From Bacillus sp. KH172YL63 (GTDB lineage Bacteria; Bacillota; Bacilli; Bacillales; Bacillaceae_B), in contig NZ_AP022842.1 in the NCBI RefSeq assembly GCF_011398925.1, forward strand, positions 422,001 to 486,000: a stretch of DNA of 64,000 nucleotides, in the 5' to 3' direction. Shown here in pieces: positions 1-64,000 of the stretch (the first letter of the stretch is position 1; every line of letters starts with the position of its first letter). The position numbers and the translations under genes were made by a program. The notes below the pieces were generated by a model. It was not told the origin of the DNA. It saw nothing but the letters and a program-made list of their open reading frames with translations, and made no database searches.

Positions 1-191
1 TTCTTTTGCAAAATGAGAAAAAGCCGGGTGAGATCACGGTCCATATGGAATGGGATACGAAGGAAGATTTCATGAGCTGGGTGCAGAGTGAAGATTATAA
101 GCGGATCCACGAACTGGAGAAGAAATATCCGGATCAGCAGCTGGCCTCCATCGTCCCATCGATCGACCGCTACAAGGTGGTGGCTTACTGA
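1..191 (+). CDS. Antibiotic biosynthesis monooxygenase (ABM) domain protein, 3' part
   Basis: This is the C-terminal part of a gene cut by the left edge; the reading frame is open from base 3 and ends at the TGA at 189-191. About 62 residues are visible. The pattern VHMEWDTKEDFMSWVQSEDY is typical of the second half of an ABM or heme-oxygenase-like ferredoxin-fold domain, as in HmoA/HmoB/IsdG relatives, where a W-x-S segment follows a beta strand. Its stop codon shares one base with the next start, so the two genes are probably co-transcribed. The substrate cannot be told because the N-terminal active-site half is missing. Apparent starts inside the visible part are internal codons. Confidence 0.6.
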   Translation, partial: LLQNEKKPGEITVHMEWDTKEDFMSWVQSEDYKRIHELEKKYPDQQLASIVPSIDRYKVVAY

Positions 192-553
192 TGCAGACAT
201 ATACAGCTGTGATTGATGCAGCGATAGAGAAACTGTATGACAGGTATCCTGAACTGGATGAAAAGTTCGGAGAAGCCGGCCGGAAGAAATGCTATGAAGA
301 CAATCTCCACCATTTCAACTATCTTAAAGCTGCTTCAGACGCAGGGGAATCAAAGGTATTCTCCGATTATGCCCTCTGGCTGAACAGCGTGCTCGTCAGC
401 AGGGGCATGAAATCAGACCATCTGATTGATAACTTCAACTGCATCATCGAAGTATTTGAAGAAAATGAAATGGAAAAGGGAAAAGAATTCACATCCCACC
501 TGAATGCAGCGATTCAATCGATCCAAAAAGCGGACAGTGAAAACACCCCCTGA
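191..553 (+). CDS. Hypothetical helical protein, 120 aa
   Basis: The start codon overlaps the stop of the preceding ABM gene by one base, which suggests translational coupling. The protein is acidic and probably all-helical, with no signal peptide and no membrane segment. The pattern [27 protein letters not shown] followed by [17 protein letters not shown] reminds me of helical regions that precede B12-binding domains in some bacterial regulators, but the cobalamin motif DxHxxG is absent. I therefore do not assign a function. A clear terminator follows, so this gene ends a short operon whose beginning lies outside the window. Confidence 0.65.
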
Positions 554-560
554 ACACCAA

Positions 561-586
561 AAGCATCGGCTACACGATGCTTTTTT
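561..586 (+). terminator. Rho-independent terminator
   Basis: An 8-bp stem AAGCATCG / CGATGCTT at 561-568 and 575-582 with a 6-base loop runs into a run of T. It ends the operon of the first two genes. Confidence 0.85.
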
Positions 587-683
587 CATTTATGGGGACG
601 GACCTCCATCAATTTCATTCTCTGCCGTCATTTATGGTACAATCAGTAGAGTCTTAAAAAGGAATTCGAAAAGGAAGATATCA

Positions 684-2060
684 GTGAGTAAAAAAGCACC
701 AGTTCAAAAAAATGATTATATAGATGAAGCGGTATTCGAAGATCTGACCCATGACGGCAACGGGGTGACGAAAGTCGACGGATATCCGTTGTTCGTGCCG
801 GATGCACTGCCGGGTGAGGAAGGCCGCGTGAAGGTCGTGAAGACGAGCAAGGGATACGGGTTTGGCCGTCTGACCGAGCGGACGAAGGAAAGTTCTTTCC
901 GGCAGGATCCACCGTGCCCGATTTATAAGGAGTGTGGAGGCTGCCAGATTCAGCACATGACCTATGAAGGACAGCTGCTGGCAAAAGAAAAGAATGTCCG
1001 GGATGTGATGCAGCGCATCGGAAAGCTTCACGACGTTGACGTGCACCCTGTCCTTGGAATGGAAGATCCATGGCGTTACCGGAATAAAGCGCAAGTGCCC
1101 GTAGGCGAAAAGGACGGCAGGTTCGTTGCGGGATTCTATCAGAAGCGGAGTCATGAAATCATCGATATGGACAAATGCATCATTCAATATGAAAAGAATG
1201 ATGAAGTGATCCAGCAGGTGAAGGATATTTGCGAAAAGCTGAAGGTCCGTCCCTACGATGAGAAGAGCCATAAAGGGACGCTCCGTCATATTATGACCCG
1301 GACGGCTTATACGACTGGGGAAGTGATGGTGGTGCTTGTGACCCGGACGCAGGATCTTCCTCATAAAGAGGCGATCGTTGAGGTGCTTGTGGAGAATATT
1401 GAGGGAATCACGTCGATTGTCCATAATGTGAACCCTAAAAGAACGAATGTGATCATGGGGGACACGACCCGCGTGCTGTGGGGAGAAGAAGTGATCCATG
1501 ATTATATCGGAGACGTGAAGTTTGCGATTTCTGCACGTTCTTTCTATCAGGTGAATCCGGAACAGACGAAGGTGCTGTATGATAAAGCACTTGAATATGC
1601 GGATCTTCAAGGGGAAGAGACGGTCATCGATGCTTATTGCGGCATTGGGACGATATCGTTGTTCCTCGCCCAGAAGGCCAAGAAGGTGTACGGGGTTGAA
1701 ATCGTTCCCCAGGCGATCGAGGATGCGAAGCAAAATGCGGCATTGAATGAGATGACGAATGTGGAATTCAAGGCGGGACCGGCAGAAGTGGTCATTCCCG
1801 ATTGGTATGAAGAAGGAATACGTGCGGACGTCCTCGTGGTCGATCCGCCGCGTAAGGGATGCGACGAAGCGCTCCTCAATACGATCCTTGCCATGAAGCC
1901 GAAGAAAGTCGTATATGTCTCATGCAATCCGGCCACGCTTGCCAGGGACCTGAGGATCCTTGAAGACGGTGGATATGAGACGACAGAAGTCCAGCCTGTG
2001 GACATGTTCCCGCAAACGATGCACTGTGAAGCGGTCGCGAAAATAGAACTGAAGGAATAG
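684..2060 (+). CDS. rlmCD: 23S rRNA (uracil-5-)-methyltransferase RlmCD (YefA-like)
   Basis: A radical-free, SAM-dependent m5U methyltransferase; the B. subtilis relative modifies U747 and U1939 of 23S rRNA. The 458-aa protein has an N-terminal TRAM domain (about residues 10-70), an iron-sulfur cysteine cluster beginning [10 protein letters not shown], then a Rossmann methyltransferase domain with DAYCGIGT as SAM motif I, DPPRKGC, and the catalytic cysteine in VSCNPATL. I chose the GTG at 684 because an AAGGAAGA ribosome binding site lies just upstream and the family begins near here; the longer open frame upstream overlaps the preceding terminator and gene. It stands alone between the terminator at 561-586 and the small HTH gene. 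Confidence 0.9.
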
Positions 2061-2127
2061 CTGCTATGCAAACTGGCGATCAGTTTGCACAGGGCGGATC
2101 CTATAAGTAAAGTGAGGAAGAAATCGG

Positions 2128-2358
2128 ATGTATCTCACCATTAAAGAAACGGCAGAATATCTGAATCTGCCTGAATCCTATATCGAAAGCCTCGTCCAGC
2201 AAAGGAAAATACGTGCGGTCCACGACGGGGAGCAGTACTTATTATACCGGGACCAATTCAATCAGCATCTGGAGCAGATGGAAAAGATGAAGCAGCAGCT
2301 TGCTGAGTATTTGAGTGAACCGATCCCGGAAGATATCGACGTGAAGGACGAGGATTAA
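2128..2358 (+). CDS. Helix-turn-helix (MerR/excisionase-like) small protein
   Basis: A 76-aa protein whose first 50 residues fit the winged-helix fold of excisionase/MerR-type DNA binders: LTIKETAEYLNLPESYIESLVQQRKIRAV, then a basic-aromatic strand with GEQYLLYRDQF. The C-terminal third is a short charged helix. A GAGGAAGAAA ribosome binding site precedes the ATG. It lies 67 bp after rlmCD and 34 bp before ywbE. No phage genes are nearby, so the excisionase label describes the fold only. The role is unknown. Confidence 0.8.
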   Translation: MYLTIKETAEYLNLPESYIESLVQQRKIRAVHDGEQYLLYRDQFNQHLEQMEKMKQQLAEYLSEPIPEDIDVKDED

Positions 2359-2392
2359 CCGCAGGAAACTACTTAACGAAATGGAGAATTCA

Positions 2393-2587
2393 ATGAGCGG
2401 ACAACAGCGTGCCAATATCAAACCCGGTCTTGAAGTGGACATCGTCCTGAAAAAAGACCAGCGTACGAATAAATTGACCCGGGGGATCGTGAAAGACATC
2501 CTTACCAATTCACCAAACCATCCCCACGGCATCAAAGTCCGGTTGACAGATGGACAGGTCGGCCGGGTGAAGAATATTATTCAGTAA
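2393..2587 (+). CDS. ywbE: YwbE family protein
   Basis: A 64-aa protein of the uncharacterised YwbE family. The conserved stretch runs from GQQRANI-x-PGLEVDIVLK to NSPNHPHGIKVRL followed by GQVGRV, probably a small SH3-like beta barrel. I chose the ATG at 2393 rather than the in-frame ATG at 2381 because GGAG at 2383-2386 is correctly spaced for 2393 and the B. subtilis homologue begins M-x-GQQRAN. The gene follows the small HTH gene closely and ends at a terminator. Confidence 0.88.
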   Translation: MSGQQRANIKPGLEVDIVLKKDQRTNKLTRGIVKDILTNSPNHPHGIKVRLTDGQVGRVKNIIQ

Positions 2588-2590
2588 GAT

Positions 2591-2620
2591 AAGAGAGGGG
2601 CCCTTTGGGTCTCTTTTTTT
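2591..2620 (+). terminator. Terminator after ywbE
   Basis: AAGAGA at 2591-2596 pairs with TCTCTT at 2610-2615, with an inner CCC/GGG pair and a bulge, followed by a run of T. Confidence 0.75.
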
Positions 2621-2670
2621 ATGTTTGAGCCAGTAAGGATTTTTGCAGGATTTCTATTACTTTTACAAAA

Positions 2671-2731
2671 CAAAAAAACCGAACCCCTCCGATTTTCAAT
2701 AAAGAATCTCGAGTAAGGGTTCGGATTTTTC
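2671..2731. terminator. Bidirectional terminator
   Basis: CCGAACCC at 2679-2686 pairs with GGGTTCGG at 2717-2724 across a 30-base loop. A run of A before it and a run of T after it let it work on both strands. It mainly ends the leftward pxpBC-ycsG operon. Confidence 0.75.
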
Positions 2732-2745
2732 TATGTTCAGTCAGC

Positions 2746-3936
2746 TTAACTGAATAACTGTGGAATGCCTTGAATGAGCGCATACACACCCATATAAGAC
2801 ATGGCCGCGACGATCAACACGCCGAAGACGGTCATCCAGACAGGATGCTTGTAGTCGCCGATGATGTTTGTTTTGTGGGCGGCGATCAGCATGACGCCCA
2901 GTGCGATCGGCAGGATCAAGCCATTCAGGGAGCCGACAAGGATCATGATGGCCACCGGTTTTCCGACAATGACAAAGACCAGGGTGGATATCGTGATGAA
3001 TCCAACGATGAGCCATTTATGGTATTTTTCTAGCAGCGGGCTGAATGTACGAATGAATGATACTGACGTATAAGCTGCCCCTACGACGGAGGAAACAGCT
3101 GCCGACCACATGACGATCCCGAACATTTTGTACCCGATATCACCGGCGGCGAGCTGGAATACAGATGCCGGTGGATTGGAAGCATCAAGGGTGAACCCTT
3201 GTGCGATGATCCCAAGCGCTGCCAGGAAAAGAAAGATTCGCATGATCGAAGCAATCCCGATGGCAGATACGGAGCTCCTGGTGATCTCGGGGAGTGCCTG
3301 TTTCCCTGTGATCCCTGCTTCTAATAAGCGGTGGCCGCCGGCAAAGGTGATATACCCTCCGACGGTCCCGCCGACTAATGTGATGATGGCAAGGAAATCG
3401 ATCGTGTCCGGTGCGAATGTCTTCGTCACAGCTTCTCCTACAGGAGGATTTGCGGTGAACATCACGTACACGGTAAGGATGATCATGAGAAAGCCGAGGA
3501 TCTGTGCAAACCGGTCCATGAGTCTGCCTGCTTCTTTCACGAGGAAAATCCCTACGGCGACGATTCCGCTGAAAAGGGCCCCCATTTCAGGAGAAATCCC
3601 AAAGAGGACGTTCGTCCCTAATCCGGCACCGGCAATGTTCCCGATGTTAAAGGCCAGGCCGCCGGCGACGATGAGGATAGACAAGAAGTAGCCCAATCCC
3701 GGTAACACGTCGTTGGCGATGTCCTGTGCCCGTTTTTCAGAAATGGCGATGATCCGCCAGATGTTGAGCTGTGCCCCGATATCGATGAGGATGGAGATCA
3801 AGATGACGAAGCCGAAGCTTGCGGCAAGTTTCTCCGTGAAGACGGTTGTTTGAGTGAGGAAGCCTGGTCCGATGGCCGATGTGGCCATAAGGAACGCGGC
3901 TCCGAGCAATAAACTGAAATTTGATTTTTTCTTCAA
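2746..3936 (-). CDS. Nramp-related membrane transporter (YcsG-like)
   Basis: A 396-aa integral membrane protein of the Nramp superfamily with about 11 hydrophobic segments. The first membrane segment reads TSAIGPGFLTQT at residues 19-30. Canonical Nramp metal transporters carry DPGN just after this glycine-proline-glycine motif, and here that motif is missing, so divalent metal transport is doubtful. It is the third gene of the leftward operon after pxpB and pxpC, 31 bp downstream of pxpC, with a terminator right after its stop. In B. subtilis ycsG has the same neighbours. The likely cargo is the substrate of the neighbouring 5-oxoprolinase or a related compound; this is inference from context. 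Confidence 0.8.
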   Translation of the reverse strand: MKKKSNFSLLLGAAFLMATSAIGPGFLTQTTVFTEKLAASFGFVILISILIDIGAQLNIWRIIAISEKRAQDIANDVLPGLGYFLSILIVAGGLAFNIGNIAGAGLGTNVLFGISPEMGALFSGIVAVGIFLVKEAGRLMDRFAQILGFLMIILTVYVMFTANPPVGEAVTKTFAPDTIDFLAIITLVGGTVGGYITFAGGHRLLEAGITGKQALPEITRSSVSAIGIASIMRIFLFLAALGIIAQGFTLDASNPPASVFQLAAGDIGYKMFGIVMWSAAVSSVVGAAYTSVSFIRTFSPLLEKYHKWLIVGFITISTLVFVIVGKPVAIMILVGSLNGLILPIALGVMLIAAHKTNIIGDYKHPVWMTVFGVLIVAAMSYMGVYALIQGIPQLFS

Positions 3937-3967
3937 GTGGTTCGCTCCTTTGCTGTTGTGAGTGGGC

Positions 3968-4972
3968 TTATGATGTGCATTTCAAGGCGATGCCCTGCTT
4001 TAGATGATTCAATTGTCTTTCCCGGTCTATGTATAGCTCCTGTGCCTGTTCATGGGAAATCATCGTGAACGTCAATTCTTCCCCGGGCTTTGTCTGGGCG
4101 ATGATCGGGAGGTCCACTGAGGCAATGTATCCGATCCGTGGATAGCCCCCTGCAGTCTGCCGGTCAGCAAGCAGAATGATCGGCTCACCATTCGCCGGAA
4201 CCTGGATCGTCCCGAACACCACCGCTTCCGATATCATATTGAATGCTTCTTCCAACTGGAGGGACGTACCTTCCAGGCGGTAGCCCATCCGGTCAGATTG
4301 TGCCGTGACCTTGAACGGCTTGTGAAAGAATTGTTGCCGGCTTTCTTCTGTGAATAGCTCATACTCGGTTCCAGGAATGACCCTGATCGGCTGCTTCTGG
4401 TGATAGGAGGAGATGAATTCAGAGGAAATCGACCAGTCGATTTCTGTGAAATCCTCTTCTCCAAGGTAAGGAAGCAGATAATTGATGATGTTTTTCGATT
4501 CTTGATTGAGGGGACCTGCTTCTAAGATGTCTCCTTCCTGAAGGGCACGCCCTGCCATTCCGCCGATTCCCGCTCTTATGTAGGTCGATCTGCTGTTCAT
4601 GACAGGTGGGACATTGAATCCCCCTGCAACAGCTAGATAACTCCGACAGCCGTTTTTGGCAGATTTGAAACGGAGGGTGCTTCCGGCTTTAATTAATAAT
4701 GATCTTCTGAGTGGGACAGGCTTTCCGTCAATGGACGGCGACAGATCTCCGCCACAGATCGAGATCAGGGAGGTTTCCTTGAACTGAAGTGCAGGTCCCA
4801 TCAACGTGATTTCGAGGGTGGCTGCACTTTCTGGATTTCCCACCAATAGGTTCGAGATCTTATGGGCAAGGGGATCCATGCTTCCGCTTACGATGACTCC
4901 GTGCTTTTGATGACCGTACCTTCCGAGGTCCTGTATGGTCGAAAGGAGGCCGGGTTTTTTGACAGCAATCAT
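3968..4972 (-). CDS. pxpC: 5-oxoprolinase subunit PxpC (KipA, biotin-dependent carboxylase-like)
   Basis: A subunit of the ATP-dependent 5-oxoprolinase PxpABC, which opens 5-oxoproline (pyroglutamate) to glutamate. In B. subtilis the same protein, KipA, was described as an antagonist of the KinA inhibitor KipI. The 334-aa sequence shows family landmarks: KPGLLSTIQDLGRYG at the N-terminus, SGSMDPLAHKISNLLVGN, ICGGDLSP, YLAVAGGF, and VFGTIQVPANGEPIILLADRQTAGGYPRIG near the C-terminus. The start ATG overlaps the stop of pxpB by four bases. The third subunit gene pxpA (ycsF) is not in this window. Confidence 0.88.
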   Translation of the reverse strand: MIAVKKPGLLSTIQDLGRYGHQKHGVIVSGSMDPLAHKISNLLVGNPESAATLEITLMGPALQFKETSLISICGGDLSPSIDGKPVPLRRSLLIKAGSTLRFKSAKNGCRSYLAVAGGFNVPPVMNSRSTYIRAGIGGMAGRALQEGDILEAGPLNQESKNIINYLLPYLGEEDFTEIDWSISSEFISSYHQKQPIRVIPGTEYELFTEESRQQFFHKPFKVTAQSDRMGYRLEGTSLQLEEAFNMISEAVVFGTIQVPANGEPIILLADRQTAGGYPRIGYIASVDLPIIAQTKPGEELTFTMISHEQAQELYIDRERQLNHLKQGIALKCTS

Positions 4973-5688
4973 TGTTCCTCCTCCAATGCTTTGAATTCTT
5001 CCGGTGAAATGGCCTTGAAGCGAATTTGATCGCCGGCTTTTAGAAGGCTTGGTTCATGCTCTTGTTCCGGTTTGAACAGCTTCAGCGGCGTCCTTCCGAT
5101 CAGCTGCCAGCCACCAGGTGTTTCTATCGGATATACCCCTGTTTGCTCTCCTGCTATGCCGACGGAACCTGCCGGGATCTTCAGCCGGGGTGATTCCTTC
5201 CGTGGTGTGGCGATGTCAGGCGACATGCCTCCGATGTAAGGGAAGCCGGGGGCGAATCCGATCATGTAGACGAGGTATTCCCCGTTCGTATGTATTTGAA
5301 TGACTTCCTCTTCAGTCATACCGTGATGGTGTGCGACTGATTCGAGGTCGGGTCCGAATGCTCCACCGTAGCAGACCGGGATGGTGATGACCCGGGACTG
5401 GTGCTGCCCGTTTACTGTCAGTGTGGAAAGCATGCGTTCGATTTCTGCGCAGACGACTGAGTATGGCAGGGTGTGTTGAAATGGTTTGTTGAGATCGGTG
5501 ATGGTGATTGGGTCGTAAAGGATGGTGACGGTTGTAAAGGCCGGGATGATTTCAACGAACCAGGGGATTGTTTGGTTTTCGAGAAAATGTGTCACCGCTT
5601 TTACTTTTTCGTGGGTTTCCTGATTGATTGCATGTCCCAGCTCAATGACGACTGCATGGTCGCCTGATGGTCTAATCGTGTATTTCAA
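4969..5688 (-). CDS. pxpB: 5-oxoprolinase subunit PxpB (KipI)
   Basis: The partner of PxpC in 5-oxoprolinase; known in B. subtilis as KipI, an inhibitor of the sporulation kinase KinA. The sequence contains the hallmark GFAPGFPYIGGM, then PR-x-SPR-x-KIPAGSVGIAG and the TGVYPIETPGGW stretch that defines the family. I chose the TTG at 5688, giving 239 aa, because GGAGG (complement of 5696-5700) sits exactly 7 bases upstream. An in-frame GTG at 5724 has no such site. It is the first gene of the leftward operon and has a good promoter upstream at 5760-5787. Confidence 0.88.
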   Translation of the reverse strand: MKYTIRPSGDHAVVIELGHAINQETHEKVKAVTHFLENQTIPWFVEIIPAFTTVTILYDPITITDLNKPFQHTLPYSVVCAEIERMLSTLTVNGQHQSRVITIPVCYGGAFGPDLESVAHHHGMTEEEVIQIHTNGEYLVYMIGFAPGFPYIGGMSPDIATPRKESPRLKIPAGSVGIAGEQTGVYPIETPGGWQLIGRTPLKLFKPEQEHEPSLLKAGDQIRFKAISPEEFKALEEEQ

Positions 5689-5759
5689 TGATCTGCCTCC
5701 AGTCTGGATGTGATATGGTCTCACAAATGAGATTATTCAGAAATTTCGACCATGTTGCT

Positions 5760-5787
5760 ATTATAGTATAATTTCAAGTCTTTTCAA
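5760..5787 (-). promoter_or_regulatory. SigA-type promoter of pxpB-pxpC-ycsG
   Basis: On the minus strand TTGAAA (complement of 5782-5787) is followed after 16 bases by a perfect TATAAT (complement of 5760-5765). It points at pxpB. The stretch from here to 6080 holds no other gene I can support. Confidence 0.7.
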
Positions 5788-6080
5788 TGACTGGCTGAGG
5801 GAATGGGGCTTTGAGACTAAGAGAGTTGGTGATTTGCACAGCTCATCAGGCAAGGGAAATGTCTGGGGCATACAGAGGAAGAAAATGTGTTTCAGGATTA
5901 TTTTATTGGATAAAAGAGCGGGCAGAATCCCCGAAGAGTGTGTAAAAAAACACCAGTCTCATATGAGTGCAATTCGTATCACAATTTTGTTTTATATGCT
6001 ATTATTTAGTAATGCGAAATATTATCTTCCTTATGTTTTATGGGAGAATTATTGATAGATGTTGGAAGGGGGTTTTATGT

Positions 6081-7274
6081 ATGGATAAGGTGAAAGATCG
6101 TCTGTGGACGAGGTCTTTTATTATGTTGATGGTCGGGAATTTATTCGTGTTTATGTCATTTCAGATGCTGATTCCGACACTGCCGCCTTATATTAAATCG
6201 ATTGGGGCATCAGGTCTTGAGATTGGTCTGGTAACGACCTTGTTTTCAATCGGGGCTGTATTGAGCCGGCCGTTCATTGGTTTTATGCTGGAATACAGGG
6301 ACCGGAAGCCGCTAGTGTTAATAGGGGTCATATCACTGTTGGCGATTACGGTCATTTACCCGTTGTCGAGTGTTGTATTCATATTCCTCCTGTTCCGGTT
6401 TGTCCATGGTCTGGCATGGGGATGGTCGACGACGGTGAACGGGACCGCTGCCGTTGATGTGGTCCCGAAATCCCGGTTGGGTGAAGGGATGGGCTATTAC
6501 GGCTTGTCAATCACGATCGGGATGATCATTGCGCCAAGTCTTGGAATCTATTTATTCCAGGAGACGACGTTCACGAACCTGATCATCACGTCAAGCGCCC
6601 TTGGTGCCGTTGCCATCATTTTGCTAGGGATCGTTCATTACCGGACACCAAAGGCGGTGCAGGACACGAAGAAAGAGGATCTGACGTTTTCATATGTGGG
6701 CTCTTTGATTGAGAAATCAAGCTGGTTCCCGGCGTTCATCACCATCATGGTGACGTTTGGGTACGGTTCGATTGTCACGTTCATCGTCATTTTCGGGGAA
6801 GAACGTGGAATTCAGCACATCTTCCTGTTCTATCTGTGCAATGCGATCATGGCATCATTGTCGAGGCCGATTGCCGGTAAATGGTTTGATGAGCGGGGGC
6901 CTAAGGGGCTTGTCCGTTTCTGTATCGCGATCACATTCATTGGAATGTGGGTGTTATCCTATGCCCATTCTGATCTTTTGATCGTTGTGGCCGGAATCCT
7001 GTTTGGCGTCGGATTCGGTTCGCTCATCCCGACCCTCCAGTCATGGACGCTTTCCATGACACCGGACCATAGAAGGGGAGTGGCGAACGGTATGTTCTTC
7101 TCTTCCATCGATCTTGGTATCGGACTGAGCGGATTGGTATTTGGCGTTCTGGCCCAGTATGTCGAGACGGGGATACTGTTCCAGATTTCCAGTCTGTTCC
7201 TACTTATCGCCCTTGTCGTGGCCATACTTGAAGGCCGTAAACATAAAAAGCTCGTCCACCAGACGTCAAGCTAG
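6081..7274 (+). CDS. MFS transporter
   Basis: A 397-aa major facilitator superfamily protein with 12 predicted membrane segments. The signature after segment 2 reads RPFIGFMLEYRDRKPLVLIG, a good match to the GxLaDrxGrkxxl motif, and segment 5 carries a glycine-rich GMGYYGLSITIGMIIAPSLG stretch as in drug/proton antiporters. The ATG at 6081 is preceded by GGAAGGGGG. A longer frame upstream lacks a ribosome binding site and is rejected. The gene stands alone, so the substrate cannot be predicted; an efflux role for a small molecule is likely. Confidence 0.82.
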   Translation: MDKVKDRLWTRSFIMLMVGNLFVFMSFQMLIPTLPPYIKSIGASGLEIGLVTTLFSIGAVLSRPFIGFMLEYRDRKPLVLIGVISLLAITVIYPLSSVVFIFLLFRFVHGLAWGWSTTVNGTAAVDVVPKSRLGEGMGYYGLSITIGMIIAPSLGIYLFQETTFTNLIITSSALGAVAIILLGIVHYRTPKAVQDTKKEDLTFSYVGSLIEKSSWFPAFITIMVTFGYGSIVTFIVIFGEERGIQHIFLFYLCNAIMASLSRPIAGKWFDERGPKGLVRFCIAITFIGMWVLSYAHSDLLIVVAGILFGVGFGSLIPTLQSWTLSMTPDHRRGVANGMFFSSIDLGIGLSGLVFGVLAQYVETGILFQISSLFLLIALVVAILEGRKHKKLVHQTSS

Positions 7275-7303
7275 TTTGATGCTTCAGGTTTGGTGGTAAG
7301 TAG

Positions 7304-7360
7304 AAAGGACTATCTGTCAAAAGGTGTTATCGAGCCTTTTGTAACGGGTGGTCCTTTTTT
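7304..7360 (+). terminator. Terminator after the MFS gene
   Basis: A long imperfect hairpin: outer GGAC / GGTCC and inner AAAAGG / CCTTTT, followed by a run of T. The 150 bp that follow carry only the leader of the GTPase gene. Confidence 0.6.
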
Positions 7361-7518
7361 CTGTAATGGAAGTGATACCAACGCATCACGGCAGATAGTA
7401 TCAATCGGCAAATGAAAAGGAAATGAAATTTTATCACGATGAAATTCTGTTAGAATGATAGAAATAGACAAGTCTGTGGGTCTGCCTGACGGGAGGTCCA
7501 CATATAACGGAGGACATT

Positions 7519-10257
7519 ATGACAGAAGAAAAATTACTGATGGAAAAGTCATTTTATGAAACATTTTTAGTGGATCATGACGTTGCGTCCCATCCCATCG
7601 ATGTGCTTGGCCAGGCATTCGTGGAGGAGCAGCAGAATGAACCTTACGATTTGACGTTCATCCGCTTTGCACAGGGAGAAGTGTATTTTCACAGCAAGGA
7701 TTATGAAGCAGCCATCTTTAAGTGGGAAAGCATCATGAATGACCTGGAACCGTGGGCGAAGAAGAATATTGCCGATTCGTACTATGAATTAGGTATGCTT
7801 TCGTCTGCAGAGGATGCTTACACCGCGATCCAGACAGAAAGCACGATCCTCACGATGGAAGTGTCCCTGCAATTATTCTCCCTCTATATTGAGCGGAATA
7901 AGTTGAAGTCTGCCTATCGCATCATTGAGAAGGCTTTATCTATCGACCCTGATTATCCGAATGTTTCTGCGCTTGCGCGAACATTTTATGAAGAGCAGGG
8001 AGATTGGAAGAAAGCCGTTGAACTTGCGGTACAGGAGGCGCTTCGGACAGGTGACCTTTCCTGGTTCGAGGTGCTGAAGGGATATGCCGAAGAAGGCCAT
8101 ACAGGTTCTTTTGCGCCGAATGATTTCTATGATGTATTGATCTCAGGGTATGAAAGGGACCGAAGGCAGTTCAAGGAGCTCGTATCAGCTCTATGGATGA
8201 GCTACAGAAGTCAATCGACCGGTCATATCGAATGGATGCAGACGGTCAATACGGTGTTCGAATATGTGGAAGTCCTTCCCAATGAACCGTGGCAGGACGT
8301 GCTTACACAATTCGAAGAAGCTTACCTTGGATTCCTTGAAGGTGACCACCTTGTGAAGGAACTGGAGAATTTCATGCCCGGCATGCTGACCAATTGGCTG
8401 AAAGTGAGCAGAAATCATGATCCGCTCTTCCCGGCAGCAGCTGTTCTGGCCTGGAACGATGTGTTTTCTTACAGCATCGATCAGGAAGTGACTGAAGAAG
8501 CTGAAGAAGTGGTCATGGAAAGTGACAAACATCAGGCCCGTTTCGAGGAAATCCTCCTGTTCCTGAACAAGATCATTGTTTGGTCTGAGCGTAACGATTC
8601 GCCTGTAGGCTATAAAACACAGTGGATCGCCGAACAGTTACTCGATCTCGGCGAACAGCATCTCGTAGTGGCAGGAAGCGGATCGAGCGGGAAATCTTCC
8701 TTCGTCCAATCTGTACTTGGCGAAAGCGTCGGGGAGGCAGAAGGATCCACCGTCATCTACCGTTATCACAACGAGCAGGTGGAAGTGCAGGAGATCCATG
8801 ACAAGGGCATCCACAAGGTAGAAAGCATCGCAGATTTTGAAGAACTGATGCAAAGAGAAGCATTCATAGAGTATAGGATCCCATCTGAATTTCTTAAAGA
8901 AAACCGGACTGCGATCATCGATGTCCGGACTGGACAGAAGGATCTTGATGATCTGACTTCCTTCTATCCTGCGGCAGACGGATTACTCTATGTGCTGAAT
9001 GCCGATGCCCCGTTCAATGCAGAGGACCGTCATATCCTCCGGAAATTATCAGACATCGGGCAGCCTGTGAATGTCCATTTCTTATTGAACAAAATGGACA
9101 AGGTATCGGATCACACGGAAGAAATCATTGAATCAACCCGGAACAAAGCACGTGAATGGTTCCCAGATGCAGAGGTGCTTCCGTACTCATCCCTCGAAGC
9201 TGTCCATCTCCAGCGCAGGGATGTAGACATGTTCATGAACGAACTGCTTGGGGCAAAGGAGCGCAACCTCAAGGCTGACCGGGCTGAGAAGTTATTTTAT
9301 CTCGTGAGAAAAACGTTAAGAGACCTCTACTCTAAACGAAAGACACGTGAAAATGATTTGAAAGAGACGATTGCCAAAAATGAAGATATCCTTTCCCGAC
9401 TGAACGGTTTCGAGCATTACTTAGGGGATATGCAGGCGGAAAAGGTATCGGTCATCAAAGATTCTTTCCACGAAAAGAAAGAAGCGATGAAAAAGGAAAT
9501 CACCGAAAGGGTCCCTGCCATCCTCAGCGGCTGTTCCGAATTGATCAGTGAAGAAAGTGACTTTAGGCAGATTCACATGGAATTGAATGAGGCCATGAAC
9601 AAACGGATCCAAGAGTATATACAGGGTGATCTGATGCCCCGCTATGTCGCATCCCTTGAAGAATGGCTGGCATTTTCAAAGCACGAACTCCAGGACAGCC
9701 AGGTGTATCTGGAGGAAATGAGCGAGACTTTCAATACCCTGTTTGGGAAGGATAAAGTCGTGCTTCAATGCGACTTTCAAGTGATTGATGACTGGCGCAG
9801 GGATGTGAACAGAATGGGAACAAGGGCGCAGATCGATAAAGAAAATATTCTTTTGAGATTCAAGCCTGCCCAATTCCTCCTGAAGAGTGCCGGGAAGCTA
9901 CTAGGCGTCCTGCCCCAGAACAAGTCGCTTCTTCACAATCAATATAAACGCTATTTGGAGAACGAAGATTATCAAGATATCACAGCATCGGTTGTCGATA
10001 AATTCTTCCTTCAATTCGACCTGTTCGAGAAATCACTGCAGCAGGATGTCCATTCCTTCTTTGCGGAGCCTTTCAATCAGTTGAAGGTGACGATCAGCGA
10101 TACGGAAAGAGATATTGCAGCAGATGAAGAGTCATTGAAGAAAATGAAGGCCAATCCGGAACGCTATTTCGATCCGATCACATTGTTTGAAGTGAAGCTG
10201 CTTCAGCATGAATATATGGTGAAGGCTGGGTTTGAGGGTTCGCGGAATTATTCTTAA
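7519..10257 (+). CDS. TPR and dynamin-like GTPase protein, 912 aa
   Basis: Residues about 1-330 are helical with tetratricopeptide-like repeats (for example FAQGEVYFHSKDYEAAIFKWE and AKKNIADSYYELGMLSSAEDAY). A GTPase domain follows: the P-loop GSGSSGKSS is at 386-394 and the G4 motif NKMD at 524-527. The G3 region reads IIDVRTG instead of the usual DTPG, so catalysis may differ. From about 590 to the end the protein is rich in charged helices, like the stalk of dynamin-family GTPases. No signal peptide is visible. It probably acts at the membrane or on a large assembly; the exact role is unknown. It is monocistronic with an AACGGAGG site upstream and a bidirectional terminator downstream. Confidence 0.8.
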   Translation: MTEEKLLMEKSFYETFLVDHDVASHPIDVLGQAFVEEQQNEPYDLTFIRFAQGEVYFHSKDYEAAIFKWESIMNDLEPWAKKNIADSYYELGMLSSAEDAYTAIQTESTILTMEVSLQLFSLYIERNKLKSAYRIIEKALSIDPDYPNVSALARTFYEEQGDWKKAVELAVQEALRTGDLSWFEVLKGYAEEGHTGSFAPNDFYDVLISGYERDRRQFKELVSALWMSYRSQSTGHIEWMQTVNTVFEYVEVLPNEPWQDVLTQFEEAYLGFLEGDHLVKELENFMPGMLTNWLKVSRNHDPLFPAAAVLAWNDVFSYSIDQEVTEEAEEVVMESDKHQARFEEILLFLNKIIVWSERNDSPVGYKTQWIAEQLLDLGEQHLVVAGSGSSGKSSFVQSVLGESVGEAEGSTVIYRYHNEQVEVQEIHDKGIHKVESIADFEELMQREAFIEYRIPSEFLKENRTAIIDVRTGQKDLDDLTSFYPAADGLLYVLNADAPFNAEDRHILRKLSDIGQPVNVHFLLNKMDKVSDHTEEIIESTRNKAREWFPDAEVLPYSSLEAVHLQRRDVDMFMNELLGAKERNLKADRAEKLFYLVRKTLRDLYSKRKTRENDLKETIAKNEDILSRLNGFEHYLGDMQAEKVSVIKDSFHEKKEAMKKEITERVPAILSGCSELISEESDFRQIHMELNEAMNKRIQEYIQGDLMPRYVASLEEWLAFSKHELQDSQVYLEEMSETFNTLFGKDKVVLQCDFQVIDDWRRDVNRMGTRAQIDKENILLRFKPAQFLLKSAGKLLGVLPQNKSLLHNQYKRYLENEDYQDITASVVDKFFLQFDLFEKSLQQDVHSFFAEPFNQLKVTISDTERDIAADEESLKKMKANPERYFDPITLFEVKLLQHEYMVKAGFEGSRNYS

Positions 10258-10301
10258 CAAAGAGCAGGAGATTCGCCCGATTCATACATGGTTACATTCA
10301 T

Positions 10302-10360
10302 AAAAAAAATCCGAACGAATTCGATATTCTCAAGGAATATCGAATTGTTCGGATTTTCTT
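10302..10360. terminator. Bidirectional terminator between convergent genes
   Basis: ATCCGAAC at 10309-10316 pairs with GTTCGGAT at 10347-10354 and the stem continues inward (AATTCGATATTC / GAATATCGAATT). A-run and T-run flank it, so it serves both the GTPase gene and the rsbR-like gene. Confidence 0.9.
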
Positions 10361-10375
10361 TTGTCTGCCGTCAGA

Positions 10376-11236
10376 TTAGATCCCTGCGAACGCACCGTCC
10401 TGAATGACACGGCCAATAATCCGCTCAAGGGAGTTTTCGGTGTGGATGGAGGAGAAATCCAACCCTAAGTGAACGGCTGTCTGAGCGACTTCGGGGCGGA
10501 TGCCGGTGAGGATGGTGTTCACGCCCAGCAGGTTTGAAGCATCGATGAGATGAAAGATTTGCTGTGCAACCATCGTATCGATCAGAATCACCCCAGAGAG
10601 GTCGATGACCAAGAGGGATAACTGGGCGTCTGCGCTTTGCTTAAGTGTAGAGTCAACGATTGTCCTTGCCCGGTCTGTATCGATGTCCCCGATGATCGGA
10701 AGGAGACCGACCCGGGAGGTCAAGGAAATGACAGGGGCGCTTAATTCTTTGATCAGCGCAGACTGGGCTTGAAGCCTGGTCATGAGGATCGACAGGAATG
10801 TGGATGTGAAGGTTTCTAAAATATAGTCCAGGGCGAAATTGAGCTTCCGTTCCCATTCGAAAACATCTTTCAGCTGGATGTCCAGTCCGCTTTCATTGAC
10901 GAACTTTTCGATATATGTCCAGTAAATTCTTCTGAATATACCTGAATTATGAACCACCTCATCCAAGGTTGTATTTGACTTGCTGCGGTCAGAAGCCGTT
11001 TCCTTCGTCCAGTCGGAAATCAGAATCTTCGCCTCTTCGGTGGAAACGAGCAGGCATTTGGCCATTACTTTTACATAGTGCCCGTTCTGCTCCTTGATCT
11101 TGTCGAGAACTTCCTGAGGAGAATCAATAGAGTAGTCGGATCCGGGTTTGATCTTCTGGCAGCCCAGCCAGTCTTCAGTGATATGTGAGGCGTGACGTAC
11201 TAAATAATCATGTAATTGAGACGAGTGTGTATGCAT
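10376..11236 (-). CDS. RsbR-family stressosome protein with STAS domain
   Basis: A 286-aa cytoplasmic protein. The N-terminal half (about 1-150) is helical and variable, in the place of the non-heme globin-like sensor domain of RsbR proteins. The C-terminal half is a STAS domain with the family pattern VIDLSGVILIDTMVAQQI and GIRPEVAQTAVHLGLD, including threonines in the positions phosphorylated by RsbT in RsbRA. Such proteins build the stressosome that feeds the general stress sigma factor. It stands alone, not in the sigB operon, like the RsbR paralogues of B. subtilis. The ribosome binding site is AAAGGGAGA. Confidence 0.85.
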   Translation of the reverse strand: MHTHSSQLHDYLVRHASHITEDWLGCQKIKPGSDYSIDSPQEVLDKIKEQNGHYVKVMAKCLLVSTEEAKILISDWTKETASDRSKSNTTLDEVVHNSGIFRRIYWTYIEKFVNESGLDIQLKDVFEWERKLNFALDYILETFTSTFLSILMTRLQAQSALIKELSAPVISLTSRVGLLPIIGDIDTDRARTIVDSTLKQSADAQLSLLVIDLSGVILIDTMVAQQIFHLIDASNLLGVNTILTGIRPEVAQTAVHLGLDFSSIHTENSLERIIGRVIQDGAFAGI

Positions 11237-11399
11237 ACATTCTCCCTTTTAAATCAGCTTATTCTTCTATTTTCCAATCTTATGAAAGGGCTGTCAATCA
11301 CTATAGGGAAAAATACTTCCCTATGATTTCAACCGATAGAAAGATAGGATAAATGTCCCTTGAAAATATTCTCAATTCTAGTAATTTTCTAATAATAGT

Positions 11400-11428
11400 T
11401 GGTTTTATGAGAAAATGTATGTATAATT
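11400..11428 (+). promoter_or_regulatory. SigA-type promoter of the amino acid ABC importer
   Basis: TTGGTT at 11400-11405 and a perfect TATAAT at 11423-11428 are separated by 17 bases, 40 bp before the binding protein gene. Confidence 0.75.
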
Positions 11429-11468
11429 ATAAATATTAGAAAAAACAAAAAACTTTAGGGGGACAACG

Positions 11469-12284
11469 ATGAAAAAGAAATTCAAGGGATTATTATTAGT
11501 GGTAATGATAGGAATGGCAGGGGTTTTAGGGGCCTGCGGAAGCGATGAAGCGAGCGGTGATGGAGACAAAGCAAAAAAATTGGTCGTGGGAACAGATGCG
11601 GCTTTTGCACCATTTGAGTATATGAATAAGGGGGAAGTCGTCGGATTTGATATTGATTTCCTTGATGCAGTGATGGAAGAAGCAGGTTATGAATATGATG
11701 TGAAAAATATCGGTTGGGATCCATTGTTCGCGGCTGTTCAAGGCGGCAAGGAAGTCGATATGGGGATTTCCGGCATCACGATCAATGATGAGCGCAAGCA
11801 AACATACGATTTCTCAAATCCTTATTTTGAGTCGACTCATATGATCATGTTTGGAGAAGATGTGGATATCAAGAGCGCCAATGATCTAAAAGGCTTAAAG
11901 ATCGGGGTTCAAAACGGTACGACCGGTCAGGAAGCAGCAGAAAAGATCGTCGGAAAGAACAGCTCTGCCATCTCGAAATATGAAAATAACGTCGTTGCCA
12001 TCACGGCACTGAAGCAAGGACAGGTAGACGCGGTCGTGACGGACAATACGGTTGTAAATGAATACGTGAAAAACAACCCGCAGGATAATTTCAATACGCT
12101 GGAAGATCCGGAGAACTTTGAATCTGAATTCTACGGCTTGATGTTCCCGAAAGACAGCGACCTGAAAGCAGAGTTTGACAAAGCGATTAAAGCCGTGATC
12201 GAAAGTGGTAAATATGCAGAGATATACAAAGAGTGGTTTGGGAAAGACCCGAACACTGACACATTATTAGAGCAAGCAGAATAA
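11469..12284 (+). CDS. Polar amino acid ABC transporter, substrate-binding lipoprotein
   Basis: A 271-aa extracellular solute-binding protein of family 3. The signal peptide ends in the lipobox L-G-A-C with the lipidated cysteine at residue 23. The mature part begins with KLVVGTDAAFAPFEY and contains GFDIDFLDAV and DMGISGITINDERKQTYDFSNPYF, the standard pattern of glutamine, arginine or cystine binding proteins. Together with the permease and ATPase genes downstream it forms a three-part importer. A large RNA hairpin separates it from the permease and probably raises its expression relative to the membrane parts. Confidence 0.9.
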   Translation: MKKKFKGLLLVVMIGMAGVLGACGSDEASGDGDKAKKLVVGTDAAFAPFEYMNKGEVVGFDIDFLDAVMEEAGYEYDVKNIGWDPLFAAVQGGKEVDMGISGITINDERKQTYDFSNPYFESTHMIMFGEDVDIKSANDLKGLKIGVQNGTTGQEAAEKIVGKNSSAISKYENNVVAITALKQGQVDAVVTDNTVVNEYVKNNPQDNFNTLEDPENFESEFYGLMFPKDSDLKAEFDKAIKAVIESGKYAEIYKEWFGKDPNTDTLLEQAE

Positions 12285-12289
12285 GGAGC

Positions 12290-12372
12290 AAGGGGCATAG
12301 TGAAAGAGGTGAATGCTGGGCCTTCTTGACAGAAGTGAAGGAGGCCCTGATCCTTCTTGGACTATGCCCTTT
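12290..12372 (+). ncRNA. Structured intercistronic RNA element
   Basis: A 12-bp outer stem joins AAGGGGCATAGT at 12290-12301 to ACTATGCCCTTT at 12361-12372 (one G-U pair). An inner stem joins GGGCCTTCTT to AAGGAGGCCC. There is no run of T, so this is more likely a processing or 3'-end stability structure for the binding-protein message than a full terminator. Confidence 0.6.
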
Positions 12373-12446
12373 GTGCATGTCTCATAACCTACTACTATCG
12401 AAGCGGTAAGCGGCAGAGCCGCTGACCAGACAAAAGGAGTCATACT

Positions 12447-13106
12447 ATGCTGGATTTCAGATGGGATATTATTGGAGAATATTTACCCTTCTTCTTGAAA
12501 GGGGCACTATTGACAATCGGTTTATCGGTGGGCGGTATCTTTCTTGGGATGATTTTCGGACTCCTCATGGGGATCCTGCGGATTTCACCTTACTTGCTCG
12601 TACGCACACCTTTCATATGGTACATAAACTTTTTCAGGGGAACGCCTCTGTTCGTACAGATGCTCCTCATCCATTTTGGCGTCATGCCGATGATCATGTC
12701 GGAAATCAATCCGGCCGTTTCAGCACTTGTCGCATTGACGTTGAATGCGACGGCTTATATCGCCGAAATCTTCCGGGGCGGGATTCAGTCCATTGACCGT
12801 GGCCAGATGGAAGCGGCACGCTCCCTCGGGATGACCAATATTCAGGCGATGCGCTATATCATCATCCCGCAGGCATTCAAACGGATGATCCCGCCACTTG
12901 GCAATGAATTCATCGTACTGTTGAAGGATTCATCTCTTGCAGCGGTCATCGCTGCACCGGAGCTCATGTACTGGGGCCGTGCCATGCAGGGGCAGTATTA
13001 CCGGGTATGGGAGCCGTATCTCGCGGTGGCAATCATTTATTTAATCCTTACTCTATCACTTACGTATCTACTAAACTACATTGAGCGGAGGATGGCAACC
13101 GAATGA
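12447..13106 (+). CDS. Polar amino acid ABC transporter, permease
   Basis: A 219-aa membrane protein of the His/Glu/Gln/Arg permease family with about five membrane segments. It has [15 protein letters not shown] at the N-terminus and the EAA loop [24 protein letters not shown], which docks to the ATPase. [12 protein letters not shown] is the typical segment before it. The preceding AAAAGGAG site fits the ATG at 12447. The stop overlaps the start of the ATPase gene by four bases. It works with the lipoprotein at 11469 and the ATPase at 13103. Confidence 0.92.
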
Positions 13107-13825
13107 TTAAAGCAGTGAATCTAAAAAAGTCCTTTGGGGAATTAGAAGTATTGAAAGATATCAACGTAAAAGTGGAGCCCCAGGAAGTGGTCGTCGTCAT
13201 CGGCCCATCCGGTTCGGGGAAATCGACATTCCTCCGGTGCCTGAATCTATTAGAATCGATCACCGACGGTCATGTATATATCAAGGGTCAGGACATCACC
13301 GATAAGAAAACGGATATCAATAAAGTGCGGACAGATGTCGGAATGGTTTTTCAACAATTCAACCTCTTCCCTCATAAAACCGTGATTCAAAACATCATGC
13401 TCTCTCCCATGAAGGTGAGAAAATGGTCCAAGGAAAAGGCAGAACAAAAAGCATTGGAACTTCTCGAGAAGGTGGGGCTTGCAGAGAAGGCGTACGTGTA
13501 TCCCGACTCTCTATCGGGCGGGCAGAAGCAGCGTGTCGCCATCGCCAGGGCACTCGCCATGGAGCCTGAAATCATGCTGTTCGATGAACCGACCTCTGCA
13601 CTCGATCCTGAGATGGTCGGAGAAGTGCTTGAAGTCATGAAGCAGCTCGCCAAAGAGGGGATGACCATGGTCGTCGTCACCCATGAAATGGGCTTCGCAA
13701 GAGAAGTGGGGGACCGGGTGATCTTCATGGACGGCGGCTTCATCGTCGAAGAAAACAAACCGGCCGAGCTCTTCGGAAACCCGAAACATGAACGCACCCA
13801 GGCATTTTTGGGGAAAGTATTATAG
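13103..13825 (+). CDS. Polar amino acid ABC transporter, ATPase (GlnQ-like)
   Basis: A 240-aa ABC ATPase. Walker A is GPSGSGKST, the Q-loop lies in [13 protein letters not shown], the signature is LSGGQKQR, Walker B is [14 protein letters not shown], and the H-loop is [10 protein letters not shown]. These features, and the FNLFPH stretch, are typical of polar amino acid importers. It overlaps the permease gene by four bases and is followed by a terminator at 13847. It energises uptake by the two preceding gene products. The exact amino acid is not clear from sequence. Confidence 0.92.
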
Positions 13826-13846
13826 AAAAGAGTGCTTGTGAATGAG

Positions 13847-13871
13847 AGAGGTCCTGTATGGGGCCTCTTTT
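13847..13871 (+). terminator. Terminator of the amino acid importer operon
   Basis: AGAGGTCC at 13847-13854 pairs with GGGCCTCT at 13861-13868 and is followed by T residues. Confidence 0.75.
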
Positions 13872-13910
13872 GGTGTATATATGTAAGTAAATATGGGGGT
13901 GTGACGGGTA

Positions 13911-14002
13911 TATTTTCAAATCTCCCAGGTTTGTTTTCAAAAATGAGGATTTATTTTCAAAACGCGCAGGTTTATTTTCAAAAACAAACATTTATTTTCA
14001 AT
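13911..14002. repeat. Phased repeat array A (core TATTTTCAAA, 5 copies)
   Basis: Five copies of a 10-bp core begin at 13911, 13932, 13952, 13973 and 13993, so the period is 20-21 bp. Copies read TATTTTCAAA, TGTTTTCAAA, TATTTTCAAA, TATTTTCAAA and TATTTTCAAT; the 10-11 bp between them differ. The array sits between two terminators at a convergent gene junction. The same core in reverse orientation forms array B at 34011. The period is not a multiple of three, so it is not coding. Confidence 0.85.
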
Positions 14003-14020
14003 TCCACCCCTCATATGTTC

Positions 14021-14052
14021 GAAAAAGGAGCCCCACAGAGAGGCTCCTTTTC
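14021..14052 (-). terminator. Terminator of the leftward sigma factor operon
   Basis: GAAAAAGGAGCC at 14021-14032 pairs with GGCTCCTTTTC at 14042-14052, next to the stop codon of the sigma factor gene; on the minus strand it ends in a run of T. Confidence 0.8.
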
Positions 14053-14583
14053 TTATGCAGACAAATTCCTGTGCACAATGGAGTAAAGCTGTTTACGTGC
14101 CCGGTGAAACCGGGTTTTGACCGTTGCGGGTGAGAGGTTCAGCATGAGGGCGATCTCCTTGTCACTCAGGTCGGACGTTACTTTCAGACGCATGACTTCC
14201 TGCTGGGATGCTGGCAGTCGGTCGATGTTGGATTGGACGCTGCTCTTGAGGAAAAGGGCTTCGACTGTCTCTTCCGTCCCGTTCTGTTCCTGAAGGGGAT
14301 GCCGTTCTTCATGACTTTCAATGCACACTTCATTGCGCTTCGATTGTTTCCGCAGGAAGTCGATGGCCGTACAGCGGGCGATCGACGTGAGCCATGCTTT
14401 GATCTTCCTTCTGTCCATAAGCGTGTCGATTTTCATATAGGCTTTCAGGAAAGTTTCCTGGACGATGTCCTGAGAGAGGTGGACGTCCTTTGTCAGGTTG
14501 TATGCGATATGGTAGATCAGCTTGTGAAATTGTTCGTACATCTCCTCAAAGCGGGGAGGAGGTGATGATTCAAGAATATCCAT
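14053..14583 (-). CDS. ECF-type RNA polymerase sigma factor
   Basis: A 176-aa sigma-70 family protein with region 2 (FHKLIYHIAYNLTKDVHLSQDIVQETFLKAYMKI, then AWLTSIARCTAIDFLRKQ) and region 4 (LPASQQEVMRLKVTSDLSDKEIALMLNLSPATVKTRFHRARKQL). This is the domain layout of extracytoplasmic function sigma factors. It is the last gene of a leftward operon after a GntR repressor, an ABC ATPase and a large membrane protein, 16 bp behind the permease. No anti-sigma gene is adjacent. The permease-like protein with its large extracellular part could act in that role, but this is speculation. Confidence 0.87.
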   Translation of the reverse strand: MDILESSPPPRFEEMYEQFHKLIYHIAYNLTKDVHLSQDIVQETFLKAYMKIDTLMDRRKIKAWLTSIARCTAIDFLRKQSKRNEVCIESHEERHPLQEQNGTEETVEALFLKSSVQSNIDRLPASQQEVMRLKVTSDLSDKEIALMLNLSPATVKTRFHRARKQLYSIVHRNLSA

Positions 14584-14599
14584 TTGGTCACCTCGCGTT

Positions 14600-16576
14600 C
14601 TAGTGTAGGTTGTTTAATTGCTCCACGATACCAGAAGGTGCATCGTCGGCTTTCAAGCTTCTGATTTCAATTTGCCGGGCCATTTTATATTTGATGGCCA
14701 CTAAATATTTATTCGCCTGTTGCGGATACCTCAATTGCTTCAAGAGCGGACCGATTTCGGCAGGGTCATCCAATTTGATTCCTTTGTTGTCCCTGATCAG
14801 ATCCAGGACCTCTTGTTCTGCTTCCATACTGTTGAGAACTTGTTTGCCGTCGCGCTCCTGATCAATGACATACATCCAATCGATGTCGGAATCTTTGGTC
14901 GTCACATCATCGAAATACCCGTTGTCTTTCAACCAAGCTTCGAATGCTGTGTAGTCAGGGTTGATCTCTACTTGAAACCATTGGTCTTCTGAGAGCTCGA
15001 AATTGACACTGCAAAGGTTGACCCTGTCCCTGTCTTCAACCGTAGTGGAATAGATTTCTTCTTTTAAAATCTTTAATACTTCGTTGATTTGTCTCGGATC
15101 GGTGACCTCTACGCTTTCCCTCATGCCCATGTCAGGAGAAATCGTCAGCCTGTCGATCTTTTTTGGATTCACACTATAAATCTGCTCTGTATTTTCTTTG
15201 AAATCCTTCATTTCATAAAGTGAGGCGTAGGCGGCTGCCACTTCATCCATGTGAAGCGAATAATTTCTAACCAGTTTGCTGCCATCCTTCATTTTGTAAT
15301 AAAGAAAGACTTGCTCCCGGCGGTCGTCCGTCGAAGAGATAAGTTCCTCTTTCCGGATGATTTCACTATGAAGATTGATCACGGCTTCAATCGCCTTCGG
15401 ATCTGTCATAAACGGATCCTTGATCAGGTTATCCGGGTTGTCGACCAACGAGTAGTAGCTCTGACTGATGTGTACTTTTTCCACATCGGCGACATCCGGT
15501 ACCTTTTCTTCATATTGAAAGAGGTCAGTCTGAATCAGGAAACAGATGAGGGCGAATGAAACGGCGAATCCTGCATAACCCTTCCAGTGGCGGAACACTC
15601 TCCAGTTCTTCTGCAGGATCATTTCTCCGATATAGTAACCTATGAAAGAACCAATGAAATAACCGAACCAGGACCACTCTTGCGACTGATACAGCGCAAA
15701 AAAATACGAGCCGCCAATGAGCGTAAAACATAATGCGACGCCGTATTGGAACACGGGTCTCAAGAAAGGATAGACAATGGTCTGTGAAGCGAACTCCGCT
15801 TTTCTTATGTCGTACAGCTTATATGATAAACCGTAGAATATGAGCGTGATTGCTGCGAACAGCACGATATCGGTCCGGGTGAACAGCGCATTCTCCAGGT
15901 ATACCGCCTTGATGAGCGGAGAGTATTTCTCGATTTCGACATTGAAAAAATAATCCTCTGGAAATCCGAATAACAGAGTGTTCAAGCTGGAGGAGATGAG
16001 CATGAAGATCCCGGCCGGCAGCAGGAGCAGAATATACGTCAAGGCTCCCTGCACGGCAGTCAATCCTGTGATCATCGCCACAAAGGTTGCGAAAGTGAAT
16101 AGAAGCAGGCTCATGATGGACATATCTCTGCACCATAAGAGGATGTCCTTGATGTCAATGTATTGTTGCAGGTCAGTGACCGTATATAGCGTGATCAGAA
16201 TGATCGTATTGAGTACAATCGGTATGATGAGAAGGGCAAACCCCAACCATGTGTAATGGAAAAAGAGGGTTCCTCTTCTGATCGGGAGACTGTGCATGAA
16301 GTCTCCTGATTGCTTCACATGTACATAACGGAACAGGAATAATGAGAGAATGACCGGAATAAACAGCATCAATCCCATTTGGAACGGATATTGCACCTTG
16401 AATAAATTCTCGTATATCGCAACCGGATAGAATTGCGGGTCTCTCGATAATTGACCGATGATATTCACCGGCAGTGCAAACAGCAGTCCCACAAAATAAA
16501 CGATGCCCACCCATCCAACATTCCGAAGGCTTTGTATAATGATTTCTTTATTAATCCATGATGTTTTGGATGGCAT
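14600..16576 (-). CDS. ABC transporter permease-like membrane protein with large extracytoplasmic domain
   Basis: A 658-aa membrane protein. The first 365 residues or so hold about ten membrane segments, as in YtrC/YtrD-type ABC permeases. The remaining 290 residues have no membrane segment and probably form a domain outside the cell. I chose the ATG at 16576 because GGAGG lies 9 bases upstream; the longer open frame upstream is in the end of the ATPase gene. It overlaps the ATPase gene by 26 bp, which supports a joint transporter. The substrate is unknown; YtrA-type operons respond to cell-wall antibiotics in B. subtilis. Confidence 0.8.
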   Translation of the reverse strand: MPSKTSWINKEIIIQSLRNVGWVGIVYFVGLLFALPVNIIGQLSRDPQFYPVAIYENLFKVQYPFQMGLMLFIPVILSLFLFRYVHVKQSGDFMHSLPIRRGTLFFHYTWLGFALLIIPIVLNTIILITLYTVTDLQQYIDIKDILLWCRDMSIMSLLLFTFATFVAMITGLTAVQGALTYILLLLPAGIFMLISSSLNTLLFGFPEDYFFNVEIEKYSPLIKAVYLENALFTRTDIVLFAAITLIFYGLSYKLYDIRKAEFASQTIVYPFLRPVFQYGVALCFTLIGGSYFFALYQSQEWSWFGYFIGSFIGYYIGEMILQKNWRVFRHWKGYAGFAVSFALICFLIQTDLFQYEEKVPDVADVEKVHISQSYYSLVDNPDNLIKDPFMTDPKAIEAVINLHSEIIRKEELISSTDDRREQVFLYYKMKDGSKLVRNYSLHMDEVAAAYASLYEMKDFKENTEQIYSVNPKKIDRLTISPDMGMRESVEVTDPRQINEVLKILKEEIYSTTVEDRDRVNLCSVNFELSEDQWFQVEINPDYTAFEAWLKDNGYFDDVTTKDSDIDWMYVIDQERDGKQVLNSMEAEQEVLDLIRDNKGIKLDDPAEIGPLLKQLRYPQQANKYLVAIKYKMARQIEIRSLKADDAPSGIVEQLNNLH

Positions 16577-17450
16577 AGCCCACGTCCTCCATTTCATAAA
16601 TGAATATTTCCTCCAGGGTAAGCGGCAGCAGATCAAAAATCACCGGATGATAGGTGTCGATGATGCTTCTTACCTGGGTTTCGTCGCCCCGGACAATGCA
16701 TAGTGACACACTTCCGCGAATTTCCCGGTGCAGGAGGTCCAATTGCATGAACAGCTCTTCCGGTATGTCACCTTTGAATGCGAGCTGGACTTTATGGATG
16801 CCTGATTTGAGGTCATCAAGCTCCTTCTCGAGTAAAAATGTCCCCTGGTGCAAAATCCCGATATGATCACAAATGTCTTCCACTTCCCGCAGGTTGTGAG
16901 AAGAAATGATGATCGTCATGTCCCGGTTGGCCACTTCAGAAATCAGGACGTTTTTGACTTTTTTCCTGACGACGGGATCCAGTCCGTCCATCGGCTCATC
17001 CAATAGGAGGACATCCGGCTGTGTGGCGAGGGCGAGGATGAATGCCGCCTGCCTCTGGACACCTTTTGAGAATTTGTGAAGCTTCTTTTGCGGGTCGATC
17101 CCGAAAGAATGCGTCAAAGACTGATAGAATCCCTGATTCCAACGACTATATGTGCTTTGATAGAAACGCGCCATTTGGGTCAACGTATAATGGGCAAAGA
17201 AAAAGGGTTGATCAGGGATGAAAAACAACGTTTCCTTCGCATCGATATTTTCATAGACACATTCATTCCCCACGCTGACCTCGCCTTTTTCAGGATGAAG
17301 CACGCCGGCAATCGTCTTCAACAAGGTTGTTTTACCTGCGCCGTTTGATCCGAGCAGGCCATAGATTGAGCCCTGCTCCACGGAAAAGGTGATATCATGA
17401 AGGATTTCGGTATCTTCGAAAGATTTACTGACTTCTTTAATGTCAATCAT
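16551..17450 (-). CDS. ABC transporter ATPase (YtrB-like)
   Basis: A 299-aa ABC ATPase with Walker A GSNGAGKTT, a diverged signature FSKGVQRQA in place of LSGGQ, Walker B VLLLDEPMDGLDPV and the H-loop IISSHNLREVE. The SKG signature is common in drug and antibiotic exporters of the ABC-2 type. The ATG at 17450 (MIDIKEVSK) overlaps the end of the GntR gene by eight bases, and GGGGGG precedes it. About 90 extra residues follow the ATPase core. It should pair with the 658-aa membrane protein encoded next. Confidence 0.88.
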   Translation of the reverse strand: MIDIKEVSKSFEDTEILHDITFSVEQGSIYGLLGSNGAGKTTLLKTIAGVLHPEKGEVSVGNECVYENIDAKETLFFIPDQPFFFAHYTLTQMARFYQSTYSRWNQGFYQSLTHSFGIDPQKKLHKFSKGVQRQAAFILALATQPDVLLLDEPMDGLDPVVRKKVKNVLISEVANRDMTIIISSHNLREVEDICDHIGILHQGTFLLEKELDDLKSGIHKVQLAFKGDIPEELFMQLDLLHREIRGSVSLCIVRGDETQVRSIIDTYHPVIFDLLPLTLEEIFIYEMEDVGYAIQNIMD

Positions 17451-17832
17451 CCGTTTGGTTCCCCCCTGTCGACGCCTCGATTTCTGCAATCATCTGCCGT
17501 AAGTCTTCCGGTGTGATCCCGAGATACAGCGCTTCAGATAATAATTTGGCCAATTCTTCTTTTACTTTCATGATTTTCTCACCGTTTTGAATGTGGCTTG
17601 AAGGATTAACAAAGCTCCCCCGTCCTTTCACTGAATAAATGTACCTTTGCGTTTCCAATTCTCTATACGCTTTTTGGATTGTGTTTGGATTTATGGTCAG
17701 CTGCTGGGCCAATGCACGAACAGAAGGTAACTGTTCGTCCGGTTTCAGCACTTCATTGATGATCAGTTCCTTTAATTTCTCGACAAGCTGCTCATAAATG
17801 GGCTTGCGACTTCTTAAATCAAGCTCAAACAT
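17443..17832 (-). CDS. GntR family transcriptional regulator, YtrA subfamily
   Basis: A 129-aa repressor with the N-terminal winged helix of GntR proteins (PIYEQLVEKLKELIINEVLKPDEQLPSVRALAQQL, then NPNTIQKAYRELE and a GRGSFV wing) and only a short C-terminal helical tail, which marks the YtrA subfamily. These control ABC transporter operons from the first gene. I chose the ATG at 17832 because GGGAGGG is well placed for it; a GTG at 17838 touches the site. A candidate operator lies upstream at 17855-17879. Confidence 0.88.
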   Translation of the reverse strand: MFELDLRSRKPIYEQLVEKLKELIINEVLKPDEQLPSVRALAQQLTINPNTIQKAYRELETQRYIYSVKGRGSFVNPSSHIQNGEKIMKVKEELAKLLSEALYLGITPEDLRQMIAEIEASTGGNQTDD

Positions 17833-17854
17833 ATCCACCCTCCCAACTGTATGT

Positions 17855-17879
17855 ACTGTACTATTTGTCTTAATACAGT
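17855..17879. promoter_or_regulatory. Candidate operator of the YtrA-type repressor
   Basis: ACTGTACT at 17855-17862 and AATACAGT at 17872-17879 form an inverted repeat with one mismatch, 23 bp before the GntR gene. The surroundings carry further ACTGTA / TATAGT sequences. Autoregulation is likely but not shown. Confidence 0.5.
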
Positions 17880-18010
17880 TTAGTATATAGTAAGTTCTTC
17901 CATTTTAGAAGAGGGAAAATAAAAAATTTAAGGTCAGGTATCCGTATCCCTTCAGTAAAAGGAAATTTATGTTAGCATTAAATCATAACTTAGTGGAAAA
18001 GGAGATTCAT

Positions 18011-18796
18011 ATGAACGGACACGAACCGATTTTATCAATCAAAGATTTAAAGAAGAGTTACGGTAGTAAGGATGTGTTGAAGGGCGTCGACCTGGATGTC
18101 TTCGAAGGACAGATCATCGGCTACATCGGGCCGAACGGTGCAGGGAAAAGCACAACCGTCAAAATTATCCTTGGCCTAGAAGAAGGCTATTCGGGCCGGG
18201 TGACACTGTTCGGAAAGGATATTTCCTCCGGATCGGCAGCATACAAAAAAAGAATCGGGTACGTTCCTGAAATGGCAGACTTATATGATAATCTGACGGC
18301 AGAGGAATACCTTACCTTCATGGGCGAGTTATACGGGCTCGAGCAGGAGAAGGCGGGGGAGAAGGCCGGAAAGCTCATGGAGTTATTTGGATTATCCCAA
18401 GTCTATGACTCAAGGATCGCATCCTTTTCAAAAGGGATGAAACAGAAGGTCCTGATCATTTCGAGTTTATTACATAATCCCGATGTGTTATTCCTCGATG
18501 AACCGATCAACGGACTGGATGCCAATTCTGTCATGATCTTTAAAGAACTGCTGGCCCAGCTGGCCGCTCAGGGAAAGACGATCTTCTATTCTTCCCACAT
18601 CATGGATGTTGTAGAAAAGATCAGTAACCGTATCATTCTTCTGCACAACGGACAGATCATGGCAGATGGAAGCTTTGAAGAGTTAAAGAATCAGAATATG
18701 GAAGGGTCCCTTGAAGAAATCTTCAACCAATTAACCGGGTTCGATGAACATAAGGAAACGGCTGCAGACATCGTCTCTGTCGTGCAAGAGGTGTGA
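18011..18796 (+). CDS. ABC transporter ATPase (YthP-like)
   Basis: A 261-aa ABC ATPase with Walker A GPNGAGKST, signature FSKGMKQK, Walker B VLFLDEPINGLDANS and the H-loop FYSSHIMDVVEK. The ATG at 18011 follows GGAG with good spacing; an upstream in-frame start has no ribosome binding site. It is followed at once by a 540-aa membrane protein, a pair like B. subtilis YthP/YthQ. It is divergent from the GntR-ABC operon, with about 180 bp between them. The likely role is export, with unknown substrate. Confidence 0.87.
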   Translation: MNGHEPILSIKDLKKSYGSKDVLKGVDLDVFEGQIIGYIGPNGAGKSTTVKIILGLEEGYSGRVTLFGKDISSGSAAYKKRIGYVPEMADLYDNLTAEEYLTFMGELYGLEQEKAGEKAGKLMELFGLSQVYDSRIASFSKGMKQKVLIISSLLHNPDVLFLDEPINGLDANSVMIFKELLAQLAAQGKTIFYSSHIMDVVEKISNRIILLHNGQIMADGSFEELKNQNMEGSLEEIFNQLTGFDEHKETAADIVSVVQEV

Positions 18797-18798
18797 GT

Positions 18799-20421
18799 AT
18801 GAAGGAATTCCGTACACTGCTGTTCTTGGATTGGTTTCGCTGGTTGTTTACGAGATTGGGGGTTGATTACCGTCTGCTGAGAAAGATCCTGCAGGTGAAA
18901 CTGACGATGGACCAAAGGCGGGTCCCGACGATTTTTCAGCAGCAAGGAAGCAGGCAGGGGAAGGATGAAAACCGCTTTATTAAATCCCTGTGGGTATATG
19001 CCCTGTTTGGGTTGTTCGTCATCCCGTTCATTCTGATGGAGGATCAATACCTCTTTCAAATGAGCATCACCTTTGCCGTTTTGATGTTCATCGTCATGAC
19101 CTCGATGATTTCCGATTTTTCGGTCGTGCTCCTTGATATCCGGGACCATACGATTCTACATACAAAGCCTGTTGAAAGAAAAACGATCAGTCTCGCCAAA
19201 ACACTTCATATATTCATTTATCTCTTTTTCCTGACGGGCTCCCTGACGGCGATTCCGCTGGTGGTGGCCTTGATCAATCAAGGATTTCCATTCTTCCTGA
19301 TTTTCCTGGGGGAAATCATTTTGATGAACATATTCATTGTCGCGTTGACGGCCATGCTCTATTATTTCATCCTGCAGTACTTTGACGGGGAAAAGCTGAA
19401 AGACATCATCAACTATGTGCAGATTGGATTATCGATCGGGCTTGCGGTCGGGTATCAGGTTGTGGCCCGCTCCTTTGAATTTGTTGATGTGTCTATTTCG
19501 TTTACACCGAGCTGGTGGAATTTGTTTCTGCCTCCGATGTGGTTCGGTGCCGTATTTGAATGGCTGCTGAACGGGAATGGGCAGGGGATGATCCTGCTCC
19601 TCTCATGCATCGCCGTCATCGTCCCGTTCACTGCCCTGATGCTGTATGTGAAAGTATTGCCTGCTTTTGAGAAGAATCTTCAGAAGCTGTCTTCCCACAG
19701 CGGGAAAAAGAAGAAACGTTCCTTCCGGTTCGGAGACAGGCTGATGCAGGTCTTTTCCCACTCAAACGAAGAGCGGGCATTTTACCGGTTTGCCGGTGAC
19801 ATGATGAAAAATGAAAGGGAGTTCAAATTGAAGGTGTATCCATCCCTGGGATTCGCGATTATCATACCCTTCATTTTCATCTTCAACGGGCTGATGGGAC
19901 GGTCAAGGGAGGATCTACTGACGTCCCCGATGTATTTATCGATCTATTCATGCTTCATCGTCATCCCGACCGTGGTGATGATGCTGGGCTATTCAGGTAA
20001 ATACAAAGGCGCGTGGGTGTATAAAGTGGCACCTGTCAAAAGCAGGGCTTCCATTTATAAAGGCGTATTGAAAGCATTCCTGGTGAAGCTGTTCCTTCCG
20101 TTATTTGCCCTGATCAGTACCATATTTATCTTTCTATTCGGGTTCCGCATCATCCCGGAGATCATCATCGTGCTCATCAGTGCGTGTATCTTCACCGTCG
20201 CATGCATCGGTTTAATGAAGGGGAAGCTTCCTTTTTCCGAAAGCTTCGAAGGCATCCAGCAAAGCGACAGCTGGAAGGTGCTTCCCTTTTACCTGATCGC
20301 CGGCGTGTTTTTCGGCCTGCACTATGCAGCCCTTCAGCTTCCCTTCGGTGTCCCGGTCTATCTCATCCTCCTGTTGATCACGAACTTGGTTCTTTGGAAA
20401 ACGGTCATCAAGGAATCATGA
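18799..20421 (+). CDS. ABC transporter permease (YthQ-like)
   Basis: A 540-aa membrane protein with about 12 hydrophobic segments and a basic loop (SHSGKKKKRSFRFGDRL) near residue 300. The length and the preceding ATPase match the YthPQ/EcsAB style of exporter. I prefer the ATG at 18799, two bases behind the ATPase stop, because AAGAGGTG is then spaced correctly; a GTG at 18793 would overlap the site. No strong terminator is visible after the stop. Confidence 0.82.
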   Translation: MKEFRTLLFLDWFRWLFTRLGVDYRLLRKILQVKLTMDQRRVPTIFQQQGSRQGKDENRFIKSLWVYALFGLFVIPFILMEDQYLFQMSITFAVLMFIVMTSMISDFSVVLLDIRDHTILHTKPVERKTISLAKTLHIFIYLFFLTGSLTAIPLVVALINQGFPFFLIFLGEIILMNIFIVALTAMLYYFILQYFDGEKLKDIINYVQIGLSIGLAVGYQVVARSFEFVDVSISFTPSWWNLFLPPMWFGAVFEWLLNGNGQGMILLLSCIAVIVPFTALMLYVKVLPAFEKNLQKLSSHSGKKKKRSFRFGDRLMQVFSHSNEERAFYRFAGDMMKNEREFKLKVYPSLGFAIIIPFIFIFNGLMGRSREDLLTSPMYLSIYSCFIVIPTVVMMLGYSGKYKGAWVYKVAPVKSRASIYKGVLKAFLVKLFLPLFALISTIFIFLFGFRIIPEIIIVLISACIFTVACIGLMKGKLPFSESFEGIQQSDSWKVLPFYLIAGVFFGLHYAALQLPFGVPVYLILLLITNLVLWKTVIKES

Positions 20422-20569
20422 GCGCTGCGTCATTTGGGCTGCGGTGGTATAAAGTGCTACCGGTTTGGAAGGATAAATGATAGATCTTCTTATGCCTTAT
20501 CTTTGACAAAGAAAGTTCATTGCGTGCAAAATGATAGTATTCAAAATATGAAGAGGGGAGGAGAGAGTG

Positions 20570-21379
20570 ATGGATTGGTTCAGTGAATTAAATCCTGCTG
20601 TACAGGCTTTGTTCGGAGGCATGCTGACGTGGGGGCTGACGGCCCTCGGGGCAGCGACTGTGTTTTTCTTTACGAAAATTGAAAAGCATACGTTGAATAT
20701 GATGCTGGGGTTTGCGGCAGGCGTGATGATCGCCGCATCGTTTTGGTCGCTGCTAGCTCCTTCGATCGAGTTCAGTGAGCAGAACGGCCAGATTCCATGG
20801 CTCGCTCCTGCCATCGGTTTCCTGCTTGGAGGATTATTTATCAGAGGATTGGATTTCGTCGTTCCCCATCTGCATCTCGGAAACGAATCGGAAAAGGCGG
20901 AAGGTCCTCCGACTAAATTCAAGAAATCCACATTATTGTTTCTCGCCATCACCCTTCATAATATACCTGAAGGCCTTGCCATCGGGGTGGCATTCGGTGC
21001 TGCTTCCCTTGGTCTCGGCGATGCAACGCTGGTAGGGGCGATCGGTCTGACGATCGGGATCGGCATTCAGAATATGCCGGAAGGTGCCGCCCTTTCGATT
21101 CCGCTGCGGGGGGACGGCATGTCCAGGGTGAAATCCTTTCACTACGGACAGCTCTCGGCCATTGTCGAACCGATTGCCGCTGTAATCGGCGCGGCTGCGG
21201 TCCTGTTGGTGCAGCCGATTCTCCCATACGCCCTGGCATTTGCGGCAGGTGCAATGATATTCGTCGTGGTAGAGGAACTGATTCCCGAATCTCAATCTTC
21301 TGGAAGTACGGATCTTGCCACCTTAGGCCTGATGCTCGGCTTCGTCGTCATGATGATCCTCGACGTCGCATTGGGATAA
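20570..21379 (+). CDS. ZIP family metal transporter
   Basis: A 269-aa membrane protein with eight membrane segments. Two conserved metal-site segments are present: HNIPEGLAIGVAF and, in the next helix pair, QNMPEGAAL with the EPIAAVIGA stretch after it. Between segments 3 and 4 there is a loop with HLHLGNESEKAEG that may bind metal. The family imports zinc, iron or manganese. GGGGAGGAGAGAG lies before the start; the ATG at 20570 or the GTG directly before it could be used. A terminator follows at 21386. Confidence 0.9.
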   Translation: MDWFSELNPAVQALFGGMLTWGLTALGAATVFFFTKIEKHTLNMMLGFAAGVMIAASFWSLLAPSIEFSEQNGQIPWLAPAIGFLLGGLFIRGLDFVVPHLHLGNESEKAEGPPTKFKKSTLLFLAITLHNIPEGLAIGVAFGAASLGLGDATLVGAIGLTIGIGIQNMPEGAALSIPLRGDGMSRVKSFHYGQLSAIVEPIAAVIGAAAVLLVQPILPYALAFAAGAMIFVVVEELIPESQSSGSTDLATLGLMLGFVVMMILDVALG

Positions 21380-21385
21380 GTCAAG

Positions 21386-21416
21386 AAAGCATGCGGTTTC
21401 GGCCGGATGCTTTTTT
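21386..21416 (+). terminator. Terminator after the ZIP gene
   Basis: AAAGCAT at 21386-21392 pairs with ATGCTTT at 21407-21413, followed by T residues. Confidence 0.8.
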
Positions 21417-21457
21417 CATTTCCAATAAATAGTATAATGGTGGGAGGAGGGGAATGT

Positions 21458-22000
21458 ATGAAAATAGGACTCGTTCGTCATTTTAAAGTAACAAGGGGTT
21501 ACCCGGCGTCACGTGTGAACAGCGAAGAGCTGATGAAGTGGGTGGAAGAATACGATGCCTCTGATGTAGAAGAGAATGAAGTGGATCTTGGAGGTGTCAA
21601 CTGGGGGAGCTGCTATTCAAGTGACTTACAGAGGGCCCGAACCACTGCAGAAACCGTGTATGGCGGCGACATTCACTACTTGGAGGAATTAAGGGAAATC
21701 AGGCTTGCCCCTTTATTCCGTTCAGAGCGGAAGCTGCCACTCTTCCTCCATCTCTTGATGATAAGGCTCGCCTGGTGGTGTAACCACCGTTCGCAGCCTG
21801 AAAGCAGGCGTGAAGTGGAGAAAAGAATCAACATCATCGTCGACCGGCTCATCGAGGAAGGGAAGGATGTCCTCGTTGTGGGACACGGCGGCATCATGAT
21901 GTATATTAGGAAAGCTTTGCTGAAGCGGGGGTTCACAGGTCCGTCTTTCAGAAGGCCCGCCAACGGAAAAGTGTACATGTATGAAGATAAAATCAGTTGA
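21458..22000 (+). CDS. Histidine phosphatase family protein
   Basis: A 180-aa protein of the phosphoglycerate mutase/histidine phosphatase superfamily. The N-terminus reads KIGLVRHFKV; the catalytic RH pair is kept but the usual glycine after it is phenylalanine. The second arginine lies in YSSDLQRARTTAETV, and the second histidine in VLVVGHGGIMM. The ATG at 21458 follows GGAGGAGGGG. The substrate is unknown. It is 24 bp upstream of a thioredoxin-like gene and may share its transcript. Confidence 0.88.
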   Translation: MKIGLVRHFKVTRGYPASRVNSEELMKWVEEYDASDVEENEVDLGGVNWGSCYSSDLQRARTTAETVYGGDIHYLEELREIRLAPLFRSERKLPLFLHLLMIRLAWWCNHRSQPESRREVEKRINIIVDRLIEEGKDVLVVGHGGIMMYIRKALLKRGFTGPSFRRPANGKVYMYEDKIS

Positions 22001-22024
22001 TTCCGTAGAAAGGAGGCAGCATAT

Positions 22025-22351
22025 ATGGAAAGAGTACATTCATTAGACAGCATCCAATCCACACTGGAGAAGGAAACCATCGTTTTATTATACATATCAA
22101 GGCCGGACTGCTCTGTATGCTACGGACTCCTGCCCCAGGTGGAGCGGGTGTTGGAAGCGCATCAATCGGTCGTTTCCATCCAGGCAGATGCAGATGAAAT
22201 CCCGGAAATCGCAGGAAGATTCTCTGTCTTCACCGTTCCCGTGATCATCGTATTTGTTGAAGGGAAGGAAATGTTCAGAAAGGCACGCTTCGTTCCTATA
22301 GACGAACTGAACAGCCAAATCGGCCGCCTCACCGGCATGATGGAAAATTAA
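22025..22351 (+). CDS. Thioredoxin family protein
   Basis: A 108-aa cytoplasmic thioredoxin-fold protein. The active-site region is YISRPDCSVCYGLLPQVE with CxxC as CSVC in place of CGPC, and the cis-proline region reads VFTVPVIIVF. It resembles B. subtilis YtpP-type proteins. A GGAGG site precedes the ATG, 24 bp after the phosphatase gene. It probably reduces or exchanges disulfides of unknown partners. Its last codons lie against a perfect palindrome at 22348-22367. Confidence 0.85.
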   Translation: MERVHSLDSIQSTLEKETIVLLYISRPDCSVCYGLLPQVERVLEAHQSVVSIQADADEIPEIAGRFSVFTVPVIIVFVEGKEMFRKARFVPIDELNSQIGRLTGMMEN

Positions 22352-22417
22352 ACAAACGTTTGTTTAAGAACTGAAAACGTGACAACAGCAACCCTGAACG
22401 GACTAAACGATCGTTTA
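22348..22417. repeat. Element with paired AAACGTTT-type palindromes, copy 1
   Basis: A perfect 20-bp palindrome, TTAAACAAAC joined to its complement, lies at 22348-22367. A second palindrome, TAAACGATCGTTTA, lies at 22404-22417. Their centres are 53 bp apart. A similar element in inverted orientation is found at 51291-51366, including matching bases between the palindromes (CTGAAAAC and GGACTAA). It may be a pair of operators or a mobile miniature element. Confidence 0.65.
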
Positions 22418-22529
22418 ACAGATTGAATGAACAATCACCGGGAACAAAGTTTGGAGCTGGTAGTGGACGGCTCTTTTTTCTTTGTGGTGAGTGCTGTTCA
22501 CTGGACACTGAAGGAGGGGAAGATACGCC

Positions 22530-22721
22530 ATGGAGAAAAAGAAATGTATGCTTCACGTGAGTGGAATATTCATCTGTTTTATCATGTTCGTTTTAGGAAT
22601 GATATTTTATGATCGATCCGCTCTATTTATTCTGATGGGAATATGGGGATTATCAGGTGCTTCTATTCTGTTATTCAGACTGTTAATGAAAAGGAATATT
22701 GGGGAATTCATCGATAAATGA
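22530..22721 (+). CDS. Small two-segment membrane protein
   Basis: A 63-aa protein with two hydrophobic helices (about residues 10-27 and 32-51) and charged ends. AAGGAGGGG lies upstream of the ATG, so translation is likely. It lies between the paired palindromes at 22348-22417 and the ECF sigma gene. I recognise no family. It may belong to the sigma factor locus but is separated from it by the sigma promoter. Confidence 0.65.
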   Translation: MEKKKCMLHVSGIFICFIMFVLGMIFYDRSALFILMGIWGLSGASILLFRLLMKRNIGEFIDK

Positions 22722-22782
22722 TTAAGTAAAAAGAGAATTAGCACCACAAGCCGGGTCCCGAAGTAAAAATTATCCCCACACT

Positions 22783-22809
22783 TGAAACCATTCCATCCGA
22801 TCAAACGAC
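22783..22809 (+). promoter_or_regulatory. ECF-type promoter (SigX-like) of the sigma/anti-sigma operon
   Basis: TGAAAC at 22783-22788 and CGAC at 22806-22809 are separated by 17 bases. This matches the -35 and -10 of ECF sigma promoters of the SigX class, 30 bp before the TTG start of the sigma gene, so autoregulation is likely. Confidence 0.7.
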
Positions 22810-22838
22810 TAATAAGGACAGTAAAGGAGGGGTGGCCA

Positions 22839-23381
22839 TTGAAAGAAGATCATGCCGGGCTGGAAGAACTTTACGAAACGTATTTTAATGATGTGTATCA
22901 TTATTTACTCTACTTCACCAACAATCAATCCGAAGCAGAAGACCTCACGCAGGACACCTTTATGCGGGTGTTCAAAAGCTACCACAGCTTCAATCATCAT
23001 TCCTCGCCGAAAACATGGATTATCTCCATTGCCAGGCGTACAGCCATTGACCACTATCGAAAGCGAAAACTCATTTCACTGCTGCCGGACGTCATCTTGA
23101 ATCTGCGGAGGAGTGAAGAGGGAATTCCTGATGAAGAAATGGAAAAGAACGAAGAATGGGAAGTGGTGCAGCAGGCCCTTTTAACATTAAAGCCCGATTA
23201 TCGAAATGTCGTGATTCTCAGGGGTTTAAGAGAATACTCTGTGAAAGAAACCGCAGCCATCCTCGAATGCAAGCCATCGAAGGTGAAGGTGGATTATCAC
23301 CGGGCAATCAAATTGTTGAAGAAGCAGCTGGGACATTCCATTGGAGAGGCGGTGCTGGAACATGAGCGGAAAATCCAATGA
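22839..23381 (+). CDS. ECF sigma factor, SigX-like
   Basis: A 180-aa sigma factor with region 2 (YETYFNDVYHYLLYFTNNQSEAEDLTQDTFMRVFKSY, then KTWIISIARRTAIDHYRKRK) and region 4 (LKPDYRNVVILRGLREYSVKETAAILECKPSKVKVDYHRAIKLLKK). The region 2 wording and the trailing anti-sigma gene resemble B. subtilis SigX, which governs cell envelope charge and antimicrobial peptide resistance. I chose the TTG at 22839 because AAAGGAGGGG at 22823-22832 is placed six bases before it. The gene overlaps the anti-sigma gene by 20 bp and has its own ECF promoter. Confidence 0.86.
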   Translation: MKEDHAGLEELYETYFNDVYHYLLYFTNNQSEAEDLTQDTFMRVFKSYHSFNHHSSPKTWIISIARRTAIDHYRKRKLISLLPDVILNLRRSEEGIPDEEMEKNEEWEVVQQALLTLKPDYRNVVILRGLREYSVKETAAILECKPSKVKVDYHRAIKLLKKQLGHSIGEAVLEHERKIQ

Positions 23382-24513
23382 TAAATTTCTTCAGTCTTTG
23401 AAAAACAGACCAGATCTTGCTCCGCGGAAAGCATTCAAGCAAGAGCTGAAAACCAAATTATTCGAAGAAATGGAAGGTCAGAAAATCAGCAGGCCACAAT
23501 GGGGCAGGTGGATCCCGAATCTGCTGGCGGCAGCATTTATCATGGCGGGAATCCTTTTTACAGTTGAACTGATTGATTTCGGTAAAGACGGGCAGAATGC
23601 AGAACAGCAGGTAGACATTGTGAAACAAGACCCGGCTCCCCAGGAAGTAACTGAACTCAGTGAATCGCTCGCCGACAAACTGATCGCAGTGGCGTTCAAC
23701 CGCTATGATTCCATCCTGAATGATGAGGGTGGAGAAACATTTACGTATAAAGGCGAAACGTACCGATATATGAGTGAGCCATTTGATTCAGAGGAAAAGG
23801 TGATCAGCTACCTGGCCGAAAGCTTTACCGTCGACGCTGCCCGGCAAATGATCAAGGATCATCCCTTTGTGGTGCACGACGGGAAACTGGCGCAGCCGGA
23901 TGTCGCCTATCAAAGCGATGATATGTGGACTAATACGTTAGCGGTCAAAGTGAAGACAACCGACACGATGGGTGATGTCACCTATGAAATTCCCAATGCC
24001 GGGCACAGGGATGGAGTGACCGTCGAAAGCTTCAGGGTGATATTTGATCACGGATGGAAGTTCAGCGTGGTGATGCCATTTTCACACAATGAAATCGAGA
24101 AAAGCGATAATGACGGATTCTCTTTGACGGTGGAGGAAAAGGAAGCGTACCAGGCATTTGCAGAAGACCCGACCGAAGTCCATCTTCACGGACTGTCACC
24201 GATCAGTATTGCAAAGGTTTATGTGCAGGCATTATTGGACGGACGACCGGACCTTGTTTATGAATTGTACACAGACCGACGTGAATTTGTTCAGTGGTCA
24301 AAGGAAGAAGATGAGAATATGACCGCATCACACCGGGCTACAAAGGAACATATTCTGCAAACCTATAAGGGGATCGGCAGCGGAGAATTCATTCAAACGA
24401 GTGATAAAACTGGATATATCAAATATGATAACGGAAGGGAAGGTGGAGGCGGTTTTCAGATGGTGAAGGACGAAGACGGCTACTGGAGCGTAAGGTTCAT
24501 GCCGATTCAATAG
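23362..24513 (+). CDS. Anti-sigma factor, RsiX-like membrane protein
   Basis: A 383-aa protein with a cytoplasmic N-terminus of about 50 residues (FLQSLKNRPDLAPRKAFKQELK), one membrane segment (about 51-68, NLLAAAFIMAGILFTVEL) and a large extracytoplasmic part of about 300 residues. This topology fits a single-pass anti-sigma factor that sequesters the sigma encoded just upstream; the genes overlap. The N-terminus lacks a zinc-binding HxxxCxxC motif. The outer part may sense a cell wall signal. A terminator at 24534 ends the operon. Confidence 0.75.
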   Translation: MSGKSNDKFLQSLKNRPDLAPRKAFKQELKTKLFEEMEGQKISRPQWGRWIPNLLAAAFIMAGILFTVELIDFGKDGQNAEQQVDIVKQDPAPQEVTELSESLADKLIAVAFNRYDSILNDEGGETFTYKGETYRYMSEPFDSEEKVISYLAESFTVDAARQMIKDHPFVVHDGKLAQPDVAYQSDDMWTNTLAVKVKTTDTMGDVTYEIPNAGHRDGVTVESFRVIFDHGWKFSVVMPFSHNEIEKSDNDGFSLTVEEKEAYQAFAEDPTEVHLHGLSPISIAKVYVQALLDGRPDLVYELYTDRREFVQWSKEEDENMTASHRATKEHILQTYKGIGSGEFIQTSDKTGYIKYDNGREGGGGFQMVKDEDGYWSVRFMPIQ

Positions 24514-24533
24514 ATGCATATTTAATAGTGAAA

Positions 24534-24563
24534 ATGGGGGCTGCAGTTGAAGCAGCCCTTTTG
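24534..24563 (+). terminator. Terminator of the sigma/anti-sigma operon
   Basis: GGGCTGC and GCAGCCC (24538-24544 and 24552-24558) form a stem followed by TTTT. Confidence 0.75.
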
Positions 24564-24633
24564 TCATGGGAGGGGATAGGCATATAATAGATGGAATAAG
24601 AGTATAGTAGTCTTAAGGAAGGGGGAGTGTAGA

Positions 24634-24933
24634 TTGATCAGGATATCAAGAGCGAAGAAAGTCTTATTGCTCACTTTGGCCATCATCATCTTCATCATCG
24701 CCAACCGGATCTCGAGCGTGCAGCATTTGACAGCAAGATTCGCCGCCAGTATGTATGTGAGCTTGAAATATCAAGAACTTGACCTCGAATACCAAAACGT
24801 GGAATATTCACCCCAGTTCGAAGATTACTCTGTCGCCTATAAGGACAGGGATGGCAGGGTATACGGCTTTATGGTCACTCCTAAATCAATGCCTGTCATC
24901 ATCATGCATGATCCCCTCAGTGAGACTCCTTAG
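24634..24933 (+). CDS. Hypothetical membrane-anchored protein, 99 aa
   Basis: The TTG at 24634 is preceded by GGAAGGGGGAG. The protein has a basic start (RISRAKK), one hydrophobic segment (about residues 9-24) and an outer part with YQELDLEYQNVEYSPQFEDY, followed by a short beta-rich end (VYGFMVTPKSMPVII). It resembles small DUF3139/YfjL-like surface proteins in layout, but I cannot name a family with confidence. It precedes the TPP riboswitch and has no obvious functional link to it. Confidence 0.6.
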   Translation: MIRISRAKKVLLLTLAIIIFIIANRISSVQHLTARFAASMYVSLKYQELDLEYQNVEYSPQFEDYSVAYKDRDGRVYGFMVTPKSMPVIIMHDPLSETP

Positions 24934-25008
24934 AAATACAAACTATTTTTCTTTCAATCTTTCACGAATCATGTATAATAAATGAATAATAACTTAATGA
25001 ACGTAACC

Positions 25009-25096
25009 ACAAGGGGAGCGAAAGCTGAGAGTGAACACATTGTTCTGACCCTCTGAACCTGTTAGTTAGGACTAGCGTAGGGATGTGGAAAATAAG
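25009..25096 (+). ncRNA. TPP riboswitch (THI element)
   Basis: The sequence holds the THI-box landmarks in order: AAGGGGAGC, GCTGAGAG, GACCCTCTGAACCTG, and TAGCGTAGGGATGTGG. A TATAAT at 24974-24979 provides a promoter. It lies about 80 bp before thiT. Thiamine pyrophosphate binding should turn down the downstream gene. Confidence 0.93.
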
Positions 25097-25130
25097 CAAT
25101 GAATGGTCTAATTCATGCTGTATCTTCATT

Positions 25131-25173
25131 CCCCCTTTATGGTTTCGGTTCAATATTCCAGGGGGATTTTTTT
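25131..25173 (+). promoter_or_regulatory. Riboswitch expression platform hiding the thiT ribosome binding site
   Basis: CCCCC at 25131-25135 can pair with GGGGG at 25161-25165, which is the thiT ribosome binding site; seven T residues follow at 25167-25173. The same hairpin can therefore stop transcription or hide the ribosome binding site. Confidence 0.65.
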
Positions 25174-25770
25174 ATGAAAAATTTACGTCTTGTCGTACTG
25201 CTGGAAGCTTCATTGATGGCGGCTTTCGCTGTGATCCTTGATCTGCTTCCTTCTATTAAACTGTCACCGAGCATCTCTATTTCAATCGCGATGGTGCCGA
25301 TCTTTCTACTATCCTATCGAAGAGGCATGACAGCCGGTATCCTGGCAGGATTTGTTTGGGGGATCCTGCAGATTGCCCTCGGAGACGCCTGGATTGCGAC
25401 ACCTGTCCAAATGGTGATCGAGTATTTCATCGCCTTCGCTTTCATCGGATTTGCCGGGCTCCTTTCCGGTAGAATTCAATCGGCATTAGGAGAGAACAGA
25501 AAATCCAAAGCGATTCTGTGGGTGATCCTTGCTACGTTTTTAGGCAGCCTGGCGAGGTATTTCTGGCATTTCATCGCAGGCTTTATCTTTTTTGCCGAAT
25601 ATGCACCGGAAGATATGTCTCCGGTACTTTTCTCATTCGTCGTAAACGGCATCACGATGCTCGGCTCGGCGATCCTTTGTGCACTGACACTGGTGATCAT
25701 CACCAATATCGCACCGAGACTGATCAAAGTGCGTACAGCACGTCAGGAAATGACCCGCAAAGCTTCTTAA
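25174..25770 (+). CDS. thiT: Thiamine ECF transporter S component ThiT
   Basis: A 198-aa membrane protein of the ThiT/YuaJ family, the thiamine-binding subunit of an energy-coupling factor importer. It has six membrane segments; the pattern IPMAIAVDLLPSIKLSPSISISIAMVPIFLLSYRRG-like region at residues 15-50 and the GDAWIATPVQMVIEYFIAF stretch that lines the thiamine site are present. The start ATG at 25174 follows the GGGGGA site controlled by the upstream TPP riboswitch, which supports the assignment strongly. The shared ATPase and T component genes are not in the window. A terminator follows at 25774. Confidence 0.93.
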   Translation: MKNLRLVVLLEASLMAAFAVILDLLPSIKLSPSISISIAMVPIFLLSYRRGMTAGILAGFVWGILQIALGDAWIATPVQMVIEYFIAFAFIGFAGLLSGRIQSALGENRKSKAILWVILATFLGSLARYFWHFIAGFIFFAEYAPEDMSPVLFSFVVNGITMLGSAILCALTLVIITNIAPRLIKVRTARQEMTRKAS

Positions 25771-25773
25771 TAT

Positions 25774-25807
25774 GCCGGACCGGTCCTTTTGGGGCCGGTC
25801 TTTTTTT
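25774..25807 (+). terminator. Terminator after thiT
   Basis: GACCGG at 25778-25783 pairs with CCGGTC at 25795-25800, followed by seven T residues. Confidence 0.9.
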
Positions 25808-25932
25808 GAGGAGAGATCATATTCAGCCTCTCATATTAAATCTCCGTTAAATCATGATGTTCCTCATTGCTTACACACTCTCTTTCCGATAAACTAAACC
25901 TATTCAAAAAATAGTACGTGTGGAGAGATCGT

Positions 25933-26694
25933 ATGGAAGCAAAAATGATAAGAAGATATGACATTATGGAGGTCAGCCTCCTCGCAGGGAAGATCATGCT
26001 GCAAAGCGGGGCCGAGACTTACCGGGTGGAAGATACGATGATGCGGATCGCCGCTTCCTATGGTATCTCCGAATCCCATAGCTACGTGACCCCGACCGGG
26101 ATCATCTTCTCGATTGAAACGTCTGAACCGACAAAAACGAAGCTGATTCGAATCAACGAGCGTTCAACGGACCTTGAAAAGGTGACCCTCGTCAACAGCA
26201 TCTCCCGGCAGATCAGCCTGGGCCACCTTACGATTGAAGAAGCGTACAACGCCCTTGAAAAGTTGGATGAATCCGACCTGTCTTATTCACTCCTGCTTCA
26301 AGTCGCGGCAGCATCGATCGCCAGCGGCTGCTTCCTCATCATGTTCCAGGGGATCTGGAAGGATTTCATCCCGGCGTTGATCACTGGGGGCATCGGATTT
26401 ACAAGCCTGATCTATTTCCACCGCTTCGTACCGATCAAGTTCTTTGCAGAATTCCTGGCGTCCTTCATCATCGGGATGCTTTCCTTCGGTTTCGTACAGC
26501 TCGGATATGGACAGGAATTGGATAAGATCATCATCGGATCCGTCATGCCGCTTGTACCCGGACTGTTAATCACGAACGCGGTCAGGGACCTCATGGCCGG
26601 ACATCTCGTCTCCGGTTTATCAAAAGGGGCAGAAGCCTTCCTGACCGCCTTTGCGATCGGCACGGGCATCGCGGTCGTATTCACGCTCACGTAG
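25933..26694 (+). CDS. Threonine/serine exporter family protein, large part (YjjP/DUF1212)
   Basis: A 253-aa protein. The first 110 residues form the soluble ThrE N-terminal domain with AGKIMLQSGAETYRVEDTM and YVTPTGIIFSIE. About five membrane segments follow, with GSVMPLVPGLLITNAVRDLMAGHLVSGLSKGAEAFLTAFAIG near the end. The ATG at 25933 follows GGAG seven bases upstream. Together with the next gene, which supplies the remaining membrane segments, it corresponds to the single-chain ThrE exporter split in two. Confidence 0.88.
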   Translation: MEAKMIRRYDIMEVSLLAGKIMLQSGAETYRVEDTMMRIAASYGISESHSYVTPTGIIFSIETSEPTKTKLIRINERSTDLEKVTLVNSISRQISLGHLTIEEAYNALEKLDESDLSYSLLLQVAAASIASGCFLIMFQGIWKDFIPALITGGIGFTSLIYFHRFVPIKFFAEFLASFIIGMLSFGFVQLGYGQELDKIIIGSVMPLVPGLLITNAVRDLMAGHLVSGLSKGAEAFLTAFAIGTGIAVVFTLT

Positions 26695-26732
26695 AGTGAA
26701 AAACGTTAAGAAAGATTTGAGGTGAAAAAGGG

Positions 26733-27188
26733 ATGCTCATCATCGAACAATTAATCACAAGCTTCATTTCCGCAGCGGCATTCGGCATCATCTTCAATGC
26801 CCCGAAACAATCCCTTTTCAAATGCGGAATTGTCGGGATGCTTGGGTGGATCATCTATATCATCATGATCCTGAACGAAGCAGACACCGTGCTTGCCACG
26901 CTGCTTGCCTCCTTTGTCGTCGCCGTGGTCAGCCAGGTGTTTGCAAAGATGTACAAAACCCCGGTCATCATCTTCTCTGTTGCCGGGATCATCCCCCTCG
27001 TTCCGGGAGGGCTTGCTTATGATGCAATGCGAAACTTTGTTCAGAACGACTACAACGCTGCCATCAACCTGGCGGCCAAAGCCTTCATGATCTCAGGCTC
27101 CATCGCCATCGGACTCATCTTCTCCGAAGTCATCAACCAGCTCATCCGAAACGCCAAACTGAACGCCAGCGCCCGGCGAATGAGATAG
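26733..27188 (+). CDS. Threonine/serine exporter family protein, small part (YjjB/DUF3815)
   Basis: A 151-aa membrane protein with about five segments, starting 38 bp after the large part. The motif SVAGIIPLVPGGLAYDAMRNFVQNDYNAAINLAAKAF matches the C-terminal membrane half of ThrE proteins and mirrors the LVPGLL stretch in its partner. The two proteins should act together in amino acid or organic acid export. A terminator containing GGGACGGACC follows directly. Confidence 0.88.
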   Translation: MLIIEQLITSFISAAAFGIIFNAPKQSLFKCGIVGMLGWIIYIIMILNEADTVLATLLASFVVAVVSQVFAKMYKTPVIIFSVAGIIPLVPGGLAYDAMRNFVQNDYNAAINLAAKAFMISGSIAIGLIFSEVINQLIRNAKLNASARRMR

Positions 27189-27189
27189 A

Positions 27190-27222
27190 GGGACGGACCT
27201 TGCTTGTGTGAGGTCTTTTTTT
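27190..27222 (+). terminator. Terminator carrying the GGGACGGACC motif
   Basis: GACCT and AGGTC flank a 10-base loop and are followed by seven T residues. The 5' arm lies in GGGACGGACCT at 27190-27200, a motif that recurs near ends of genes at 595, 44462, 44517 and 44612-44647. Confidence 0.65.
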
Positions 27223-27265
27223 GAGGTTGGCATGGGGGTGTGGTACTGCTCGTCGTTGCGATAGC

Positions 27266-27592
27266 GATTTTTCGACAAAGAGATCATATATTGAGCATCA
27301 CGCTCATATATCAGGATTCGAGCTCATAAATTAAAAATCCGGCTCATATTTTTCGAAAGCGGCTCATAAATAGTGGAAACCGGCTCATAAGTGAGGGAAG
27401 AGAGCCGGTTTTGGTCTGTCTGAAGGGTTCGACAGGTCTTCAATAAGGTGAATTCTGGTTGGATATGAGCATGAAATCGATTTTTCATCAAAAGAACAGC
27501 TAAAGTTGGACGGTTTTCTATAAAAATAAACTACCAGTAAAGCGGCAGACACTTGGATATGAATATCGTATAAGTGTTTAGCCTCGCACAGA
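27266..27592. repeat. Repeat unit C1 with phased array (core GCTCATAAAT, 6 copies)
   Basis: A unit of 327 bp begins with GATTTTTCGACAAAG. Six 10-bp cores begin at 27282, 27302, 27322, 27342, 27362 and 27383: GATCATATAT, GCTCATATAT, GCTCATAAAT, GCTCATATTT, GCTCATAAAT, GCTCATAAGT. The last core lies in a hairpin (CCGGCTC / GAGCCGG) followed by TTTT. A core in reverse orientation lies at 27461-27470. The whole unit is repeated in tandem as C2. I see no gene here. Confidence 0.85.
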
Positions 27593-27905
27593 GATTTTTC
27601 GACAAAGAGATCATATATCGAGCATCACGCTCATATATCAGAATTCAAGCTCATAAATTAAAAATCCGGCTCATATTTTTCGAAAGGGGATCATAAATAG
27701 TGGAAACCGGCTCATAAGTGAGGGAGAGAGCCGGTTTTGGTCTGTCTGAAGGGTTCGACAAGTCTTCAATAAGGTGGATTCTGGTTGGATATGAGCAGGA
27801 AATCGATTTTTCATCAAAAAAACAGCTGAATTCGGACGTTTCTCCATAAAACTAAAAGAGGCAGACACTCTGATATGCATATCCGTTAAAATCCTCATTG
27901 CCAAC
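27593..27905. repeat. Repeat unit C2 with phased array (6 copies)
   Basis: A tandem copy of unit C1 at an offset of 327 bp, about 90 percent identical by eye over its first 225 bp and more diverged after that. Cores begin at 27609, 27629, 27649, 27669, 27689 and 27710. Spacing is kept exactly even where core bases differ (GATCATAAAT at 27689). Confidence 0.85.
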
Positions 27906-28030
27906 GATTTCTCGACAAAGAGATCACATATAAGTAACACCAATATAACTCAAGCTTCCGGCTCATAACTTGTCAAAACCACCTCACAAATGAGACAGCC
28001 AGTTCTTAACTCTCTGATCAGTCCGCCACC
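27906..28030. repeat. Repeat unit C3, decayed phased array
   Basis: A third, diverged unit starts with GATTTCTCGACAAAG at 27906. Recognisable cores are GATCACATAT at 27922, GCTCATAACT at 27961, CCTCACAAAT at 27982 and GTTCTTAACT at 28002; the one expected near 27942 has decayed. The spacing of about 20 bp persists. From here to 28186 I see only the leader of the next gene. Confidence 0.65.
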
Positions 28031-28186
28031 TCTCACATACCTCGCTAAACCCTACATAAAAACAAAAACCTATTTTCAAAAAGCTTTCCACCACAATTCC
28101 TCCCTTAAACCCGGACAACTCCCCATGTAACGAATCCCCCTTCACAACGTCTAATGACCTAATAAGACGTATAGGAGGGTCATACC

Positions 28187-30328
28187 ATGAGGAAAAAGTA
28201 CTTATTCATTATGGCAGCTGTTGTTCTGCTTTTAGCGCTAGGGACGTTTGTGTACAGCCAGAGGCCTGTAGTAGAGACGGATGGGAAGTTCGCTGATGAG
28301 TCTCTTTTGATGGAGAATGACGCATGGACATTGCGGTTCTCGAAGGCTCTTAGCAAAAATACCGTCACGCGGGAAAACATCTTTGTTGAAGACTCAGACG
28401 GCAGGAGGGTCGACGTTTCCCTGACGCTGAGTGATGACCGGAAGTCCCTGGAGGTGGCCCCGCCATCAGAAGGATATCCGTCAGGACAGCAACGATTCAT
28501 CCTTCATATTTCTCCAAAAGTGAAAACCACATGGGGCCTTTCGTATGATGGAGACACGGAAATCCCCTTTACCGTCACCTCGCAATTACCAAGCATACAA
28601 TCGAAACAGGCACTGACGAATTATTTTAAGAAAATCATCAAAGAAAATAAAAAGCATGCCGGTTTATTTAGAACGATGGAGTTGGAAACGAAAACGGCTG
28701 AGGATTCTGCAGAAATGGAATCTTCTCAATCGACCTCCGAGTTTTCAGGAACGAATAATCAGGTTGAGGGTGTCGATGAGGGAGATGTGGTGAAGACAGA
28801 CGGCCGGTATATTTATCAACTGACGGACCGGAAGCTCGTCATTACGGAGGTAAAGCCTTTGAAGGTGCTCTCGACACTTCCGTTTAAAGAAAATTTCAAC
28901 CCCCACCATCTCTTTGTGGAAAAAAATAAGCTGCTTGTCATCGGCACGAGCTGGTCACCCCCTTTTTATGAAAAGGGAGACCGGCAGTCCAGTCCGCCGA
29001 TCATGCCGGTTGAAGGGATGACGGTCGCGATGATGTATGATATCTCGGACAGGGAGAAACCCGCCCTTCTCAGAGAGGTGGAGCTTGAAGGCGGGTATGT
29101 GGCATCAAGGAAAGTCGATTCTCATATTTACTTAATTTCAAATATGTCCCCGAACTACTGGATGCTTGAACAGGATGATGAGGTGGACTTGAGGCCCCGG
29201 GTGAAGGACAGTTTGAATGGGGAGGGAATGAAAAGGATACCTGCAGAGGATATACAGTACTTCCCACAATCTCAATCGCTTCAGTACACATTGATTACAA
29301 GCCTGGATATGGAGGAGCCGGAAGCTTCTATTACGGTTCAAACCTATCTTGGCGGCGGACAGAATGTCTACATGTCAGAAGAAAACTTGTACGTCGCCGT
29401 TGAAAAGTACAGGGAAAACGGAGATTGGGCGTCTGCTGATACGGGGATTCATAAGTTTGCCGTCCGTGACGGGGATATCCGCTATACTGCATCAGGGAGT
29501 GTAGACGGACGGGTGTTGAATCAATTCTCGATGGATGAGCACGAAGGAAATTTCCGGATCGCCACGACAGAAGGGGAAGCGTGGGACGATGATCACCCGT
29601 CATCCAATTCGCTTTATATATTAGACTCCTCTATGAGAAAGGTTGGGGAAGTAGAGAAGTTGGCACGGGGGGAAAGAATATATTCGGTCAGATTTATGGG
29701 AGATAAAGCGTATATCGTCACCTTCAAGCAGGTGGATCCGTTATTTGTTATCGATACATCGGATCCTGCCAATCCAAAAGTGGAAGGAGAGCTGAAAATA
29801 CCCGGTTTCAGCACCTATCTTCACCCGATTGATGAGCATCACCTGATCGGATTCGGCTACGATACGAAAGTGATCAGTGAGAAAATGTCCGATGAGCCTA
29901 GAGTCAGCCGAAATGGAATGAAAATGTCTCTCTTTGATATCACCGATTTCGAGAATCCAAAAGAAATGGACACAGAAATCATCGGGGGAAGCGGGACCCA
30001 TTCTACTCTGTTGGAAGACCATAAAGCCTTATTGCATATGAGAGAGAGAAATCTTTATGGATTTCCGGTCACTGTTTACGATGAAAAAGAAAAAAGCAGC
30101 CGCGAGCTGGATTTTGATTATCAGGGCGCACTCCTTTATGAAATCACCCCTGAAAAAGGCATCGTAAGAAGGGCAAAGTTCACCGAAAAAGAGCTCTATG
30201 AAGAGTGGGAGAACCAAATCCAGCGGCTCATCTATATTGATGAAGAGCTTTACACCGTTTCACACAGCGAGATCACTGCGTATTCGCTAAATGATTTTGA
30301 GAAAGTTGGTTTTATTGGGATTGATTGA
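28187..30328 (+). CDS. Secreted beta-propeller domain protein
   Basis: A 713-aa protein with an N-terminal signal or anchor segment (residues about 4-24). Residues about 30-135 look like a bacterial Ig-like domain of the SbsA type (DAWTLRFSKALSKNTVTRENIFVEDSDGRRV). The rest is the beta-propeller family that begins NNQVEGVDEGDVVKTDGRYIYQL and continues with repeated blades such as SVRFMGDKAYIVTFKQVDPLFVIDTSDPANPKV. It is probably exported and held at the membrane or wall. AGGAGGG precedes the ATG, and a terminator follows. The ligand is unknown. Confidence 0.88.
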   Translation: MRKKYLFIMAAVVLLLALGTFVYSQRPVVETDGKFADESLLMENDAWTLRFSKALSKNTVTRENIFVEDSDGRRVDVSLTLSDDRKSLEVAPPSEGYPSGQQRFILHISPKVKTTWGLSYDGDTEIPFTVTSQLPSIQSKQALTNYFKKIIKENKKHAGLFRTMELETKTAEDSAEMESSQSTSEFSGTNNQVEGVDEGDVVKTDGRYIYQLTDRKLVITEVKPLKVLSTLPFKENFNPHHLFVEKNKLLVIGTSWSPPFYEKGDRQSSPPIMPVEGMTVAMMYDISDREKPALLREVELEGGYVASRKVDSHIYLISNMSPNYWMLEQDDEVDLRPRVKDSLNGEGMKRIPAEDIQYFPQSQSLQYTLITSLDMEEPEASITVQTYLGGGQNVYMSEENLYVAVEKYRENGDWASADTGIHKFAVRDGDIRYTASGSVDGRVLNQFSMDEHEGNFRIATTEGEAWDDDHPSSNSLYILDSSMRKVGEVEKLARGERIYSVRFMGDKAYIVTFKQVDPLFVIDTSDPANPKVEGELKIPGFSTYLHPIDEHHLIGFGYDTKVISEKMSDEPRVSRNGMKMSLFDITDFENPKEMDTEIIGGSGTHSTLLEDHKALLHMRERNLYGFPVTVYDEKEKSSRELDFDYQGALLYEITPEKGIVRRAKFTEKELYEEWENQIQRLIYIDEELYTVSHSEITAYSLNDFEKVGFIGID

Positions 30329-30330
30329 AG

Positions 30331-30366
30331 AAATGGGCCCTCGGAAACGAGAGGCCCATTTTTTAT
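30331..30366 (+). terminator. Terminator after the beta-propeller gene
   Basis: AATGGGCC at 30332-30339 pairs with GGCCCATT at 30353-30360, with inner CTCG / CGAG, followed by T residues. Confidence 0.9.
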
Positions 30367-30489
30367 TGGACAATGAGGAAAGCTGTTTTTGCCTTCGGTC
30401 ACCTGGAGGCTCCCAACTACCCCGAAGACCTAAAAAACGGTAAAATGGTACACATATAGAAAACAGTTTGACGTAAGAGGGGTGTCGAG

Positions 30490-32217
30490 TTGAAGGTCAT
30501 ACATTTTTTGAAGCCTTACAAGGTGTCGATGGCGATAGCCTGGACGTTGATGCTTGTAGAGCTTGCCGTGGAATTGTTGAATCCGCTGTTTATGGCGCGG
30601 ATCATTGATGATGGAATCATGAAAGAAGATATGGATGTTGTGCTGATGTGGGGGGCGGTCATGGTCGGGATGTCTCTCCTTGCCTTCGTTTCAGGGGTGA
30701 CGAATTCGTTTTTTGCCGCTCATACGAGTCAGGGGTTTGGTTATGATGTGCGGGATCGTCTGTATCGGAAAGTTCAATCGTTTTCGTTTGCAAGCTTCAA
30801 TAAACTTCCGGCTGCGTCTCTTATCACGAGGATGACGAATGACGTAAGGCAGCTGCAAAATACGATTTTTATGAGTCTTCGGATCATGCTCCGGGCCCCG
30901 CTGCTCGTCATCGGATCAACGATCATGGCTTTGACTGTGAATGCCCGTCTGTCCCTGGTTTTACTGCTTGTGATCCCAGTGCTGTGGGTGTTTCTGTTAT
31001 GGGTGTTGAAAAAGGGATGGAGCCTGTTTGAAAAGGTTCAATCCCGTCTGGATAAAGTGAATGAGGTCATGAAGGAGAATCTATCGGGGATCCGGCTGAT
31101 CAAGGCATATACCCGGAGCCGATATGAAGAGAACAGGTTTCATGAGGCGAGTGGGGAATTGAAAGATCGGACGGTCTCTGCCCTCCGCTTCATGGAGATC
31201 ATCATGCCCCTGTTGATGCTTGCGATGAATATCGCCCTTCTTTTCGTACTGTGGTTCGGGAGTATCGAGGTTGCTGCAGGGGGAGCGGGTGTAGGGGAAA
31301 TCGTGGCCATCGTCACGTATGTCACGAGGATTTCTTCGGTCTTTTCGATATTCTCCTTTATCATCACGAGCTTTTCCCGGGCCAGGGCTTCAGCCGCCCG
31401 GGTCGAAGAAGTCCTTCAGACGGAAGTCGATCTGATGGACGGGGAAGAAGTAAACCGGGAGGCAGTGGAATTGAAGGGGAGCATTCGCTTTCAAGATGTT
31501 TCCTTCCACTATCCTTCCACCCGGGGCGAAGTACTCCAGGATCTTTTATTTAAAGTGGAGGCAGGTCAGACCGTATCAGTGCTGGGTGCGACAGGGTCGG
31601 GGAAAACCTCCCTGTTCCAGCTCATTCCCCGTCTGTATGATGCGACGGCGGGGACGGTCGAACTGGATGGCAGGCCCGTCAAAAAGATTCCTTTGGAGGT
31701 GATCAGGGGGAATATCGGATATGTCCCTCAGGAAGTGATCCTGTTTTCCGGATCCGTTTCAGAAAACCTGCTATGGGGGAAGGAAGGTGCGACCCGGGAA
31801 GACATGATCCAGGCGGCAAAGGATGCACAGATTCATGGCACGATCATGAATCTTCCGAAAGGGTATGATACCGTCCTTGGTCAAAAAGGGATCAATCTGT
31901 CTGGCGGTCAGAAACAGCGGCTGTCGATTGCGAGGGCACTCATCCGGAAACCTAACATCCTGCTGCTGGATGACAGCACGAGTGCATTGGATTTGAAAAC
32001 TGAATCCAGGCTGCTTCACGCCTTGAAGCAATATCGATGCACCACCATGGTCATCACCCAAAAAATCAGTACAGCGATGGAGTCGGATCGCATTCTGCTC
32101 CTTGAGGACGGCATGTTGATCGGAGAAGGTTCCCATGAGACCCTTCTGGCAGAATCCCGTCTGTATCAGCGCATCTATCATTCTCAGTTCGGAGAGGGGG
32201 AGGTCCATCATGTCTAG
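30490..32217 (+). CDS. Heterodimeric ABC exporter, subunit with degenerate ATPase site (YfiB-like)
   Basis: A 575-aa half-transporter with six membrane segments (residues 1-300) and an ATPase domain. Walker A is GATGSGKTS, the signature LSGGQKQR is canonical, but Walker B ends LLLDDSTSALD, with aspartate in place of the catalytic glutamate, and the H-loop histidine is glutamine (VITQKIS). These changes mark the degenerate partner of a heterodimeric exporter. The start is the TTG at 30490 after AAGAGGGGTG. It overlaps the next gene by eight bases. The pair resembles B. subtilis YfiB/YfiC, a presumed multidrug exporter. Confidence 0.87.
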   Translation: MKVIHFLKPYKVSMAIAWTLMLVELAVELLNPLFMARIIDDGIMKEDMDVVLMWGAVMVGMSLLAFVSGVTNSFFAAHTSQGFGYDVRDRLYRKVQSFSFASFNKLPAASLITRMTNDVRQLQNTIFMSLRIMLRAPLLVIGSTIMALTVNARLSLVLLLVIPVLWVFLLWVLKKGWSLFEKVQSRLDKVNEVMKENLSGIRLIKAYTRSRYEENRFHEASGELKDRTVSALRFMEIIMPLLMLAMNIALLFVLWFGSIEVAAGGAGVGEIVAIVTYVTRISSVFSIFSFIITSFSRARASAARVEEVLQTEVDLMDGEEVNREAVELKGSIRFQDVSFHYPSTRGEVLQDLLFKVEAGQTVSVLGATGSGKTSLFQLIPRLYDATAGTVELDGRPVKKIPLEVIRGNIGYVPQEVILFSGSVSENLLWGKEGATREDMIQAAKDAQIHGTIMNLPKGYDTVLGQKGINLSGGQKQRLSIARALIRKPNILLLDDSTSALDLKTESRLLHALKQYRCTTMVITQKISTAMESDRILLLEDGMLIGEGSHETLLAESRLYQRIYHSQFGEGEVHHV

Positions 32218-33991
32218 GCATGTCGGTAAAAAGTTGGGGAAGAAAGATAAAGCGAAAGACGCAAAGGGTACCCTCAGGCGTTTGTGGCACTATCTCTCTG
32301 AAATGAAAGTGATTCTGTATCTCGTCATTTTGATGGTCGTCATTTCATCTGCGGCTGCGCTGCTCGGACCGTTCCTTGTCGGGAAAGCGATCGATGAGTA
32401 TGTGGTGACGAAGGAGCCTGCGGGATTGGCCGGGCTGGTTCTCGGGTTGATCGGGGTATATATGTTACATTCCCTCTCTGTATGGTTCCAGAACTATTGG
32501 ATGATCGGCGTTGCCCAAGATACGGTCTACCGGATGAGAAAGGATCTGTTTCATCACCTTCACCGCCTGTCGATCCCGTTTTTTGATAAGCGGAAACATG
32601 GAGAGCTGATGAGCAGGGTGACGAATGATATTGATAATGTAAGCGCCACGTTGAACAGTTCGTTCATCCAGATCATATCGAGTGTCCTGACGCTCGCAGG
32701 CACCGTCTCGATCATGCTGTGGCTGAGCCCGCTCCTCACACTGATCACGATGACGATCGTTCCCCTGATGGTCCTTGGCATGAAGTGGATCACCAAGCGG
32801 ACGGGACCATTATTCAAAGAGTATCAGCAGAATATCGGGGAATTGAACGGCTATATAGAAGAAACCATTTCCGGACATGCAATCATCAAAACCTTTTCAC
32901 GTGAAGAAACGGCGATCAAGGATTTCAGTGAAAAGAATGAGCGCCTCAGGAAAGCTGCCTACTGGGCGGATACTTACTCAGGATTCATCCCGAAACTCAT
33001 GAACGTATTGAACAACGCAAGCTTTGCCGTCATTGCAGGCGTCGGGGGCATCTTCGCATTAAACGGGATGATCACAATCGGGGTGATCGTGATCTTTGCT
33101 GAATATGCCCGTCAATTCACGCGCCCGTTGAATGAGCTGGCGAACCAATATAACACGCTGCTATCGGCCATTGCAGGAGCCGAGCGGGTATTTCAGATCC
33201 TCGATGAAGAGGAAGAAGCCCGTGATGAAGGGGATAGTGTTGAAATTGATGCGGTTGAGGGGGAAGTGGCGTTCCGTGAGGTTTCTTTTTCTTATGAAAA
33301 AGGAGAAAAGACGCTGCGGGATGTCTCGTTTTCGATTGCGCCGGGTGAGACGGTCGCCCTGGTCGGACCGACCGGGGCAGGGAAAACGACGATTACGAGC
33401 CTCTTGTCCCGTTTTTATGAGCCTACTGAAGGAAAGATTGAAATCGACGGAAGAAGCATCTCATCGATTAAGCGGCAGAGCCTCCGCCGGCAAATGGGAT
33501 TTGTGCTTCAGGATAGCTTTCTTTTCAAAGGGACGATTGCCGAAAATATCCGGTACGGAAGGCTCGACGCCAGCGATGAAGAGGTGAGGGAAGCAGCGAA
33601 GCTTGCCAATGCCCATTCCTTTATCGAAAAGATGCCGGACGGTTATGATACAGAGCTCCGGCCGGACGGGAACGGGATCAGCCAGGGGCAGAAGCAGCTA
33701 TTGTCCATCGCCCGGGCGATCCTTTCCGATCCAGCGATCCTCATCCTCGATGAAGCGACAAGCAGTATAGATACGATCACTGAGCTGAAAATCCAGGAGG
33801 CCCTGAAGCGGCTGATGGCCGGACGCACGAGCGTGGTGGTGGCCCACCGCCTGAACACGATCCGCCAGGCCGATCAAATCCTCGTCCTTGATCAGGGGGC
33901 GATCATCGAACGGGGATCCCATGAAGAACTGCTGAAGAAGAAAGGGTTCTATCACGGGCTGTATCATAGTCAGTTGAGTGAGAGCAGTTAG
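32210..33991 (+). CDS. Heterodimeric ABC exporter, catalytic subunit (YfiC-like)
   Basis: A 593-aa half-transporter with a basic N-terminus, six membrane segments and an ATPase domain. Walker A is GPTGAGKTT, Walker B is ILDEATSSIDT with the catalytic glutamate, and the H-loop is VVVAHRLNT. Its signature reads ISQGQKQLL in place of LSGGQ. Together with the partner this gives one full and one degenerate ATP site, the usual asymmetry of such exporters. I chose the ATG at 32210 because GGGGGAGG precedes it. Repeat array B lies right after the stop. Confidence 0.88.
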   Translation: MSRHVGKKLGKKDKAKDAKGTLRRLWHYLSEMKVILYLVILMVVISSAAALLGPFLVGKAIDEYVVTKEPAGLAGLVLGLIGVYMLHSLSVWFQNYWMIGVAQDTVYRMRKDLFHHLHRLSIPFFDKRKHGELMSRVTNDIDNVSATLNSSFIQIISSVLTLAGTVSIMLWLSPLLTLITMTIVPLMVLGMKWITKRTGPLFKEYQQNIGELNGYIEETISGHAIIKTFSREETAIKDFSEKNERLRKAAYWADTYSGFIPKLMNVLNNASFAVIAGVGGIFALNGMITIGVIVIFAEYARQFTRPLNELANQYNTLLSAIAGAERVFQILDEEEEARDEGDSVEIDAVEGEVAFREVSFSYEKGEKTLRDVSFSIAPGETVALVGPTGAGKTTITSLLSRFYEPTEGKIEIDGRSISSIKRQSLRRQMGFVLQDSFLFKGTIAENIRYGRLDASDEEVREAAKLANAHSFIEKMPDGYDTELRPDGNGISQGQKQLLSIARAILSDPAILILDEATSSIDTITELKIQEALKRLMAGRTSVVVAHRLNTIRQADQILVLDQGAIIERGSHEELLKKKGFYHGLYHSQLSESS

Positions 33992-34010
33992 GTGTGGTGG
34001 CCGTTTTCGT

Positions 34011-34122
34011 TTTGAAAGTAAAATCCGGGAATTGAAAATAAAGTCGTGTGATTTGAAAATAAAAATGAATTTTTGAAAATAAAATCATATGTTTGAAAAT
34101 ATACACCTGCTTTTTGAAAATA
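34011..34122. repeat. Phased repeat array B (core TTTGAAAATA, 6 copies)
   Basis: Six cores begin at 34011, 34031, 34052, 34072, 34092 and 34113, again 20-21 bp apart: TTTGAAAGTA, ATTGAAAATA, then four perfect TTTGAAAATA. This is the reverse complement of the core of array A. The array lies between the stop of the ABC exporter gene and its terminator, so it would be transcribed into the 3' untranslated region. Confidence 0.87.
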
Positions 34123-34160
34123 AACGCCCGGAAACCCGGTCGAACACACGCCGAAACATA

Positions 34161-34202
34161 AAAAAACCCCTCAAAAGCAAAAGCTTTTGAGGGGTTTTTT
34201 TT
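34161..34202. terminator. Bidirectional terminator
   Basis: AAAAAACCCCTCAAAAGC at 34161-34178 pairs perfectly with its complement at 34183-34200, with a four-base loop and flanking A and T runs. Confidence 0.92.
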
Positions 34203-34546
34203 GTCAAGGGCTGAACATCCTGTCAGTGATCCCTCACGTGTTGCCTTCATCGGATAAAGACAACTCTGTAACTTGCAACATCACAAGTAATATATTTATA
34301 TCTTGAACGTTGTTTGCAGATAATAAACAGCCGCGGGCAATTCCTTGAGTCGTTTGATATACCTAAACGACGTAAGCCCTACCTCTCTTACATCCTAACG
34401 GCTCCGAAGCCGATCCAGTGTGAATAAGTTGTTAAATCAAAACAGAATAGAATTACGAATTATCTTCTATATCGTTTCAATGTATGTTACAAGATTACAA
34501 TAAATAAATATAACATCATCATTGTATTATGTCAAGGGATTGTTGA
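34203..34546. other. AT-rich gene-free stretch with small hairpins
   Basis: No coding region is supportable here. The region between the terminator and the stop of the pyridoxamine oxidase-like gene is AT-rich. GTCGTTT / AAACGAC (around 34350-34374) and CGGCT / AGCCG (around 34400-34413) can form hairpins. A small RNA is possible but I see no convincing promoter and terminator pair. Confidence 0.4.
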
Positions 34547-34975
34547 TTATAATTCAAGCGACTGTGGTGAATCTTCTTCATCGTTCATTAAGCGGATCGC
34601 AGTCGGTTCGATTTTCAACACGATATAGTTCGGGTCGTTCGGACCGTCGAACCACTTGTTCATATGTTCATTCCATAGTTTTTCCTTATAGTGGGCAGAT
34701 TCTTCGATTGATGCCTTTCCTTCGACTTCGACGAATGTATCCCCGTAGCCTTCCCCTTCATATCCGAGAAGGATGTGGACATGTGGGTTCGCGTCGATCT
34801 CTTCTGTCTTATGGGTGTCTTTGTGAGTAGGCGTATACATCGTAAGGTCTTCATGTGAGAAGGTCATATAGCGTGAATGTGGCTTATTGTTTTTAACCGT
34901 TGCAAGGGTCCCGATCTTGCTTTCATCCAGAACCTTTAAGATTTGTTGCTTCAGTTCAGCTTGTGACACGTTCAT
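34547..34975 (-). CDS. Pyridoxamine 5'-phosphate oxidase family protein (general stress protein 26-like)
   Basis: A 142-aa split-barrel flavin-binding protein. The N-terminal half contains ILKVLDESKIGTLATVKNNKPHSRYMTF, and the C-terminal half YKEKLWNEHMNKWFDGPNDPNYIVLKIEPTAIRLM, typical of the YdaG/GSP26 group of the pyridoxamine oxidase superfamily. I chose the ATG at 34975 because AAGGAG lies just upstream; extra residues in a longer frame do not fit the family. It is likely a stress-induced flavin or F420-type binding protein; the reaction is unknown. Confidence 0.85.
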   Translation of the reverse strand: MNVSQAELKQQILKVLDESKIGTLATVKNNKPHSRYMTFSHEDLTMYTPTHKDTHKTEEIDANPHVHILLGYEGEGYGDTFVEVEGKASIEESAHYKEKLWNEHMNKWFDGPNDPNYIVLKIEPTAIRLMNDEEDSPQSLEL

Positions 34976-35099
34976 CCATCTCCTTATTTCATCAGATAAC
35001 CATACTATTCCTTTATTGATGTGGAAATAAACATGGAAATGTGTATAAAGTGCGGGAACCGGGAATAACGGAATCAATAAGAAGATAAGGAGGATGACC

Positions 35100-35738
35100 G
35101 TGCTGCCGGAGGAATTGATTGAACGATGTAAAAAGAGAATGGAACCTTTTCACTGTGAAGGATTTGTATATGGGAGAGGCCCTCATGATCCTGTCATCAT
35201 GGTTGTCGGGGAAGCGCCGGGAGAGACTGAAATCCATAATGGCATGCCGTTCAGTGGACGTGCAGGGAAGGTGCTCGACGGGTTCTTTCATTATTTGGGG
35301 ATTTCAAGGGAAGGGATTTATATCACTTCCGCTGTGAGGAGCAGGCCGTACAAGATCGTTCCGAAGCAGACCCGTGACGGGGAAATCATTCATAAGAAAT
35401 ATAACAGGGCGCCAAATGCAAAGGAGCAGCTTGCCCATGCACCGATTCTTGATTATGAAATCTGCCACATCCAGCCCGAGCTGATCGTGACGCTCGGAAA
35501 TATCGGATTGCAGCGATTGTTGGGGAAGAGATACAAGATATCGAACGTCCACGGTGAGCTGATCCATTCTCCCGTAAGGCGTCTCGTGGATCCGGAGGGA
35601 GATGAGTGGACGGTGAGTGAGGAGACCTACCGCATCTTTCCTACTTATCACCCTGCGTCCATCTTCTATAATCGCTCATTGGAAAAGGAAATCTACAAAG
35701 ATCTTGATGTGCTGAAAGGCATCATCGGCAAAAGTTGA
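35100..35738 (+). CDS. Uracil-DNA glycosylase superfamily protein
   Basis: A 212-aa protein of the UDG family 4/5 type. The key motifs are VVGEAPGETEIHNGMPFSGRAGKVLD near residue 40 and the C-terminal FPTYHPASIFYN. These form the uracil-binding and catalytic loops. It should remove uracil from DNA in base excision repair. I chose the GTG at 35100 because AGGAGG at 35088-35093 ends six bases before it; the ATG at 35094 touches the site. Only some of the four iron-sulfur cysteines of classical family 4 are recognisable (ERC and FHC), so the cluster is uncertain. Confidence 0.82.
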   Translation: MLPEELIERCKKRMEPFHCEGFVYGRGPHDPVIMVVGEAPGETEIHNGMPFSGRAGKVLDGFFHYLGISREGIYITSAVRSRPYKIVPKQTRDGEIIHKKYNRAPNAKEQLAHAPILDYEICHIQPELIVTLGNIGLQRLLGKRYKISNVHGELIHSPVRRLVDPEGDEWTVSEETYRIFPTYHPASIFYNRSLEKEIYKDLDVLKGIIGKS

Positions 35739-35804
35739 ACCTGCCATGTTTTAGCTCCCTGCTGAATGGGAAACGTAAGAAAAAAGAATGTAAGGTGATG
35801 ACAG

Positions 35805-36320
35805 ATGTTTTTTGGAACGTGGTATGGAATATATCGAATCATAATTGTAGGGGTGCTTGCCTACCTGTCCCTCGTTGTCCTGTTAAGGATGTCAGGTAAA
35901 AGAACCCTCTCTAAGATGAATGCCTTTGACTTGATCGTGACGGTCGGGATCGGCTCGGTCCTTGGTATCATCCTTTTAAATAAGAAAGTTCCCCTGATGG
36001 AAGGGATCACCGCGTACCTTGTACTGATCGGCATGCAGTATGTGGTCGCCTGGTTATCCGTTCGTTCACATACAGTCGATCAGCTGGTGAAGTCTTCACC
36101 GAGCCTGTTATATTACCGTGACCAATTCGTCGATGAGAAGATGAAAAAGGAAAGAATCGCCGAAATGGATGTCTTTCAAGCTGTCAGGGACTATGGTTAC
36201 GGATCCCTGAATGATGTGGAGATGGTCATCCTTGAAGCGGATGGAGGGTTCTCGGTCATCGGTAAATCGAAGGAAACTGATGGTGAAGTGATGAAGCATG
36301 TGAGAGGATACTCTGAATGA
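35805..36320 (+). CDS. DUF421 (YetF family) membrane protein
   Basis: A 171-aa protein with three membrane segments at the N-terminus (residues about 7-75), including LLRMSGKRTLSKMNAFDLIVTVGIGSVLGIILLN, the signature of DUF421. A soluble C-terminal domain follows with SPSLLYYRDQFVDEKMKKERIAEMDVFQAVRDYGYGSLNDVEMVILEADGGFSVI. The GTAAGGTGATGAC region provides the ribosome binding site. The function is unknown; relatives occur in spore-formers, some in spore membranes. It converges on the SASP gene and shares a terminator with it. Confidence 0.88.
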   Translation: MFFGTWYGIYRIIIVGVLAYLSLVVLLRMSGKRTLSKMNAFDLIVTVGIGSVLGIILLNKKVPLMEGITAYLVLIGMQYVVAWLSVRSHTVDQLVKSSPSLLYYRDQFVDEKMKKERIAEMDVFQAVRDYGYGSLNDVEMVILEADGGFSVIGKSKETDGEVMKHVRGYSE

Positions 36321-36353
36321 AAAGAAGGCATTTCGTGGAGAAATGCCTTCTTT
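36321..36353. terminator. Bidirectional terminator
   Basis: AAAGAAGGCATTTC at 36321-36334 pairs with GAAATGCCTTCTTT at 36340-36353; it serves both converging genes. Confidence 0.92.
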
Positions 36354-36354
36354 T

Positions 36355-36606
36355 TTATTGTTTTTTTGTCAAATTCTCCTGAGCCATCCGGACAAGCTCT
36401 TTTACCATGCTTCCCCCGATCCTCCCGCCGACTTTCCCGGCCTGCTCGGAAGTCAATTTTCCGTTATAGCCCCGTTGAAGAGGGATCCCCTGTTCTTTTG
36501 CAATTTCATATTTCGCTTCATTCGGGTCCTGTGTCCCTGACACTTTTGCTTTCAATTGATCCATGGCGTTCCGTGCTTCAGGTACGAGAAGTTTTCTTTT
36601 GGACAT
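36355..36606 (-). CDS. Alpha/beta-type small acid-soluble spore protein
   Basis: An 83-aa DNA-binding protein of dormant spores. The germination protease site is seen in KYEIAKEQGI and the second conserved helix in GGRIGGSMVKELVRMAQ. The N-terminus (MSKRKLLVPEARNAMDQLKAKV) is somewhat longer and more basic than in SspA/SspB. I chose the ATG at 36606, the third of three consecutive in-frame ATG codons, because it is best spaced behind AAGGGG. It should be made in the forespore. It is evidence that the organism sporulates. Confidence 0.9.
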   Translation of the reverse strand: MSKRKLLVPEARNAMDQLKAKVSGTQDPNEAKYEIAKEQGIPLQRGYNGKLTSEQAGKVGGRIGGSMVKELVRMAQENLTKKQ

Positions 36607-36785
36607 CATCATCACCCCTTCCCTTAGGTTGTCCCAAACTTTTTTTATAAGTAAAAAGTCTTGTTCTAAAAGGATTTTCATTTGGTGATAGGAAAAAAGG
36701 AAGAAAAAAAGATTGTCTATATTGTGTCAAATAAAATATAATTCTTAATAGTTAGATAATTTTGTAAAGAAAAGGGGGAAATGCC

Positions 36786-38243
36786 ATGGAAGATTTCGTT
36801 GGCAAGTTGGTAGGGATTCTTTGGTCTCCGGTCATGATTTACTTCTGTTTAGGTGTAGGCTTACTATTTTCTATCTTAACGAAGTTTTTACAAGTGCGAT
36901 TGATTAAAGACATGGTCGTTCAAATGTTCAAGGGAGGAAGCTCGAAAGCCGGGGTATCGTCATTCCAGGCGCTGGCACTGTCATTATCGGGACGTGTCGG
37001 GACAGGGAATATCGCCGGTACGGCAACTGCGATTGCTTTCGGGGGACCGGGTGCGGTCTTCTGGATGTGGACGATTGCGTTCATCGGTGCGAGCAGTGCC
37101 TTTATTGAATCCACTCTTGCTCAAATTTACAAGGTGAAGCAGGATGGAGAATACCGGGGAGGACCAGCCTACTATATTGAAAAAGGGATTGGCTGGAAAT
37201 GGTATGCTGTACTCTTCTCTTTTGCAACCTTGCTTGCCATGAGTATTTTGATGCCCGGAATCCAGTCGAATTCGATTGCATTGGGTCTTGAAAATGCATT
37301 TGACCTGAGCACGACGGTAACGGGATTAGGTCTTGTCGTATTAATTGGAGTCATCATTTTTGGTGGAGTCAAACGGATTGCCGGAGTGGCTTCTTATGTT
37401 GTTCCATTTATGGCCATTGCCTATATCCTTCTTTCACTTATTATTGTGGGAATGAATATTACGGAAATCCCTGCAGTATTTTCTCTGATTTTCAAAAGTG
37501 CATTCGGCTTTGATTCAGCTTTCGGTGGAATCATTGGGATGGCCGTATCCTGGGGTGTGAAACGTGGAATCTACTCCAATGAAGCAGGTCAAGGTACAGG
37601 TCCTCACGCAGCGGCGGCTGCAGAGGTTTCCCACCCTGCCAAACAGGGTCTCGTTCAGGCGTTTTCGGTTTATATCGATACACTTCTTGTTTGTACGGCA
37701 ACAGCTTTCATGATTTTGTTCACAGGTTCTTTCAATACAGAAGGGCCGGATGGGAACATGATCGCCAATAACCTGGAGGGGGTTGAAGCTGGACCGGGTT
37801 ATACACAGGCAGCCATCGAAACGGTGCTTCCTGGATTCGGTGCTTCATTTGTCGCGATCGCCCTGTTCTTCTTCGCATTCACGACGATCATGGCTTACTA
37901 TTACATGGCAGAGACGAATGTTGCATATCTGCTGAGAGGGAAGAACTCTAAGGCTGCGATGATCATCTTGAAGCTCGTCCTCCTTGGCGCCACTTTCTAC
38001 GGTGCTGTAAGAGAAGCGGCATTGGCGTGGGCATTGGGTGATATCGGGCTTGGCCTCATGGTATGGCTGAACTTGATCGCCATCCTTATCCTGGCGAAAC
38101 CTGCCCTGAAAGCCTTGAAGGATTATGAAGAACAGAAGAAGCAAGGGTTGGATCCAGTCTTTAATTCAACCAAGCTCGGCATCAAAAATGCAGAGTTCTG
38201 GGAACAGGAATATAAGGTGGAAGACAAAGAGAATGCATCATAA
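36786..38243 (+). CDS. Sodium:alanine/glycine symporter (AgcS family)
   Basis: A 485-aa membrane protein with about 11 segments. It carries the family stretches LALSLSGRVGTGNIAGTATAIAFGGPGAVFWMW and WGVKRGIYSNEAGQGTGPHAAAAAEVSHPAKQGLVQAF, which contain residues for substrate and sodium binding. B. subtilis AlsT and GlnT are relatives. GGGGGAAATGCC precedes the ATG at 36786. It is monocistronic, with a terminator at 38253. The cargo is probably alanine, glycine or glutamine. Confidence 0.92.
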   Translation: MEDFVGKLVGILWSPVMIYFCLGVGLLFSILTKFLQVRLIKDMVVQMFKGGSSKAGVSSFQALALSLSGRVGTGNIAGTATAIAFGGPGAVFWMWTIAFIGASSAFIESTLAQIYKVKQDGEYRGGPAYYIEKGIGWKWYAVLFSFATLLAMSILMPGIQSNSIALGLENAFDLSTTVTGLGLVVLIGVIIFGGVKRIAGVASYVVPFMAIAYILLSLIIVGMNITEIPAVFSLIFKSAFGFDSAFGGIIGMAVSWGVKRGIYSNEAGQGTGPHAAAAAEVSHPAKQGLVQAFSVYIDTLLVCTATAFMILFTGSFNTEGPDGNMIANNLEGVEAGPGYTQAAIETVLPGFGASFVAIALFFFAFTTIMAYYYMAETNVAYLLRGKNSKAAMIILKLVLLGATFYGAVREAALAWALGDIGLGLMVWLNLIAILILAKPALKALKDYEEQKKQGLDPVFNSTKLGIKNAEFWEQEYKVEDKENAS

Positions 38244-38252
38244 TCAATAAGG

Positions 38253-38288
38253 GAAACCTGCTGCCGAAATGGCAGCAGGTTTCTTTTT
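38253..38288 (+). terminator. Terminator after the symporter gene
   Basis: GAAACCTGCTGCC at 38253-38265 pairs with GGCAGCAGGTTTC at 38271-38283, followed by T residues. Confidence 0.92.
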
Positions 38289-38292
38289 GTAC

Positions 38293-38778
38293 TTATGAAG
38301 TCTGACTTTTCCCTGCAAAATAAATCCTGTCCCCGATGTATTTTTGGAAAGCATACATGAAAAGGGACTTGAGAAAAAACAGAAGAGATAACTGGTACTG
38401 CTTTAGGTGGATCAACTTCCAAACGCCAAGCTTTTTGAAAAGAGCGTAAAACGGGTACGTAAAGAATGAGTCGATCAGGAGGTTCATAAAGAGGTAAAGA
38501 TAAAAGTTCCCATAGAATAATTTAAGGATCCAGACTGAACCGCTCGGGAATATCCCTAAAATAAAGGGGATGATGCCATTGCCTTTCGGAAAGATTTTCG
38601 TCGTGATGGTCCACCATTTGATTTTTTCAGCCAAAACGCCTTCAAGGAATACGAGTCCTGACATGAACAGGGCCGCCGGCAGGTATTTTTTGATGCTTTC
38701 CTTTCCTGCCAATAAGAGTAATATCCAGGAGAGGGCCATCAATATCAATAAGTATCGTTTATTTTTATGATTGCTCAC
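38293..38778 (-). CDS. Hypothetical polytopic membrane protein, 161 aa
   Basis: The protein has about four or five hydrophobic segments separated by short loops, including LLILMALSWILLLLAG, FMSGLVFLEGVLA and FYLYLFMNLLIDSFFTYPFYALF. It resembles small CBO0543-type Bacillus membrane proteins of unknown function, but I am not certain. It is a single gene on the minus strand that converges on the AgcS symporter gene. Upstream lies GGGGGAATCACC, which can serve as ribosome binding site. Confidence 0.7.
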   Translation of the reverse strand: MSNHKNKRYLLILMALSWILLLLAGKESIKKYLPAALFMSGLVFLEGVLAEKIKWWTITTKIFPKGNGIIPFILGIFPSGSVWILKLFYGNFYLYLFMNLLIDSFFTYPFYALFKKLGVWKLIHLKQYQLSLLFFLKSLFMYAFQKYIGDRIYFAGKSQTS

Positions 38779-38954
38779 GGTGATTCCCCCTAATAAGAGA
38801 TGTGGGTGGTTTATGTATAGAATGATACAGCGCTGTGGCTTTTATGCGGAAAGAAGAGAAATGTATTCCGATCAGATTACTGAACAATATTTTTGAGTTG
38901 AGACCCGAATTTGATTATGATAAAGAAAACGGAAGGAATCGGAGGTGCGTTTCA

Positions 38955-40118
38955 GTGGATTTATATGAACCGTTTATTCAAAGTGACCGACAAAGGAAGC
39001 TTGTGGAACTGGCTGCCGGACTGGCAGACGTGTTCGCTGGCCGCGGGGAGGCCTATGACCGGGAAGAGGCTTTTCCTTATGAAAATTTCAATGACTTAAA
39101 GAAAAGCGGTTACGGGGCGTTATCGATCCCGAAAGAGTATGGCGGCGAAGAGATCAGTTTATATGAGTTTGTCATGATCCAGGAAAGGCTTGCGGCTGGG
39201 GATGCTGCCACAGCATTGTCGATTGGCTGGCATCTCGGTGTGCTGATGGAACTGACGGAAACAAGGTCATGGAAAGAAGGGGTATTCAAGGTGCTGTGTG
39301 AGGAGATCTCTGCAAACAGCGCGCTCATTAACAGGGCTGCTACAGAACCGGCTACAGGAAGTCCGACACGGGGCGGGCTGCCGGAAACTAAAGCTGTGAA
39401 AGCAGAAGGAGGATGGACGCTGACCGGAAGGAAGTCGTTCACTTCGATGGCAAGGATGCTGGACTACTCCTTGGTATCGGCTACCCTGGATGATACAGAT
39501 GAAAAGGGGTTCTTCCTCGTTGATCATACGAGGGAAGGAGTAAGCGTAGAAGAGACGTGGGACACGATTTCCATGAAGGGAACAGGAAGCGATGACCTGG
39601 TCCTGAAAGATGTCAGCCTCCCCGATTCCGCACTTGTAGAGCGGGACAGCGCGCAAGGGAAGAAGGGAGACCTCCCTAAAGCATGGCTCCTTCACATTCC
39701 TGCCTGCTACATAGGTGTAGCAATCGCAGCAAGAAACGAAGCGATCCGGTTCGCTAAAGAGTATTCCCCAAACAGTTTACCGGGACCGATCAAGGATGTG
39801 CCAGAAGTTCAAAGGAAAATCGGGGAAATGGAGCTGGAGCTGTTTAAAGCGAGACAGATTCTTTATTCAGTGGCTGATAAATGGGACAAGGAACCTGACA
39901 AGCGGCAGCATATGGCAGCAGAGCTTGCTTCTGTCAAACATATCGTCACAAACAGCGCGTTTCAGATCGTCGATACAGCCATGAGGATTGTCGGGGCGAA
40001 AAGCCTGTTCCGCTCAAGCCCGATGCAACGGTATTACCGGGACGTGCGGGCAGGGCTCCATAACCCGCCGATGGATGATATGGTCATCGGGATGCTTTCG
40101 AAACAGGCGTTGTCCTGA
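38955..40118 (+). CDS. Acyl-CoA dehydrogenase family protein (YdbM-like)
   Basis: A 387-aa flavoprotein of the acyl-CoA dehydrogenase fold: an N-terminal helical domain (FNDLKKSGYGALSIPKEYGGEEISLYEFVMIQERLAAGDAATALSIGWH), a middle beta domain (GWTLTGRKSFTSMARM, then ISMKGTGSDDLVLKDV) and a C-terminal helical domain (FQIVDTAMRIVGAKSLFRSSPMQRYYRDVRAGLHNPPMDD). I chose the GTG at 38955 because GGAGGTG at 38941-38947 precedes it and the length then equals the family norm. The substrate is not known. It is monocistronic with its own terminator. Confidence 0.87.
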   Translation: MDLYEPFIQSDRQRKLVELAAGLADVFAGRGEAYDREEAFPYENFNDLKKSGYGALSIPKEYGGEEISLYEFVMIQERLAAGDAATALSIGWHLGVLMELTETRSWKEGVFKVLCEEISANSALINRAATEPATGSPTRGGLPETKAVKAEGGWTLTGRKSFTSMARMLDYSLVSATLDDTDEKGFFLVDHTREGVSVEETWDTISMKGTGSDDLVLKDVSLPDSALVERDSAQGKKGDLPKAWLLHIPACYIGVAIAARNEAIRFAKEYSPNSLPGPIKDVPEVQRKIGEMELELFKARQILYSVADKWDKEPDKRQHMAAELASVKHIVTNSAFQIVDTAMRIVGAKSLFRSSPMQRYYRDVRAGLHNPPMDDMVIGMLSKQALS

Positions 40119-40139
40119 GTAATGAAATTCATTATAAAA

Positions 40140-40182
40140 AATCCGGACGGCCATTCGTAACGAAGCCGTCCGGATTTTTTAT
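40140..40182 (+). terminator. Terminator after the acyl-CoA dehydrogenase gene
   Basis: AATCCGGACGGC at 40140-40151 pairs with GCCGTCCGGATT at 40164-40175, followed by T residues. Confidence 0.92.
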
Positions 40183-40210
40183 ATTTATGCTGTTTTCGTA
40201 AACATTCTGG

Positions 40211-40357
40211 CTTTTAGACAAGCGAGATGCGGTTGATTTCCGCTCCAGATGCTCGCTTTCCGCGGGGATGGCGGTGAGCCTCCTCGGACTTTGTCCTGCG
40301 GGGTCTCACCTGTCCATCAGTTCCCGCAGGAGTCGAGCATCTTCCGCTCCAATCAAC
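40211..40357 (-). repeat. Structured GC-rich intergenic repeat, copy 1
   Basis: An element of about 145 bp whose reverse complement matches 56706-56850 nearly base for base. It contains several complementary blocks: GATGCTCG / CGAGCATC, CCTGCGGG / CCCGCAGG and GGTGAG / CTCACC, so it can fold into a branched RNA or cruciform. It is bounded by GTTGATT and AATCAAC. It has no coding potential. The remaining stretch to 40545 shows no feature. Confidence 0.85.
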
Positions 40358-40545
40358 CATCGAAGATAAAAACCAAAAATCCACTCAATAATCTGCTGAT
40401 TCATCTTCTGAATAGAAGTGATCAACTTAATTCATGTACATTGGCCTTGATTCATTGCTATGACAATTTTTCATTCCACAGCCTCAAATTTCCTAAGATG
40501 CTCACCTTAACGTCTAATAATAGCAACAATCTATGCGAATGATCT

Positions 40546-41619
40546 TCATTCAGGATGCAATGTCTTCTCCAATAACGTTTGATGCTGTTCCTCCAGGATG
40601 TGTACTTCATTAAGCTCTTCAATCAAATCATGAATCGACAGAAGTTCGTAGAGCATGACCGTTTCACATGAGAAATGGTGCTTCATGGATTGAAATGGCT
40701 TCATATGAAGGCCTTCATGATCTTCCCAGAACTCATCCAGCAGATTTTTCATCAGTGTGAAATGCTGCTCAGGTATATGGAAAGACGGGTGGTGCATGAT
40801 CGCCTTGATGCTTTGGGTCGCCTCTAGTATCCGTTCTTTTTCATCGTCACTGAATGTGTATTGGACAGGGAGGTAGATCAGGTTGCCGATATGAAACAGG
40901 ATTTGCCTCAACAGGTTCAGCTTCTTGTATTCATAATGAAAATAGCGCATCTCCTGACGGCTGTACCGGTGAAGTTTCCATTCTTCTTTCTGATATTCGC
41001 ACAGGGTATCGGTTGATTCGATCTCCCTCAAAATATCATTGAAAATCAGCTTGGTGTCTTTATGGAGAGAATGATTCTGAAGAATCTCAGACCCTCTTTT
41101 CTCCAGTAGGTTCCCTGTTTTGAAATAGAGATTATGAATGTTGGTGGAAATGGTGTTGCTGTATTTTGGCGGCAGGATCCACAAGTTGACCAGTGTGGAT
41201 ACAATCAAGCCGATCGTGGTCGTTCCTAGCCGAATGAAAAACGTGGCCACATAGTGATCGTGTATCGTAGGGACCATCGCGATCCCTGTCAGGGTGGCAA
41301 CGAGAATCCCTGCCCCGAGATGGAGCTTATGGCATGTAACGATGGTAAGAAGTGCAACGAGTGCATACGTGATGGCGTGATCCCCGAGTGCGTGGGTGAT
41401 GATCACGGCAAACAGTGCTCCAATCGCCGATGCCGGGAAACGGATGAACGCTTTTTTGATAGAATTGGCAGCAGTCGGCTCGATGGTCACGATAGCGGTG
41501 ATGACCGCAAAGGTAGCCGGCCAGTCCATCAGCTCACAAATCAGCGCTGTAAGGAATACGGCAAGTCCCGTCTTCGCAATCCTTCCTCCGACAAACTGAA
41601 ATTTTTTAAGAAAATCCAT
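40546..41619 (-). CDS. Aromatic acid exporter (ArAE/FUSC) family membrane protein
   Basis: A 357-aa protein. Residues 1-150 hold about six membrane segments with GGRIAKTGLAVFLTALICELMDWPATFAVITAIVTIEPT and the RFPASAIGALFAV stretch typical of the Gram-positive ArAE_1 family. The rest is a cytoplasmic helical domain with many charged residues. The ATG at 41619 follows GAGGG seven bases upstream. Relatives are presumed exporters of aromatic acids; the cargo here is unknown. It stands alone and ends in front of the GC-rich repeat region without a clear terminator of its own. Confidence 0.83.
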   Translation of the reverse strand: MDFLKKFQFVGGRIAKTGLAVFLTALICELMDWPATFAVITAIVTIEPTAANSIKKAFIRFPASAIGALFAVIITHALGDHAITYALVALLTIVTCHKLHLGAGILVATLTGIAMVPTIHDHYVATFFIRLGTTTIGLIVSTLVNLWILPPKYSNTISTNIHNLYFKTGNLLEKRGSEILQNHSLHKDTKLIFNDILREIESTDTLCEYQKEEWKLHRYSRQEMRYFHYEYKKLNLLRQILFHIGNLIYLPVQYTFSDDEKERILEATQSIKAIMHHPSFHIPEQHFTLMKNLLDEFWEDHEGLHMKPFQSMKHHFSCETVMLYELLSIHDLIEELNEVHILEEQHQTLLEKTLHPE

Positions 41620-41693
41620 AATCAAACCCTCTTTAACAGTATTCGATCACCTATATTATATAGGATGTAAAAAAAGATGGAAATGAACCGACA

Positions 41694-41730
41694 AAAAAGA
41701 ACTGTTCGAAAGTGAACAGTTCTTTTATAT
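41694..41730. terminator. Terminator
   Basis: AAAAAGAACTGTTC at 41694-41707 pairs with GAACAGTTCTTTT at 41714-41726. On the minus strand it ends the receiver-like gene. Confidence 0.9.
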
Positions 41731-41738
41731 ATGATCAC

Positions 41739-42065
41739 TCATCTAAGAGGCAGTGGCCTTAATAAAATCTTGATGGATTGAGGCATCTTACTTTCATTCT
41801 GAGCATCTTTCAAATACCTGAACATCTGTTTACCAGCGACAGAGTTAGCGGAATGAATGGTGATCCTTTCAGCGAATAACTGTTTTTCCACCATGTAATG
41901 TACGAGCATTAGTCCATTCCGGGTCTTGCTTTCCAAGTCGTGATCCAATGAAAGGTGATCGATCGAAAAATGAAGCAGAAGGTCAATACATTCATCGATA
42001 TCTTTCGCGAGAATGTACCCTTCAGGACAGTGTCGATAGTCGTCTAAAAATACGTTTACTGTCAT
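41739..42065 (-). CDS. Cyclic-phosphate processing receiver-like (cREC) protein
   Basis: A 108-aa protein that looks like a trimmed response regulator receiver domain: VFLDDYRHCPEGYILAKDIDECIDLL, then LSLDHDLESKTRNGLMLVHYMVE and ITIHSANSVAGKQMFRYL. The LDHDL acidic motif and the IHSAN histidine define the cREC group, which comparative genomics links to processing of cyclic phosphate ends in conflict and repair systems. Here it is a single gene with its own terminator and no toxin, nuclease or ligase beside it, so the role is open. Upstream on the minus strand lies an A/T-rich promoter region with a TACCAATATACTGGTA palindrome. Confidence 0.75.
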   Translation of the reverse strand: MTVNVFLDDYRHCPEGYILAKDIDECIDLLLHFSIDHLSLDHDLESKTRNGLMLVHYMVEKQLFAERITIHSANSVAGKQMFRYLKDAQNESKMPQSIKILLRPLPLR

Positions 42066-42236
42066 AGTTATTCTTCTTTCGTCATTTGACTTAATTCAAC
42101 CCTATCAGATATTGACAAATACTTATATAGGCAAATAGTATGAAAAATACCAATATACTGGTAAATTTTTTGGTGGTGTATAGTGGATAATCATTGTAAC
42201 AGATGGAGCTGATAAGGAAAAAAGTAGTGATACCGC

Positions 42237-43175
42237 TTATTGGGATAGGACTTCCATTAACAGGTCCGGTCGATCGGTAATGATTCCATCGGCACCGAGA
42301 TCAACGAGTCTCTCCATTGTTTCTTTATCATTGATCGTCCAATAGTGAAGATAAAGGCCGATGCGGTGGGCCCCGTGTATCAAGACAGGGTTGGTCAGAT
42401 CGAACCTTCCCTCCTGAAGTGGCAGCTGAAAGGCATCAACGTTCGATTTATATAAGTTTCTAAGGAATAGTTTATGAAGCAGGACGAATTTCTTCGCTTC
42501 CTGCTTCCCCCCCTGAGTCGCCACCCGGCCATTTGAGTGAGATTCGAAGAGGTTGATGATCTTCTGATCGAATGAAGCGATAAGAACTTTGTCTTCCATC
42601 TCATACTCCTCGATGAGCATCCATAACTTTTCAATGATTTCTTCCATCCTGTCTTCAGGGTTGTCATCTTTGATCTCTATATTGACTCTCATATCCGGAA
42701 ACCGCTGAAACACTTCTTCAAGTGTCGGTACATAGACGTGCTTGCCCCGATAAGAGAAGTTCCCTTCAAGATCTTGAAAGTAGTACGCTGCATCCAAGTG
42801 CTGAAGCTCTTTCAGCGTGTAATCCTTCACAAAGCCGGTTCCGTTTGTGGTGGCATCCACCGTCGGATCGTGAATCGTTACCAAGTGGCCGTCCTTCGTA
42901 ATATGTATATCCGTTTCAATCACATCGACGCCGAGCGCTGTCGCATTCCGGAATGCTTCGATTGTGTTGCCGGGAGCAAGGTGCTTGCCTCCTTGATGGG
43001 CGATGACGAGGGGACGGCCGTCTTTCTGTTGAAAGAACGGGGGAGGAGCGGCTTTTTGGACAGGCATCCAATATGAGATCACAGGCACCGAAAGAAAAAA
43101 AATGACAGCGAACATGATGAAGATGAAACGATGTTTTTTAGGAGATTTCGAGATTTTTGGATATGTCGGGTTCAT
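42237..43175 (-). CDS. Glycerophosphodiester phosphodiesterase family protein, membrane-anchored
   Basis: A 312-aa protein with one N-terminal membrane segment (about residues 16-36) and an outer GDPD TIM barrel. Motifs: VIAHQGGKHLAPGNTIEAF (H60), ETDIHITKDGHLVTIHDPTVDATTNGTG (E87, D89, H102) and the C-terminal GADGIITDRPDLL. The catalytic histidines and metal-binding acids are present, but the arginine after the first histidine, normally HRG, is glutamine (Q61). It should cleave glycerophosphodiesters or a teichoic acid-like polymer outside the cell; activity could be altered by the substitution. Confidence 0.86.
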   Translation of the reverse strand: MNPTYPKISKSPKKHRFIFIMFAVIFFLSVPVISYWMPVQKAAPPPFFQQKDGRPLVIAHQGGKHLAPGNTIEAFRNATALGVDVIETDIHITKDGHLVTIHDPTVDATTNGTGFVKDYTLKELQHLDAAYYFQDLEGNFSYRGKHVYVPTLEEVFQRFPDMRVNIEIKDDNPEDRMEEIIEKLWMLIEEYEMEDKVLIASFDQKIINLFESHSNGRVATQGGKQEAKKFVLLHKLFLRNLYKSNVDAFQLPLQEGRFDLTNPVLIHGAHRIGLYLHYWTINDKETMERLVDLGADGIITDRPDLLMEVLSQ

Positions 43176-43292
43176 TCCACGGTCATCCTTTTAATGTAAA
43201 AGTTTGTTATTTTCTATTATAAGTAGGAGGGTGGTCATTTAGGACAAGAAATTGTGGGGAGAGGGGAATCGTTCTTGGTTAAGTTCGGGTTA

Positions 43293-43374
43293 TTACTTTA
43301 AGGAGTAAAATAATTACGTTTTAAGATAAAAAACTATTGCTTTTGAAAGTAAAATGAATTACCTTATTAAGTAA
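43293..43374 (+). promoter_or_regulatory. Four phased 16-bp inverted repeats, candidate operator array
   Basis: Four related 16-bp sites begin at 43293 (TTACTTTAAGGAGTAA), 43314 (TTACGTTTTAAGATAA), 43337 (TTGCTTTTGAAAGTAA) and 43359 (TTACCTTATTAAGTAA). Steps of 21, 23 and 22 bp place them on about the same helix face. Each is an imperfect dyad TTACY-N6-AGTAA. They end 17 bp before the HTH/F1-beta-like gene, so autoregulation by its product is likely. The site at 43337 also resembles the core of arrays A and B. Confidence 0.65.
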
Positions 43375-43390
43375 GGAGGGGATATTTTCC

Positions 43391-44440
43391 ATGAAAGATC
43401 ATTTACGCTTGAACGTTCCGCTGCTGCGCCGACGGGTGCCCAACCTGACGACTGCAGCCAAAACGGTCGGACTCCGTCCTGCCACTGTATCAAATTTATG
43501 CACAGGTAAAATTTCGGTCGGCCGAGCCGAAGTGAAGACGCTTGTGACGCTTGCCAACCTGGCCGAATGTACGTTGGATGAATTGATTATTCAAGGAGGG
43601 AAAGTAAGTATGATAGAAACGGGGATTAAACCGATTGACTTATTTGCACCGATTGTACAGGGGGGGACGAATGGATTCGTTGCCCGGTCACAGATCGGCC
43701 AGTTTGTTGTGTTGGCTGAACTGACAAGTGTGTTGAAGAAAAAGGGTTATCATTCGATTTTACTGACGCCGGACAAATCATATCCAGGCTTGAGCGACCT
43801 TGAAGCGTTCGTCGATGTAAAATGTCATGGCATTGACGATGCGTTTGCTGAAGTGTCCCTCATCGGGGATAAAGACAAGGTTCTGTTATACGTCGACCGT
43901 TCCTTTGTCCTGTCCGGCGAACTGTATGACCTGAGGGAACGTTTCGAAGCCGACGGTTATGCGGATATTACAACATTCTTATTCGACCCGAGCGGCGAAG
44001 CGGTTGATGAGGACGATCCATTCGGACCCCTTGATACACTGTGCTACTTCGATATAGACCTGGCCACGAGGGGAATCTATCCTGCGATCCATCCAGTACA
44101 GTCGACGTCTGTCCTTCTGGAGGATGATGCACTGGAATCAAGTCATACCTCGACGAATAAAAAGGCGAAAACATTACTCAGACGTTACAAAGAAATCCGT
44201 GTACTCATGAACACACTCGGCAAGGAGAAGATCCCCGAAGCCGATCTCGAGCGCTTCCACATCGGGGAGAGACTCGAAGCCTACTTAAGCCAGCCCTTCT
44301 ATGTGGCAGAAGAATTCACCAAAGTCAAAGGCCAAACCGTCCCGGTCCAACACACCATCCAAGACATCCAACACATCCTGCAAGGCCAATACAACAACCA
44401 GGACCCCAAAGACCTTACCTACAAAGGCAAACTGACCTAA
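43391..44440 (+). CDS. Fusion of XRE-type helix-turn-helix with degenerate ATP synthase beta-like domain
   Basis: A 349-aa protein. Residues about 1-70 form an XRE/Cro-like DNA-binding domain (TTAAKTVGLRPATVSNLCTG, then VKTLVTLANLAECTLDELI). From about residue 75 the sequence follows the F1-ATPase beta subunit: ETGIKPIDLFAPIVQGG, GIYPAIHPVQSTS (228-240), RRYKEIRVLMNTLG, and LSQPFYVAEEFTKVKG. The Walker A motif GGAGVGKT has become ARSQIGQF (98-105), losing the lysine and threonine, and GERTREG with the catalytic glutamate is absent. The tyrosine (Y230) and phenylalanine (F309) that hold adenine in F1-beta are kept. It is probably a non-hydrolysing, perhaps nucleotide-sensing, regulator. AAGGAGGGG precedes the ATG. 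It is a single gene. Confidence 0.8.
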   Translation: MKDHLRLNVPLLRRRVPNLTTAAKTVGLRPATVSNLCTGKISVGRAEVKTLVTLANLAECTLDELIIQGGKVSMIETGIKPIDLFAPIVQGGTNGFVARSQIGQFVVLAELTSVLKKKGYHSILLTPDKSYPGLSDLEAFVDVKCHGIDDAFAEVSLIGDKDKVLLYVDRSFVLSGELYDLRERFEADGYADITTFLFDPSGEAVDEDDPFGPLDTLCYFDIDLATRGIYPAIHPVQSTSVLLEDDALESSHTSTNKKAKTLLRRYKEIRVLMNTLGKEKIPEADLERFHIGERLEAYLSQPFYVAEEFTKVKGQTVPVQHTIQDIQHILQGQYNNQDPKDLTYKGKLT

Positions 44441-44610
44441 AGCCTGAGGGACAAAGCCTGAGGGACGGACCTCCCCGGTGAAGAGAATAAGCATCAAAAG
44501 TGGGTCAAAACGAGGAGGGACGGACCTCCTCGTTTTGACCCGATACCAGGAACCGAACCCGTTCCCAAGCCTTTTCAATGCCGGTAAGGAGTGGGAAACA
44601 GTTGATTTTG
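44441..44610. other. Intergenic repeats with GGGACGGACC motif and a perfect 17-bp hairpin
   Basis: AGCCTGAGGGAC is doubled at 44441 and 44457. GGGACGGACCTCC occurs at 44462-44474 and 44517-44529. A perfect 17-bp stem joins 44502-44518 to 44525-44541 with loop GACGGA; no T run follows, so it is not an ordinary terminator. No gene is supportable here. Confidence 0.7.
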
Positions 44611-44656
44611 AGGCACGGACCTCTACTGAAAAGTGGAGGTCCGTCCCTCTTTTTTG
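44611..44656 (+). terminator. Terminator built on the GGGACGGACC motif
   Basis: ACGGACCTC at 44615-44623 pairs with GAGGTCCGT at 44636-44644, followed by CCCTC and six T residues. Confidence 0.85.
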
Positions 44657-44730
44657 GAAGATAAAAGAGGATTTAGGAGTATTTTGTCGTATGTGTATGG
44701 TAATACATTTTTTTCGTGGGAGATTTATTG

Positions 44731-46041
44731 ATGCTGGTTGAGAAGTTGTTATTGCATGTATTGATCATATTGGCGCCTGTACTCGTTCAGACGTCTCTCC
44801 TTGAGAATCATAAGCTGGGGAAATCTCCTGTGTTCATTGGGGTGCTGCACGGGTTGGCGGCTTTTATGTGCCTGATCTTTGCATATGAAAGCTTCGGTTT
44901 GTACTGGGATTTTCGTTATATTCCCTTGGTTCTTTCGATGCTGTACGGCGGAAGGAAAGCGGGGGTCATCGTATTTCTGTTTATTATCGCTGCCCGGATC
45001 ATCAATGGGGGGGATGCCCTCGTCTTCGGTTTCATCAGTGCGTTTTTGGCCGGATTCATGCCGTTTTTGATTTCCAATCAGTTCTGGTCTTTTTCCCCTA
45101 AAAAGCGTGTGACGTTCGCCGTCTTGCTTGGGTTCTGGCCAGCACTTGTCATGTTGGCGATCCTCCTGTCATATGCGTTCATCACGGGAGTCCCTGTGTC
45201 GGGGAATCAAGAGATGGGGATCTATGTCGTGATTTTCGGTGGCATCCAGGTATTGGGAGTGGGACTTGCAGCTCAGTTGAACGAATGGATGATTGAAAAG
45301 AAGCAGTTGAGAGAAGAGATCATGAAGTCGGAGAAGCTCAACACCCTCGGGGAGCTGGCTGCTTCGATTGCCCATGAGGTCCGGAATCCGTTAACGGTCG
45401 TGAAAGGCTTTCTTCAATTGATGAAAAAGCAGGTGAAGGGCGACCATGATGAATATTTGAAAATCGTGCTGAGTGAGCTTGGAAGGGCTGAAGATATCAT
45501 CAATGATTACTTGAACTTTGCCAAGCCGGAGCTTGAAAAGGTTGAAAGGGTCAATGTGAAGGACGTCTTAATGGACGTCAATTTCCTTCTGAACGCCTAT
45601 GCCTTGAAAGAAGGGGTTCATTTGGAGGCGGATGTGGAGGAAGAGGGTCTGTTGTGGACAGACCGGAACAAACTGAAACAGGCCTTCGTCAATATCATCA
45701 AGAACGCGATCGAAGCGACACCTCCGCAGGGAAGTGTGAACGTCAGCCTGGAAGTGAAGGACGCTTTGGCTCTGATCACCGTGAAGGATACGGGAAAAGG
45801 GATGACAAAGGAACAGGTTGCGAAACTTGGGACATTATTTTATACAACGAAAGATCATGGAACGGGCCTTGGTACATCGGTCTCCATCCGTATCATTGAG
45901 GCAATGGGGGGCAATGTCCGTTACTCAAGCGTTGTGGGAAAAGGAACGACTGCGGTCATCACCCTGCCGATGAATAGTGAAAAGATAGCCAGGTTACATC
46001 CTGAATCAAATAAAAAGTTCATGCATAAACAAAACGCTTAG
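44731..46041 (+). CDS. Sensor histidine kinase, KinB-like (5TMR-LYT type)
   Basis: A 436-aa kinase. The first 190 residues hold five or six membrane segments of the LytS-like 5TM receptor type (GLHGLAAFMCLIFAY, then RYIPLVLSMLYGGRKAGVIVFL and AFLAGFMPFLI). The HisKA domain reads ELAASIAHEVRNPLTVVKGFLQLM with phospho-accepting histidine 215. The ATPase domain has NIIKNAIEA, VKDTGKGM and GTGLGTSVS. The layout matches the sporulation kinase KinB, which feeds Spo0F. No response regulator is adjacent. I chose the ATG at 44731, behind GGGAG. The input signal is unknown. Confidence 0.87.
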   Translation: MLVEKLLLHVLIILAPVLVQTSLLENHKLGKSPVFIGVLHGLAAFMCLIFAYESFGLYWDFRYIPLVLSMLYGGRKAGVIVFLFIIAARIINGGDALVFGFISAFLAGFMPFLISNQFWSFSPKKRVTFAVLLGFWPALVMLAILLSYAFITGVPVSGNQEMGIYVVIFGGIQVLGVGLAAQLNEWMIEKKQLREEIMKSEKLNTLGELAASIAHEVRNPLTVVKGFLQLMKKQVKGDHDEYLKIVLSELGRAEDIINDYLNFAKPELEKVERVNVKDVLMDVNFLLNAYALKEGVHLEADVEEEGLLWTDRNKLKQAFVNIIKNAIEATPPQGSVNVSLEVKDALALITVKDTGKGMTKEQVAKLGTLFYTTKDHGTGLGTSVSIRIIEAMGGNVRYSSVVGKGTTAVITLPMNSEKIARLHPESNKKFMHKQNA

Positions 46042-46064
46042 CTTAAAGGACTAAGTGTTTTTTT
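46033..46064 (+). terminator. Terminator after the histidine kinase gene
   Basis: AACGCTTAG at 46033-46041, overlapping the stop codon, pairs with CTAAGTGTT at 46051-46059, followed by T residues. Confidence 0.85.
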
Positions 46065-46080
46065 GTTGATTTTAAATAGT

Positions 46081-46680
46081 TCAACTCCATTTCCCGTACA
46101 TACGTTCCATGATAGGATAGAAGATATGAATGATGAAACCGAGCGTGCAGGCGACGATCACGGTGCCGATGCCGACCGCTCCATGGAAGACCATGGCGAG
46201 TGTGATGGCGATTGCCTCATTCAGCAAACGTGCATTCCGTAAATTCAAACCGAAACGATGGTGGATGGCGACCATGAACGTATCCATCGGGCTTGTAGGG
46301 AGTCCTGCCTGCAAGTAAACGGATATTCCGATGCCGAGTAACAATATCCCGGTCAGCACGAGGGTCAATTGTTGGCCCAATCCAACCGGTTCGACCATGA
46401 CGAGGCCGATCGAAATCCAATAATCCACCATCATCCCAATGACAAAGATCGAGAGGGCGGCGAGCCACTGGATCCTTTCTTTCAGAAGTACGGCGTTGAC
46501 GCAGATGAGGACGCATCCGTTCAAGAAGATGCATGTCCCAATCGAAAGCTGGAGGAGATTTGATTCCCCCACTGCCAGTGCGTCCCATGGGGCTGCCCCG
46601 AGATCCCCTTTGATAATGAGTGAAACACCCAATGATAAAGCAAGTAATCCTATGATATAAAAGACGAATCTTGTCTTCAT
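46081..46680 (-). CDS. YczE/YyaS/YitT family membrane protein
   Basis: A 199-aa protein with five or six membrane segments. It begins KTRFVFYIIGLLALSLGVSLIIKGDLGAAPWDAL, a hallmark of the YczE group, and contains a second similar half with GIGISVYLQAGLPTSPMDTFMVAIHHRFG, an internal duplication. The ATG at 46680 follows a GGGGGATTTGGG stretch; a longer frame upstream is not supported. Function is unknown; relatives may move small molecules or help membrane enzymes. It is divergent from the helicase gene. Confidence 0.84.
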   Translation of the reverse strand: MKTRFVFYIIGLLALSLGVSLIIKGDLGAAPWDALAVGESNLLQLSIGTCIFLNGCVLICVNAVLLKERIQWLAALSIFVIGMMVDYWISIGLVMVEPVGLGQQLTLVLTGILLLGIGISVYLQAGLPTSPMDTFMVAIHHRFGLNLRNARLLNEAIAITLAMVFHGAVGIGTVIVACTLGFIIHIFYPIMERMYGKWS

Positions 46681-46774
46681 TTTCCCAAATCCCCCGTTCC
46701 AAAAAGCTTGTCTAATGTATATGAGGTCAGGAAAAGAGTTAGAATCAAAAAAATGAAAGCCGGAGGTGATGAAC

Positions 46775-49024
46775 ATGAAAATCTCTGTCAGGGAACTGGT
46801 TGAATTTGTATACAAGGAAGGAAGCATCGATGCGCGCTTCCAATCCAGGTCTTCCATGACGATCGGAACCAGACTCCATCAGAAGCTGCAAAAGGAATAC
46901 AAGGACGGCGATGAAAAAGAGGTATTTCTGAAGGGGGTCAAAGAGATCGAAGAGATTTCCTACCAGCTCGAGGGCAGGTGTGACGGCATCCATTATGAAG
47001 AGGGAAGCGTGGTAGTGGAAGAAATCAAATCCACGGCAAGGAAGCTGGAAGAAATCGACTCCGGTTCACGTGTCCACTGGGCGCAAGGGGAATGTTACGC
47101 ATACCTTTTGGCGAAGGAAAAAGGGCTCTCTCATGTAGGGGTTCAGCTTACTTATATCGAAGTCGAGTCGGAAAATACGAAGTCATTCAACCGAATGTAT
47201 GGGGTGGAAGAGCTTGAACTCATCGTGAACGAGATCCTGATCGCTTATACGCCATTTGCCCGGGTAAGACTTGAGAATCAGAAAAATAAGAAGAACAGCA
47301 TCGAAAATCTTTCCTTTCCTTTTCCTCACTACCGGAAAGGGCAGAAAAAGCTCGCCGGTGCCGTGTACAAAACGGTTTCTGAATCCAGGACCCTTTATGC
47401 GAACGCGCCTACCGGAACAGGCAAGACCATTTCCACCCTGTTCCCAACCATCAAAGCGATGGAGGCTGATTCCCATTGGTTTTATTTAACGGCAAAAACG
47501 ATTACCCGGACAGTTGCAGAAGAAGCGCTTCTCCTTTTGGAAAAAGGGGGTTTGTCCCATCGGACGGTTACAATCACGGCAAAAGATAAAATCTGTTTTA
47601 AAGAAGAGACGATCTGCCAGAAAGAATATTGCGAGTTTGCAAATGGCTACTATGATCGAATCAACGATGCACTGATCGATATCCTGAAGAATGAAAGTAT
47701 CATCACCCGACCAGTCATTGAGACGTATGCGAGAAAGCATAGAGTTTGTCCCTTTGAATACTCGATCGATCTTTCCTATCTGGTCGACGGGGTCATCTGT
47801 GATTACAACTACCTCTTCGATCCAAAGGTTTCATTGAAAAGAATGGGAGAGGACCGGAAAAAAAGGACAACGGTTCTGATTGATGAAGCTCATAATCTTG
47901 TCGGGAGAGGAAGGGAGATGTACTCAGCCTCCGTGAAAAAATCAGCTTTCCTGGAAATGAAACGTCGGTATCCCGGGCACCCGGCGCTGAAGGACAGTCT
48001 GACCGGAATCAACAAACATTTCCTCCGGCTGAAAAAGGACCCGGGGGAGGACGTTCGGGAGGATCTGGATATGGAACTGATCGAAGCGTTGGAACTCTTT
48101 GTTGAAATCGCAGAGAAGCTTCTTGCGGAAGGGGACGGAGAATGGCCGGAGGAGTTTCTGCAGCTGTATTTCGATGCCCTTGCCTTTATCAGGATCTCTC
48201 ACCTTTTTTCTGAGAACCATCGCTTGATCATCAACCGGAACAACAATGATGTGGAAGTGAAAATCTATTGTATCGACCCTTCAACACTGATTAAGCAGAC
48301 AACAAAACACTATTCCTCTGCGGTGTTTTTCTCCGCCACCCTTCATCCTTTTTCTTATTACTTTCAGCAATTGGGTGGAGGGGAAGAGGATTACCGGTTC
48401 TTGATTCCTTCGCCATTTGAAAGGGAACAATGGCAGGTCGGTATCCACCCGATTTCGACCAGGTTCAAGGATCGGGAACGGACCCTCCCAAAAATCATCT
48501 CTTCCATAGAAGAGACATTCCGCCGGCATACCGGGAATTACCTTGTTTTCTTTTCCTCCTATGCCTATATGAAGGAGGCCTACGGGAGAATGGATATGAC
48601 GGATGCGGTCTTGATGATGCAAGAGCCGAATATGACCGAATCTGAACGGGAAAAGTTCCTCGAAGAGTTCAGGAGCGGCAGGGAGTGTCCTGTCATTGGG
48701 TTCGCTGTATTGGGCGGGATCTTCTCAGAGGGAATCGATCTGAAGGGAGACCGGCTTGAAGGCGTGATCATCATCGGTGTAGGTTTGCCCCAGCCTGATA
48801 TGGAGCAGGAAATCATCAAGGATCATTTTAATGAGCGGGGGCACAACGGGTATGATTATGCCTATGTCTATCCCGGATTGAATAAAGTCTTTCAGTCAGG
48901 GGGGAGGCTGATCCGGTCCGAGGAAGACCGTGGCGTACTGAAACTGATTGATGACCGGTACTTGTCACCTAAATACCAGTCGCTGCTCCTTGAAGAATGG
49001 ATGAATTTCAACATCCACACATAA
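46775..49024 (+). CDS. XPD/DinG-type DNA helicase with N-terminal PD-(D/E)XK nuclease-like domain
   Basis: A 749-aa superfamily 2 helicase. Residues about 1-180 look like a RecB/Cas4-type nuclease fold with D70 and E83-x-K85 (GRCDGIHYEEGSVVVEEIKST). Walker A is TGTGKT (213-218) and Walker B is DEAH (370-373). Cysteines 274, 281, 286 and 325 match the 4Fe-4S cluster of XPD/DinG helicases. The last helicase motif reads GGRLIRSEEDRG. It should unwind 5'-tailed DNA in repair. I chose the ATG at 46775 behind GGAGG; the GTG and ATG just upstream overlap the site. A terminator follows at once. Confidence 0.87.
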   Translation: MKISVRELVEFVYKEGSIDARFQSRSSMTIGTRLHQKLQKEYKDGDEKEVFLKGVKEIEEISYQLEGRCDGIHYEEGSVVVEEIKSTARKLEEIDSGSRVHWAQGECYAYLLAKEKGLSHVGVQLTYIEVESENTKSFNRMYGVEELELIVNEILIAYTPFARVRLENQKNKKNSIENLSFPFPHYRKGQKKLAGAVYKTVSESRTLYANAPTGTGKTISTLFPTIKAMEADSHWFYLTAKTITRTVAEEALLLLEKGGLSHRTVTITAKDKICFKEETICQKEYCEFANGYYDRINDALIDILKNESIITRPVIETYARKHRVCPFEYSIDLSYLVDGVICDYNYLFDPKVSLKRMGEDRKKRTTVLIDEAHNLVGRGREMYSASVKKSAFLEMKRRYPGHPALKDSLTGINKHFLRLKKDPGEDVREDLDMELIEALELFVEIAEKLLAEGDGEWPEEFLQLYFDALAFIRISHLFSENHRLIINRNNNDVEVKIYCIDPSTLIKQTTKHYSSAVFFSATLHPFSYYFQQLGGGEEDYRFLIPSPFEREQWQVGIHPISTRFKDRERTLPKIISSIEETFRRHTGNYLVFFSSYAYMKEAYGRMDMTDAVLMMQEPNMTESEREKFLEEFRSGRECPVIGFAVLGGIFSEGIDLKGDRLEGVIIIGVGLPQPDMEQEIIKDHFNERGHNGYDYAYVYPGLNKVFQSGGRLIRSEEDRGVLKLIDDRYLSPKYQSLLLEEWMNFNIHT

Positions 49025-49055
49025 AAAAGACCGCTCCCGGGAGCGGTCTTTTATT
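49023..49055. terminator. Bidirectional terminator
   Basis: AAGACCGCTCCC at 49027-49038 and its exact complement at 49039-49050, flanked by A and T runs. Confidence 0.92.
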
Positions 49056-49057
49056 TA

Positions 49058-49495
49058 TCAGTTGAAAGAAGGGTCTTTCAATAAACGGTCAAATTCCTCA
49101 AGGTGATGCGTTTCGTCTGCGATCATATCATCAAGTTTGATGCCAAGCTCGACAAGGCCCAATTCTTCTGCTTGTTCTTTACGCTTTTTATAGCGCTCAA
49201 TCGTATCCGCTTCTGCTTTGCGGCCTTCTTCCAGCATTTCTTTCACATTGTCAGTCTGCTTAACAGGAGCAGGCGTCGTTGTCGGCTGTCCGCCCAGTGT
49301 TTTGATTTTCTCCGCCAGGTATAAAGCGTGTCCCTGCTCGTCTGGGATTTCTTGTTCAAAGAAAGGCTTTAATACTTGTCGATATAAACCGCTGACTACG
49401 GCAGCGTAATTTGTATAAAGGATAACTGCAGCATATTCATTTGCTAAATCTTCATTTAAACCTTCAATCAATTCATTTAATTTTGCTTGATCCAT
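49058..49495 (-). CDS. Ferritin-like domain protein
   Basis: A 145-aa four-helix protein of the ferritin/rubrerythrin superfamily. Iron-ligand patterns are visible: LANEYAAVILY in helix 1, FEQEIPDEQGHALYLAEKI with E-x6-H in helix 2, and DETHHLEEFDRLL in helix 4. A proline-rich linker (TTTPAPVK) separates the two halves. I chose the ATG at 49495 because GGGTGG lies upstream and the domain starts there. It may store iron or scavenge peroxide. It stands alone. Confidence 0.85.
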   Translation of the reverse strand: MDQAKLNELIEGLNEDLANEYAAVILYTNYAAVVSGLYRQVLKPFFEQEIPDEQGHALYLAEKIKTLGGQPTTTPAPVKQTDNVKEMLEEGRKAEADTIERYKKRKEQAEELGLVELGIKLDDMIADETHHLEEFDRLLKDPSFN

Positions 49496-49642
49496 GTAAA
49501 ATACCACCCTTTTGATTTTTGTTATATACATGATTTACCCGGCACCGAAAAAAATAAACATACTGATTGGAATCTCGGCTCCTTCAAATATTTTGTCTGA
49601 AAGTGGGGATTCTAATTCTATAAAAGTGCGAGGAGGGATGAT

Positions 49643-49798
49643 ATGTCTAAACAGGGAAAGAAAAGTATGGACCAAACATCTGAGCAGCTTGCGAAACAAA
49701 AAGCAAAGAATGATGTGGAATTTGCATCAGACAGCGGTGTGACAAGCGGGAAAAGTTACAGTCAGAAAAAAAGTGGGACACAGGTAAATAAAAAATAA
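49643..49798 (+). CDS. Small gamma-SASP-like protein, 51 aa
   Basis: An open frame of 51 codons with a perfect AGGAGGG site five bases before the ATG. The peptide begins MSKQGKKSMDQTSEQLAKQK and continues with NDVEFASDSGV, then GKSYSQKKSGTQVNKK. The EFAS segment, the richness in Q, K, S and N and the absence of hydrophobic stretches resemble one repeat of gamma-type small acid-soluble spore proteins, which serve as amino acid stores. The similarity is limited, so the family name is tentative. It lies between the ferritin-like gene and ykuS. Confidence 0.65.
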   Translation: MSKQGKKSMDQTSEQLAKQKAKNDVEFASDSGVTSGKSYSQKKSGTQVNKK

Positions 49799-49858
49799 TC
49801 GACGAATATCTTTTTCGTCAAAAGAAAAACTATATGTAGAAACAGGAGGTGTAAAGGC

Positions 49859-50098
49859 ATGAGAATTGGTGTTGAACAATCCTTACAAAACGTCGTACAG
49901 GCCTTGCGTGAAAAAGGGCATGATGTAGTCGAGCTTAAACAGGAGTCAGATGCAAACGGATGTGACTGCTGTATCGTGACCGGGATGGATTCGAACGTCA
50001 TGGGCATTCAAAACGTGGCAACCCAAGGTCCTGTCATTGAAGCGAGCGGATTAAGTGCAGATCAAATCTGTCAGCAAGTCGAAAGCAGACTTCATTAA
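49859..50098 (+). CDS. ykuS: YkuS family protein (UPF0180)
   Basis: A 79-aa protein that matches B. subtilis YkuS: it starts [25 protein letters not shown] and has the cysteine-rich [40 protein letters not shown] stretch. AGGAGG precedes the ATG. It has the fold of small alpha/beta proteins. The role is unknown. A strong bidirectional terminator separates it from the protease gene. Confidence 0.9.
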
Positions 50099-50110
50099 GA
50101 TTAAGCATAG

Positions 50111-50138
50111 AAAAAAGGACGGCGCGCCGTCCTTTTTT
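50111..50138. terminator. Bidirectional terminator
   Basis: A perfect palindrome with GGACGGC at 50117-50123 and GCCGTCC at 50126-50132, with A and T runs at its ends. Confidence 0.92.
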
Positions 50139-50150
50139 CTATGGATTCAT

Positions 50151-51113
50151 TTATCCGATATGTGCAAGGGGCTGGTTCCTCAAATGCTCCCGTAAAAGGT
50201 CCGGTGCTGTCAGGAACAGCAGTCCATTCCCTTCCAGCGTTTTTGGGAAACCGATCGGCACCGTCCGCTTGATGAGTTGTGCATATACTTCACACTCTGA
50301 GAGCGTCCGGTCGAATGAAATCTGTTCATACTCTTTGATAAGGGCAAGTGCCCCGGATACGTGGGGTGCAGACATGGAGGTTCCGCTGAGTTTAGCATAC
50401 TTGTCACCTGGGATTGTCGACAGGATTTGTTCCCCAGGTGCCACTAAATCAACTTCATTGTTGGAATTGGTGAAGTAGGACGATTTTCTTTGAAGGTCAA
50501 TGGCCCCGACGGATATGACCTCATTGTATGAAGCCGGATAGGAGAACTCGTCGGTGTCGCTGTTGGCGTCACCTTCATTCCCTGCGGCGCAGACGACGGA
50601 AATATTCACAGCCACTGCCTGTTTGATGGCATCGTGGAGCGGGGCATAGTCAGAAGGACCGCCGAGTGACATGGATATGATGTCCACTTTTTGCTCGATC
50701 GCATACATTATGCCGTTAACGATCCAGTCGTATTGACCGCTTCCCCGGTTGCCGGCAAGTACTTTGATCACCACAAGATCAGCCAATGGTGCAACACCGA
50801 TCACGCCGTCCCCGTTTTCCCGGGCGGCGATTGTGCCGGCCACATGTGTGCCGTGGCCACTGTAATCGGTCACGTTATCTTCTGCTCCGTCATCGTCATC
50901 GGTGAAATTCCGGAATGCTTTTACTTTCCCTGTAAGATCAGGATGATTCATGTCACAGCCTGTATCGAGGATGGCAATCGTCATCCCTTTTCCTTTACAC
51001 CCATTCTTCCACATGCTTGGGGCCTGGATCAGATCGATCCCTTTAGGAATTTCGTTAGCATCAACCATTATTTCATGCGTGAAGTATGGAATTAACCTCA
51101 TTTCACCCTGCAT
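50151..51113 (-). CDS. ispA: Intracellular subtilisin-like serine protease
   Basis: A 320-aa subtilase without signal peptide. The N-terminal LIPY segment (residues 7-10) is the short inhibitory propeptide of intracellular subtilisins. The catalytic triad is D50 (AILDTGCD), H87 (SGHGTHVAG) and S246 (GTSMSAPH); the oxyanion asparagine is N179 (AAGNEG). I chose the second ATG at 51113 because GGAGG is then seven bases upstream; the ATG at 51119 touches the site. The enzyme degrades cytoplasmic proteins, mostly in stationary phase and sporulation. Confidence 0.93.
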   Translation of the reverse strand: MQGEMRLIPYFTHEIMVDANEIPKGIDLIQAPSMWKNGCKGKGMTIAILDTGCDMNHPDLTGKVKAFRNFTDDDDGAEDNVTDYSGHGTHVAGTIAARENGDGVIGVAPLADLVVIKVLAGNRGSGQYDWIVNGIMYAIEQKVDIISMSLGGPSDYAPLHDAIKQAVAVNISVVCAAGNEGDANSDTDEFSYPASYNEVISVGAIDLQRKSSYFTNSNNEVDLVAPGEQILSTIPGDKYAKLSGTSMSAPHVSGALALIKEYEQISFDRTLSECEVYAQLIKRTVPIGFPKTLEGNGLLFLTAPDLLREHLRNQPLAHIG

Positions 51114-51290
51114 TTTCATCCCTCCTAAAATTCTTGTAGATTAGAAATCAGAAGTTTCTGAAAATATAACATTTTTTGGACGAAATGAAAAGGGATAATG
51201 GTAATAGGTAAATAAAACCAATAAAAATTCTTTCGTTAAACCAAGAAATAAAGAGCAGCTGCAGAAGCGGTTCAATTCAGGGTATGAAAA

Positions 51291-51366
51291 ATTAACTAAA
51301 CGTTTGATTAGTCCTGTAAACCCATATATACAAGGGTTTTCAGAAGTTAATCAAACGTTTGTTTAA
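51291..51366. repeat. Element with paired AAACGTTT-type palindromes, copy 2
   Basis: TTAACTAAACGTTTGATTAG starts at 51292 and TTAATCAAACGTTTGTTTAA at 51347; their AAACGTTT centres are 55 bp apart. Between them AAACCC and GGGTTT can pair. The reverse complement of the element matches the element at 22348-22417, including CTGAAAAC and GGACTAA between the palindromes. It lies upstream of the SOD gene and behind the divergent ispA gene. Confidence 0.65.
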
Positions 51367-51442
51367 ATTTATAGTACCGTCTTTTTCAACATGACGGTCT
51401 GCTTTCATACATAAAATATAAGGATGGGAGGGGGAAGTGAAT

Positions 51443-51961
51443 ATGGATTATTATCAATACGGTTATCCTGCATATGTCCATTACAGGAATGTACCGAAGA
51501 TGGCTTACGCCCATATTCAGGGAGGGCCGTTGGCTCCTGGTCTGAAGGGATTTGTATTCTTTCGGGAAATGCACAATGGGGTGGAGGTATTTGCGGAGGT
51601 GACGGGACTGCCTGCTTATCAAGCAGGAGAGGGGGGACAAAAGCCAATCGGTCCTCATGGATTTCATCTTCATGAAAACGGTGTGTGTGATATAGGGGAT
51701 CCGTCAGAACCATTTAAAGCGGCAGGGGGTCACTGGAATCCGGCAAAGCAGCCACATGGGAATCATGCAGGGGATTTCCCGGTCCTTTTTTCAAACGACG
51801 GTTACGCAAAAATGTCTTTTTTCACTAATAAATTCAATGTGGGGGAAGTGATCGGCAAAGGGATCATCATCCATCAAAACCCCGACGACTTCCGTTCACA
51901 GCCTTCGGGTGATGCAGGAAAGAGATTGGCGTGCGGCGTGGTCATGGGGTATGGGATGTAA
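51443..51961 (+). CDS. Copper/zinc superoxide dismutase family protein
   Basis: A 172-aa SodC-fold protein. Ligands can be placed: H75 and H77 (HGFHLHENG), H97 (GGHWNP), H105, H108 and D111 (HGNHAGDFP) and H144 (IIIHQNPDDF), plus a likely disulfide between C82 and the cysteine in RLACGVV. Thus all copper and zinc ligands seem present. There is no signal peptide; the N-terminus is rich in tyrosine (MDYYQYGYPAYVHYRN), which is unusual and resembles spore coat proteins. A spore coat or cytoplasmic site is possible. I chose the ATG at 51443 behind GGGAGGGGG; a GTG at 51437 is too close. Confidence 0.86.
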   Translation: MDYYQYGYPAYVHYRNVPKMAYAHIQGGPLAPGLKGFVFFREMHNGVEVFAEVTGLPAYQAGEGGQKPIGPHGFHLHENGVCDIGDPSEPFKAAGGHWNPAKQPHGNHAGDFPVLFSNDGYAKMSFFTNKFNVGEVIGKGIIIHQNPDDFRSQPSGDAGKRLACGVVMGYGM

Positions 51962-51967
51962 TAGAAA

Positions 51968-51998
51968 AGGTCGACCCTATAAAGAGTCGACCTATTTA
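51968..51998. terminator. Hairpin between converging genes
   Basis: AGGTCGAC at 51968-51975 pairs with GTCGACCT at 51986-51993; the T-rich tail on the plus strand is weak. Confidence 0.6.
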
Positions 51999-52005
51999 CA
52001 TTCAA

Positions 52006-53349
52006 TTAAAATACACCAAGCACATCAAGCATCACGACAACGATCAGGATCGGTGCAACAAAGCGGATGAGGAAGAACCAAGTTTCAAATAATCCCTTTT
52101 TCAAGCCGCTTCCTTGCTTTAACTCTTCGTATAGAGCTGTTTTCTTCATTTTCATCGGCACGAATAGCGCAATGAGTAATGCTCCGATCGGAAGCAGGAC
52201 ATTGCTGACCGCGAAGTCGGCCAGGTCAAAGACCGTTTTTCCAAACAGGGTGACATCACCGAGAATCCCGAACGATAACGCAGAAGGAATCCCGCAGACA
52301 AAGATGGCCAGACCGATGATCCAGGACCACTTTTTACGCTCCTGTGCTTCTCCCTTTGCAATGACCGCCACGATGATCTCAAGCATGGAGAATGCAGAAG
52401 TCAACGCTGCGAATAAGAAAAGGACAAGGAATGCGATGAAGAAGAACATTCCGAAAGGCAATTGACTAAAGATCGTAGGCAGTACATTGAATAACAGTAC
52501 CGGACCTGCACCAGGCTCCAAGCCGAATGAAAAGACGGCAGGGAAGATGGCCAAGCCTGCGAGCAGTACGATGAAGATATTCATCCCGACAATCGAGATG
52601 GCTGACTTCGGCAGACTCTGGGTTTTCGGTAAATAAGAACTGTAGGTCACCATTACTGATACCCCGACACTCAATGTGAAGAACGATTGCCCCATCGCTT
52701 CTAGGATCGTCTGTGACGTCACTTTAGAGAAATCCGGCTGCAGCAGGAAGGTGATCCCTTCAAGGGCGCCATCAAGTGTGACGGCACGGATGACTAAAAG
52801 GATAAATAAAATAAATAAAGCCGGCATCATAATTTTGCTCGCCAGTTCAATTCCTTTCTGTACGCCTTTTGCAACCACGATGATGGTCATCAAAATGAAC
52901 AGGAACTGAACGAATACACTTGTAACAGGGTTTGAGATCGTCGCACCGAACACCTCGGCGTATTCATCGGATGTAAGGTGATTCAATTGTCCCGTTACGG
53001 CTTTGAATAAATACACCACAATCCAACCGCCGATTACACTGTAGAAGGAAAGTAAGATGAAGGACGTCGCCATCCCAAGTTTTCCGACCCAGTGCCATTT
53101 GGAACCAGGGGCGATTTTCCGGTAGGAATCGACTGCATTGCTGCCGGCAGTCCGGCCGATTGAAAATTCGGCAAGAAGTAATGGAAGACCGAGTAATAAA
53201 GTAAATAGGATAAAGATCAGGAAGAATGCTCCGCCTCCATTTTGCCCGGCAGTATAAGGGAACTTCCATATGGCCCCCAATCCGATTGCAGACCCGGCTG
53301 CCGCCAGGATAAAGCCGATTTTCGATGACCATTGTTCACGCTGACTCAT
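52006..53349 (-). CDS. Sodium-dependent neurotransmitter symporter (NSS/SNF) family transporter
   Basis: A 447-aa membrane protein of the NSS family with about 11 or 12 segments. The first begins [38 protein letters not shown], the canonical sodium- and substrate-binding helix, and the sixth contains [20 protein letters not shown]. It should import an amino acid with sodium. A T-box leader lies upstream (53402-53640), so expression rises when a certain tRNA is uncharged; this points to an amino acid cargo. The ribosome binding site is AGGAGAAAG. Confidence 0.9.
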
Positions 53350-53401
53350 ATTCTTTCTCCTTTCTGATTGTATTGATGTGCGGGCAGGGGATTTCAGACA
53401 A

Positions 53402-53640
53402 ATAAAAAAATCGCCCCTACATATCGTAGGGACGATTTGGATATCGCGGTACCACCCTAGTTATGAGAAACAAGTTCTCATCACTCTTCGCACATAACGG
53501 CATTCACCGTCTTTTGATCTCGTCAAAAGAAGCTCGGGAATCGAAATTCACAAAACATTTGTGTACCGGTTCACACCAACCACCGGCTCTCTTCCACAGG
53601 GAAATGTCTGCTACTGTCTTTCCTTCAAAGCTTATTCAAT
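53402..53640 (-). ncRNA. T-box riboswitch leader of the NSS transporter gene
   Basis: On the minus strand the leader contains GACAGTAGCAGAC, GAGAGCCGGTGGTTGGTG...GAACCGG (stem I top), the T-box AGGGTGGTACCGCG (complement of 53445-53458) and a terminator of AAATCGTCCCTAC / GTAGGGGCGATTT followed by T residues (complement of 53402-53437). The specifier loop region reads GTGAATTTCGATTCC; UUC (Phe) is one possible specifier but this is uncertain. A TTGACA (complement of 53679-53684) upstream is the probable -35. Confidence 0.9.
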
Positions 53641-53832
53641 ATTAGGTTATTCAATTTTTATCATGAATCAAAACGACTTGTCAATGTATTTCGGAAAAAG
53701 GTGTGAGAATTGTCTGGAATTGATGGATGTTTCTGGTGATGGGGGCGGGGTTAGAGACAGTGGACCTTCATTGAGTTCCGTTATCTTCTCAAGTAAAATA
53801 AAAGAAAAATCCAATGAAAAGGTGTTTTACAT

Positions 53833-54948
53833 ATGAAATCATATATTATCGTCGGCGCAGGCATCCTGGGTGCGTCTACGGCATATCATCTGGCCAAGGC
53901 CGGGGCGCGGGTCACGATCGTTGACAGGCAGGAGCCGGGGCAGGCAACGGATGCAGCAGCGGGGATTGTCTGTCCATGGCTGTCTCAGCGCAGGAATAAA
54001 GTGTGGTACCGTCTGGCAAAAGGCGGGGCGAAGTATTATCCGGAGATCATCCGTGAACTTGAAGCGGACGGTGAGACAGAGACAGGCTATAAGCGTGTAG
54101 GGGCGGTTTCCCTTCATACCGATGAAGATAAGCTTCAGAAAATGATAGAGCGGGCAGAGAAGCGGCGGGAGGAAGCGCCTGAAATCGGGGAACTTACCCT
54201 TTTGACATCGGAAGAGACGCGGCAGCGCTTCCCGCTCCTGTCTGAAGAATTCAAGGCCGTTCACGTCAGCGGCGCTGCCCGGGTGGATGGCAGAAGGATG
54301 CGTGATGCCTTATTGAACGGGGCGAAAAAGCATGGCGCTACGGTCCGCTGCGGGGATGCATCCCTCAGATGCGAGAATAAAGAAATCACAGGCGTGAACG
54401 TCGGGGAGGAAGTGCTGGAAGCAGACGGTGTCATTGTGACAGCCGGTGCTTGGGCCGGCGAACTCTTTCAGCCTTTGGGGATCAACTTCCTCGTTTCCTC
54501 CCAAAAAGCGCAAATCCTCCATCTCGAGGTGAGTAATGAAGAAACCGGGGACTGGCCGGTTGTCATGCCTCCGAATGATCAATACCTGCTTGCGTTTCCT
54601 GAAGGGAAAGTCGTGGCAGGTGCGACCCATGAAAATGATGCCGGGTTTGACAGGCGGGTGACGGCAGGGGGAATACATGAAGTGCTTCATAAAGCGATGG
54701 GGGTCGCCCCGGGGATCGGTGATGGTACGGTCGTCGAGACAAGAGTCGGTTTCCGTCCGTTCACCCCTGGATTTCTGCCGGTTTTCGGAGCGATGCCCGG
54801 GCTTCATCGCGTATGGGTCGCCAATGGTCTCGGAGCATCTGGACTGACGGTCGGTCCCTACCTTGGCGCAGAGCTCGCAAGACTTGTACTCGGTGAACCG
54901 ACTGAGCTCGACCCTGCAGATTATGATGTGGCGGGGGCAGTCGAGTAA
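53833..54948 (+). CDS. FAD-dependent amino acid oxidase/dehydrogenase (DadA-like)
   Basis: A 371-aa flavoprotein. The FAD-binding Rossmann motif is IIVGAGILGASTAYHLAKAGARVTIVDR at the N-terminus; a second FAD contact lies in ATDAAAGIVCPWLSQ. The C-terminal part has VETRVGFRPFTPGFLPVFGAMPGLHRVWVANGLGASGLTVGPYLG, as in D-amino acid and glycine oxidases. It oxidises an amine or amino acid substrate not known. AAAGGTG precedes the ATG. It is adjacent and divergent to the T-box-controlled transporter, which could supply its substrate; this is only a suggestion. Confidence 0.87.
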   Translation: MKSYIIVGAGILGASTAYHLAKAGARVTIVDRQEPGQATDAAAGIVCPWLSQRRNKVWYRLAKGGAKYYPEIIRELEADGETETGYKRVGAVSLHTDEDKLQKMIERAEKRREEAPEIGELTLLTSEETRQRFPLLSEEFKAVHVSGAARVDGRRMRDALLNGAKKHGATVRCGDASLRCENKEITGVNVGEEVLEADGVIVTAGAWAGELFQPLGINFLVSSQKAQILHLEVSNEETGDWPVVMPPNDQYLLAFPEGKVVAGATHENDAGFDRRVTAGGIHEVLHKAMGVAPGIGDGTVVETRVGFRPFTPGFLPVFGAMPGLHRVWVANGLGASGLTVGPYLGAELARLVLGEPTELDPADYDVAGAVE

Positions 54949-54960
54949 AGGGAAACCCCA

Positions 54961-54996
54961 GTCATTTCCCTCTATCTTCTGTGGGAAATGACCTTT
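54961..54996 (+). terminator. Hairpin between the oxidase and ABC-F genes
   Basis: GTCATTTCCC at 54961-54970 pairs with GGGAAATGAC at 54983-54992. The T run is short, so it may be a terminator of the oxidase gene or an attenuator before the ABC-F gene. Confidence 0.6.
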
Positions 54997-55044
54997 ATAA
55001 TAGAGAGAGCGAATTTAAGAATAGGAAGAAAAGGTGTTTACGAT

Positions 55045-56601
55045 ATGAGTTTATTGACAGTGCAAAATTTAACCCACGGTTTCGGTGACCGTGCGATTTT
55101 TAACGACGTATCTTTCCGTCTATTAAAGGGTGAACATATCGGCTTGATCGGTGCCAATGGAGAAGGAAAGTCGACATTCATGAATATCATCACCGGAAAG
55201 CTTGAGCCTGATGAAGGGAAAGTCGAATGGGCGAAGCGGATCCGGATCGGATATTTGGATCAGCATGCCAAGCTGAAGCAGGGGATGACGATCCGTGACG
55301 TACTGAAGACGGCATTTCAATATTTATTTGATATGGAAACGGAAATGAACGACCTGTTTGCCAAAATGGGAGATGCCTCTCCTGAAGAGCTGGAAGAGCT
55401 GCTTGAAGAAACAGGCACGCTTCAGGATGCTTTGACGAACAATGATTTCTATATCATTGACGCGAAGGTGGAAGAAATCGGACGTGGTCTAGGATTGGAC
55501 GATATCGGATTGGAGAAGGATGTCCACGACCTGAGTGGCGGACAGCGCACGAAAGTCCTGCTTGCCAAGCTGCTGCTTGAAAAGCCTGACATCCTCCTTC
55601 TCGATGAGCCGACCAACTATCTAGACGAGCAGCATATCACCTGGTTGAAGCGCTACCTGCAGGAATATGAAAATGCATTCATCCTGATTTCACATGATAT
55701 CCCGTTCCTCAACAGTGTCATCAACCTGATCTATCATATGGAAAATCAGGAATTGAACCGTTACGCCGGTGACTATCATGAATTCAAACGGGTTCATGAA
55801 ATGAAGAGGCAGCAGCTAGAGTCTGCCTTCAAGAGACAGCAGCAGGAAATTTCCGAGCTGAAGGATTTCGTTGCCCGCAACAAAGCCCGGGTATCAACAC
55901 GGAATATGGCCATGTCACGTCAGAAGAAGCTCGATAAGATGGACGTGATCGAACTGGCTGCCGAGAAGCCGAAGCCCGAATTCAATTTCAAACTGGCGAG
56001 AACAGCAGGCAGGGTCATCTTTGAGACGAAGGATCTTGTGATCGGGTATGACGAGCCGTTGTCCAAGCCACTCAACCTGAAGATGGAACGTGGTCAAAAG
56101 ATTGCCCTCTCCGGAGCGAACGGAATCGGGAAAACGACGTTACTGCGCAGTATTCTGGGAGAAATCAAACCGATCTCTGGTTCTGTGGAGCTTGGAGACT
56201 ATCTTCATATCGGATATTTCGAGCAGGAGATCAAGACGAAGAATAATCAGACTTGTATTGAAGAAGTGTGGAATGAGTTCCCATCCTTCAATCAGGCAGA
56301 AGTCCGTGCTGCCCTGGCGAAATGCGGCTTGACGACCAAGCACATCGAAAGCAAGGTCGAGGTGCTGAGCGGCGGGGAGAAGGCGAAAGTCCGCCTCTGC
56401 AAGCTGATGAACAAAGAATCGAACGTCCTTGTATTCGATGAGCCGACCAATCACCTCGACGTCGAGGCGAAAGAAGAATTGAAGCGTGCCCTGAAGGAAT
56501 ATAAAGGCACCGTCCTCCTCATCAGTCACGAACCGGATTTCTATCTCGATGTCGCCACAGAAGTATGGAACTGTGAAGACTGGACGACAAAATTATTTTA
56601 A
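55045..56601 (+). CDS. ABC-F family ATPase (YkpA-like)
   Basis: A 518-aa soluble protein with two ABC domains. Domain 1: Walker A GANGEGKST, signature LSGGQRTK, Walker B LLLDEPTNYLD. A linker of about 80 residues follows with charged helices (KRQQLESAFKRQQQEISELKDF). Domain 2: Walker A GANGIGKTT, signature LSGGEKAK, Walker B LVFDEPTNHLD. This is the pattern of ribosome-associated translation factors of the ABC-F group, and the sequence resembles B. subtilis YkpA/YbiT. The ATG at 55045 follows AAAGGTG; a longer frame upstream lacks support. Confidence 0.9.
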   Translation: MSLLTVQNLTHGFGDRAIFNDVSFRLLKGEHIGLIGANGEGKSTFMNIITGKLEPDEGKVEWAKRIRIGYLDQHAKLKQGMTIRDVLKTAFQYLFDMETEMNDLFAKMGDASPEELEELLEETGTLQDALTNNDFYIIDAKVEEIGRGLGLDDIGLEKDVHDLSGGQRTKVLLAKLLLEKPDILLLDEPTNYLDEQHITWLKRYLQEYENAFILISHDIPFLNSVINLIYHMENQELNRYAGDYHEFKRVHEMKRQQLESAFKRQQQEISELKDFVARNKARVSTRNMAMSRQKKLDKMDVIELAAEKPKPEFNFKLARTAGRVIFETKDLVIGYDEPLSKPLNLKMERGQKIALSGANGIGKTTLLRSILGEIKPISGSVELGDYLHIGYFEQEIKTKNNQTCIEEVWNEFPSFNQAEVRAALAKCGLTTKHIESKVEVLSGGEKAKVRLCKLMNKESNVLVFDEPTNHLDVEAKEELKRALKEYKGTVLLISHEPDFYLDVATEVWNCEDWTTKLF

Positions 56602-56705
56602 TGACAAGGCTTTTACGCATAGATTGTTGTTGTTTGACTATAATAGGGCCTGGCAAATCAGTAAAGTTCAATGTACTTGATTACCGTTGTGCACTGCCTT
56701 AGTCA

Positions 56706-56850
56706 GTTGATTGTAGCGGAAGATGCTCGACTCCTGCGGGAAACGCTGGAAAGGTGAGACCCCGCAGGCGAAGCCGAGGAGGCTCACCACCAGCCCCGCG
56801 GAAAGCGAGCATCTGGAGCGGAAATCAACCACCGCTCGCTTGTTTACAAG
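56706..56850 (+). repeat. Structured GC-rich intergenic repeat, copy 2
   Basis: Second copy of the element at 40211-40357, in opposite orientation. Matching blocks, in order, are GTTGATT, GCGGAAGATGCTCGACTCC, TGCGGGAA, GGTGAGACCCCGCAGG, GAGGAGGCTCACC, CCCCGCGGAAAGCGAGCAT and GGAGCGGAAATCAAC. The parts that differ lie in loops. It follows the ABC-F gene and precedes a terminator. No gene lies in 56602-56927. Confidence 0.85.
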
Positions 56851-56880
56851 CATCAATGTATACGAAGAAATCCAATGACA

Positions 56881-56925
56881 AAAAAGCCTCATCCAGCATG
56901 ATCACATGCAGGATGAGGCTTTTTA
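56881..56925. terminator. Bidirectional terminator
   Basis: AAAAAGCCTCATCC at 56881-56894 pairs with GGATGAGGCTTTTT at 56911-56924, with inner GCATG / CATGC. Confidence 0.92.
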
Positions 56926-56927
56926 AT

Positions 56928-57620
56928 CTATTCCTCCAACACTTCCTCCAAGGTGGAATACCCATTATCCTCAAGGCGGAGATCATCGAAACTGTGCTTC
57001 ATATGAAGATCGATCAATTCAAGGAGCGTCTGGCCATCCTTGTTTTCGATTGCCTTCACCATGTCCTCATGTTCCCTCGAACGGACATTTTCCCCTGGCT
57101 CGATATGATAGAATACATCGAATAAAAACAGGTACACGTTGGACTGTGTGAGCATTTCGTCCATATAACGGGTGAGGAATTTATTCCCGCTCACTTCGGC
57201 AAGAAACAAATGGAACTGCTTATTCAACTCGACATATTTCAACAGATCTTTTTGTCTGTAGGTTTCCTGCTCTTCTTCAAGAAGTGTATACAGCTTCGGG
57301 ATATCGGACTTTTTCACTTTTGGGAGACCGTATTTCACGGTGAGGAACTCTATTTCTTTTCTTAGTTCAAAGAAAGAAATGATTTCTTCCCTGGAAGGGT
57401 GGACGACAAAGGCACCCCGGTTCGGGATGATCTGAACGAGCCCTTCTGCTTCCAGCCGTTTCAGCGCATGCCTGATAGGTGTCCTGCTCACTTCCATTTT
57501 CTCAGAAATGATTTGCTCGACAAGCTGGGTTCCCGGTGCAATCTTCCTTGCGAGCAGCGCGTCTTTTAAATGTCCATAAACCCTCAGCTCTGTTGTTTGT
57601 CTTTTCTTCACGATCATCAT
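56928..57620 (-). CDS. GntR family transcriptional regulator, FadR/FCD subfamily
   Basis: A 230-aa regulator. The N-terminal winged helix reads VYGHLKDALLARKIAPGTQLVEQIISEKMEVSRTPIRHALKRLEAEGLVQIIPNRGAFV. The C-terminal FCD domain has FELRKEIEFLTVKYG, then VELNKQFHLFLAEVSGNKFL with a metal-binding histidine and R-x-REHEDMVKAI with another. Such proteins sense organic acids. No metabolic operon lies directly next to it, so its target cannot be told. The ribosome binding site is weak, and two adjacent ATG codons are possible starts. Confidence 0.87.
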   Translation of the reverse strand: MMIVKKRQTTELRVYGHLKDALLARKIAPGTQLVEQIISEKMEVSRTPIRHALKRLEAEGLVQIIPNRGAFVVHPSREEIISFFELRKEIEFLTVKYGLPKVKKSDIPKLYTLLEEEQETYRQKDLLKYVELNKQFHLFLAEVSGNKFLTRYMDEMLTQSNVYLFLFDVFYHIEPGENVRSREHEDMVKAIENKDGQTLLELIDLHMKHSFDDLRLEDNGYSTLEEVLEE

Positions 57621-57656
57621 CCATTCAATCTAATTTCCTACTTCTATCATATATGA

Positions 57657-57722
57657 AAAAGAGGCTGATCCACAATCAGGTGTCCTCTATCGTGAAGACA
57701 CCTGAAAGAACCAGCCTCTTAA
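57657..57722 (-). terminator. Terminator of the YitT-family gene
   Basis: AAGAGGCTG and CAGCCTCTT are the outer arms and AGGTGTC / GACACCT the inner arms. On the minus strand a run of T follows. It starts within the stop region of the gene at 57719. Confidence 0.85.
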
Positions 57723-58564
57723 GCGAATGATTTAAAGTTTTGACCCCAAATTTCGTTCATCGTATGAACGGTGATAAAAGCTTTCTCATCAGTGGATTGA
57801 ATGTAAGACTTCAATCTGGAGAATTCCTTCCGGCCGACGATGGTGGTGATGACTTCTTTTTGGTCATCTGAAAAAGCACCTTTGGCAGAATGGACCGTCG
57901 CGCCTTTTTCCAGATCGCCGACGATGAAGTCCTTGATTTCTTCACTGTGCTCACTGATGATCACGACTTCTTTGTTTTCATTGAAAAATTGAAGCGTCCG
58001 GTCGATCATCATGCCTTTCAGCAACAGTCCGAAGAATGCGTACAATCCGATCTGCAGCCCGAAGAACCATGCTGATGCAACGACGATCAGGATGTCTGAA
58101 GCGAGAACGGCCCTTCCGAGATCAAGTCCGGTGAACCGGTGGATAATCTTTGCAAGCACCCCGGTTCCACCTGCGGATGCTTCCTGATTAAAGATCAATG
58201 CGACCCCGATGGCCCCGATGAGCGTCCCGATCACAATCTGGATGAGCACGTCATGGCCGATTGGGTTCGTAAGAGGATGGAAAGCTTCCAATCCCCACAC
58301 CATTCCGCTCAGGGTCAGACTTGCGAATACCGACTTTATCCCGAAACTCGGACCGATCAAGAGTAATCCGAGCAGGAACAACAGCATATCAAGTGTGAAC
58401 ATGATGACGCCGACAGGCAAGTCCATGAACTGGGCGAGAACGATGCCTGCTCCGCTCGTGCCCCCTGTTCCGACTTTATTCGGTGACAGGAAAAAATGTA
58501 TATTCAGTGCGATCAAAAACGCACCAAGCGCTATATTTAATAAGGATTGAACTTGTTTCATCAT
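57719..58564 (-). CDS. YitT family protein (DUF2179 C-terminal domain)
   Basis: A 281-aa protein with five membrane segments (residues about 8-170) beginning LLNIALGAFLIALNIHFFLSPNKVGTGGTSGAGIVLAQ, and a soluble C-terminal DUF2179 domain with EHSEEIKDFIVGDLEKGATVHSAKGAFSDDQKEVITTIVGRKEFSRLKSYI. This is a typical YitT/YvjA-like protein of Firmicutes. Its function is unknown. I chose the ATG at 58564 because AAGGAG lies eight bases upstream. It is monocistronic. Confidence 0.9.
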   Translation of the reverse strand: MMKQVQSLLNIALGAFLIALNIHFFLSPNKVGTGGTSGAGIVLAQFMDLPVGVIMFTLDMLLFLLGLLLIGPSFGIKSVFASLTLSGMVWGLEAFHPLTNPIGHDVLIQIVIGTLIGAIGVALIFNQEASAGGTGVLAKIIHRFTGLDLGRAVLASDILIVVASAWFFGLQIGLYAFFGLLLKGMMIDRTLQFFNENKEVVIISEHSEEIKDFIVGDLEKGATVHSAKGAFSDDQKEVITTIVGRKEFSRLKSYIQSTDEKAFITVHTMNEIWGQNFKSFA

Positions 58565-58732
58565 GGAGCAAGCTCCTTTCAGTAACGGTAGTTTGAAAAA
58601 CAATCAACCCGATTATAAAGAGTGAAAAACATGATGTAAATGATAAATTTCTGTGAAAGCATTTTCTTATAAAAGTTTTTAAAATGGATGTTTTCTGACT
58701 ATTTACAGAAGGGGATTTGACGAAAAAAAATG

Positions 58733-58781
58733 TTGACTTATTTGGAACACCTCATTAATATTTAAGTAAGTTAAATATTAA
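58733..58781 (+). promoter_or_regulatory. Promoter and MarR operator of the efflux operon
   Basis: TTGACT at 58733-58738 and TAATAT at 58756-58761 are 17 bases apart. A perfect inverted repeat, TTAATATTTAA at 58755-58765 and TTAAATATTAA at 58771-58781 with a 5-base centre, covers the -10 box. This is an excellent repressor site for the MarR protein encoded 28 bp downstream. Confidence 0.85.
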
Positions 58782-58808
58782 TTGGTTGAACTGAAATGGA
58801 GGGCTACA

Positions 58809-59261
58809 GTGGATTCTGAACATATCCAACATTCGTATATAGATCGCCTGTTCACTGCTTTTCAAGTGTCAAACAGGCAGATCCAGCAGGAAATGTCCAC
58901 TCGGTTGAAAGAGATGAATCTGACCGTTCCCCAGTTTTATATCCTTTCGCTCCTGTCGGCATCCGACGGAACCAAGTCAACGGAACTGGCGGAGAAGCTG
59001 GAAGTGAAGCCGAGTGCCATCACCGTCATGATCGACCGCTTATTGAAGAGTGACCTGGTCATCAGGGAGAGGGACGAAAATGACAGGAGAATTGTCAATT
59101 TAAAGCTTTCGCCTGAAGGTCAGGCAGTATTCATGAAAGCGAAGGATATGAGAAGGGAAGTGTTTTCACGCTACCTTTCATACTTGGACGAAGAAGATGT
59201 GAGCCAGCTTGTAACGATTTACGAAAAGCTGGCCAGAGCTGTAGAGAACATAACAGAATAA
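58809..59261 (+). CDS. MarR family transcriptional repressor
   Basis: A 150-aa regulator with the MarR winged helix: LTVPQFYILSLLSASDGTKSTELAEKLEVKPSAITVMIDRLLKSDLVIRERDENDRRIVNLKLSPEGQ, where DENDRR is the conserved wing. I chose the GTG at 58809 because GGAGGG lies five bases upstream; a longer frame crosses the operator. It is followed 13 bp later by a 14-segment efflux pump and sits behind a promoter covered by a perfect palindrome. It most likely represses this operon until a toxic ligand binds. Confidence 0.92.
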   Translation: MDSEHIQHSYIDRLFTAFQVSNRQIQQEMSTRLKEMNLTVPQFYILSLLSASDGTKSTELAEKLEVKPSAITVMIDRLLKSDLVIRERDENDRRIVNLKLSPEGQAVFMKAKDMRREVFSRYLSYLDEEDVSQLVTIYEKLARAVENITE

Positions 59262-59274
59262 GGAGAGAATCAAT

Positions 59275-60876
59275 ATGACAGTGCAACAACCAGGGATTAA
59301 CAGACGCTTGGTGCTGACAGGTTTGATCATCGGGATGTTCTTCAGCGCCCTTGAACAAACCGTCGTCGGTACAGCGATGCCGACAATCATCGCTGAATTG
59401 AACGGATTTTCCATCTTTGCGTGGGTGACGACCGCTTACCTGATCACATCCACGACGGTGACACCGATTGTCGGAAAACTATCAGACTTATACGGAAGAC
59501 GCCTGCTGTATTTAATCGGCGTCGTCATTTTCATCATCGGTTCGGGTCTTTGTGCCACGGCCACATCCATGGAGCAGCTTGTCCTTTACCGGGGACTGCA
59601 GGGGATCGGCGGAGGAATGATCATGCCCCTTTCCCAAACGATCATCGGAGATATCTTCACCGCTGAACAGCGTGCCAAATGGCAAGGTGTGTTCGGGGCA
59701 TTATTCGGATTAAGCTCCGTCATCGGCCCTTTCATCGGCGGATTCATCGTCGATACGATCAGCTGGCATTGGATCTTCCTGATCAACGTACCATTTGGTG
59801 TATTATCTGCCCTTCTATTATTCGTCGGGCTGAAAAACGAAAATATTGGCCGTCCTACAGACAAAGTGAGCATTGATTACCTGGGGATCATCACCCTCAT
59901 CCCGGCGCTCGTCCTGCTGTTGATCGGATTGAACTTCGGCGGGGACAAATTCGGATGGACGTCAGCAACAAGCTTCATGCTGTTTGGGGGATCTCTCCTC
60001 CTGCTCGTCCTGTTTGGATATATCGAAAAGAAAGCGAAAGAACCGATCCTTGATTTAAGCTTGTTTAAAAACCGTGTGTTTGCAACAACGAATGCCCTCG
60101 GCTTCCTGTTGGGACTCGGGATGTTCGGAGCGATCATGTTCGTGCCGATGTTCATGCAGGGTATCCTCGGCGTAACACCGACACAGGCAGGATCGACAAT
60201 GACACCGATGATGATCGCCCTCATCATGGCAAGTATCATCGGCGGCAGATTATTACTGAAACTTAAATACCGTACCGTCCTCACAACAGGAATGTTGATC
60301 ACGGTCGTCGGATTCTTCCTGATGAGTACGATGGGGCCGGATTCCAAAGAATACACAGCCTATATGTTCATGATCGTCATGGGCTTCGGTATGGGGCTTG
60401 TCATGCCGACACTCATGATTGCCGTCCAGAATGAGTTCCCGAAATCACGCCTCGGTGCCGTCACATCATCGGCCACCTTCTTCCGTTCCATCGGGGGGAC
60501 GATCGGAATCACTGTACTGAACGCAGTCATGAACCAGTCACTTCAAGATAATATGAAAGAAGTCGCGGAACAGCAGCAGAATCCTGCAGCTGCCCAGATC
60601 CTTACAGGCTTAAGCGAGAAAACAGATGCACTCTTCGGCCTGCTCGTCACACCAGGGCTGCTCGAAGTACCGAAAGAAATCGGCAGCATCGTCATCGCCT
60701 CCATTGAAACAGCATGGTCCGACGCCTTCACGAGCGTATTCCTGTCAGGCTTGATCTTCATCGCCATCGGCGTAGGCGTCGCCCTGTCCGTCGGAAATGG
60801 AAAAATCAAACGTGATAAAGAATTAAAAGAAGAAGCGTCCCAAGAAGGACCCGTACTTGAACCGGCAACTGAATAA
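59275..60876 (+). CDS. MFS multidrug efflux transporter, DHA2 (14-segment) family
   Basis: A 533-aa transporter with 14 membrane segments. Segment 1 ends FSALEQTVVGTAMPTI (with the LDxTVVNVALP-like motif), the loop 2-3 motif reads GKLSDLYGRRLLYLIG, and segment 5 has FGLSSVIGPFIGGFI. These are hallmarks of the EmrB/QacA drug:proton antiporters. It shares an operon with the MarR repressor. The protein should expel toxic hydrophobic compounds. A terminator lies at 60887. Confidence 0.92.
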   Translation: MTVQQPGINRRLVLTGLIIGMFFSALEQTVVGTAMPTIIAELNGFSIFAWVTTAYLITSTTVTPIVGKLSDLYGRRLLYLIGVVIFIIGSGLCATATSMEQLVLYRGLQGIGGGMIMPLSQTIIGDIFTAEQRAKWQGVFGALFGLSSVIGPFIGGFIVDTISWHWIFLINVPFGVLSALLLFVGLKNENIGRPTDKVSIDYLGIITLIPALVLLLIGLNFGGDKFGWTSATSFMLFGGSLLLLVLFGYIEKKAKEPILDLSLFKNRVFATTNALGFLLGLGMFGAIMFVPMFMQGILGVTPTQAGSTMTPMMIALIMASIIGGRLLLKLKYRTVLTTGMLITVVGFFLMSTMGPDSKEYTAYMFMIVMGFGMGLVMPTLMIAVQNEFPKSRLGAVTSSATFFRSIGGTIGITVLNAVMNQSLQDNMKEVAEQQQNPAAAQILTGLSEKTDALFGLLVTPGLLEVPKEIGSIVIASIETAWSDAFTSVFLSGLIFIAIGVGVALSVGNGKIKRDKELKEEASQEGPVLEPATE

Positions 60877-60886
60877 ATGTTGATGA

Positions 60887-60922
60887 AATCCTGCTTTGAC
60901 GTCACTCAAAGCAGGATTTTTT
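60887..60922 (+). terminator. Terminator of the efflux operon
   Basis: AATCCTGCTTTGA at 60887-60899 pairs with TCAAAGCAGGATT at 60906-60918, followed by T residues. Confidence 0.92.
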
Positions 60923-61011
60923 TACGGATTTGGTCGATTTTGTTCTTGGGAAGGTGATTTTCCATTTAGGAGGACGCTTTTATAAATGTGAGGGATGCTG
61001 TTATGTCAGGG

Positions 61012-61121
61012 TAACGGCGAAATTTTCAATTTAACGGCGAAATCCCGGATATAACGGCGAAAATCTGATTTTAACGGCGATATTTCAAATATAACGGCGA
61101 AATCAGGATTTTAACGGCGAA
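61012..61121. repeat. Phased repeat array D (core TAACGGCGAA, 6 copies)
   Basis: Six cores begin at 61012, 61032, 61052, 61072, 61092 and 61112, a period of exactly 20 bp. Five read TAACGGCGAA and one TAACGGCGAT. The 10 bp between cores vary but are AT-rich. The array lies between the efflux terminator and the paa promoter. Confidence 0.9.
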
Positions 61122-61199
61122 CCCAATATGAAACGAAAAAACTGACCCCATCTCAACTCACCACACCCTCAACCAATTATTTAATTTTCTGAAAATATA

Positions 61200-61279
61200 T
61201 TGACAATTTTACACAGACACGTTATCTTTTGAGTAGTTAAATATAACACGATTTTACACATGCGAATAAATAACGTTAT
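61200..61279 (+). promoter_or_regulatory. Promoter region of the phenylacetate operon
   Basis: TTGACA at 61200-61205 and TATCTT at 61223-61228 are 17 bases apart. ATTTTACACA occurs twice, at 61206-61215 (in the spacer) and 61251-61260, and ATAACGTTAT at 61270-61279 is a perfect palindrome. These are candidate sites for a paa regulator, whose gene is not in the window. Confidence 0.6.
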
Positions 61280-61312
61280 ATAAATATATTTTTATAGAAG
61301 GGGGCTCATACG

Positions 61313-62638
61313 TTGATTTTGCATGAGATTGAAACAGCCGGTCGCTCGCAAATGGAACGCCTTCAACTGGAGAGACTTCAATATGTTGCGTCGTATGTGT
61401 ATGAACGGGTGCCTTTTTACCGGAAGCAGTTTGATGAGAGGGGACTGAGTCCGGGGGACATCAAGTCTTTGGCAGACTTAAAATTGTTACCGCTTACATA
61501 TAAGAAAGATCTTCGGAATCATTATCCGTTCGGTCTGTTTGCGGTGAAGCGTGAGGAAATGGTGAGGGTGCACGCTTCGTCGGGTACGAGCGGTAAGCCG
61601 ACTGTGGTGGGGTATACCCAGCGTGATATCGATATGTGGGGTGATATTGTTGCCCGTTCGATTGCGATGGCAGGGGGGAAACCGGGAGAGGTTCTCCATA
61701 ATGCCTACGGGTATGGTCTGTTTACAGGTGGACTGGGTCTTCATTATGGAAGCGAGAAGCTCGGGATGATCACCGTACCGGTTTCAGGCGGGAACATGTC
61801 CCGGCAGATTACCTTATTGGAAGATTTTCAGCCGACGGTCATCTGCGGCACCCCGTCATACGTACTCAATTTAGCGGAAACGATGGAAGCGGACGGAAAG
61901 GACCCTGCATCCCTTTCGTTGCGGTACGGGATATTCGGGGCTGAGCCATGGTCGGATGCGATGAGGAAGACGCTTGAAGGAAAACTTAGGATCAAGGCAT
62001 GCGACATATACGGGCTGAGTGAAATCATCGGACCGGGAGTGGCGATGGAATGTCATGAGGTACAGGACGGACTGCATATCGCAGAAGATCATTTCCTCGT
62101 GGAAGTCATCGATCCGGATACATTGGAACCACTGCCGGAAGGGGAAACAGGAGAGCTTGTGTTTACGAGTTTAACGAAAGAAGCGTTCCCGATCATCCGT
62201 TACAGGACAGGTGATATCGCTTCGATCCAGCATGGCACATGTCGATGCGGCCGGACGACGGTGAAGATGTCCCGTGTGAAGGGCAGGGTCGATGACATGC
62301 TCATCATCAGGGGTGTGAACGTATTTCCGTCCGAGATGGAACATCATCTCCTCCAGGTCGAAGAACTCGCTCCCCATTATCAGGTTCATCTCAAAAAACA
62401 CGGTGCACTCGATGTAGTCGAGTTGCAGGTCGAGGTCACGGATGAATACTTCATGGGCATGGATAAAGATTTACATCACGAAAATATGGAACGACTGAAG
62501 TCTAAAGTGAAAAGCCTGATGAAAGATCGCTGCTACGTTTCCATGGAAGTGAACATCAGGGGACCGAAAGAGATACCCCGTTCAGAAGGGAAAGCCATCA
62601 GGATTGTAGATTTAAGGGAAGAGGCTATGTTCCAATAA
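61313..62638 (+). CDS. paaK: Phenylacetate-CoA ligase PaaK
   Basis: A 441-aa adenylate-forming enzyme that activates phenylacetate to phenylacetyl-CoA, the first step of aerobic phenylacetate degradation. Motifs: the P-loop-like VHASSGTSGKPTVVGYT, the A5 region CDIYGLSEIIGPGVAMEC, and RYRTGDIASI, followed by KMSRVKGRVDDMLIIRGVNVFPSEME, typical of PaaK. The start is the TTG at 61313 behind AAGGGGG. The next genes encode the ring epoxidase. I see an AT-rich 74-bp gap with a GGAGG site between it and paaA. Confidence 0.93.
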   Translation: MILHEIETAGRSQMERLQLERLQYVASYVYERVPFYRKQFDERGLSPGDIKSLADLKLLPLTYKKDLRNHYPFGLFAVKREEMVRVHASSGTSGKPTVVGYTQRDIDMWGDIVARSIAMAGGKPGEVLHNAYGYGLFTGGLGLHYGSEKLGMITVPVSGGNMSRQITLLEDFQPTVICGTPSYVLNLAETMEADGKDPASLSLRYGIFGAEPWSDAMRKTLEGKLRIKACDIYGLSEIIGPGVAMECHEVQDGLHIAEDHFLVEVIDPDTLEPLPEGETGELVFTSLTKEAFPIIRYRTGDIASIQHGTCRCGRTTVKMSRVKGRVDDMLIIRGVNVFPSEMEHHLLQVEELAPHYQVHLKKHGALDVVELQVEVTDEYFMGMDKDLHHENMERLKSKVKSLMKDRCYVSMEVNIRGPKEIPRSEGKAIRIVDLREEAMFQ

Positions 62639-62712
62639 ATTTTTTTTGAATAAAAAAGTTATCACGACTTTTGCTTTGCACGTGATGACAGTGTGATAAA
62701 GGAGGGTTTGGA

Positions 62713-63681
62713 ATGACTGACATATTATCGAATCAACAGCTGACTGAAGAAGAGCGTATGGCTCATTTCATGGATAAAATCGAAAATGATATTAAAATCG
62801 AGGCGGATGACTGGATGCCTGATGAGTATCGGAATGCTTTGATCAAGTTGATTTCCATGCACGGGATCAGTGAAATCATGGGGGCGCTCCCTGAGAAGGA
62901 GTGGGTGCCGAAAGCCCCGACGCTCAGAAGGAAGCTCGGGATCATGGCGAAGGTACAGGACGAGATGGGTCACGGCCAGCTTCTGCTTCGTGTGGCGGAA
63001 GATCTGATGAAGCCGTATGGGAAAACGCGGGAGCATATTATGCGGGATCTGTTTTCCGGAGATTTAAAATTTCATAACGTCTTTCATATGGAGGCACCGA
63101 CCTGGGGCGATGCAGGGTTGATCGGATGGCTCGTTGACGGGGCTGCAATCATCACGCAGACGAATATGCTTCATGCTTCATACGGACCATACGCCCGTGC
63201 GCTTAAGCGAATCTGTGCCGAAGAAGTGTTCCACGCACAGCACGGTGAAGCGATCATCATGGCGCTCACTGAAGGAACGCCTGAACAAAGGGCGCTGGTT
63301 CAGGATGCGGTGGACCGATGGTGGGAATCGCTCCTTATGTTCTTTGGGCCGGGGGATGCGAAGACGACGGGTTCATCCAAGCAGGATATCACCATCAAGT
63401 ACAACATCCGGACGAAAACAAATGAACAGCTGCGGCAGGACTTTTTCACAAAATATGTGCCGAGAATGCTGTCATTGGGGCTGACGCTCCCTGATGAGAC
63501 GATGTACTTCGATGAAGAAAAAGAGCAGTGGATCTATCAGCAGCCTGATTGGGACCGCTTTAAGGAAATCATCCGCAATAAAGGGCCGAAATCCAAGGAA
63601 CGCCTCCGCTTGAGGGAATTATCTTATGACAACAATGCCTGGGTCCGGGAAGCACTGAGCCCTGGTGGTCAAGTAAGTTAG
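62713..63681 (+). CDS. paaA: 1,2-phenylacetyl-CoA epoxidase subunit PaaA
   Basis: The catalytic subunit of the di-iron PaaABCDE epoxidase that turns phenylacetyl-CoA into its 1,2-epoxide. The 322-aa protein contains KVQDEMGHGQLLLRVAEDL and AEEVFHAQHGEAIIMAL, the E-x2-H pairs that hold the two irons, and LMFFGPGDAKT. AAAGGAGG precedes the ATG. It starts 74 bp after paaK and ends 16 bp before paaB. The rest of the operon lies beyond the right edge. Confidence 0.94.
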   Translation: MTDILSNQQLTEEERMAHFMDKIENDIKIEADDWMPDEYRNALIKLISMHGISEIMGALPEKEWVPKAPTLRRKLGIMAKVQDEMGHGQLLLRVAEDLMKPYGKTREHIMRDLFSGDLKFHNVFHMEAPTWGDAGLIGWLVDGAAIITQTNMLHASYGPYARALKRICAEEVFHAQHGEAIIMALTEGTPEQRALVQDAVDRWWESLLMFFGPGDAKTTGSSKQDITIKYNIRTKTNEQLRQDFFTKYVPRMLSLGLTLPDETMYFDEEKEQWIYQQPDWDRFKEIIRNKGPKSKERLRLRELSYDNNAWVREALSPGGQVS

Positions 63682-63697
63682 AAGGGGATGAGTTGGG

Positions 63698-64000
63698 ATG
63701 TCTGATAAAGGTCAGAATTTTTATCAGGAGTTTGAAGTGTTCAGTAAAAGGACCGGCGGGGCACAGATGCAGCATCAATTCAGCCTGCTGGCACCGAATC
63801 ATGAGCTTGCCATGGTGATGGCCCAGGAGAACTTCATGAGGCGGGAGCCTGTGTCGGATATATGGGTCGTGAAGCGTTCGGATGTGCGCATGATGACGCC
63901 TGAAGAAAGGGAAAGTGTGTCGCGCCTTGATAATAAAGATTACCGGAATGCGAAAGGGTACGGCTATTTGAAGAAGAAGTGGCGACAGTATGAACAGGAA
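63698..64000 (+). CDS. paaB: 1,2-phenylacetyl-CoA epoxidase subunit PaaB, 5' part
   Basis: The frame starts at the ATG at 63698 behind GAAGGGGATG and is open to the right edge (101 codons). The sequence FYQEFEVFSKRTGGAQMQHQFSLLAPNHELAMVMAQENFMRREPVSDIWVVKRSDV is characteristic of PaaB, the small structural subunit that bridges PaaAC dimers. The gene is cut by the window edge near its expected end. Its place right after paaA confirms the assignment. Confidence 0.9.
   Translation, partial: MSDKGQNFYQEFEVFSKRTGGAQMQHQFSLLAPNHELAMVMAQENFMRREPVSDIWVVKRSDVRMMTPEERESVSRLDNKDYRNAKGYGYLKKKWRQYEQE

Follow-up and report, generated by a model that had tools for sequence, protein, structure and literature searches.

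One-component regulators are already known, and for the XRE regulator HipB the operator spacing is an 8-bp spacer. In the TipA class of Streptomyces, the use of two start codons leads to TipAL and to a predominant product with the effector alone, TipAS, which sequesters thiopeptides, according to the accessible part of the source (PMC7762955). The F1-like ATPases of the Mycoplasma MSC_0618/MMOB1670 type are named as ATPase complexes and not as DNA-binding regulators in the portions of the reports that were available (PMC3369863, PMC12994834). Among the literature matches listed, from a coverage that mostly leaves out subscription papers and preprints, there was no work on a helix-turn-helix (HTH) domain fused to a dead F1-ATPase beta subunit, no XRE regulator with an F1-beta sensor and no such control of FmdA-like genes; an earlier remark that no regulator of this type was described agrees with this outcome. 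A dead rotary-ATPase subunit serving as sensor is thus new as far as the literature search reaches.

Here we analyzed a gene of this architecture in a 64,000-nucleotide stretch of Bacillus sp. KH172YL63 DNA, hereafter called the window, and confirmed that it encodes an HTH domain fused to a degenerate F1-beta domain. We judge it reasonably probable that the protein is a one-component, self-regulating regulator with two products and a dead F1-beta domain as sensor. New here are arrays of predicted operator palindromes, a likely internal start at M74, which was absent from the preliminary description of this DNA, and, in a few genomes, such sites ahead of an amidase, an ABC transporter or a stand-alone beta-like gene. 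The positions of the features are collected in Table 1.

Table 1. Coordinates of the features at the fusion gene (positions in the window, except for the last row)
Feature	Position	Strand	Remark
HTH + degenerate F1-beta protein, 349 aa	43391..44440	+	
Cro/C1-type HTH domain, residues 1-69	43391..43597	+	
Degenerate P-loop ARSQIGQF, residues 98-105	43682..43705	+	
Walker B-like Asp169	43895..43897	+	D in 241/255 aligned relatives
Operator site 1 TTACTTTAAGGAGTAA	43293..43308	+	predicted; conserved array
Operator site 2 TTACGTTTTAAGATAA	43314..43329	+	predicted; conserved array
Operator site 3 TTGCTTTTGAAAGTAA	43337..43352	+	predicted; its TTGCTT (43337-43342) is the inferred -35
Operator site 4 TTACCTTATTAAGTAA	43359..43374	+	predicted; overlaps the inferred -10 (43360-43365)
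Main Shine-Dalgarno AAGGAGG	43373..43379	+	abuts operator site 4
Internal Shine-Dalgarno AAGGAGG	43593..43599	+	synonymous-codon tests on 82 loci
Predicted second product from ATG M74, beta-like domain alone, 276 aa	43610..44440	+	
Possible intrinsic terminator downstream of the gene	44615..44644	+	13-pair stem with T tail; within dispersed repeat
Stand-alone HTH-less beta-like gene, genome G431	L134 3922-4731		behind its own operator array

The preliminary description had read residues 1-70 as an XRE-like HTH and the remainder as F1-beta, and both assignments were borne out. When modelled alone, the HTH gave five helices corresponding to the Cro/C1 fold (pLDDT 88.4), and the top Foldseek matches of this model were CylR2, an XRE antitoxin and P22 C2 (probability 0.99-1.00, E 0.01 or more). 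The window protein scored 16.6 bits with the Pfam family HTH_26 against a cut-off of 22, and 22 of 28 members of the family matched an HTH at E<=0.01; residues R29, A31, T32, V33, S34, L36, E47 and T50 each recur in 253 of the 255 relatives, the other two having gaps there. For residues 70-349, fold and profile searches, which had been named as the deciding test, gave the F1-beta fold as match, with a TIGR01039 (F1-ATPase beta) score of 114.5 bits, below the curated cut-off of 462.85 bits. The C-terminal part retains many F1-beta positions in an alignment with AtpD of the same genome, which is encoded at another locus. The N-terminal beta-barrel (PF02874) was not among the 7 families matching the 28 members at E<=0.01, and the HTH occupies its place; the recurring families were only ATP-synt_ab, ATP-synt_VA_C and Cro/C1 HTH families, with neither a MerR HTH nor a TipAS domain among them. 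Publicly the relatives are called 'ATP synthase beta subunit C-terminal domain-containing protein', 'helix-turn-helix domain-containing protein' or 'F-type H+-transporting ATPase subunit beta'; these names carry no regulatory function other than the HTH, and the last is misleading for the family. A 516-aa relative from Paenibacillus tarimensis (P0338) has an extra domain, PF09350, named DnaJ family domain-containing.

A degenerate Walker A motif without its Lys and Thr, which had been seen in the window protein, proved to be common to the family: the P-loop GGAGVGKT of the own-genome AtpD is ARSQIGQF in the pairwise alignment, the Walker Lys position 104 is Q in 250/255 relatives (K in 3), and position 99 is R in 245/255. 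In the same alignment the GERTREG segment with the catalytic Glu, likewise described as missing, has no counterpart, GER lying opposite DKS and TREG in a gap, and 24 residues past the Walker B region are missing. The residues that had been listed as remaining, namely the Walker B-like D169 and the aromatics Y230 and F309, are indeed widely kept. Among 255 aligned sequences, which take in a few fragments and one stand-alone beta-like protein, D169 is found in 241, R170 in 248, D199 in all 255, D221 in 253 and R227 in 252, while position 230 is Y/F in 242, position 303 is F in 228 and position 309 is F/Y in 232; we take these three positions to be the aromatic adenine-pocket positions of F1-beta. 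Since the loss of the catalytic residues is shared by the family, the broken active site is a conserved design. As to the earlier suggestion that a nucleotide might still be bound, the Arg in the predicted phosphate loop argues against ordinary Mg-ATP binding, and the kept aromatics would fit an adenine compound as ligand.

A search of 5.8 billion proteins yielded 1014 matches at E<=1e-3, the best 120 of which are nearly all about 349 aa long, and the genomes of 84,980 species held 257 stretches encoding a relative. The best 80 of these 257 were kept; the loci compared are related to one another, and their counts overstate independence. In a sample of the order Bacillales the gene was present in 88/397 genomes and 31/135 genera, two of the 88 carrying broken fragments (G625, G640); it was found in 3/398 genomes of a phylum sample, own genome counted, and in 13/16 sampled genomes of its own genus. 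Homologue names extend to Paenibacillus, Alicyclobacillus and Symbiobacteriaceae and, more distantly, to Chloroflexota. The window copy groups with Rossellomorea in the tree, where a copy from a genome named Rossellomorea falls inside a Pseudalkalibacillus/Alkalihalobacillus group and Lederbergia is the partner of two Paenibacillus copies (support 100/99). Such mixing of lineages suggests that the gene moved between them by transfer.

The upstream repeats that had been mentioned earlier without being described are four 16-bp near-palindromes of the form TTAC-N8-GTAA, spaced 21, 23 and 22 bp. A loose operator pattern, picked after the sites had been seen, was matched 5 times in the window where 0.5 would be expected, and the fifth match, at 44415, is outside the array. 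Operator arrays recur across genera, and two modules scoring >=10/12 were present in 70/82 loci, while 20 dinucleotide shuffles averaged 2.05 such loci and reached 6 at most. When a site was kept only if it lay 20-24 or 42-46 bp from another, the 81 usable upstream regions held three sites in register in 36 cases, two in 21, four in 13 and none in 11. Of 132 neighbouring pairs of kept sites, 100 are 21-23 bp apart, 2 are 24 bp apart and 30 are 42-46 bp apart, and the consensus of 202 sites is TTAC[TG]YTWWARMGTAA. Among the 11 loci without register, two (L047 and L075) have their array at the operon head instead and several others hold one site; in genome G581, whose protein start is as in L072 (also one of the 11), the sites lie about 350 bp further upstream. 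A variant site with TTGC for TTAC stands 17 bp before TACTAT/TACCTT inside the last site. From the position and the TTGC deviation of site 3 we infer that it acts as -35, with TACTAT/TACCTT as -10; a sigma-70 scan reported no promoter at the array. With sites across both putative elements, the layout suggests that the gene's own promoter is repressed.

A strict pattern, GTAA-N5-7-TTACNYTWWRRNGTAA, was matched 37 times among 73 genomes carrying the gene, 31 of which contributed, and had no match in 73 gene-less genomes from the same order (Fisher p 1.6e-11). Placed by their coordinates, 29 of the 37 are at the gene or operon head (23/73 genomes), so that the difference from gene-less genomes mainly reflects how low the background is at other places. 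Eight genomes had a strict match elsewhere: before an ABC transporter (G586), an FmdA-like amidase (G558) and a stand-alone beta-like gene (G431); inside coding regions in four (G660, G705, G746, G685), taken as chance; and as a single site before a peptidase-like gene (G472), also taken as chance. A three-site pattern was met in 13/80 genomes, compared with 0 for the reversed control, 12 times at the gene and once before the G586 transporter gene (locus L170), which is far from the regulator. Within the own genus, an exact single-site pattern had matches in 26/31 genomes; 23 of the 29 loci read were the gene itself, the six others had no gene in common (by eye), and some further matches had no locus assigned. 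Among tandem matches in the own genome, the array of the gene ranks first with 1 mismatch, followed by one with 2 and others with 3 mismatches. Reversed controls match there more often than the operator patterns do, and hence there is no sign of a wider regulon; the scan of this genome found no outside target. An exact composite match at 3565648, upstream of an NhaC-like gene (by eye), is a single site where about 1 is expected by chance (an estimate), and was rejected. In the 12.5 kb around the own-genome atp operon there were three 7-of-8 sites but none with 8 of 8, and no array was present, for which reason control of that operon was rejected.

This last result bears on the possibility that the protein is an adenylate or energy sensor, in which the kept aromatics bind AMP, ADP or an adenine compound and the HTH reports the energy state. 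The fold is an ATP-binding one and the aromatic positions 230/303/309 are largely kept, as such a sensor would have it, but the P-loop Lys and Thr are replaced and an Arg is inserted, the atp operon lacks an array, and a patchy spread over 88/397 genomes of the order would be odd for a general energy sensor. We consider this explanation unlikely.

The preliminary description had proposed a survey for the same fusion and its neighbours. The fusion does recur, but a widely shared neighbour does not: with the gene and antisense ORFs excluded, flanking gene clusters recur in at most 19/81 loci, which is Rossellomorea-group synteny, and otherwise in only a few. As recurrence is confined largely to this group, the flanking GDPD and histidine kinase genes look like plain synteny and were dropped as functional partners. 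The histidine kinase (44716-46041, + strand), a conserved neighbour in the Rossellomorea group, has HisKA, HATPase_c and 5TM-5TMR_LYT domains with an N-terminal 5TM region and is presumably KinB-like. Between it and the fusion gene (window 44460-44649) lies GAGGGACGGACCTCC with its reverse complement, a dispersed repeat that often occurs as inverted pairs and of which the own genome holds 47 exact copies, 22 forward and 25 reverse, as opposed to no match for the reversed control. This repeat also makes up the terminator-like hairpins that follow the gene.

In 4/80 named loci, from three lineages, the regulator adjoins an FmdA_AmdA gene (PF03069), where a rough estimate from the frequency of that gene would expect about 0.1. 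In L021 and L083 the amidase gene follows downstream of the regulator, about 30 bp away; L047 and L075 show the order array, amidase, alpha/beta hydrolase (by eye) and regulator. G536 and G658 have an operator site together with amidase and regulator in what looks like a single operon; in G558 and G596, operator sites accompany an amidase gene located far from the regulator. FmdA-like amidases stand behind operator sites in L047, L075, L173, L174, L196 and L201, some with an alpha/beta hydrolase; the two that were scanned, L196 and L047, scored 50.7 and 57.7 bits against a formamidase model cut-off of 500. These arrangements would suit a regulator of amide metabolism, triggered by an amide or the product made from it and acting on the amidase, for which the F1-beta fold is scaffold only. 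Against this stands the rest of the sample: an FmdA-like gene was found at E<=1e-30 in only 36 of the 80 genomes searched and in none of the other 44, the window's genome included. The majority of the genes found have an identity of 51% or less and are located apart from the regulator; the two of these that were scanned, L206 and L208, had no array, nor had the 57% homologue L205. Since 44 genomes have no such gene at this threshold, the amidase is better seen as an optional target, and a dedicated amide regulator is quite unlikely.

An internal start was indicated by the window sequence, in which AAGGAGG stands 10 nt before an in-frame ATG (43610). This M74 is Met in 117 of the best 120 of the 1014 matches and in 227/255 relatives, with another residue in 28/255, and is Ile in the own-genome AtpD. 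Over 82 loci the Shine-Dalgarno (SD) energy before M74 averaged -11.35 compared with -8.44 when synonymous codons were redrawn (mean z -1.35; 35 loci at p<0.05, 64 at p<0.2); among control positions in these genes, the most negative one had a mean z of -0.57, and a control stretch 22 codons past M74 also had a low mean energy, -10.0. Codon choice points the same way, as G69 is GGG in 51/79 cases against 25% of other Gly, and E70 is GAG in 89% of 53 against 26% of other Glu. The main SD is stronger on average (-13.6 over the 82 loci; duplex energy -12.0 for the 17 nt preceding the start of the window gene), and when the candidate start preceded by the best SD is chosen, the main start is TTG or GTG in 27/82 loci. 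The internal SD is weak (energy above -7) in nine loci (L022, L025, L028, L029, L033, L047, L062, L072, L075). In G431, with a protein named Lottiidibacillus patelloidae, a second gene encodes the beta-like domain alone and starts at the M74 position; it is flanked by glutamate/dicarboxylate symporter-like and alanine symporter-like genes (by eye). Given the conserved ATG and an SD favoured by synonymous codons, a short, HTH-less product from M74 is likely.

Such a product could also mean that the beta-like domain, mainly as the short form, contacts ATP synthase (alpha or gamma) or its assembly as a partner or antagonist, with the HTH only holding its level constant. The gene's own array is the only strong one in most genomes where an array was found and the C-terminal domain retains many F1-beta positions, which would suit this role; against it, the near-invariant D199, D221 and R227 are V, E and M in the own-genome AtpD, and the gene is absent in 309/397 genomes of the order, which presumably have ATP synthase. 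We regard it as distinctly improbable. That the gene is an artefact or in decay, by chance fusion, frameshift or pseudogene formation as in the two broken copies G625 and G640, has a negligible chance, since 86/88 matching genomes of the order sample show no internal stop and length is near-constant and residues near-invariant over 255 homologues.

For the self-regulating, two-product regulator that we favour, a mechanism can be outlined from these sequence comparisons. The idea that a dead F1-beta domain had been turned into a regulator, put forward in the preliminary description, gains support from the operator arrays and the near-absence of sites away from the gene. Full-length dimers would bind the TTAC-N8-GTAA palindromes about every two helical turns across the putative -35 and -10 and repress the gene's own promoter, and the second start on the same mRNA would yield the beta-like domain alone. 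The remodelled nucleotide pocket (R99, Q104, D169, R170 and the aromatics 230/303/309) probably houses the ligand, which would be bound without hydrolysis; ligand binding would relieve repression, and the long form would adjust expression. The short form would share the ligand site and might buffer or sequester the same ligand, as in TipA, a step that we put forward tentatively and hold to be doubtful. In some species the long form may also control an amidase/hydrolase pair, an ABC transporter or a stand-alone beta-like gene. These occasional targets, the patchy spread and the suggested transfer fit a response to a foreign compound. One version of this would be target-mimic resistance, in which the dead F1-beta both senses natural compounds directed against bacterial F1-ATPase beta and serves as their decoy. 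The short form would soak up the compound, the long form would release its own promoter and any exporter and compound-cleaving amidase or hydrolase, and three or four dimers on the 22-bp ladder may even amount to one F1-like ring on DNA; we think this version improbable. Aurovertin was set aside as ligand; its resistance residue in E. coli beta presumably falls on A297 here.

If the reading as a self-regulating regulator is true, the catalytic subunit of the rotary ATP synthase was recruited as the sensor of a regulator once catalysis was lost, and one-component regulators would have a new kind of effector domain, to which some databases currently give the name ATPase beta subunit. With the predicted operator sites and internal start located exactly, binding, ligand and short product are directly testable; the family occurs in soil and marine bacteria, and the tests could be made in an environmental genus.

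In comparison with known systems, the protein shares with AtpD the fold of residues 70-349, the C-terminal helical domain, the adenine-pocket aromatics and the GIKxxDLxAP start of the nucleotide domain, but it lacks the N-terminal barrel, the Walker Lys/Thr and GERTREG, is shortened past Walker B and has an added HTH. The Mycoplasma F1-like ATPases (MSC_0618 and MMOB1670, NCBIfam matches) resemble it as another repurposed F1-beta. With XRE/Cro-C1 regulators such as CylR2, SinR and HipB it has in common the HTH fold and, as predicted here, a palindromic operator with an 8-bp spacer. As far as the accessible part of the TipA source goes, Streptomyces TipAL/TipAS also combines an N-terminal HTH and a C-terminal effector with two starts and products (predicted here) and control of its own promoter, but our protein has a Cro/C1 and not a MerR HTH, an F1-beta-like effector and not TipAS, and is a predicted repressor where TipA is an activator; the likeness to TipA is accordingly that of a working plan, not of membership in its class.
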